DNA from: Thermoflexus sp.
Lineage (GTDB): Bacteria > Chloroflexota > Anaerolineae > B4-G1 > SLSP01
DNA length: 33,989 nt
Direction: 5' to 3'
Assembly (NCBI GenBank): GCA_020722365.1
Contig: DYKY01000014.1
Location: forward strand, 1 to 33,989
In this document: one piece after another, positions 1 through 33,989 of the stretch
Layout of the letters: each line of letters opens with the position of its first letter
How positions within the stretch are numbered: the first letter of the stretch is position 1
Notes under the pieces: model-generated
Told to the model about the DNA's origin: nothing
What the model saw: the letters and a program-made list of their open reading frames with translations, nothing else
The model's database searches: none
Translations under genes and position numbers: made by a program

Positions 1-43
1 GCTGGATACTGGAAGCTCACTGGCACCGAGTAGGATTCGGAGA

Positions 44-694
44 ATGGAAAATGCGGTATACTGTGCGGTGATGTATGAATTCCTGGCTGGACTTAGCGCC
101 GGCATTCTGTTGACCGGCGACATGGCGCAGGATGTGGCTGTGTTCCTGAAGCGCCATGGTTGCCCGCAGACGGCGCTTCATAGCGCGGCGGTCGCGGCGG
201 AGGCGTGCCGGATCGCCGCAATGGTGGGGATAGAGCCTGCCCGTGCGGCGCAGGCGGGTTGGCTGCACGATGTCAGCGCCGTCATTCCGGTGGAAGAGCG
301 CGCGGCAGTGGCGGAGGCATTGCACATTCCCGTGTTACCCGAAGAACGCGCGCTGCCGATGATCCTGCACCAGAAGCTCTCGGTTGTTGTAGCCCGTGAT
401 CTTTTTGGCGTGGCCGATGCCGACGTGCTGAGCGCCATCGGTTGCCATACGACGCTCAAAGCGGAGGCTTCAGTGCTGGACAAGGTGCTCTTCGTGGCGG
501 ACAAGTTGGCATGGGATCAACCCGGCGAACCGCCATACCGCGTCGCTCTGGAAACAGCATTGGCTCAATCGCTGGATGCGGCGGCGTGCGTCTATCTGCG
601 CTATCTGTGGGAACGCCGCGTCTCGCTGGCGGTCGTTCACCCGTGGCTGGCGGCAGCGCACGCGTGCTTTTGTCAACGGATGCAACAGATTTGA
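44..694 (+). CDS. HD-domain phosphohydrolase, YqeK-like
   Basis: 216-aa ORF; H..AA..A..AGWLHDV (HD) and later CHTT / DKVLFVADKL motifs as in YqeK-type HD proteins. The true start may be an internal ATG. Confidence 0.75.
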   Translation: MENAVYCAVMYEFLAGLSAGILLTGDMAQDVAVFLKRHGCPQTALHSAAVAAEACRIAAMVGIEPARAAQAGWLHDVSAVIPVEERAAVAEALHIPVLPEERALPMILHQKLSVVVARDLFGVADADVLSAIGCHTTLKAEASVLDKVLFVADKLAWDQPGEPPYRVALETALAQSLDAAACVYLRYLWERRVSLAVVHPWLAAAHACFCQRMQQI

Positions 695-737
695 ACGGAT
701 TGTAGACCGGGGCCACACTAACGATCACGAAAATGCT

Positions 738-789
738 TGCGCCGGATCACAATCCGGCGCTGCGGGGACGGCGGATTGTAATCCGCCTT
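738..789. repeat. Two adjacent palindromes (GCGCCGGAT-CACA-ATCCGGCGC and GGCGGATT-GT-AATCCGCC)
   Basis: Perfect 9-bp and 8-bp inverted arms read directly; both contain a GGAT[T/C]ACAATCC core, in opposite orientations. Confidence 0.8.
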
Positions 790-827
790 AAGCGTTGAAG
801 TAGGACTATTTTTGGAGGAGACGCTCA

Positions 828-1538
828 ATGACAGAAACAGCTATTCGAGTGGCAGTGGTGATTTCGGCAGGACAGGAGTGGGACGTTGTGCGCGAACGCT
901 TCGGGCATAACGGCTTGTCCCCTTCTCCCTATGGCGAATGGTGTATCTCGCCGGTCGATATCGCCGGACGCGCGGAGACGGTGGTCTTTTTCCACGAGGG
1001 TTGGGGCAAGATTGCAGCGGCGGCGGCGACGCAATACGTGATCGACCGCTGGCAGCCGCACCTTGTCGTCAACCTGGGGACGTGCGGCGGCTTCGAAGGG
1101 GCAATTGCACGTGAAGCAGTCGTGTTGGTCGAACGCACACTCGTCTACGATATCATTGAGCAGATGGGCGATCCGGAGGCGGCGCTGCGGCATTACGCCA
1201 CCGATCTGGATTTGTCGTGGCTGATGGAACCGTACCCGATGCCGGTACAGCGCGGCCTCTTGGTCTCCGGCGACCGTGATTTGGTTGCGGAGGAAGTTCC
1301 TGTGTTGCGCGCGCGCTTCGGCGCGGCTGCTGGCGATTGGGAATCCGGGGCGATTGCCTATGTCGCAGCGCGCAACGGCGTGCGTTGTTTGATTCTGCGC
1401 GGCGTCACCGATTTGGTCGGCGCTGACGGCGGGGAAGCCTATGATGGTTCTGTCGCCTTTTTCCGCTCGCAAGCCCGGATCGTGATGACGCGCCTGCTCG
1501 ACGCGTTGCCCGATTGGCTGGCATGCGTGCGTTGGTAA
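828..1538 (+). CDS. 5'-methylthioadenosine/S-adenosylhomocysteine nucleosidase-like (PNP/UDP phosphorylase superfamily)
   Basis: VVISAGQEWDVV..., GWGKIAAAAATQYVID, VVNLGTCGGFEG, DWESGAIAYVA and LRGVTDL motifs; AGGAG upstream of the ATG. Confidence 0.8.
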   Translation: MTETAIRVAVVISAGQEWDVVRERFGHNGLSPSPYGEWCISPVDIAGRAETVVFFHEGWGKIAAAAATQYVIDRWQPHLVVNLGTCGGFEGAIAREAVVLVERTLVYDIIEQMGDPEAALRHYATDLDLSWLMEPYPMPVQRGLLVSGDRDLVAEEVPVLRARFGAAAGDWESGAIAYVAARNGVRCLILRGVTDLVGADGGEAYDGSVAFFRSQARIVMTRLLDALPDWLACVRW

Positions 1539-1539
1539 A

Positions 1540-1629
1540 GGATGCAGGATGCAAGAGGCAAGAGGCAAGAAGCAGGAGGCAAGAGGCAGGATGTAGGATT
1601 TCCTTTCCTGCTTCTTGCCTCCTGTCTCT
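1540..1629. repeat. Period-7 array (RGAnGCA units x8) followed by an inverted copy forming a 16-bp stem
   Basis: GGATGCA GGATGCA AGAGGCA AGAGGCA AGAAGCA GGAGGCA AGAGGCA GGATGTA; GAGGCAAGAAGCAGGA (1562-1577) pairs with TCCTGCTTCTTGCCTC (1606-1621). Confidence 0.9.
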
Positions 1630-1636
1630 TTAGAAC

Positions 1637-1696
1637 CTATCCGAAAATTCACCGTCGACGCACTATAAACGCTCGAAAGCATAATTTTTCGGATAG
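1637..1696. mobile_element. Small MITE-like element with terminal inverted repeats CTATCCGAAAAtt
   Basis: CTATCCGAAAATT (1637-1649) and AATTTTTCGGATAG (1683-1696) bound about 33 bp of non-coding DNA. Confidence 0.5.
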
Positions 1697-1704
1697 AGAC
1701 TTAA

Positions 1705-2526
1705 TCAGGCTTTTTGCATGACGAAGCTCTTGTAGACGAAAGCTCCGGTCCGGAACCCTTTGTAGATACCTGCGCCTTTGGTGCCGGCAAATTCTTGTAT
1801 CAGCTTCACCAATAATTTCGGCGCACCTCTGCGGATGTGCGCGATACGGCGCTCGTGGTCGGCATCCAAAGCCTCGATCACATTGGGGGTGATGTCCTTC
1901 TGCCTGACGAGCTGCATCTCGGAGTGCGCGAGTTGCTCGTCCAGTTCATCGATCTGCTCACGGGGGCGGAAATCCGCAAAGAGGAAGTGACCGCCGGGCT
2001 TGAGGACGCGTTTGACCTGCGCAAGGAAGGCAGTCATCGAGGCGTAACAGTGCGAGGACTCCACGTTCACCACCGCATCGAAGCTGCCGTCGTCGAATGG
2101 CAAATGTTCGGCGTCGCCCGGCATAAAGCTCAGGCCCTCGACGCAGTAGTGACGGCGGCACAAGTTCACGGCTTTGTCGGAAAAGTCCACACCGATCATT
2201 TGCGCCGGACCGAGGTAGCGCTTGATGTAATCCGCGCCGCCGCCGCGCCCGCTGCCCACTTCCAGCACCTTCAGCCCGCGCAGCTCGACTGTGTTGGCGA
2301 CGTGGTGGTAGAGTTGAATGCAGTAGCGGTTGATTTCGTCTTCGCTCTGCAACGTCGGGACTTCGGCGGTATCCTCCGGCGCGTAGCCGTAGTTCATAAA
2401 CGACCAATCGCGCTTTTGGTAATACCTGGCCATAAACTGGTACATCTGCTTGCGCGTGGCCTTCCTGAACTTAGGGTAGACGTGACACATATGGGTATAT
2501 AGTTTGGCTAACACAATCCCTCTCAT
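1705..2526 (-). CDS. Class I SAM-dependent methyltransferase (phthiotriol dimycocerosate methyltransferase-like)
   Basis: LKVLEVGSGRGGGADYI (motif I), PGDAEHLPFDDGSFDAVVNVESSHCY, VLKPGGHFLFADFR; N-terminal RDWSFMNYGYA. Confidence 0.8.
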   Translation of the reverse strand: MRGIVLAKLYTHMCHVYPKFRKATRKQMYQFMARYYQKRDWSFMNYGYAPEDTAEVPTLQSEDEINRYCIQLYHHVANTVELRGLKVLEVGSGRGGGADYIKRYLGPAQMIGVDFSDKAVNLCRRHYCVEGLSFMPGDAEHLPFDDGSFDAVVNVESSHCYASMTAFLAQVKRVLKPGGHFLFADFRPREQIDELDEQLAHSEMQLVRQKDITPNVIEALDADHERRIAHIRRGAPKLLVKLIQEFAGTKGAGIYKGFRTGAFVYKSFVMQKA

Positions 2527-2882
2527 TTCCCTTGGTGGCTATTGATAACACTGCCATACATTATATCAGATTCAGGTAGCGAAAGCGGCAAAGGAAACCT
2601 CACCGGCTTTAGTTGGGGGCGTTCTTTGTTGACCGCTTCGCGCGCCGAGATAACCCCCACCAGACCGAGCAGCAGGGGGATGAGCGGCAGGCAGTAGTAG
2701 CCCATGTTGCACGTGAGGCGCGAAAACAGCACCAGCGCGCCACTGCCGAGCGCACCCAGGGCTGCCAGGTCGTAGGTGTTGCCCATAAAGGTGACCGTGC
2801 GCCGTCCTGGAAGGCTCTTTGCCGGGTCGTAGTCCTCACCATGCTCCGCCCGCATCTGTTCGACAAAAGCATTCTGGGTCAT
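2523..2882 (-). CDS. Small hypothetical membrane protein
   Basis: Start taken at MTQNAFVEQM with AGGAGGCC upstream; hydrophobic LPLIPLLLGLVGVISA; the 5' extension in the ORF track is translated period-7 repeat. Confidence 0.6.
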   Translation of the reverse strand: MTQNAFVEQMRAEHGEDYDPAKSLPGRRTVTFMGNTYDLAALGALGSGALVLFSRLTCNMGYYCLPLIPLLLGLVGVISAREAVNKERPQLKPVRFPLPLSLPESDIMYGSVINSHQGK

Positions 2883-2899
2883 ATAAGGCCTCCTATCAA

Positions 2900-2955
2900 A
2901 ACTCGCAACTCGCAACTCGCAACCCGTAACTCGCAACTCGCAACTCATAACTCTA
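2900..2955. repeat. Period-7 array, 8 units (AACTCGC)
   Basis: AACTCGC AACTCGC AACTCGC AACCCGT AACTCGC AACTCGC AACTCAT AACTCTA. Confidence 0.95.
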
Positions 2956-2975
2956 CAGTCTCACCCTTGTCAAGG

Positions 2976-3665
2976 TTACGACGCCAAAATCAAGCGTGAG
3001 CGCGTGCAGCGCCGGGGTGTGTCGACCAGGTTGAGCGCCTTCAGCACTTCATCGGGACGGCCCGTTGCGCCGGGACGGGCGTGGATGCGCATCCACAGGC
3101 CGATCCAGGGGGCGGGTGCATCTTCGAGGTGCAGCGCCTCAACCAGCAGGCGCAAGTCGTAAGTTTTACCCCGATATTTACGTCCGCGTTTCGCCAGCGC
3201 AAGCGTGTCGCTGTTCAGAAAATTCGTGACGGCGGATTGCACGGTTTCCGGGGCGACGTCGCGCAACCACACGCGATATTCGGCAGCGACGAGCTGTTCC
3301 GAGAGCGCGGCTTCGTCTTCGGGCACGGCGTGCACATCGATGACTGACAGATCCTGCGGGACCACGCCTGTTAAAGCTGCCAGCATCATCGCCGGGTCTA
3401 CCGGCGTCTCGAGCCACACGTCCATGAGATCGGCCTCACTTCCACAGCCCACGGGCAGCGGCGCGGCGAAGTGCAGTTTTGGCCGAGGGTTGTAGCCCTG
3501 ACTGTACTTAAGCGGCATCCCCGCGCGGCGCAGACTCCGCTCCCAAATCTTGCCTAATTCCAGCACGGAGACGTAGGCCAGCGTCTGCCGCGTGGCAAAC
3601 GTAATGCGGTAACGCAGATTTTGGATTTTCGATTGCGGATTTTGGAGGGGGGATTCGTCATTCAT
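2976..3665 (-). CDS. TIGR03936 family radical-SAM-associated protein (DUF2344)
   Basis: RYRITFATRQTLAYVSVLELGKIWERSLRRAGMPLKYSQGYNPRPKLHFAAPLPVG; directly downstream of the TIGR03960 gene as is typical. Confidence 0.85.
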   Translation of the reverse strand: MNDESPLQNPQSKIQNLRYRITFATRQTLAYVSVLELGKIWERSLRRAGMPLKYSQGYNPRPKLHFAAPLPVGCGSEADLMDVWLETPVDPAMMLAALTGVVPQDLSVIDVHAVPEDEAALSEQLVAAEYRVWLRDVAPETVQSAVTNFLNSDTLALAKRGRKYRGKTYDLRLLVEALHLEDAPAPWIGLWMRIHARPGATGRPDEVLKALNLVDTPRRCTRSRLILAS

Positions 3666-3719
3666 ATTCCTTACTCCTTACTCCATACTCCTTACTCCTT
3701 ACTCCCTACTCCCTGCTCT
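3616..3719. repeat. Period-7 array (GGATTTT type followed by TTACTCC type)
   Basis: AGATTTT GGATTTT CGATTGC GGATTTT GGAGGGG GGATTCG TCATTCA... then TTACTCC TTACTCC ATACTCC TTACTCC TTACTCC CTACTCC CTGCTCT. Confidence 0.9.
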
Positions 3720-5557
3720 GGGCACTCCCACTCCGCCGTCCACGTCCCCGGATAATTGACGAGGATACCGCAGGCGTGGCAGCTCTCGCGGCAGTCGCTG
3801 AGCAGCTCGCCGGCCTGGCTGCGGCGGTAGTCGCGCTGGAAGAAGCGCTTTTCGACGCCGCTGTGCAGGTGATCCCAGGGAAGCGGCTCGTCCTCGGCGC
3901 GGGGGCGGTAGAGGGCATCGTCTACGTCGAAGCCGGCTTCGTCGAACGCGCGCTCCCACGCTTCGGGGCTGCGCCATTCATCCCAGGCATCGAAGCGTGC
4001 GCCATTGCGCCACGCCGCTTCGACGACGACATTCAGTCGCCGGTCGCCGCGCGCCAGCAGCGCCTCGAGGCGCGTGCCGTCGTACTGGTTCCAGGAGAGG
4101 CGCAGACCGCGCCCGCGCAGGCGCTCGCGCAGCAACGCTTGCCGCCGCTCGACCGTGGCGCGGTCGGCCAACGGCGCCCATTGAAAGGTGGTGTGCGGCT
4201 TGGGGACGAAGGTGCTCACGCTGACGTGAATCTCCGTCTTGCGCCCGCCGATGTCCAGCCCCAGGCGGCGGACGCGGTGCGCCAAATCGATGATGGCCTC
4301 GATGTCCTCGTCCGTCTCGCCGGGCAGGCCGAGCATAAAGTAGAGCTTGAGCGTGCGCCAGCCGCGCGTGAAGACCTCGGTTGCCACAGCGAGCAGATCC
4401 TCGGTGGCGATGTCCTTGTTGATGCGGCGGCGCAGCGCGTCACTGCCCGCCTCCGGCGCGAAGGTGAAGCCGGAACGCCGGCCCTGCGCGAGCATATCGG
4501 CCAAATCCACCGAGAACGACTCAATGCGCAGGCTCGGCAGCGAGATGGAGACGTGACGGCCCTTGAAGCGGTCCAGCAGCGCCTCCAACAACGGCTTGAT
4601 TTCGCTGTGGTCGGCGGAGGAGAGCGAGAGCAGGGCGACCTCTTCGTAGCCGGTGGCGTCCAGGATGGCGGAGGCGCTTTCGACGATTTCGGCGGCGGGG
4701 CGCTCGCGCACAGGGCGCGTGATCGCGCCGGCCTGGCAGAAGCGGCAGCCGCGCGTGCATCCCCGCTGGATTTCGACCACGGCGCGGTTGTGCGTCACTT
4801 CCACGTTGGGGACGAGTTGGCGGACGGGGGTGGGGGGCAACATGGGCAGCAGCCGTTTGAGGATGCGGGCGGGCGTGGCAGGATCGGTGGGCGTCACTGC
4901 GCCGAATTCGCCGGTCGGTTGGTAAAAGCGCGGGACGTACAGCCCCGGCACATCGAGCAGCGCGCGTAATTGGGCCTCACGCGGGAGATGGCGATGCGCG
5001 CGCCACGTGTCGATCAGCTCGAGAAAAACCGCTTCCGCTTCGCCGATGACGAACACGTCGAAGAAGTCCGCGACCGGCTCCGGATTGAACGTCCCGTGCC
5101 CCCCGCCCACGATGAGCGGGTGCGTCGCGTCGCGGTCGGCGGCGCGCAGCGGGATGCCGGCGAGGTCGAGCAGTTCCAGGACGTTGGTGTAGAGTTGCTC
5201 GTAAGCTGTGCTGATTGCCAAAATATCGAAGGCGGCAACCGGGCGATAGCTTTCCAGCGTGTAGAGCGGCAAGTGTGCCTGCCGCATCTGGGCGATCATG
5301 TCCGGCGCGGGCAGATAGGTGCGCTCCGCCAGGATGTCGGGCTGCGCGTTGAGCAGGTCGTAGAAGATGGCGAGGGCGAAGTTGGACATCCCCAGTTCGT
5401 AAATGTCGGGGAAGGCCAGGCAGATGTGGGTGTCCGTAGTCTCCCACGGTTTGTGGATGGCGTTATACTCACCGCCGACGTAGCGTCCCGGTTTTTGCAC
5501 GCGGTGGAGCAGCGCTTCGATGGTTTCCCAGGGGATGGGGTGGTATGTGTTGGTCAC
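3692..5557 (-). CDS. TIGR03960 family B12-binding-domain radical SAM protein
   Basis: 621 aa; VEIQRGCTRGCRFCQAGAITRPVRER (CxxxCxxC), SLPSLRIESFS, FAPEAGSDALRRRINK, FMLGLPGETDEDI. Confidence 0.9.
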   Translation of the reverse strand: MTNTYHPIPWETIEALLHRVQKPGRYVGGEYNAIHKPWETTDTHICLAFPDIYELGMSNFALAIFYDLLNAQPDILAERTYLPAPDMIAQMRQAHLPLYTLESYRPVAAFDILAISTAYEQLYTNVLELLDLAGIPLRAADRDATHPLIVGGGHGTFNPEPVADFFDVFVIGEAEAVFLELIDTWRAHRHLPREAQLRALLDVPGLYVPRFYQPTGEFGAVTPTDPATPARILKRLLPMLPPTPVRQLVPNVEVTHNRAVVEIQRGCTRGCRFCQAGAITRPVRERPAAEIVESASAILDATGYEEVALLSLSSADHSEIKPLLEALLDRFKGRHVSISLPSLRIESFSVDLADMLAQGRRSGFTFAPEAGSDALRRRINKDIATEDLLAVATEVFTRGWRTLKLYFMLGLPGETDEDIEAIIDLAHRVRRLGLDIGGRKTEIHVSVSTFVPKPHTTFQWAPLADRATVERRQALLRERLRGRGLRLSWNQYDGTRLEALLARGDRRLNVVVEAAWRNGARFDAWDEWRSPEAWERAFDEAGFDVDDALYRPRAEDEPLPWDHLHSGVEKRFFQRDYRRSQAGELLSDCRESCHACGILVNYPGTWTAEWECPEQGVGSKE

Positions 5558-5566
5558 GATGACACG

Positions 5567-5994
5567 TTAGCCACTGGCGACGTCGCGCACGACTTTGATC
5601 CAGACTGTCCGCCATCGCGGGCCGTCGAATTCGGCGGGGAAGACGCCGCGCCAGCCTGCTGGCGTCGCCATTGGCCCATATGCGGCCGGCGCTCCTGCAC
5701 GAAGATGAAGTGGTCGCTGCCGAGGAGCACGGATTTGATGTGCGCCGTGGAGTTGCCTTCGCTGTGGCGGTAGGGTAGGCCCTCCGGCGCGATGCGCTCC
5801 AGAAGCATGGCGATATCGCTTTCGACGTCTGGGCCCCAGTTTTCGTTGAGCACGATGCCCGCCGTGGTATGGGGGCAGTAGATGAAGCACATCCCCTCGT
5901 CAACCTCAGCGTCCTGGACGACCCGCTGTATTTCGGCGGTGATGTCGATAAAATCGGCCTTCGCGCGCGTCGGAATCTCTATCTTTTTGAACAT
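5567..5994 (-). pseudogene. yjbQ: Secondary thiamine-phosphate synthase / UPF0047 YjbQ, frameshifted at about 5649-5665
   Basis: Frame 1 gives MFKKIEIPTRAKADFIDITAEIQ...GMCFIYCPHTTAGIVLNENWGPDVESDI...HMGQW; the conserved C-terminus RGVFPAEFDGPRWRTVWIKVVRDVASG* is in another frame. Assembly error not excluded. Confidence 0.7.
5649..5665. repeat. 17-bp palindromic insertion (CGCCAGC-CT-GCTGGCG)
   Basis: On the minus strand, TGGCG-ACGCCAGCAGGC-TGGCG; removing 17 bp between the TGGCG repeats restores the yjbQ frame. Confidence 0.7.
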
Positions 5995-6003
5995 CGTACC
6001 TCT

Positions 6004-7680
6004 CTACGTCAAAAAATCGCGCAATTTACGGCTGCGGCCCGGATGGCGGAGTTTACGCAGGGCCTTCGATTCGATCTGCCGGATGCGCTCGCGGGTGACG
6101 TTGAACGCCTGCCCGACTTCTTCGAGCGTGTGCGGACGTCCGTCCTTGAAGCCGAAGCGCATTTCGAGCACTTCGCGCTCGCGGCGGCCCAGTTCGCCCA
6201 GGATGTGTTGCAGTTGCTCGCGCAACATCTGCATCGAGGTGGCGTCCATGGGGCCGGGAAGGTTGTCATCCTCGATGAAGTCGGACAGCTCGCTGTTGTC
6301 TTCCGTACCCACGGGGCTTTCCAGCGACATCGGCTCCTGGGAGATGCTGATGATGCGGCGCACTTTGAACATTGCCCGGCGCAATTTGCGATCCAGGACA
6401 GGTGAGAGGGGCAGGTTCTCGGCGCGCGCCTGCGTGATGGCGACGATGTCTTCCGGTTCGAGCACCTCCATTTCCAGGGCCAACTCATCGAGGTTGGGAT
6501 CTCGCCCGAGTTCCTGCATCATCCGCCGTTGGATGCGCATCAGGCGGTTGATGGTCTCGACCATGTGGACGGGGATGCGGATGGTGCGCGCCTGGTCGGC
6601 GATGGCGCGGCTGATGGCCTGACGAATCCACCACGTTGCATACGTCGAGAACTTGTAGCCGCGCATGTAGTCGAATTTCTCGACGGCGCGCAGCAGGCCG
6701 ATGTTGCCTTCCTGGATCAAATCGAGGAAGGAGACGCCACGTCCTACGTAGCGCTTAGCGATATTCACCACCAGCCGCAGGTTGGCGCGCACCAGCATCT
6801 GTTGCGCTTCGGCGGCCAGCACCTCGACGCGCTCCCACCAGGCAAACACCGAATCGGGGTAAGTGTGTGCGCGGATCTGGGTCGTTGTCGGCCAACGGCT
6901 ATTGACGTCCATCTTATCGTGGATGTACTGGACCAGTTCGGGCGGCAACAGGTACAGGTACATTGCCGCGCGGAGCAGTTCCAGGATAACGGGCCGCCAA
7001 CGTGGATCATCGCCCCACTGGTTGGGGCCCATGTAGGTGTAGAGGTTCGAGGCTTTCTCGGCGATGAGCACCTGTTGCTGTTGCAAGATTTCCCCCAGGA
7101 AATCCGTAACTTCTGGGGTGCCAAGGTCGTTTTTCCGGGCTATGCGCTGGCTTTCGTTCCACGCAGTGCGGGCTTGTTTGTAGAGATCCAGGACGTTGGA
7201 CTCCATGGCCTCAGGTTCATCCGCCGTGGCAACCGTCTGGCAAATAAGACCCAACTGCGCGACGGCCTCACGAATGATGCAGAGCCAGACTTCCTGGTAC
7301 GGTTCGAGGAGATCGACGCGCCCGATTTCGCGCAAGTACATCCGCACCGGATCATCGACCAGGTCCTCAACAATGATGGGCTTGGATGACTCCTCCTCGA
7401 TTTCTTCAAGTTCATCCGGCGAGGGTTCGTCTTCCCAAGCCTCATGGTCCTCATCGGCCATATCGTTGTGCCCGAAATCGACTCCTTCTGCGTTGACTTC
7501 CGCTTCGCTGTCGCCGCTGTAAGCATCTTCCTCCCAGGCAAACTGCCCGGCATCATCATGGAGATTGTGCGCGTCCTCCGGTTCATGCACGGCTGTGTTA
7601 TCCGGTTCTTGCGGGACGCGGACCGTGGGGGCGCGGCCCGTGGGTACATGGGCATTGGCTGTTCGTTGCCTAGGTGACAT
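6004..7680 (-). CDS. rpoD: RNA polymerase sigma factor, RpoD/SigA family
   Basis: [12 protein letters not shown] (1.2), [55 protein letters not shown] (2.x), [20 protein letters not shown] (4.2); AGGAGGAAT upstream. Confidence 0.95.
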
Positions 7681-7689
7681 TCCTCCTCC

Positions 7690-9564
7690 TTACTCCGATA
7701 TAGTCTTCTTGGCCAGAGTTTTGTGTAATCTTTTGAGGTACTCGTTTAGGTCTTGTAAGACTTTGCCATATTGTATGCCGGCCAAATCCCCGCTCGCCTG
7801 TGCTTCGATGATTAAGTTTTGCACCTCTTTAGATATATCACGTGTGCGCCGCTCACGTAGAATCAAGATGGTTCGGAGAATTTCTCGCTCTGGATGTCCT
7901 GACGAGATTTCTGGAGGCAGTCCTTTTTGTAATTCGAAAACTCTTTTCACTAGATCACTAGAAAGTACGTCTTGCCATTCTAATTCAGGATTCTTTCCAA
8001 TTTCTAGCCAAGCTGACCATACAAAGAAATATTCATTTGAGAAATCTTTACCATTGATTTCTTCGAATCCTGTATCCTGCAGTTGGTTATCTACTACTGG
8101 TAATAATGCCGGATAGTTTAGCAGTATTGACAGTGCATAAGCTTCCAAATCGCTGGCTGGTGTTGCTAAACCTGGCGCCTTGACTGCCGATTGCCGCCGC
8201 ACCGCTTGTGCGCGTTCGCGTACGCGCAGCCGGTCGAGCAATCCGCGAGCATCCAATCCGAGCCGTAGCGCGATGTCCTGGACGTAAGCCTCGCGCTCTA
8301 CGCTGTCGCCGATGTCGTTGAGCAGGGGCAGCATAGCGTCGACGATACGAGCTTTGCCTTTCGGTTCGCGCGGATCTTCCTGTTTTAGCAGTTGTTCGAA
8401 GACAAAGCGCACGATCGGCTGCGAATTGGCGATGAGCTGTTCCCAACGCGCGCGATCCTCCAGAATCAGTTCGTCGGGATCGCGTCCTTCCGGCAAGGTC
8501 ACGACGCGAATATCGGCTTTAAGCCGCCCTTCGACGCCCACTAACCCACGTGGATCGAAGACGGCGTCCCACTCGCGGTCCAGCGTTTGCCGCGCGGTTT
8601 CCAGTCCCTGCAATGTGCCGTGGATGCCCGCTGCGTCGGGGTCGAGCGCCAGGATGAAGCGTTTGGTGAGGCGCTGCAACTGTTGCAGGTGCGCCTCGGT
8701 GAGCGCCGTGCCCATCGGGGCGACGACGTTTTTGTAGCCGGCCTGGTGCGGGATCATCACGTCCATGTAGCCTTCGACGATGATGGCGGCATCGGCCTCA
8801 CGGATGGCCTGGTTGGCGAGGTGATAGCCGAACAGGACTTTGCTTTTGTCGAAAAGCACGCTCTGCGGCGAGTTCATGTACTTGGGTTGAGCGTCGGGGG
8901 CGCTATGGGATAGCGGGAGCACCCGCCCGCCAAACGCGATCACCCGTCCGCGCCGGTCGCAGATGGGGATCATCAGCCGGTTGCGAAAGCGGTCGAACGT
9001 CCCGCCGCCCTCGCGCTCCACGAGCATCCCCGCCTTGAGTTGTTCTTCGACGCTGAAGCCCTTGCCGAACAGGTAAGCGCGTGTGGCGTCCCAATCGTTG
9101 AGGCTGTACCCAAGCTGGAACGTTTTGATGGTTTCCTGGGTGAAGCCACGCTTTTCAAGGTAGGCGCGGGCGTAAGCGGCTTGCGGCGCAGTGAGCAGCA
9201 GCGTGTGGTAGTAAGCGGCGGCGGCTTCGAGCAGGAGTCGCAGGCGCTCGGATTCGCTCTCGGCCTCGACCTGTTCGGGCGTGCGCGGTTGCAGTTCCAC
9301 CCCGGCCCGGCGGGCAAGTTCTTGCAGGGCCGTGCGGAAATCCAACCCCTCGAATTCCATCACGAAGTTGAAGAGGTCGCCCCCTCTGCCGCAGCCGAAA
9401 CAGTGCCATCCCTGGGTATCCGGGAAGACGTAAAACGAAGGGGTCTTTTCGGTGTGAAAGGGACAGAGTCCCTTGAAGTAGCGTCCAGACTTCTGCAAGT
9501 GAACGTGCCGACCGATGACCTCGACAATATCCAATCTTTCCTTGACTTCATCCACAACGCTCAT
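7690..9564 (-). CDS. dnaG: DNA primase
   Basis: CPFHTEKTPSFYVFPDTQGWHCFGCGRGGDLFNF zinc finger; TOPRIM VEGYMDVMIPHQAG and LALDPDAAG. Confidence 0.97.
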   Translation of the reverse strand: MSVVDEVKERLDIVEVIGRHVHLQKSGRYFKGLCPFHTEKTPSFYVFPDTQGWHCFGCGRGGDLFNFVMEFEGLDFRTALQELARRAGVELQPRTPEQVEAESESERLRLLLEAAAAYYHTLLLTAPQAAYARAYLEKRGFTQETIKTFQLGYSLNDWDATRAYLFGKGFSVEEQLKAGMLVEREGGGTFDRFRNRLMIPICDRRGRVIAFGGRVLPLSHSAPDAQPKYMNSPQSVLFDKSKVLFGYHLANQAIREADAAIIVEGYMDVMIPHQAGYKNVVAPMGTALTEAHLQQLQRLTKRFILALDPDAAGIHGTLQGLETARQTLDREWDAVFDPRGLVGVEGRLKADIRVVTLPEGRDPDELILEDRARWEQLIANSQPIVRFVFEQLLKQEDPREPKGKARIVDAMLPLLNDIGDSVEREAYVQDIALRLGLDARGLLDRLRVRERAQAVRRQSAVKAPGLATPASDLEAYALSILLNYPALLPVVDNQLQDTGFEEINGKDFSNEYFFVWSAWLEIGKNPELEWQDVLSSDLVKRVFELQKGLPPEISSGHPEREILRTILILRERRTRDISKEVQNLIIEAQASGDLAGIQYGKVLQDLNEYLKRLHKTLAKKTISE

Positions 9565-9572
9565 AGGTCAAT

Positions 9573-9600
9573 ATTGTACCCAGGTGGTGGGGAAAGGCAA
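9573..9600 (-). promoter_or_regulatory. Sigma70-like promoter for dnaG (TTGCCT-16-TACAAT)
   Basis: Minus strand TTGCCT TTCCCCACCACCTGGG TACAAT, 8 nt before the dnaG ATG. Confidence 0.5.
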
Positions 9601-9658
9601 GGGAAGTGGGAAGTGGTAATTAGTGATTGGGTGATTGGGTAATTGGTAATCGGGGATT
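9601..9658. repeat. Period-7/8 array (GGGAAGT / GGTAATT type)
   Basis: GGGAAGT GGGAAGT GGTAATT AGTGATT GGGTGATT GGGTAATT GGTAATC GGGGATT. Confidence 0.85.
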
Positions 9659-9683
9659 GCGTGATGGCAGGACGTTGACTTGG

Positions 9684-9732
9684 GACATTCGACATTCGAC
9701 TTTTGACTGACGACTATGGACTGACGGCTAAC
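9684..9732. repeat. Period-7 array, 7 units (GACATTC type)
   Basis: GACATTC GACATTC GACTTTT GACTGAC GACTATG GACTGAC GGCTAAC; overlaps the 3' end of the 9714-11942 gene. Confidence 0.9.
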
Positions 9733-11942
9733 AGAATAAGGTCGTCGGGGAGGCGCGCGCCGTAGAAATCGTGGGCGGGAAGGCGAGTGAAGGTGACTGG
9801 GTCGTACATTCCCACGCGGAGGTGCGCCGTTTCTGGCAGCGGAGCGGCGAGTGGCAGGCGATGCGCATCCACAATCACATCGCCGCGCAACCACCACTGT
9901 GTGGGATAGCGTCCCTGGTCTGGGGGGCCGTCGTGTTGCGCGAGCAGCGCGCCATCTGCATCGACCAAATGGACGAAGACGTTGTAGTCTTGTGCGGGAG
10001 CGCCGGTAGCCGCCCAGGTAAGGGTGACGACCAACGACTCGGTTAGCGCCACATCATAGCCGCGCAACGTGATGTGTTCCCCGAGGCGGGCATTGACCTG
10101 ATGCGTTGGTGTGGAAGGTGTGCGCTGCGTGCGGACGCGCCATGGCCCCAGGCTGATCATATCCACGTTGGCGTCGTTGGCGACGCGCACGCCGGTCGCA
10201 TCGACCAAGCCAAGACGCACCCAGTACAGAGCCGGCGCGGGTAGATCCGTTGGCAGGCGTAGGGTGTAGGTCTCCCGGATGACGTCTCCGGCGCGCCAGT
10301 GAGTGCTTGGGTACAACGTCCCGCCGAGCCAGCGGTCGTCTTGTGCCACACGTTGTGTGGGATCGAGTGGGCTGAATTGAACCCACGCGCTGTACTGTTG
10401 TGATGTGGCGCGTTCGGCTTGCCAATAGAGTGTGACCGGCAGTGCATCGCCAGGGCGCAAATCCCGGTCAGGCGTTTCTTGGGCCAACGCAGTGAGTGCG
10501 CCGTCGAACGTGACATGCAGCGGCGTGGCCGTTGGGGGGATGTTATCCGTGTAAAGCGGCGAGGCAAAGGCCGGTGTAAGCAGCAGCCACGGCGTCGATG
10601 CGGCTACCCCTGCAAGGAACGCAAGGCTGAGACGCCCGGCGCTGCGCCACTGGCTCAATCCCCACGCCAACAGCACGCCGATGGCAACACTGCTTGGCAG
10701 GAGCAACCGCCCATACGGAGCCCCCGTGGCGATGGCCCATTGGACTAGCGAAGCGCCGTTCATCACTAGCAGAACGGCCAACAGACTCAGCCTGTGTCGC
10801 GCCAACGGCGCGAGACGGCGCGCATCTCCGCGCCATAACGCGCGCGCGATGCCGATCCCGGCAAGTGCGATCATCCCGACAATCAGGACATAGGCCCAGC
10901 GCGGCAGCGATAACAGCGCCCAGCCCAGGCCGCCCCAGTAGGTTTCGAAGATGGCGACGATCTGCTGCCAACCAAAGCCGCGCAGCGGTATTTGACTCTC
11001 GAAATGTGGTCGCGTTCCCAAGAGGTCGCCATAGTGCAGAGCGTTGTGGATGTACCAGCCGCCGCCGACAAGCGCCGCCATCCCGCCGAACGCCAGCGCG
11101 TCGGCGAGAACTTTCTTCCAGGAGTGGGGCGTGTGCAGCGTCTGTCCGATGATCGCCAATCCCCCTAGCGGCAGCAGCAGGAGCGCGGTCTGCTTGGTGA
11201 GCAGTCCCAGGCCCACGAGCGCACCGAGCGCAGCCCATTGAGGCCGGCGGGCCGTCGTTCCCATCAAGCGCAGCGCCAACAGCGTCGCCAGGCTGACGAT
11301 GGCGATCAGCAGCGGGTCGTTCGTCACCCCGGCGGAGAGCGCGATGAACTGTGGGTTCAGCGCCACGCACGCTGCTGCGATAAGTCCGAGAGTGGGTTTT
11401 GCCGGGCAGATCAGCCGGGCAATGTGATGGGTGCACGTGATGGTGACGAGACTGAAACTTAACGAAAGCAACCGCAGGAACAGCGCCGCGCGGAAGGTGG
11501 CGCTGGCGGCCCACGTTTCGTCAGGTAGGTGGACGAACATGTTTTTGTTCCAGGGAGCGGCATTGCGCTCTGGCGCCCACCCGGCATCCCAGGCCGGGTT
11601 GGGGATGAGGCGGTTGTCGAGATCATCCATATCGATCCCGCTGACGAGGATGGCGGCGAGGGCATGGTAGAGCGGTGGAGCGTAGTACAGCGGCGGCGTG
11701 TGTGGGCGCAGCGTTGCCGCCATATCCGCGCCGGTCAGGGGTGGTTGCCCTGCTGCTGGAGCGTACAGGCGGTGTGCGGTGGCAAAGTAGCGAATGACTT
11801 GCAAGTGCGAAGATTCATCGGGGTTTTCGAAAAGCGGCGTTGCCAGGGCATAGACGACGCCTAGGACGCAGAACAGAACCAGGAGGATGACGAGGCGGTG
11901 AGCGGGTGGGGCGCTAGACAGGCGAATCGGTGAATGGCGCAT
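9714..11942 (-). CDS. Multi-pass membrane glycosyltransferase, GT39/PMT-like (dolichyl-phosphate-mannose mannosyltransferase type)
   Basis: 742 aa; N-terminal TMs with TPLFENPDESSH, ARLICP..LIAAACVALNPQFIALSAGVTNDPLLI; soluble C-terminal beta-rich domain. Confidence 0.75.
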   Translation of the reverse strand: MRHSPIRLSSAPPAHRLVILLVLFCVLGVVYALATPLFENPDESSHLQVIRYFATAHRLYAPAAGQPPLTGADMAATLRPHTPPLYYAPPLYHALAAILVSGIDMDDLDNRLIPNPAWDAGWAPERNAAPWNKNMFVHLPDETWAASATFRAALFLRLLSLSFSLVTITCTHHIARLICPAKPTLGLIAAACVALNPQFIALSAGVTNDPLLIAIVSLATLLALRLMGTTARRPQWAALGALVGLGLLTKQTALLLLPLGGLAIIGQTLHTPHSWKKVLADALAFGGMAALVGGGWYIHNALHYGDLLGTRPHFESQIPLRGFGWQQIVAIFETYWGGLGWALLSLPRWAYVLIVGMIALAGIGIARALWRGDARRLAPLARHRLSLLAVLLVMNGASLVQWAIATGAPYGRLLLPSSVAIGVLLAWGLSQWRSAGRLSLAFLAGVAASTPWLLLTPAFASPLYTDNIPPTATPLHVTFDGALTALAQETPDRDLRPGDALPVTLYWQAERATSQQYSAWVQFSPLDPTQRVAQDDRWLGGTLYPSTHWRAGDVIRETYTLRLPTDLPAPALYWVRLGLVDATGVRVANDANVDMISLGPWRVRTQRTPSTPTHQVNARLGEHITLRGYDVALTESLVVTLTWAATGAPAQDYNVFVHLVDADGALLAQHDGPPDQGRYPTQWWLRGDVIVDAHRLPLAAPLPETAHLRVGMYDPVTFTRLPAHDFYGARLPDDLILLAVSP

Positions 11943-11951
11943 GGGACGCTT

Positions 11952-12236
11952 CTAGCGCAGTTCGACGGCCCAGTCGAGCACTTCGATGCCGCGGTACGCT
12001 TCCTCGATCCAGTGGACGGCTTTTTCGAGCACGGCGTAGATATGGCTCGCGTCGTTCGAGACGGCGACCACGGCAATATCCGCCGACTGCCAGGTGTCCT
12101 GGTTGCCCACCTCCGCAGCGGCGACCTCGAACTGGCGGCGCAGTTGGGTGAGCAGCGGCTTGAGCGCCCCGCGCTTCTCCTTCAGCGAGAACACGCCGGG
12201 CAAATAGAGTCGAATGGTACACGCTCCGATGATCAT
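11952..12236 (-). CDS. DUF503 / YlxP family protein
   Basis: MIIGACTIRLYLPGVFSLKEKRGALKPLLTQLRRQFEVAAAEVGNQDTWQSADIAVVAVSND matches the DUF503 pattern. Confidence 0.85.
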   Translation of the reverse strand: MIIGACTIRLYLPGVFSLKEKRGALKPLLTQLRRQFEVAAAEVGNQDTWQSADIAVVAVSNDASHIYAVLEKAVHWIEEAYRGIEVLDWAVELR

Positions 12237-12242
12237 AAGCCC

Positions 12243-12284
12243 TCAGCTTTCAGCCGTCAGCGATCAGCTATTAGTTGTTAATCC
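12243..12284. repeat. Period-7 array, 6 units (TTCAGCC type)
   Basis: CTCAGCT TTCAGCC GTCAGCG ATCAGCT ATTAGTT GTTAATC. Confidence 0.85.
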
Positions 12285-12309
12285 AAAGTGCATATCAGTA
12301 TCCTGCAAT

Positions 12310-12362
12310 CACCAAATCCCCAATTCCCGATTACCAATCACTAATTCCCAAATCTCCAATTC
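12310..12362. repeat. Period-7/8 array (ACCAATC / CCCAATT type)
   Basis: ACCAAATC CCCAATT CCCGATT ACCAATC ACTAATT CCCAAATC TCCAATT; reverse-complement type of the array at 9601-9658. Confidence 0.85.
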
Positions 12363-12370
12363 AATAATTT

Positions 12371-13189
12371 TCAAATCCTCTGCGTCCACGCGGGATTAGT
12401 GTACTTCTCGGTGACGAGTTGGTCAATCAAGTGGCGCTCGGCGGGCAGGAGGGTGGTGGAGACGAGGGTGAGGGTGAGGGTTGCGGTGAAACCTTCGACG
12501 AGCGCGTCGGCGATCTCGCGCCAGGCGGCGGCGTGGCCCAAGGCGTCGCGCAGGGTGAGGGCGCGGGCGCGGATGCGGGCGGCGGGCGGGCGGGCGGTGA
12601 GGTAATCGCCGACGCGGGCGATGTCGCCGCTGAGCGGCAGCGTCCCGTGTTGGAGGATGCCGCCTCTGATGCGCATTTGCGCGCTGCCGAACAGCTTGCG
12701 TTGCCCCACGGTGATTTCGTAATCGGACGGCAATTCGAAACAAACGGGTGAACGCGGGCCGCTGCGATGTTCGGCGTGGGCGCTGGCCTCGGCGTTGCGC
12801 AGGCCAATCTTTTCGAGGGCGTAGAGCAGCGCGGCGCTCAGCCCCCGGTAGCTCTCCACGATGCCGCCGCGCAGACGCGGCTCGTCGTCTACCACGGCGA
12901 TGGTGTACGAAAGCTCATCTTCGTGGAGGACGGCGGTCCCGCCGGTGGCGCGTCTCAGCAGCGTGATGCCGTCCGCGATAAGCGCCGCCGCGTCTGCATC
13001 GGCGGACGGCTGCCCGCGCCCCAACGTCATCGCGGGCGGCGCCCAGGCGTAGAGCCGCAGCGTGGGCGGCGAGCGCCGCGCCGCGACTTCGCGCAACAGC
13101 GCCTCGTCGGTCGCCATGTTCAGCGCGCCGTCTTGCGGGCGCGGTTCGAGGATGAGCCGCCAGGTGGCGGGGGGATAGTCGTTAGTCAT
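12371..13189 (-). CDS. Lipoate-protein ligase / octanoyltransferase family (biotin/lipoate A/B ligase fold)
   Basis: MATDEALLREVAARRSPPTLRLYAWAPPAMTLGRGQ, RRATGGTAVLHEDELSYT, GQRKLFGSAQMRIRGGILQHGTLPL. Confidence 0.85.
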   Translation of the reverse strand: MTNDYPPATWRLILEPRPQDGALNMATDEALLREVAARRSPPTLRLYAWAPPAMTLGRGQPSADADAAALIADGITLLRRATGGTAVLHEDELSYTIAVVDDEPRLRGGIVESYRGLSAALLYALEKIGLRNAEASAHAEHRSGPRSPVCFELPSDYEITVGQRKLFGSAQMRIRGGILQHGTLPLSGDIARVGDYLTARPPAARIRARALTLRDALGHAAAWREIADALVEGFTATLTLTLVSTTLLPAERHLIDQLVTEKYTNPAWTQRI

Positions 13190-13229
13190 AAGTCCGAAGT
13201 CGAAAGTCGAATGTCAAAAGTCCGACGTT
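13174..13229. repeat. Period-7 array, 8 units (GAAAGTC type)
   Basis: GATAGTC GTTAGTC ATAAGTC CGAAGTC GAAAGTC GAATGTC AAAAGTC CGACGTT; contains the start codon of the 12371-13189 gene. Confidence 0.92.
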
Positions 13230-13277
13230 GAATTGACGAATGTGCGAGTCAATGAATAGGAGTGTTTCAGCGTGTAG

Positions 13278-13586
13278 TTATTGGGTCGCCATAGCATAAA
13301 CCCGCACTTCGCGCTCCAGGCGATCCTGCAAGCGGTCTTTTTCCATCTCTAAATCGTAGCGCGTTTGTAGATTGATCCAAAAGCGTTCCGACAACCCAAA
13401 GTAACGCGATAGTCGTAAGGCTGTGTCTGGACTGATAGACCGTTTGCCTTGCACAATCTCATTGATGCGACGCGGCGGTACACCGATGTCCTTTGCCAGG
13501 CGATATTGACTGATCCCTAGCGGTTGCAGGAATTCTTCCAGTAGAATTTCACCTGGGTGAATAGGCGGTAAAATTTGCTCGCTCAT
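13278..13586 (-). CDS. higA: HigA family antitoxin (HTH XRE)
   Basis: PPIHPGEILLEEFLQPLGISQYRLAKDIGVPPRRINEIVQGKRSISPDTALRLSRYFGLSERFWINLQ. Confidence 0.93.
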   Translation of the reverse strand: MSEQILPPIHPGEILLEEFLQPLGISQYRLAKDIGVPPRRINEIVQGKRSISPDTALRLSRYFGLSERFWINLQTRYDLEMEKDRLQDRLEREVRVYAMATQ

Positions 13587-13595
13587 GATTGCTCC

Positions 13596-13877
13596 CTAAT
13601 GATAATCCACGATCTCAACACGATAGGCATTGCCGTCTTCCCACTTAAAACAGATACGCCATTGGAGATTGACGCGGATGCTGTACTGCCCGCTCCGATC
13701 GCCGGTAAGTTTTTCCAAATGATTGGAAGGCGGTATTCGTAAATCTTGTAAGGTCTCGGCTGCATCCAGGATCTCCAATTTCATCCGCGCTGTGCGCTGT
13801 ATTTCAGGCGGCAAACGGCGCGAGAATTGACGTTGGAAGATTTTGGCAGTTTCTTCGGCAGCAAAACTCTTGATCAT
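13596..13877 (-). CDS. higB: HigB-like toxin (RelE/ParE superfamily)
   Basis: MIKSFAAEETAKIFQRQFSRRLPPEIQRTARMKLEILDAAETLQDLRIPPSNHLEKLTGDRSGQYSIRVNLQWRICFKWEDGNAYRVEIVDYH, immediately upstream of higA. Confidence 0.92.
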   Translation of the reverse strand: MIKSFAAEETAKIFQRQFSRRLPPEIQRTARMKLEILDAAETLQDLRIPPSNHLEKLTGDRSGQYSIRVNLQWRICFKWEDGNAYRVEIVDYH

Positions 13878-13884
13878 CGCTTCT

Positions 13885-13913
13885 ATAGTAACGCCATGCG
13901 TTATGATTGTCAA
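13885..13913 (-). promoter_or_regulatory. higBA promoter (TTGACA-17-TACTAT) with internal operator-like palindrome TAACGC-ATG-GCGTTA
   Basis: Minus strand TTGACA ATCATAACGCATGGCGT TACTAT AGAAGCG ATG; palindrome at 13889-13903. Confidence 0.75.
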
Positions 13914-13923
13914 GAGACAAAAG

Positions 13924-14454
13924 CTAGTTCAACTGCTCACTGGTGTTTGTGTCATACGCTTCTCTGGTGATGCTGAAGCTGTAGCCGCCTTCATCATCTG
14001 TGCCCAGATACTGCATCCCGATCTTTTCCATAACACGCTTTGACGCGATGTTCTCCGGCGCGGCACCACCGTGAAGGCTGGTCAAGTTCATTGGACCAAA
14101 AGCGTAATGCAACAAAGCTCTGGCAGCCTCGGTTGCTAATCCCTGTCCCCAATAGTTCGCTTTTAGCAAATAAAACAGCGCCGGATCGGGTTTGGACGTA
14201 TCCAGGTGATCCAGGCTGCACCAGCCGATAAATTCGCCTGTGTCTTTGAGGATGATCGCCAGGCACAAGTGATGCAGTTTCCCCGGTGCATTCTGTGCGT
14301 GATTGGTGAGCATCCACTGCGCTTGTTGTTCGGCTTCTGCACGAGAAATCGGTCCTTTATCCAGTTCCCAACTGCGCGCTACATCGTCGACATCAGCGGC
14401 CGTGACCGTTCTGACGATCAGGCGGGCTGTCTCGATGAATACCGCGTGCTACAT
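13924..14454 (-). pseudogene. GNAT N-acetyltransferase, second codon amber (ORF from the next ATG is 13924-14313)
   Basis: ATG TAG CAC GCG GTA FIETARLIVRTVTAADVDDVARSWELDKGPIS..., continuing into FIGWCSLDHLD...YWGQGLATEAARALLHYAFG. No ATG/GTG/TTG between the TAG and M at 14313. Confidence 0.6.
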
Positions 14455-14469
14455 TCGATTTGTAGGCGC

Positions 14470-15270
14470 TTAAGGGTTTGACTCAGGAGCGATCATGGGC
14501 AGAACTTCTTCGATTGCCTCAATCACCTGCGGCGGGACGGGGAGCATCCACGCGGCTTCGACCGGGCCGCGGACGCGGGGCGGCAGTTGGATTTCGACGT
14601 GCAGCCGGGCGGGTTCGTCGTGGTGCAGGGTAACGCGGCGCACGTAACTGGACGTGCCGTTGCCCTTGAAGTAGTTGCCGAGCGCGTAGATTTCGTCGCG
14701 GCCCAGGGCGACCTCGCCCGGTTCGGTTTGCGCATAGGCTTTGCGGACCATCAAATGATTGCTGCCCGCTACGACTGCGCCGATGACGCTGCCAATACCG
14801 CCGCCGACCACCACTCCAATGACGCCGCCCAGCAGCGCCTCACCAAAGCCTTCATCCGCGCCAATGAGGAGGCCCGTCAACAGGCCGGTGATGGCGAAAA
14901 GCACGGTCAGGCAGCCCAACTGGACTTTCCAATCGCTACCTTCGTCTTCCCATGCCGCGCTTTTGAGGTGTTCCCACTCCAGTGTGGAGTACTTCCAGCG
15001 CACGAGCGGGCGGTCGCTGGCGAGGAACTCGGTCGCGCGTCGTATATGCGTTTGACCCCACACCCACACGATGAGCGTGGTCACGCCGAACAGTACGAGG
15101 AAGCCTACGGCAATCACGAGGAAAATGTAGCTGGTTAGTTCTAAGGCAGATACCCCCCAGGCCACCAGCGTACCGAGGAACGCCAACATCGTGAGCCACA
15201 ACGGGGCCATCCATCCGCGCCGGTAGGGATCGTTGGTTGGCAGTTGGAAATCATTTTCTTCCGTCGTCAT
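14470..15270 (-). CDS. Hypothetical membrane protein
   Basis: 266 aa with four hydrophobic segments including a glycine-rich pair (LLGGVIGVVVGGGIGSVIGAVVAG); TGAGGTACGAATAATG start context. Confidence 0.7.
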   Translation of the reverse strand: MTTEENDFQLPTNDPYRRGWMAPLWLTMLAFLGTLVAWGVSALELTSYIFLVIAVGFLVLFGVTTLIVWVWGQTHIRRATEFLASDRPLVRWKYSTLEWEHLKSAAWEDEGSDWKVQLGCLTVLFAITGLLTGLLIGADEGFGEALLGGVIGVVVGGGIGSVIGAVVAGSNHLMVRKAYAQTEPGEVALGRDEIYALGNYFKGNGTSSYVRRVTLHHDEPARLHVEIQLPPRVRGPVEAAWMLPVPPQVIEAIEEVLPMIAPESNP

Positions 15271-15318
15271 TATTCGTACCTCAGTGAGTGCGTTACTTCA
15301 GTTCGCGAACAATCTCTC

Positions 15319-15374
15319 GTGATGCGTGATGCGTAAGATTCCTAGTACGTATCACGCATCACGTATCACAGCGT
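15319..15374. repeat. Period-7 array with inverted halves (GTGATGC ... ACGTATC ACGCATC ACGTATC)
   Basis: GTGATGC GTGATGC GTAAGAT TCCTAGT ACGTATC ACGCATC ACGTATC ACAGCGT; contains the stop codon of the 15366-16763 gene. Confidence 0.9.
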
Positions 15375-16763
15375 ATGCTTTTCCCCGCGTTGTGGAACGA
15401 TGACCTTGTTGTATCCTAGCTTTTGCAATCCCTCGGCGAGGTTCTGCGCGGGCTTGGGGTCGCCGTGGACGATGAAGGCGGTCTTGACGGTGTGCGCTTG
15501 TGGGGTCGCCCAGGTGAGCAGGTCGGTGTGATCGGCGTGGGCGCTGTAGCCGTAGAGCGTGTAGACTTCGGCCCGGCGCTCGAACTCCTCGCCGAAGATG
15601 CGCACGACAGGTTCCTCGTCGGCGATGCGGCGGCCCAACGTGTACGGCGCCTGCCAGCCGGTGATCAGCACCGCGTTCTTGGGGTCGCCGATGGCGTGCT
15701 TAAGGTGGTGCTGCACGCGCCCGGCCTCGGCCATGCCGGAGGCGCTGATGATGATGAGGGGGTTCGCCGTTTCGTTGAGTTGTTTGGACTCTTCGACGCT
15801 GCGGACGTAGCGCAGCCGGTGAAAGCCGAAAGGATCGTTGCTGTCACTTTCGGCCAGGAACTCCCGCGTCTCGCTGTCGTAGCAGTCCGGGTGCAGGCGG
15901 AACACCTCGGTAACGTTGACCGCCAGCGGGCTATCGACGTAGATCGGCAATTCCGGGATGCGCCCTTCGTGCGTCAGTTGGTGCAGGTCGTAGACGATGT
16001 CCTGCGTGCGTCCCACGGCGAAGGCGGGGATGATAATGCGCCCGCCGCGCGCCGCCACGGTGTTGACGATGTCTGCCAGTTGGCTCTGGATGTCCTGAAT
16101 GGGGGGATGCTCGCGGTCGCCGTAGGTGCTCTCGATCATCAGGTAATCGGCGGGCGGCATAGGGGCGGGATCGCGCACGATGGGGAGCCTGGGCTGCCCC
16201 AGGTCCCCGGTGAAGAGCAGGCGCACGACGCCTTCGCGTTCTTCCGATTCCAGCAGCACCATCGCCGATCCCAGGATGTGCCCCGCATCGAGAAAGGTAA
16301 CGCGGATGCCGCGCGCGATTTTGACGGGCCGGTTGTAGCCGACGCCGACGAAGTAGCCCAGTGTGCGCAGCGCGTCGGCTTCGGTGTAGAGCGGTTCCAT
16401 CGGCGGCTGGCCCTTCCGCAGCCGCTTTTTGTTGACGTATTCCACGTCCCCTTCGTGGATGCGTCCCGAGTCGGGCAGCATTGCGCCGCAGAGATCCTGG
16501 GTGGCGTGCGTGGCGTAGATCGGGCCATCGTAGCCGGACTTCACCAGGTTGGGCAGGTTGCCGGAGTGATCGATGTGCGCGTGGGAGAGAACGACGGCGT
16601 TGAGGCGGTGAATGTCGACGGGGATTTTGTGATTGCGCGCGTAAGCCTCGTCGCGTTTGCCCTGGTAGAGGCCACACTCCAGCAAAATGTTGCGTTTATT
16701 GGTGCGGATCAGGTACATCGAACCGGTAACCGTTCCGACGCCGCCGAGGAAAGTAATCTTCAT
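15366..16763 (-). CDS. MBL-fold beta-CASP RNA-processing exonuclease (YSH1-like)
   Basis: MKITFLGGVGTVTGSMYLI, VVLSHAHIDHSGNLPNLV, LFTGDLG, IIIPAFAVGRTQDI, IISASGMAEAGRVQHHL, YSAHADHTDLL, FIVHGDPKPAQNLAEGL. Confidence 0.93.
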   Translation of the reverse strand: MKITFLGGVGTVTGSMYLIRTNKRNILLECGLYQGKRDEAYARNHKIPVDIHRLNAVVLSHAHIDHSGNLPNLVKSGYDGPIYATHATQDLCGAMLPDSGRIHEGDVEYVNKKRLRKGQPPMEPLYTEADALRTLGYFVGVGYNRPVKIARGIRVTFLDAGHILGSAMVLLESEEREGVVRLLFTGDLGQPRLPIVRDPAPMPPADYLMIESTYGDREHPPIQDIQSQLADIVNTVAARGGRIIIPAFAVGRTQDIVYDLHQLTHEGRIPELPIYVDSPLAVNVTEVFRLHPDCYDSETREFLAESDSNDPFGFHRLRYVRSVEESKQLNETANPLIIISASGMAEAGRVQHHLKHAIGDPKNAVLITGWQAPYTLGRRIADEEPVVRIFGEEFERRAEVYTLYGYSAHADHTDLLTWATPQAHTVKTAFIVHGDPKPAQNLAEGLQKLGYNKVIVPQRGEKHTL

Positions 16764-16779
16764 CTCACCACCTCTCTAT

Positions 16780-16828
16780 GGTAGTTATAAGTTGAAAGTT
16801 GAAAGTTAAAAGTCGAAAGTTTTGACAG
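16780..16828. repeat. Period-7 array (GAAAGTT type)
   Basis: GGTAGTT ATAAGTT GAAAGTT GAAAGTT AAAAGTC GAAAGTT TTGACAG. Confidence 0.9.
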
Positions 16829-16954
16829 CGTAGCGGTAAAACTTTCATTTGGCGAAGATCCCGCGGATGCAGACATTTGCGCAATTCGCGGTTGAAAATT
16901 TGCTTAATCTGCTCAATCTGTTGACGGATTTTTCGCCCTGGCATCTACCGCAAT

Positions 16955-18109
16955 CTAGCCCGAACTCTTGACAATCTGCAGCAAATCCGGACCGTAGGTC
17001 TTTTGCCGCCACGGGCCGATGCCGGGGATGCTGCCCAGTTCTTCCAGCGTGCGCGGCGGGTGGTGCGCTACTTCCCAGAGCACGGCGTTGGGCAGGATGA
17101 CGTCGGAATCGACGCCCCGGCAGGCCGCGACGTTTTTGCGCCAGGCCTTAAGCGCGTTGTAGCGGTTGATCACATCCTGTGACGGGCGCTCGTGATTGCA
17201 CGGCAAAGGCGGCATCGGCAGCGGTGGGCTGTGCAGCGCCTTCAGGATGCCGTTGCCAAAACGCTGCGCCTGGTACGCCGTCAACCCGGCCCCGGTGAGT
17301 TCTTCGTAACTGCGCGGCTGCACCTGCGCCAACTGGATCAAGCGTTGGTTGGAGACGACCTTGACGGCGGGCCGGTCCATGCGCTGCGCCTGTTTGTCGC
17401 GCCAGAGATGCAGCCGGTAGAGCACCTGTTGTTCGCCCGGATGCAGGTCATGGACGCCCTTGATGCGCCAGAAGAAATCGTCGGGGTGCGGGTCGGCGGA
17501 CGGGTGGATGGTCTGGCAGAGGTAGGCGAAGGTTTCCTGCGCCTCTTCCCACCGCCCGGCGGCGATCAATTCTTCCTTCTGGATTTCCCGCAGGTCGAGC
17601 AGATAGTAGCTGTCCATCCAGGCGTAGGTCAGCGCCCTGGCGTCGATCGGACGCTTGCCCCAGTCATAACGCTGGAAGTGTTTGTCCATATGGACATTGA
17701 ATGTGCTGTCCAGAATGTCGCCCAGGCCTACGCGCGGCCAGCCCAGGATGCGCGCGGCCCACATCGTATCGAAGAGCGCGGTGCACGTGAACCCGAAATC
17801 GCGCCGCAGCATGATCAGGTCGTAATCGGCGGCGTGGAAGACTTTTTCGGTGTCCGGCGTCGCGAACACCGGGGCCAGCGGGCTAAGATCGTCCAGCGAG
17901 AGTGGGTCGATCAGGTAATTCGCGTCCGGCGTCGAAATCTGGATGAGGCACACACGCTCGTGATAGGCGTAGAGGCTGTTTGCTTCAGTATCTACAGCGA
18001 TGCGCGGTTCGTGGGACAGGCGCGTTGCCAGCTCGCGCAGCGCCTCCGGCGTGGCGATGACTTCCGGTGGGGCGATCGTTGATGCCGCTCGCGGCTCTTT
18101 CTGTGCCAT
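16955..18109 (-). CDS. rnd: Ribonuclease D (DEDD 3'-5' exonuclease with HRDC domain)
   Basis: RIAVDTEANSLYAYHERVCLIQISTPDANYLIDPL, KVFHAADYDLIMLRRDFG, FDTMWAARILGWPRVGLGDIL, HRDC-like C-terminus. Confidence 0.92.
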   Translation of the reverse strand: MAQKEPRAASTIAPPEVIATPEALRELATRLSHEPRIAVDTEANSLYAYHERVCLIQISTPDANYLIDPLSLDDLSPLAPVFATPDTEKVFHAADYDLIMLRRDFGFTCTALFDTMWAARILGWPRVGLGDILDSTFNVHMDKHFQRYDWGKRPIDARALTYAWMDSYYLLDLREIQKEELIAAGRWEEAQETFAYLCQTIHPSADPHPDDFFWRIKGVHDLHPGEQQVLYRLHLWRDKQAQRMDRPAVKVVSNQRLIQLAQVQPRSYEELTGAGLTAYQAQRFGNGILKALHSPPLPMPPLPCNHERPSQDVINRYNALKAWRKNVAACRGVDSDVILPNAVLWEVAHHPPRTLEELGSIPGIGPWRQKTYGPDLLQIVKSSG

Positions 18110-18118
18110 AGTGTGGGT

Positions 18119-18146
18119 ATTATCGCTGTTCGGGGGAGTCTGTCAA
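18119..18146 (-). promoter_or_regulatory. Promoter for RNase D gene (TTGACA-16-GATAAT)
   Basis: Minus strand TTGACA GACTCCCCCGAACAGC GATAAT, 9 nt before the ATG. Confidence 0.65.
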
Positions 18147-18157
18147 ACAAATACGGA

Positions 18158-18255
18158 AAGACTACAAAAGTCTCACGCTCCCCCTGATTGAACAAGTCCT
18201 GTGTTGGAGAAGAAGCATCCAGGATGCAGGTGTCTGCTGAGACTTTTGTAGTCTT
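18158..18255. mobile_element. 98-bp MITE-like element, copy 1, perfect 18-bp terminal inverted repeats
   Basis: AAGACTACAAAAGTCTCA ... TGAGACTTTTGTAGTCTT. Confidence 0.8.
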
Positions 18256-18263
18256 GGTCTGTG

Positions 18264-20702
18264 CTACGCCAGCGTGAACGACGCTTGCGCGCGGATGTCC
18301 CTGGATGAGCTGCCGAACAGCACATTGAACGCGCCCGGCTCGGCTACCCAGCGCCCCTGGTAGGGATCGTAGAACGAGAGCGCGCGTTCGTCCAGCGTGA
18401 ACTCCACCACGGCGCTTTGCCCGGGTTCCAGGTGTACTTTCTTGAAGCCCTTCAATTCCTTCGGCGGGCGCACCAGCGACGAGACCGGGTCGCCGACGTA
18501 CACCTGCACGACCTCCTGCCCGGCGACCGCGCCGGTGTTCGTCACTGTGACGGAGACGTGGACGGGTTCGCCGGCCTCGACCGTCGCCGGGACTTGCGGA
18601 TCGCTGTAGGCGAACGTGGTATACGACAGCCCGTGCCCGAAGGGGAACAGCGGTTCGACGTCCTTTTTGTCGTAGTAACGGTAGCCGACGAAGATGCCCT
18701 CGCCGTACAGCACTTCCATCGTGCCGGGGTAGTTGATGAACGTGGGGTTATCCTCGTAGCGTTTGGGGAACGTGACCGGCAGCTTGCCGGAGGGGTTCAC
18801 CGCGCCGCTGAGGACGTTGGCGACCGCGTGGCCGCCCTCCTGTCCCATATAGTAGGCCAGCACAATCGCCGCCACATCGTCCGCCCACGGCATTTCGACG
18901 GGCGAACCGACGTTCAGCACGACGACGGTGTTGGGGTTGGCGGCGGCGACCGCGGCGATAAGCGCGTCCTGCTCGCCGGGCAGCTTCATGTGCGGGCGAT
19001 CGTGTCCTTCGCTCTCGAAGCCTTTGGGCATCCCGCCGAAGATGATGGCAACGTCGGATTGCCGCGCCAGCGCGACGGCGCGCTCCAGCCGGTCGTCGGG
19101 GTCGGGCGCGAACGCGCCTTGCAGGTAGAGCGCGGTGGATTCCACGTCCGGCAGTTTGACGTACTCGACTTTGAGCGCGTAGGCGCGATTGGCTTCCAAC
19201 GTCACGTAGGCCTGCGCCACGCTGCGGAGCCAGCCCTCTTCCATTCCAGGCGTGGCCTCCAACACCAGTTCACCATCGAGGTACAGGCGGGCGATGCTGG
19301 CGTTGCGCAGTTGCAGCGCGTAGCGCCCGCTGCTCGGCGCGGTCAGCGTGCCCGTCCAGCGCGCGGAAAAGACTTTCGCGTCCACGCCCGGCGGCAACGG
19401 GATGCGCCAGTCTTCGACGTTGGGTTCGATGCGTGAGGCAACCGGCGCGCCGGCGCAGTCGGCGTTGTTGAAGAATTCGCACAGCAGTCCCTCGCCCAGG
19501 TAATCCGGTTTGATGGCGGGCAGTTCGACGAAATTGTCGCAGCCCTGTTCGTAGTGGATGATAACCGTGTCGCCGAGTTTCGCCTTGAGTCCTTCCAGCG
19601 GGCTGACGCGATAGGGCGGCTCCAGGTACGAGCTGCCGCCGCCGCCGATGCGACATTCCGCCGCGTTCGGGCCGATGACGGCGATGGACTGCGCGCCTTT
19701 GAGCGGCAGAACATTGCCGTCATTCTTGAGTAGCGTGATGGAGGCCTCCTCCAGTTCGCGGGCGAGCGCCTGGTGTTCCGGCGTGTTCAGCGATCCGGCG
19801 GGCAGCGGGCCGTCCATTTTGCCGGATTTGACGATCATCCGCAGCATCCGCCGCGCTGCTTCGTCGATGGTGTCTTCGTTCACCTGCCACGTGTGGACGG
19901 CGGCTTCGAGCAGTCTGCCGTAGTAGAGCGCCGGGCCGGGCATTTCGATATCCAGGCCGCCCGTGATCGATTCTACCGTCGTGTGGTTCGCGCCCCAGTC
20001 GGAGACGACGACGCCCTCGAAGCCCCACTCGCCCTTGAGAATCTGGTTTTGCAGGTCATCGTTCTCGCTGGCGTAGACGCCGTTGATGCGGTTGTACGAG
20101 CACATCACCGTCCAGGGATTGGCCTCTTTGACGATCATCTCGAACTGCGCCAGGTAGATTTCGCGCAGCGTGCGCTCGTCCACGACGGAACTGCCGCGAT
20201 GGCGCTCGAATTCCTGGTTGTTGCAGGCGTAGTGCTTGAGCGACGCGCCGACGCCCTTGCGCTGCAAGCCCTTGACCCACGCCACACCTATGCGCCCCGC
20301 CAGGTAGGGGTCTTCGGCGTAGGCCTCGAAGTTTCGCCCGGCGAGCGGCGTGCGCGCGATGTTGACGCACGGGCCGAGCAGGATGTCGCAGCCCAGGGCG
20401 CGCGTCTCTTCGGCCAGCGCCTCGCCGACGCGCTCGATGAGGGCCGGGTCCCAGCTCGCGGCCATCGAGACGCCGGTGGGGAACGAGGTGGCGGCGGAGT
20501 GGATGCGCTTGCCGCCGGTGCGATTGGCGCGCACGCCGTGCGGGCCGTCGGTCATCACCAGCGCGGGGATGCCCAGGCGCGGAATGGCGACGGTGTGCCA
20601 ATCGTCCTCGCCGGAGAGCAGCGATACTTTCTCTCTGAGGGTCAGTTGGTTGAGCAGTTCTTCGACGCGTTCTTCACTAGCAGTATCAGTGGATTTGGTC
20701 AT
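18264..20702 (-). CDS. Glycoside hydrolase family 3 beta-glucosidase with PA14-like insert and Fn3-like C-terminus
   Basis: MTDGPHGVR, GCDILLGPCVNIARTPLAGRNFEAYAEDPYL, VKGLQRKGVGASLKHYACNNQE, VVSDWGANHTTVESITGGLDIEMPG; start at MTKSTDTASEE with GGAGGCAT upstream. Confidence 0.93.
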   Translation of the reverse strand: MTKSTDTASEERVEELLNQLTLREKVSLLSGEDDWHTVAIPRLGIPALVMTDGPHGVRANRTGGKRIHSAATSFPTGVSMAASWDPALIERVGEALAEETRALGCDILLGPCVNIARTPLAGRNFEAYAEDPYLAGRIGVAWVKGLQRKGVGASLKHYACNNQEFERHRGSSVVDERTLREIYLAQFEMIVKEANPWTVMCSYNRINGVYASENDDLQNQILKGEWGFEGVVVSDWGANHTTVESITGGLDIEMPGPALYYGRLLEAAVHTWQVNEDTIDEAARRMLRMIVKSGKMDGPLPAGSLNTPEHQALARELEEASITLLKNDGNVLPLKGAQSIAVIGPNAAECRIGGGGSSYLEPPYRVSPLEGLKAKLGDTVIIHYEQGCDNFVELPAIKPDYLGEGLLCEFFNNADCAGAPVASRIEPNVEDWRIPLPPGVDAKVFSARWTGTLTAPSSGRYALQLRNASIARLYLDGELVLEATPGMEEGWLRSVAQAYVTLEANRAYALKVEYVKLPDVESTALYLQGAFAPDPDDRLERAVALARQSDVAIIFGGMPKGFESEGHDRPHMKLPGEQDALIAAVAAANPNTVVVLNVGSPVEMPWADDVAAIVLAYYMGQEGGHAVANVLSGAVNPSGKLPVTFPKRYEDNPTFINYPGTMEVLYGEGIFVGYRYYDKKDVEPLFPFGHGLSYTTFAYSDPQVPATVEAGEPVHVSVTVTNTGAVAGQEVVQVYVGDPVSSLVRPPKELKGFKKVHLEPGQSAVVEFTLDERALSFYDPYQGRWVAEPGAFNVLFGSSSRDIRAQASFTLA

Positions 20703-20735
20703 GTATGCCTCCAATTGGAATATGGTTTGAGGTCC

Positions 20736-20763
20736 AGTATACTGCAAAAGCTGAAGGGATCAA
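20736..20763 (-). promoter_or_regulatory. Promoter for GH3 gene (TTGATC-16-TATACT)
   Basis: Minus strand TTGATC CCTTCAGCTTTTGCAG TATACT. Confidence 0.55.
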
Positions 20764-20851
20764 TGAGAATCTGAAAAATCATCCACTCGTCTATAATGAG
20801 CGGTGACTTTTTCCTATGAAGGGAAATTTCTACCACGAGGGCCTGACCGCA

Positions 20852-20940
20852 ACCTTCCCGGAAGCCGACCATAGCTCAATAGCTCAATCAGGATGCTTTT
20901 CGAGCGCCACCGCACATCCAGGTCCAGCTTCTGGGAAGGT
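20852..20940. repeat. Inverted repeat ACCTTCCCGGAAGC ... GCTTCTGGGAAGGT
   Basis: 14-bp arms with one mismatch and a 61-bp loop, intergenic between the GH3 and histidine kinase genes. Confidence 0.65.
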
Positions 20941-20960
20941 CAGCGCGGGAAGTCGGATTT

Positions 20961-22169
20961 TCACGAATCCTTAGAGCTTTCCGGTGCGATGATGGGTAGG
21001 GAAAAGTAGAAGGTCGTCCCCTTACCCACTTCGCTCTCGACCCAGATTTTGCCGTTGTGCGCCTCGACGATCTGGCGCGAGATGACCAGCCCTAACCCCG
21101 TCCCGGTGACCTGGCGTTCCTTACCCGGCAGGCGGGCAAACTTGTGGAATAGCTTTGGCAGTTGATCTTCCGGGATGCCCGACCCGGTGTCTGACACGGA
21201 GATGAGCATCTCGTGGTCGGTCACTTTGGCCGCGAGGGTAATGGTGTCGCCGGGATCGGAGTACTTCGCAGCGTTGCTGAGCAGATTGAGAAGCACCTGG
21301 TGGATACGTTGATCATCCCCGATGGTGCAGGGCAGATCATCCGGAAATTCGACGTGCAAGTTCTGGCGGTTGTTGGTGATGGTGGGGCGGATGGCGTTGG
21401 CTGCTGCGCTCATGATCTCGCCGACGCACAGGCGATGCTGCGCCATGTGGATGCGTCCGGACTCCAGGCGGGCCAGGTCGAGAAACTGGGTGGCCAGCGT
21501 GTTGACGCGCTGCGTTTCCTGTTGGATGATGCTGACGAATTGCGCGCGCATGGCGTCGGAGATATCCGGACGCTGCAGCAGATCGGCGTAAGAGAGAATG
21601 GCGGTCAGCGGGGTGCGGATTTCGTGAACGACCTCCGCGACCCAATCGCTTTGTTCGAAGAGGCGTGCATTTTGCACAGCGACCGCTGCGATGCTGGCAA
21701 GCGTTTCCAATGTTTCGATGTCCTGCGGAGTGAAGCTGTGGCGCGTTTTGGTGGTCACCGACTCCAAAACGCCGATGATCTGATCGCCGAAAAGCATCGG
21801 AATGGCCAACAACGATTGGGTGGGGTCAATGCTCTGGATGACAAAATGCCGGGGATCGGATAGTACATCCTCGACAATCAGCATTTTGCGGTTTCTGACC
21901 ACCCACCCGGCAAGGCTGTTGTCCAGCGGCACCTCGGCGATCTCCAACACACTGGCATCCGGCCCACACGCCGCGGCGAAGCGCAATGTTTCATCGCTCT
22001 CCATCAGCAAGATCGACGCCCCATCGGCATCGGTGAGATCGCGTGCCGACTCCACGATCTGCAGGAGCAGTGGGCGCATTTCGAGCGTCGAGTTCAAGTG
22101 CCGGCTGATGTGGAGGAGCCGCTCCAGGGTGATGATGCTCTCTTTCAAAGACTCACAGGTTTCTTCCAT
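20961..22169 (-). CDS. GAF-domain sensor histidine kinase (soluble)
   Basis: GAF-like N-terminus; VAEVVHEIRTPLTAILSYADLL H-box, LLNLLSNAAKYS N-box, VSDTGSGIPEDQLPKLF, GTGLGLVISRQIVEAHNGKIWVES. Confidence 0.92.
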   Translation of the reverse strand: MEETCESLKESIITLERLLHISRHLNSTLEMRPLLLQIVESARDLTDADGASILLMESDETLRFAAACGPDASVLEIAEVPLDNSLAGWVVRNRKMLIVEDVLSDPRHFVIQSIDPTQSLLAIPMLFGDQIIGVLESVTTKTRHSFTPQDIETLETLASIAAVAVQNARLFEQSDWVAEVVHEIRTPLTAILSYADLLQRPDISDAMRAQFVSIIQQETQRVNTLATQFLDLARLESGRIHMAQHRLCVGEIMSAAANAIRPTITNNRQNLHVEFPDDLPCTIGDDQRIHQVLLNLLSNAAKYSDPGDTITLAAKVTDHEMLISVSDTGSGIPEDQLPKLFHKFARLPGKERQVTGTGLGLVISRQIVEAHNGKIWVESEVGKGTTFYFSLPIIAPESSKDS

Positions 22170-22181
22170 AGCGATTTCTTC

Positions 22182-23324
22182 TTATGATGCCACTTTGCCG
22201 GCGATGGTCTGGATGATAAGGCGTATTTGCTGGGCGACGAGGCTGTGGGGTTGGATCAAGACCATAGGACGGCCGCTTTGCGCGCTCTCGTAAGCTAGAT
22301 CCGGTACGGGCGGGATGCTGCAAATCATTGTGTGTTGGAGAGCGTTTTCGATGTCCTGGCGGTTCAGGGAGGCTGCGGCGGGCATGCGGTTGATGAGTAC
22401 GATTTTCGCTTTGTACGCACCGATGTTATCGCGGTCCAGCCCTTCGAGCATCGCCTGTGCCAGGAGTAGCCCGATACGGTTCGCATCCAGGGTAAGGATG
22501 ATGTCGCCCGTCATACGCAGGGCCTCCGCGGTTGCTTCGTCCAGGGCCGCAGGCAAGTCAAGGAGAATGTAATCATAATCGGTGCTGAGAAGCCGCAGGA
22601 CAGTGCGGGAGAATTCGCGTGTGAGTTTCGGCCCTGTCCCGGCAGGCTGGTGCGTGCTCAACAGCAGATGTAATCCTGATGTGTGCCGTACCAGGTTGTC
22701 GTTCAAGTAATCCTTGTTGAGCTGTGTGACAGGACGGCCGGCTAATGCCTGGATGCCGCCAGGCACATTCATGCCCAGTTGCAGGGACAGTGTACCCCTG
22801 CCATCGTGCAGTTCCACGAGAACTGTTTGTTTATCAGGATATGCCTTCTTCAATTCGAGCGCGACGTTAAGGGCGAGCGAACTGGTACCAAGGCCGCCTT
22901 TAGTCGGCAGAAAACCGATGACCTGCCCGTGTCCGACTTCGGCGGCGCGGCGACTGCGCTGGAGCAGTGCTTGCACGCGTGTGATAAGTTCGGTGGGATG
23001 CACAGGCTTGGTGAGATAATCATCGGCTCCGGCCTGGAAGCCGGCTACTTTGTCATTGACCGCGGTTTTAGCGGTGAACATCAGGATAGGAATCGTTTCC
23101 GTCGCCGGGTGCTTGCGGAGTTGTGTCGCGACCTGGTACCCATCCATGTCGGGCATCATCACGTCGAGGATGATGAGGACCGGTTGTTCGGCGATAGCTT
23201 TATCAATCGCTTGTTGGCCCGATGCTGCCGCGAGGATTTTAAATCCCTCACGCTCAAGCATCATACCGACAAGGCGTAGTGCGTTGACATCATCATCAAC
23301 AATCAATATGTTATTTGGCCCCAT
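22182..23324 (-). CDS. REC receiver domain fused to CpaE/MinD-like P-loop ATPase
   Basis: NILIVDDDVNALRLV, LIILDVMMPDMDGYQVA, DYLTKPVHPTELITRVQALL; then IGFLPTKGGLGTSSLALNVALEL and DYDYILLDLPAALDEAT. Confidence 0.9.
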   Translation of the reverse strand: MGPNNILIVDDDVNALRLVGMMLEREGFKILAAASGQQAIDKAIAEQPVLIILDVMMPDMDGYQVATQLRKHPATETIPILMFTAKTAVNDKVAGFQAGADDYLTKPVHPTELITRVQALLQRSRRAAEVGHGQVIGFLPTKGGLGTSSLALNVALELKKAYPDKQTVLVELHDGRGTLSLQLGMNVPGGIQALAGRPVTQLNKDYLNDNLVRHTSGLHLLLSTHQPAGTGPKLTREFSRTVLRLLSTDYDYILLDLPAALDEATAEALRMTGDIILTLDANRIGLLLAQAMLEGLDRDNIGAYKAKIVLINRMPAAASLNRQDIENALQHTMICSIPPVPDLAYESAQSGRPMVLIQPHSLVAQQIRLIIQTIAGKVAS

Positions 23325-23411
23325 AGCGCACTCGCTTCCTCTCTATTCAGGTATCTTTGCGCAGCCTGAACCTTTGCCGGGATTCATAGCTGGTTAGGTA
23401 CACTTATCCAT

Positions 23412-23439
23412 ATTATACGTTGAGACAGGGGGGATTCAA
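23412..23439 (-). promoter_or_regulatory. Promoter for REC-CpaE gene (TTGAAT-16-TATAAT)
   Basis: Minus strand TTGAAT CCCCCCTGTCTCAACG TATAAT. Confidence 0.6.
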
Positions 23440-23496
23440 GTTACAGCAGCATTAAGATTCTATGACGTCTACACGGTCTGATGGCAAAATCTGATG

Positions 23497-25035
23497 CTAT
23501 TCTACAGATGTGATCAGCAATCCGAGTGCTGCCAGGATGACCAGGATGACGAGGCAATATTTCGTGATGTGGCGCAGCGCCTCGCCTTCCCTGTTGCTCA
23601 GACCGACAGTGCTGCACGCTACAATGATCTTTGCTGGAGCAAAGACGGAGCCTACGGCCGCGCCGGCATTTTGGATTGCCAAAATTAGGGGGACTGTATA
23701 GCCTAGAGTCTGCGCGACCTGTTGTTGAAAGGCGCCAAAAAGCACGTTGGAATTCGTGTTGCTGCCCGTCATAAAAGCACCCAACGCGCCGATGAATGGC
23801 GAAATCAGAGGGTATAGCCTCCCGGCGATATCGGCCATTGCATGCGATAGAAGTGGTACCATACCGGCCTTTTCCATCGTGGTGGCCATTCCGACCATGG
23901 CCAGAATTCCCAACGTCGATGTCCATCCACTGCGGATCATGCCCGTGCGGATTCTTTTGCCGGCATCCGGTGGCAACGTCCCCTGAATTTTTGAGACGAG
24001 GAGGGTCAGAAATCCGGTATAGAACAACAGTGCGCCCGCGTGGCCGAAAAGTGAGAGCGCCTTCGTTTTGCTGGCGGAGATTACCTGGCCGTTGGCGAGG
24101 GTAACCTGCGGAATGGCGACCTGTATTCGGACCCGGCCGAGGAATTCGGCGAGTGGATGGATGAGATTGGCGCTGAAGATGACGAGCAACAGCACCATAT
24201 AAGGCAAGATGGACACCAGGTGTTTACTCCACGGTATCGGAGTGATGTTGGAGTCAGATTTATCCTGGCGCAGCCTGGCCCAGATGACACCCGTCGCCAG
24301 GCCGGCCAGAGCGCTGAGCATTGAGGCTATGTTGTAGAGTCCGGCGCGCACGGAAAGGTATTGGACTCCACTCATAATCAACGCCATCACGAGCATCGGC
24401 CACAGCCCGGCGCGCAGCGCGTGTCGCCCCCCGGCCACCCATAACACGGAGAAACCTGCGAAAAAGCAGACAATGCCGAGCAGGAGGGCCATGTCCGGCG
24501 CGATGACTGCCCCTTCCAGGCCGGTCGCGGTCTTCAACGCCTCGAATGAAACACCGAGTGAGCCAAAGGAAACCGCCCACGAATGTCCTAATGCCGGCAA
24601 GACCACGGCGATGAGTGGCTCAAAGCCGATACCAACCATAATGGGGGCGACCACCGCCATCGGCACGCCAAAGCCGCCCACGCTTTGAAGAAACGACGTG
24701 AAGGCCCATCCCATGATGAGGACTTGCAGCGTTCTGTCGGGGGAAATCTGCCGCAGCATGGTGGACATAGCATTCAATGCGCCGTTGGCTTCGGTGATGC
24801 GGAAGAAGAACAGCGCCCCCCAGATGATGTACAGCACTTGCGCCGCGCGGAAAACTCCGTCGATTTGCGCCCAGATGAGGAATTCTGTATTGGCTGCGAA
24901 ACGCAATACAGCGATGATCAGGGCCGCGATCCAACCGGCTGCACCGGCTTTCGCCCCGCTCCAATGGAAGCCTATCATCAGGACGATAATGAGCGCCAGT
25001 GGTAAAGCTGCGAATAGTGTGTCGATGATGATCAT
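23497..25035 (-). CDS. L-lactate permease family transporter
   Basis: 512 aa polytopic; FLQSVGGFGVPMAVVAPIMVGIGFEPLIAVVLPALGHSWAVSFGSLG, ISPFIGALGAFMTGSNTNSNVLFGAFQQQVA. Confidence 0.92.
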   Translation of the reverse strand: MIIIDTLFAALPLALIIVLMIGFHWSGAKAGAAGWIAALIIAVLRFAANTEFLIWAQIDGVFRAAQVLYIIWGALFFFRITEANGALNAMSTMLRQISPDRTLQVLIMGWAFTSFLQSVGGFGVPMAVVAPIMVGIGFEPLIAVVLPALGHSWAVSFGSLGVSFEALKTATGLEGAVIAPDMALLLGIVCFFAGFSVLWVAGGRHALRAGLWPMLVMALIMSGVQYLSVRAGLYNIASMLSALAGLATGVIWARLRQDKSDSNITPIPWSKHLVSILPYMVLLLVIFSANLIHPLAEFLGRVRIQVAIPQVTLANGQVISASKTKALSLFGHAGALLFYTGFLTLLVSKIQGTLPPDAGKRIRTGMIRSGWTSTLGILAMVGMATTMEKAGMVPLLSHAMADIAGRLYPLISPFIGALGAFMTGSNTNSNVLFGAFQQQVAQTLGYTVPLILAIQNAGAAVGSVFAPAKIIVACSTVGLSNREGEALRHITKYCLVILVILAALGLLITSVE

Positions 25036-25120
25036 GCCCCTCGCCTTTTTGCGTAAATATCAGCATTATTGTACCACAAACCGCATTACTTTTGCGTCTA
25101 TGATCGGAGGGAAAAACGAA

Positions 25121-25159
25121 AGGCGGGACTTTGGGGTGTTTCGCCCCCAAATCCCGCCT
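25121..25159 (-). terminator. Rho-independent terminator downstream of dnaA
   Basis: Hairpin AGGCGGGA(c)TTTGGGG / CCCCAAATCCCGCCT followed on the minus strand by TTCGTTTTTC. Confidence 0.75.
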
Positions 25160-25175
25160 CGATCTCAACAGTGGC

Positions 25176-26525
25176 TCAATTTTGGCCGTATAAGTGGCCT
25201 TTGATGGTCATCACTTCGCGTTTTAATTGATCGTCGTGTTCCAGGCGCGCGCGCACTCTCTCGTACCCATAGAGCACGGTGGTGTGATCACGTCCGCCCA
25301 ACTCGGCGCCGATTTGCGGAAGCGAGGCATCGGTCTCCTCGCGGAGCAGGTACATCGCGATGTGACGTGGCTGGGCAATGCGGCGATTGCGTTGCGCACT
25401 GCGCAAATCCTCCTCGCTGATGCCGTAATAGGTTGCCACGGTGCTGAGGATCTGCCCGGCTGAGATTTCGGGATGATGGGGCAGCAAGTCGGCGAGCGCA
25501 TTTTCGGCGATTTGCCGCGTCAGGGGCAAGTCGGTGAGTCGCGCCATCGCCAGCACACGGTTGAGCGCCCCTTCAAGTTCACGGATGTTGCTCTCGACAT
25601 TCGTGGCAATGTAGCTCAACAACTCATTGGGGACATCAACGTGCAGTCGTTGTGCCTTGGATTGCAGGATGGCGACGCGCGTCTCATAATCCGGCGGTTG
25701 AATATCGACGATCAATCCCCATTCGAAGCGCGAGCGCAGGCGTTCCTCCAACGTGACCATGGCCTTGGGAATCCGGTCGCTGCTGAGGACAATCTGATGC
25801 TCCGTGTCGCGCAGCGCATTGAATGTATGGAAGAATTCCTCCTGCGTGCTTTCTTTTCCAGCAATGAACTGAATATCATCGACCAGTAAAACGTCTGCTG
25901 TGCGATATTTCTCGCGGAATAGTTCAGTCGTGTGCGTACGGATCGCTTCGATCAGATCGTTGGTAAACGTTTCTGAAGAGACGTAAAGCACCTGCATATT
26001 GCGCCGATAGCACTCGTGTCCAATGGCGTGGAGCAGGTGGGTTTTCCCCAAGCCAACACCGCCATGGATAAACAACGGGTTGTATGCGCGGGCCGGGGTT
26101 TCAGCAACGGCTTGCGACGCGGCCTGGGCCAGACGGTTGCTCGGCCCTACGACGAAACTGTCAAAAGTATAGCCGGAATTTAGGCCGGGATCGCGTGCCG
26201 GATCAGGAAGTGGCACTGTTTCCTCCTGGATCAGGGCGGGAAGCTCACCATGGCCGTTGCCATTGTTGCGTTTGGCCTGCCAAACGACAAAGCGTGCTCG
26301 TATTTCTTCCTGTTGTGTCAGCCGGCATAAGGTGCGTTGGATCACCGGGTAGAGGCGATTCTCCAACCATTCGACGGCATAGCCATTTTTGACCCCGATC
26401 ACCAAGGTGTCGCCATTCTCCATACCGATGCAGTGCGTGTCCCGAAGCCAAGTGTCGAAGGTCGCCCGGGTCATTTGTAGCTCCAATTCACCCAGGGTCG
26501 CCTGCCATAATTTTTGTGAGTTCAT
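25176..26525 (-). CDS. dnaA: Chromosomal replication initiator protein DnaA
   Basis: YTFDSFVVGPSNRLAQAASQAVAETPARAYNPLFIHGGVGLGKTHLLHAIGHE, LLVDDIQFIAGKESTQEEFFHTFN, C-terminal GGRDHTTVLYGYERV; start at MNSQKLWQ. Confidence 0.97.
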   Translation of the reverse strand: MNSQKLWQATLGELELQMTRATFDTWLRDTHCIGMENGDTLVIGVKNGYAVEWLENRLYPVIQRTLCRLTQQEEIRARFVVWQAKRNNGNGHGELPALIQEETVPLPDPARDPGLNSGYTFDSFVVGPSNRLAQAASQAVAETPARAYNPLFIHGGVGLGKTHLLHAIGHECYRRNMQVLYVSSETFTNDLIEAIRTHTTELFREKYRTADVLLVDDIQFIAGKESTQEEFFHTFNALRDTEHQIVLSSDRIPKAMVTLEERLRSRFEWGLIVDIQPPDYETRVAILQSKAQRLHVDVPNELLSYIATNVESNIRELEGALNRVLAMARLTDLPLTRQIAENALADLLPHHPEISAGQILSTVATYYGISEEDLRSAQRNRRIAQPRHIAMYLLREETDASLPQIGAELGGRDHTTVLYGYERVRARLEHDDQLKREVMTIKGHLYGQN

Positions 26526-26537
26526 ATAAATATGCAA

Positions 26538-26900
26538 TCCTGTTTGAGATAATTGTGCAAAGATAACCGCATCGATCAGCCCGGTCGCAAGAAAAGGGTG
26601 ATCACTGGCTTAACTGACGGATGCCTTTGTGCAAAGGGCGTGGTTATGAGGGAATGATCCCCCCTTCCCCTTCGCAGTGACCATATACATTTTACCAAAA
26701 AAGCGCGAAACAAGCAATCTCTAAACCCCATTTTAATCTTAAAAAGCGTCTAGTTTTAATCTTGCTTTCACTTATGTGGAAAACAATATTTTCATTCAGT
26801 ACATGTGCGGTGTGGTGCAATCCCCGCCCCTACAAGTATGGGTTAGACTGTGGATACCCTTGTGGAAAAGATCGTAAGGAATTGTCAGACCTAAACATTT
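26538..26900. other. Candidate oriC region (AT-rich, DnaA-box-like 9-mers)
   Basis: TGTGGAAAA (26775), TGTGGATAC (26849), TGTGGAAAA (26861), TTGTGCAAAG direct repeats (26553, 26637); AT-rich tract about 26690-26800 beside dnaA. Confidence 0.5.
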
Positions 26901-26936
26901 TGCATACCGCACAGGGTCTGCACTGCACTGTGTGCC

Positions 26937-27518
26937 CTATTTGCGCCGGCGTTGACGCTGCCCTTCCAGCCAGTTGCTGCGCAGGGCCTCCAGACTGCGC
27001 GACAGGCCCATCCAATCTTCAACCGGCAACACCAACGCCGTCTCGCGTGGATGCATCAGATAGGGGTGGAACCACAAACGCAGCCACCATTTTGGGAACG
27101 GGTACCCTTTGACGTTGATCACGATGACAGTTTTGCCCCAGATGTTCTTGTATAGACGCCGGCGCGAGTTTTTTTCGTTTTCCGGTGGGAAGATGCTTTT
27201 GAACTCTGTTGGTCGCACCATTTCTACGCGCTGGTATGAAAAGGCGATGGGGTAAAAGGGGGTGTGGATGACGAAATTGCTTTTATGACAACTCACGTGG
27301 GCACGCCGGGCCAGGAATGTATAGATGACGATCACGAGGCCGACACCGCTGATGATGAATCCGAGAAAGGGATAACGCTGCTCAAGTTGGGCCGTCTGAG
27401 GCACACTCCACCAGAGCAAAATCCCGGCAGGGATAAGCCACAGCGCCGGGCCGACCCAACGTTTACTCAGGGCCAGATAAGGCAGCAGGACAAATCGCGG
27501 CGTTTTTGTGCTTTTCAT
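26937..27518 (-). CDS. Hypothetical membrane protein, two N-terminal TM helices, possible PH-like soluble domain
   Basis: Start MKSTKTPRF with a 4-bp overlap to the upstream nth-like gene; hydrophobic segments WLIPAGILLWW and FLGFIISGVGLVIVIYTFLA. Confidence 0.65.
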   Translation of the reverse strand: MKSTKTPRFVLLPYLALSKRWVGPALWLIPAGILLWWSVPQTAQLEQRYPFLGFIISGVGLVIVIYTFLARRAHVSCHKSNFVIHTPFYPIAFSYQRVEMVRPTEFKSIFPPENEKNSRRRLYKNIWGKTVIVINVKGYPFPKWWLRLWFHPYLMHPRETALVLPVEDWMGLSRSLEALRSNWLEGQRQRRRK

Positions 27519-28210
27519 AGGGATTGGCCTCCTTCTTGTAATGCCTGATAGTAAGCGCATTGGGCGCACAACGGACACTTTTCACATGCGGGCTTACGGG
27601 CGTGGCAGACCCGCCGTCCGTGCGCGATGAGGTTGAGATGGAGCGCCCAATACAGTTCGGGTGGGACAAGAGCTTCGAGCAGGATGTGGGCCTTTTCGCG
27701 GGATGTATTTTGCGGGATCAACCCTAGCCGCCGGGTGACGCGATGAACATGGGTATCGACCGGAAAGGCTGGGCGCCCTAACGCAAACAGCAGCACGATG
27801 GCCGCGGTCTTGGGGCCAACGCCGTTGAGTCTCGTGAGCCACTGACGGGCTTCTTCTAGTGGCAACGTTTCCAAAAAAGCCAACGTCAGTTCCCCGCGTT
27901 CCGCCGTAATCTGCCGCAGCGCCGCCTGAATGTTAGGCCCTTTGGTAGGCGCTAATCCTGCGGGCCGGATGGCCTCGATAACCGCATCGGTGGGCGCATC
28001 GCGCACGCCCTCCCAGGTAGGAAACCGCGCGCGCAACGCCGCGAACGCGATGTCGCGGTTGCGGTCGTTGGTGTTCTGGCTCAGGATGGTGTTCACCAGC
28101 GCCGCCAGCGGATCGCCGTCGGGCCGGTGGGGCGGATCACCGTAAAGGTCGCGCAACGTGCGGTGGATGTCCATTATGGTGGCGATCGAAATGTCGTCAG
28201 GTGTGGTCAT
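27515..28210 (-). CDS. Endonuclease III-like HhH-GPD DNA glycosylase with 4Fe-4S cluster
   Basis: LVNTILSQNTNDRNRDIAF, LNGVGPKTAAIVLLFALGRPAFPVDTHVHRVTRRLGL, C-terminal CHARKPACEKCPLCAQC. Confidence 0.93.
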   Translation of the reverse strand: MTTPDDISIATIMDIHRTLRDLYGDPPHRPDGDPLAALVNTILSQNTNDRNRDIAFAALRARFPTWEGVRDAPTDAVIEAIRPAGLAPTKGPNIQAALRQITAERGELTLAFLETLPLEEARQWLTRLNGVGPKTAAIVLLFALGRPAFPVDTHVHRVTRRLGLIPQNTSREKAHILLEALVPPELYWALHLNLIAHGRRVCHARKPACEKCPLCAQCAYYQALQEGGQSL

Positions 28211-28650
28211 GCGTCCTGCTCCATAATCCGGCGCGCGCGCCGAATCCACGTTTGTTCGGCCTCAAAGGTGAGATGGCTGGGGGCTTCATCCCAGCGGACC
28301 CAGATGGTGAAGAATTGTTGATCGTCGGACTGGGGGCGCTCGGTTTGATGCAGCGTGCGCGCGCGCAGCAGAAAGTAGTGTTCGACACGTTGTACGACCT
28401 TGTTATCCAGAGGAAAGGCTACCAATTGCTCCCCCAGGTCGGCGATGATCTCGAGGTCGTCGTAGCCAGCCTCTTCGATCACTTCGCGCAGCGCTGCAGC
28501 GTCGATGGCTTCTCCCGGCTCGACGTGGCCTTTGGGCAGGCGCACCTCGTCGCGCTCGGGACGGATCAACAGCAGCACGTGAGTTCCCTCGGCATTGGTG
28601 ACAACGCCGCCGCTGGCTGTATAGCTGATGTGAACCGGAGATCGAACCAT
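28207..28650 (-). CDS. NUDIX hydrolase
   Basis: GHVEPGEAIDAAALREVIEEAGYDDL Nudix box (GX5EX7REUXEEXGU). Confidence 0.92.
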   Translation of the reverse strand: MVRSPVHISYTASGGVVTNAEGTHVLLLIRPERDEVRLPKGHVEPGEAIDAAALREVIEEAGYDDLEIIADLGEQLVAFPLDNKVVQRVEHYFLLRARTLHQTERPQSDDQQFFTIWVRWDEAPSHLTFEAEQTWIRRARRIMEQDA

Positions 28651-28679
28651 AGTTTGCCTTTCGGAATTTCGATAGCGCC

Positions 28680-28761
28680 AGACTACAAAAGCCCCACGAG
28701 GCCCCTGGTTAAACCAATCCCTGCGCCGAAAACGAGGTCTGTAAACAGACTTTTGTAGTCT
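28680..28761. mobile_element. 82-bp MITE-like element, copy 2
   Basis: AGACTACAAAAG ... CTTTTGTAGTCT with interior CACGAGGCCCCTGGTTAAACCAATCCCTGCG alignable to copy 1. Confidence 0.75.
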
Positions 28762-28802
28762 TTGTTATACCGGAAGTTTACGATTTTGGCAATTCGTAAA
28801 AA

Positions 28803-28825
28803 ATGCCCCGCGCGTGGCGGGGCAT
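28803..28825 (-). terminator. Rho-independent terminator downstream of glnA
   Basis: ATGCCCCGC-gcgtg-GCGGGGCAT followed on the minus strand by TTTTTT. Confidence 0.85.
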
Positions 28826-28847
28826 CACAAAGCTGCGGACGAAAAGA

Positions 28848-30179
28848 TCAGGCCGTTTCGAGATACCGCTCGAGTTCCCACGGGGTTACACGAATGCGGT
28901 ACTCATCCCACTCAGCGCGTTTGGCCCGGATGAACGTCTCGGCGAGCGATTCGCCCAGGGCTTCCAGGATGACGTTGTCGGCTTCCAACGCGTCCAAGGC
29001 TTCGGCCAGTGTGCCAGGCAGCGTGCCGATGGACCGCGCGGCAAGCTCCGCCTCTTTCAGGTGATAGATGTCCTCATTGACCGGGTCCGGCGCTTCGAGT
29101 TCGCGCTCGATGCCGTCTAGCCCGGCAGCCAGGATGCTGGCAAACAGCAGATAAGGGTTGCTGCTCGGATCGGGGCAGCGCAGTTCGATGCGCGTTGCCG
29201 CTTCTTTGCCCGGGCGGGTCGCCGGGACGCGGATCATCGCCGAGCGGTTGCGGTGCGCCCAGCAGACGTAGACCGGCGCTTCGTAGCCAGGGGTGAGGCG
29301 TTTGTAGCTATTGACCGTCGGCGCGCCGATGGCCGACAACGCGCGCGCGTGGGCGATCTGTCCGGCGAGGAAGTGATAGGCGAGTTTCGAGAGATGGTAG
29401 GGATCGTCGGCGGCGTAGAAGATGTTTTTGCCGCTGGCGTCGCTCATACTCTGGTGCGTGTGCATCCCCGACCCGTTGATGCCGAAGATCGGCTTGGGCA
29501 TGAAGCTGGCGTAGATGCCGTAGGTCGCGGCGATAGCGCGCACCGTATACTTTAACGTGATGGCGTTGTCCGCCGTCGACAGGGCATCGGCGTAGCGAAA
29601 ATCGATCTCGTGTTGCCCTTCGGCAACCTCATGGTGGGCCATTTCGACGTGAATCCCGAGCGCTTCCAGGGCGATGATGATTTCGCTGCGCACCTGTTGC
29701 GCCTCGTCACGGGGCGAAAAGTCGAAATAGCCTCCGATATCGTGTGGCACCGGCTGGAACGGCACATTGCCATTGCGCTTGAACAAGAAGAACTCCAGTT
29801 CTGGACCAACATTGTAGGTGAACCCTTTGGCTTCCGCGCGCTCCAGGATGCGTTTCAGGACCGTGCGCGGCGAACTGGCCAAGGGACTGCCATCTGTGGT
29901 ATGAACGTCACAGATGATGCGAGCGCGGCGACGCTCTGGGACGCTCCACGGCAGCATGCGATATGTCGCCGGATCCGGCACGAGCACCATATCGCTTTCG
30001 AAAATGCGCGCGAATCCCTGTACGGACGAGCCGTCGAAGAAGATGCCTTCTTCCAAGGCCCCCTCAAGTTGCACGACCGGTAGGGTCACGCTTTTGATCG
30101 TCCCGAATATATCGGTAAATTGAAAACTCACAAAACGAATATCGTCTTCCTTGGCGCGAGATAAAACTTCGGCAGTCAT
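28848..30179 (-). CDS. glnA: Type I glutamine synthetase
   Basis: FTDIFGTIKSVTLP, FFDGSSVQGFARIFESDMVLVPD, GPELEFFLF, GSGMHTHQSM, NSYKRLTPGYEAPVYVCWAHRNRSAMIRVP; start MTAEVLSRAKEDD. Confidence 0.95.
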   Translation of the reverse strand: MTAEVLSRAKEDDIRFVSFQFTDIFGTIKSVTLPVVQLEGALEEGIFFDGSSVQGFARIFESDMVLVPDPATYRMLPWSVPERRRARIICDVHTTDGSPLASSPRTVLKRILERAEAKGFTYNVGPELEFFLFKRNGNVPFQPVPHDIGGYFDFSPRDEAQQVRSEIIIALEALGIHVEMAHHEVAEGQHEIDFRYADALSTADNAITLKYTVRAIAATYGIYASFMPKPIFGINGSGMHTHQSMSDASGKNIFYAADDPYHLSKLAYHFLAGQIAHARALSAIGAPTVNSYKRLTPGYEAPVYVCWAHRNRSAMIRVPATRPGKEAATRIELRCPDPSSNPYLLFASILAAGLDGIERELEAPDPVNEDIYHLKEAELAARSIGTLPGTLAEALDALEADNVILEALGESLAETFIRAKRAEWDEYRIRVTPWELERYLETA

Positions 30180-30287
30180 TTTCCTCTTCTCCTTTTTGGG
30201 CTGATATAGATTTGCAGATAGATGGCAACTCGACAAACACCACTATACACTTGCTCTAGGGCTACATCACCTCCTTGTCAAAACGAA

Positions 30288-30318
30288 AACCAGCCTACCG
30301 ATTCCCGGTAGGCTGGTT
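30288..30318 (-). terminator. Strong hairpin terminator
   Basis: AACCAGCCTACCG-attcc-CGGTAGGCTGGTT (13-bp perfect stem) followed on the minus strand by TTCGTTTTGAC. Confidence 0.8.
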
Positions 30319-30429
30319 TATGAAAAATCTTTCAACAGCCGCGCAGCACTAACCGGACTTTGGGTAAAGCCGCTGCTGCTGGTTATTGACGCTGGCGATC
30401 AACGTTGTGATCATAGGATCTCCGTTCAA

Positions 30430-30524
30430 AGACTACAAAAGTCTTAACAAACCCTTGATTTTCCAAGTTTGTGGTTCAGTGTTCGGTTCGCTTGACGAAG
30501 CCCTGTGTGAGACTTTTATAGTCT
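30430..30524. mobile_element. 95-bp MITE-like element, copy 3
   Basis: AGACTACAAAAGTCT ... AGACTTTTATAGTCT; CGTTCAA occurs just outside both ends (30423-30429, 30530-30536). Confidence 0.75.
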
Positions 30525-30569
30525 GTACACGTTCAACAGTGTAAAACAAATGCGAAATTTGTCAAACTT

Positions 30570-32123
30570 TCAGGGTTCGAGACCGTTGAAGTACTCGCGC
30601 ACGTAAGCCCGCAGCGCGGGCGGATAGGCATTGTGCGACAAATCGGCCTGGGCAGCTTCGGCGTAGGTGGTGTAAACATCCTGGTAAGGGACACGCGCGT
30701 CGCCTGGAAGGCCGGTGGCAGTGCGCGGTGAACCGAACGCTTCTTGCCGGGGTAGTGTGATCTCGCCGCCCTGTCCCGTGATGCGTGATGCTTCGGTGGA
30801 GCCGTAGGGTTGGCTGCTACCGGCATCCTCGCTGTGTGTGGCGTTGCCGCTGCCGGGGAGCGCTGCTGCCTCGCCGGCCGGCTGTGGTCCCCCTTGCGCG
30901 CCTGCCATTGGCTTTCCTTGCGTCCCAGAAGCCCCTGGTTGGGCCGCAGTAGAGGTTGCAGTTTGACGTTGCGCGTCTCCCAGGCCCTCTTGAGCCTGTT
31001 GGACGGCAGCCTGAGCCTGTTCGAGGGTTTGGTTGGATGCGTTGGCTTGCGCTGCCTCGGAGAGCGTCTCTGCGGCTTGCTGGACGGCGGCGCGCACGGC
31101 AGTCATGTCGCCGCTGTAGATCTCCTGGGCGGCGGCGGCTAATTGCTCGGCCAGTTCTGGATCGGTGGCATCCAGCGCGTCGGCCATTTGTTGGAAGGCA
31201 TCGGCCAGCGCCAACGTTTCTTCGGCGGTAAGCGGCTGCTTGCCGGTTGGATCGAGGAGGTCGCGCAGATAGGCCGCTGCGGCGGCGGCATCACCGCGTT
31301 GCAGCGCCTCGGCCAATGGCTGGACGACGTCGGCGGTGGAGAGGGGACTGGCCTCGGACAGCCGCCGGAGTCGCGCGGCGGCTTCGGGAGAGCGTAGCTC
31401 CGCGAGTTGGCGCTCGGCGGCGGAGAGGGCGGCCTGTTGCTCGGTGGGCGTGCTGCGCCGGTCGCGAAGTGCAGCGAGCGCCTCTTCCAAGGCTTTGAGC
31501 GCGGCGGCGCGTTCGGCCTCGCTGAGGGCGTCATTCGTCGCCAGGTCTTCTTGCGCGGTTTCGAGTTGGGCAATAGCGGCGGCGGTCGCCTGCTGTTGTG
31601 CTTCGCGTTGGATGAGCGCGCTTTCCTGCGGATTGGCGAGGAAGAGCGCCGGGACGAGTGCCAGCAGCAAAACAAGCGCCGCGAATCCCACCGCGCGTGG
31701 TGGGCGCAGCGGAAAGGCCGGTTGTGGACTGATGGCGCGTGCAGCGTCGAGCGTTTCCATTTGCTGAAGCTGCACGAGAGCAGCGGGGGCAACGATGCTT
31801 CCCTGGGCCAGTTCCCATGCCGTCGTCAGCCGGTCGGCCAGATGCAGACGCCGGTCGAACAGGCGCAGCCGGCGTGAAAGCGGCATCGGCCAGAGGTAGC
31901 CGATCGTCGCGCCCACGAACAACCCGCCTCCCACGGCCCACACGGACGCCAATAGCAGTTCCGCTTGGTGCCACAGGGGCGTGAGCCGCGCAGCGATGGC
32001 GGCCATGAGCAACGCTGCCAGTGCGCCCATCACGCCGTATGCCGCACCGATCACCAGACGATGGCGGCGGAGGGCCTGGCCGAAGCGGGCGATTTCGCGT
32101 TCTAATGCAGCAGGCATCGTCAA
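30570..32123 (-). CDS. Hypothetical membrane-anchored Ala-rich coiled-coil protein
   Basis: 517 aa; TM segments near 30 and 60 and about 150, long Ala/Gln/Glu coiled-coil, conserved-looking C-terminus RVPYQDVYTTYAEAAQADLSHNAYPPALRAYVREYFNGLEP; 4-bp overlap with the upstream permease. Confidence 0.7.
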   Translation of the reverse strand: MTMPAALEREIARFGQALRRHRLVIGAAYGVMGALAALLMAAIAARLTPLWHQAELLLASVWAVGGGLFVGATIGYLWPMPLSRRLRLFDRRLHLADRLTTAWELAQGSIVAPAALVQLQQMETLDAARAISPQPAFPLRPPRAVGFAALVLLLALVPALFLANPQESALIQREAQQQATAAAIAQLETAQEDLATNDALSEAERAAALKALEEALAALRDRRSTPTEQQAALSAAERQLAELRSPEAAARLRRLSEASPLSTADVVQPLAEALQRGDAAAAAAYLRDLLDPTGKQPLTAEETLALADAFQQMADALDATDPELAEQLAAAAQEIYSGDMTAVRAAVQQAAETLSEAAQANASNQTLEQAQAAVQQAQEGLGDAQRQTATSTAAQPGASGTQGKPMAGAQGGPQPAGEAAALPGSGNATHSEDAGSSQPYGSTEASRITGQGGEITLPRQEAFGSPRTATGLPGDARVPYQDVYTTYAEAAQADLSHNAYPPALRAYVREYFNGLEP

Positions 32124-33046
32124 CGCTCCGGGCGCTCTAATCGCCAGACGGCGACGCGTAGCATGATAAGACTGGCGATGACGGCGAAGACCGTGTACGT
32201 AATCCAGGGGGAAGGCAGCGTGAGGGTTCCCAGCATCGTTCCTGCAGCGCTTGGTGAATAGCGCTCAACGGTGAAGTGCAGTAGCAGCCATGAGTTTTGT
32301 TCGAAGCCCATCGCTTCGGTAACAATGGCCGCGGTCAGCGGATGCAGCCCGGCGAGGATAACCCACCCGTATTGCAGCAGGGCCTCGATCCAAAATGGCT
32401 GGACGTTGAGAATCTCACTATATTTCCACGCTTCGGCAAGACCCGCGGCTGCGGTCGCCAAAATCAGAATCACTGGGGTCGAGGCAAAGACTAGCCCGTA
32501 GAAAACAAGCACAGCAGCGATCGTTCTCCGCAAGAACGCGGAAATGAGCAAAGCCCAGGCCACGCCGGAGAGCATCGCCAGCGCAAGGAACAGCAATGTG
32601 ATTCCCAGTTCGGCGGTGGTGACGCCGCCGAGCCAAAAGCCGGCCATCAGCAACGGTAAGGGCGCTAAGACGTAGACTGCGCCGGTGAGCAGGGCCGAGG
32701 CCATTTTGCCTAAGACGATGCTGCGAATTTTGAGTGTGGTGATGACCAGGAGGTCAAGGGTGCGATTTTCACGCTCCCCGGCAAACGCTCCCAATGCATT
32801 GACCGGCACCAGGAGGCTGCTGGTCAAGATCAGGACAACGCCGGAGAACCAGTAGATCGCCCGTCCACCGGTGAAGATATTGAGTATCGACAGGGTGGTA
32901 TTGGCGACGAACATGGGTGCGGCGATGGTAGCGACGAGGACCAGGGCCAAAAATCCAATGCTGAGCAGGTACAGGCTCAGGAACCAGAAGAATCGTTTCC
33001 TGCGCACGCTACCGTATAAATGTCGGATCAAGATTGGGTTCATCAT
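32120..33046 (-). CDS. ABC-2 type transporter permease
   Basis: Multi-pass membrane protein; NALGAFAGERENRTLDLLVITTLKIRSIVLGKMASALL motif typical of ABC-2 permeases; start MMNPILIRHLYG. Confidence 0.8.
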   Translation of the reverse strand: MMNPILIRHLYGSVRRKRFFWFLSLYLLSIGFLALVLVATIAAPMFVANTTLSILNIFTGGRAIYWFSGVVLILTSSLLVPVNALGAFAGERENRTLDLLVITTLKIRSIVLGKMASALLTGAVYVLAPLPLLMAGFWLGGVTTAELGITLLFLALAMLSGVAWALLISAFLRRTIAAVLVFYGLVFASTPVILILATAAAGLAEAWKYSEILNVQPFWIEALLQYGWVILAGLHPLTAAIVTEAMGFEQNSWLLLHFTVERYSPSAAGTMLGTLTLPSPWITYTVFAVIASLIMLRVAVWRLERPER

Positions 33047-33133
33047 ATCTCCATCTCTCCATAAGATTATACTCGCGAATGCCAGACAACAAATGTGATG
33101 CGCGATTACTGACCTCAATCTTCGATACAACAA

Positions 33134-33160
33134 CGCGGGGCCTCAAACCGAGGCCCCGCG
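33134..33160 (-). terminator. Rho-independent terminator downstream of corrinoid protein gene
   Basis: CGCGGGGCCTC-aaacc-GAGGCCCCGCG (11-bp perfect stem) followed on the minus strand by TTGTTGT. Confidence 0.75.
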
Positions 33161-33173
33161 CAGACTACCCAGA

Positions 33174-33225
33174 AACCCTTGCAAAGGCGTGCAACCCTCT
33201 GGTTTGCCCACACCTTCGCAAGGTT
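33174..33225. repeat. Imperfect long hairpin (AACC)CTTGCAAAGGCGTGCAACC / GGTTTGCCCACACCTTCGCAAGG
   Basis: Arms align as reverse complements with few mismatches, between the gene stop and terminator. Confidence 0.6.
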
Positions 33226-33252
33226 GGCTGAGCTGAAAGCTGACCGCTATCC
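33225..33252. repeat. Short period-7 run (GCTGAAA type)
   Basis: TGGCTGA GCTGAAA GCTGACC GCTATCC; reverse-complement type of the array at 12243. Confidence 0.5.
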
Positions 33253-33255
33253 CTC

Positions 33256-33894
33256 TTACGCCGCCACCAACGACTTCGCCAACGTCACCGCGCGGCTGGC
33301 GTCGGCTGCGTAACCGTCGGCGCCGATCTCTTTGGCGTAGGCGTCTGTCACCGGCGCGCCGCCGATCATGACCTTGACTTTGTCGCGCACGCCGGCCGCC
33401 TTGATCGCTTCCAACGTGCTCTTCATATTTGGCATCGTCGTGGTTAGCAGCGCCGACATCGCCACGATATCCACACCCTGGTTCACGACGGCATCGATGA
33501 ACTTCTCCGGCGCAACGTCCACGCCCAAATCGACAATCTCGAATCCGGCGCCTTCCAGCATCATACAGACCAGATTTTTGCCGATGTCGTGCAGGTCGCC
33601 TTTGACAGTCCCCGCAGCGACCTTGCCCGCCGGCTTCACGTCCGCCGCGACCAGCAGCGGGCGCAGCAGCGCCAGGCCGGCTTTCATCGCGCGCGCCGCG
33701 ATCAGCATCTCCGGGACGAAGTACTCGCCCTCCTCGAAGAGCTTCCCGACCGCGGCCATGGCCGGAATCAAGCTATCCTGCAAAATGACGTCCGGCCCAA
33801 TCCCCGCGTCGATGGCCTCCTGAACCTTTTCCTGAGTCAGGTCCATATCGCCTTCCATAACGGCTTGATGAATGACTTCCAAAACGTTCTCCAT
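33256..33894 (-). CDS. Corrinoid (B12-binding) methyltransferase protein, MtbC/MtmC-like
   Basis: GTVKGDLHDIGKNLVCMMLEGAGFEIVDLGVDVAPEKFI (DxHxxG), MSALLTTTMPNMK, IGGAPVTDAYAKEIGADGYAADASRAV. Confidence 0.93.
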   Translation of the reverse strand: MENVLEVIHQAVMEGDMDLTQEKVQEAIDAGIGPDVILQDSLIPAMAAVGKLFEEGEYFVPEMLIAARAMKAGLALLRPLLVAADVKPAGKVAAGTVKGDLHDIGKNLVCMMLEGAGFEIVDLGVDVAPEKFIDAVVNQGVDIVAMSALLTTTMPNMKSTLEAIKAAGVRDKVKVMIGGAPVTDAYAKEIGADGYAADASRAVTLAKSLVAA

Positions 33895-33945
33895 TTGCGC
33901 TCCCTCCAAATGATAAGGGTGTGCTTCATTTTAGTTGTAGCCTAG

Positions 33946-33989
33946 ACGCCCACAAGACGCCCACAAGACGCCCACAAGACGCCCACAAG
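33946..33989. repeat. 11-bp tandem repeat (ACGCCCACAAG) x4 running off the window end
   Basis: Four identical contiguous units 33946-33956, 57-67, 68-78, 79-89. Confidence 0.95.

Follow-up and report, generated by a model that had tools for sequence, protein, structure and literature searches.

Probable frameshift decay of yjbQ in a Thermoflexus genome through a small complex indel with a palindromic insert

The yjbQ gene in the window, by which we mean the whole 33,989-nucleotide stretch of Thermoflexus DNA analysed here, is broken by a small insertion, and we consider it probable that the gene is a lineage-specific frameshift pseudogene. A complex small indel with a net gain of 17 bp would have struck the W109–Q110 codons in one species. 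Translation would then leave the native frame after W109 and add a 37-residue tail, removing the conserved C-terminal segment (QGVF-AEFDGPR-...). With this segment gone, the protein is, judging from its sequence, most likely non-functional.

The disrupted gene, a common one of housekeeping type (UPF0047/TIGR00149), occupies 5554..5994 on the minus strand. Analysis of open reading frames on that strand gives a 146-residue frame that starts at the ATG at 5994 and ends at a TGA at 5554, and its product consists of 109 native residues followed by 37 out-of-frame residues. This tail, RRQQAGAASSPPNSTARDGGQSGSKSCATSPVANVSS after W109 (example tail peptide QQAGAASSPPNSTAR), has no family match. The last 27 native residues are put out of frame by the insertion; the displaced native 3′ end, GVFPAEFDGPRWRTVWIKVVRDVASG, lies in another frame at 5567..5647 of the minus strand and ends in its own TAA stop. 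The preliminary description had placed the conserved C-terminus, GVFPAEFDGPRWRTVWIKVVRD, in a different frame from the N-terminal part, and the open-frame translation confirms this. Both family profiles recognise the N-terminal part above their curated cut-offs and give out before their own ends: PF01894 scores 101.3 bits (cut-off 27) and its match ends at profile position 97 of 117, and TIGR00149 scores 102.9 bits (cut-off 67.75) with a match ending at position 111 of 132. No single frame of the window gene holds a full-length UPF0047 domain complete with its C-terminal W-Q-G...E-F-D-G segment. Solved structures exist for the family (1xbf, 1vmh, 1vmf, 2cu5 and others).

The genes on either side are intact, and the gene order is common to the relatives. 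Downstream lies a B12-binding radical SAM gene of the TIGR03960 family (3692..5557, minus strand; 675 bits, profile positions 2–599 of 605), and upstream an RNA polymerase sigma factor of the RpoD type (6004..7680, minus strand), assigned by its profile match. The TGA of the yjbQ tail and the GTG that starts the radical SAM gene overlap in GTGA (5554-5557), so that translational coupling between the two genes, if there is any, would outlast the frameshift. Elsewhere in the window, an open frame of 285 residues at 825-1682 has no Pfam match, and its nonsynonymous and synonymous branch-specific codon changes stand at 32 to 7, the reverse of what its neighbours show; the real gene may not be this frame, and the plus-strand frame at 828-1538 may be the coding one.

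At the break, the minus strand reads CCAATGGCGACGCCAGCAGGCTGGCGCGGCGTCTTC. We compared the site with the relatives whose sequence spans it, namely two loci from the same genus (L001, which represents genome G002 here, and L003), two from sister lineages (L004 and L005) and locus L002 of genome G003. In all five the alignment shows a net 17 fewer bases and an unbroken frame, which together with profile matches that stop at the break bears out the preliminary description of yjbQ as disrupted. The net insertion lies within 5649..5670 on the minus strand, inside the near-invariant W-Q-G motif; since TGGCG flanks it at either end, its placement is ambiguous over 5 bp, anywhere between 5670-5654 and 5665-5649. 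The gain of 17 bp thus stands, but it is not a clean insertion. The relatives read TGG-CAG-GGC at the joint, and wherever a single 17-bp insertion is placed, two base differences from them are left over. Nor does deleting 17 bp restore the protein exactly, as had been claimed: the joint residue would be Arg (Q110R, seen in the window copy only) where 60/61 outgroup sequences have Gln. These leftovers point to a complex indel rather than a clean target duplication, and a replacement of about 2 bp by 19 describes the event better. As to the flanking repeat, TGGCG is present on both sides of the insert in the window, and the relatives carry TGGCA at the site.

The insert contains a palindrome, CGCCAGC-AG-GCTGGCG in minus-strand letters, with 7-bp arms and a 2-nt centre; it is exact and present at 5649..5664, as the preliminary description had it. 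The 5-bp flanking repeat reported there does occur at both ends, but its right-hand copy is part of the palindrome, so the repeat and the palindrome are not independent features. When 20,000 arbitrary 19-mers were placed at the site, 2.5% gave a perfect inverted repeat with arms of 7 bp or longer (loop 0-8), and the window holds 38 such inverted repeats, counted as centre and loop combinations. The palindrome is mildly unusual, not remarkable. We found no source for the insert within 100 bp, direct or inverted, better than chance: the best inverted match is 6 nt (GACGCC), random inserts do as well in 23% of cases within 30 bp and in 59% within 100 bp, and no nearby inverted template of the kind expected for a quasipalindrome template switch stands out at either distance. 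The region folds as RNA no better than its shuffles (z = -0.85), with a small hairpin predicted. No Rfam family matches the site at E up to 1, and there is no promoter or terminator at the insert; the sole terminator-like site in 5300-6300, at 6020-6036, is at chance level.

We compared the conservation of the window copy with that of three genus relatives and 61-62 outgroup sequences. Four further changes are confined to the window copy: D54G (D in 61/62 relatives, G in none), L104P (L in 57/61), L114P (P in 0/61, the position being F, L or Y in all 61) and R122W (W in 0/62). Three of five window-only changes fall at positions conserved in at least 80% of sequences, whereas in the three sisters 0 of 17 branch-specific changes do (Fisher p = 0.006, a value that rests on small numbers and counts in the joint residue). 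Near-invariant sites are altered on both sides of the insertion (D54G and L114P), and the sisters are unaltered there. D54G is upstream of the break, so loss of constraint seems to extend to the whole protein and not to its end alone. This copy of yjbQ therefore appears, from its substitutions, to be decaying. The window branch has too few synonymous and nonsynonymous changes for these counts by themselves to prove relaxed selection. The decay, if real, would be recent, given that the displaced 3′ frame can still be recognised and has stayed open.

The palindromic shape of the insert had suggested a micro-element, or a member of a palindromic repeat family, inserted into yjbQ, and we regard this as very improbable. 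CGCCAGCNNGCTGGCG occurs once in the 3.95-Mb genome, which answers the earlier proposal to search the genome for the palindrome, and the further hits that appear when up to 3 mismatches are allowed fall within long open frames and have unrelated flanks. With one mismatch at most, each of the four genus genomes has the 14-bp core between 8 and 17 times, a similarly low count whether or not the insert is present, and its reversed control once; in these genomes the core is thus a frequent coding word rather than an element. Multiple copies sharing sequence beyond the core, as a dispersed REP- or MITE-like element would leave, were not found in the genome. At the level of copy number, flanks and core counts, a repeat family is refuted. 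That a transposable element duplicated a 5-bp target (TGGCG) on insertion and left 12 bp of its ends as a footprint on imprecise excision is a little less improbable but still very unlikely. TGGCG does flank ACGCCAGCAGGC on either side. Its right copy, however, lies in the palindrome and its left copy outside, so that the repeat and the arms misfit the ends of one element; the family sequence at the site is TGGCAGGGC, which makes TGGCG probably not the original target; and a non-exhaustive search of the genome identified no element with such ends.

The preliminary description also raised a reversible switch. The 17-bp palindrome might be gained and lost in the population, or ribosomes might bridge it by −1 frameshifting, so that yjbQ would yield either the tailed product or a full-length YjbQ lengthened by about six residues. 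The native frame would indeed be regained by a −1 shift at the insert, and a hairpin is predicted, though with the unexceptional fold score given above. We hold this to be highly doubtful: the joint has no slippery heptamer (read by eye), and there are no flanking inverted repeats, no repeat tract, no invertible element and no second or nearby copy to switch with, while the near-invariant residues changed on both sides of the insert speak against a function kept up in an ON state. An artefact or a mixture of strains deserves more weight than any of these, although we still judge it unlikely. The 17 bp could be misassembled, or could belong to a minority strain in a binned metagenome whose majority gene is intact; the draft genome is in 249 contigs with 2.95% estimated contamination, and the partly self-complementary insert has a form that can arise from hairpin-related errors. 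Against this, the insertion is the only frame-breaking indel within the conserved genes compared in the alignable parts of window 0-12 kb (blastn against the genus relatives). The remaining odd-length indels there lie in spacers or form adjacent pairs that cancel out, so the assembly is not generally error-prone here, and the neighbouring genes carry no other disrupting indel. The changes at D54 and L114, outside the joint, likewise point to a real decaying copy.

Decay of the window yjbQ was probably tolerated, because the same genome carries a second, intact YjbQ paralogue. This second UPF0047 gene (G000, C75:5612-5962) matches profile positions 1-117 of 117 at 123 bits. Every one of the 24 family genomes examined has a UPF0047 gene, and within the genus a second full one is found in the window's genome only (1/4 genomes). 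The C75 protein shares 83-87% identity with the full-length second copies of other genera and 32% with the window copy. C75 is no obvious contaminant, as it carries a clpB-like gene with 81-88% identity to its counterparts in the genus relatives. Genome G003, otherwise without the second paralogue, holds a degraded remnant of it on C374 (L119 1164-1378) that covers the last 21 residues at 86% identity. YjbQ of E. coli has a thiamine phosphate synthase activity by which it rescues thiE mutants (Morett et al. 2008, cited in PMC3091646); the main function of YjbQ is not established, and PMC7954711 lists it as unknown. We considered ThiE as a functional backup and rejected it: a ThiE-like (TMP-TENI, PF02581) match is found in 0/4 genus genomes (G000-G003) vs 11/14 control genomes. 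The candidate backup is therefore the second YjbQ, and the two paralogues are probably redundant. Thiamine phosphate synthesis in the genus may hang on YjbQ or on uptake.

In sister genera the second paralogue itself resembles an attB site at which a serine-integrase element would insert. Two genomes, G011 and G014, have it cut after the M-H-I-T codons (CAYATNAC), and a large serine recombinase gene starts just inside the cut (L114, G011:C184, 3678-5001, with PF07508 and PF13408; L116, G014:C137, 3316-4267, with PF13408). Remnants of its 3′ end restart at or near H-I-T-A/S-S in G008, G011, G013, G014 and G018, where they stand beside or apart from full copies of the gene (L112 711-1016; L113 3-212 and 272-577; L111 4739-5056; L115 4692-5018; L117 3-56 and 219-512). 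An arm such as GTGTAACTCAATTG follows the cut, and CAATTG precedes some remnants. In the window's genome the second yjbQ is uncut.

For the window gene, the most likely cause would be a replication or repair error that produced a small complex indel, and the palindromic shape is compatible, as a suggestion, with template switching or hairpin-associated repair, although no template was found. Mutations by template switching at inverted repeats have been described in E. coli lacZ reporters (PMC7202029) and in yeast coding genes (PMC8604942), and a hairpin origin of quasipalindrome-associated mutations in PMC8794818. The case has little import beyond this genome, as an example of gene decay by a small indel with one full-length paralogue left. 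It does illustrate that a palindromic insert with a short flanking repeat is not by itself proof of an element or a switch.

Compared with the YjbQ/UPF0047 family, the first 109 residues of the window protein fit the whole N-terminal part and the gene sits between the rpoD and radical SAM genes as in the relatives, but the C-terminal 27 residues are replaced. As in quasipalindrome template-switch mutations, the product is a short inverted repeat within a gene; unlike in those, the insert has no local template beyond chance. A further likeness is to bacterial frameshift pseudogenes that have a paralogue, with which the window gene shares a small lineage-restricted indel, altered conserved residues, intact neighbours and a second full-length family member, and from which it differs in that its indel is complex (net +17 bp) and palindromic rather than a homopolymer slip.
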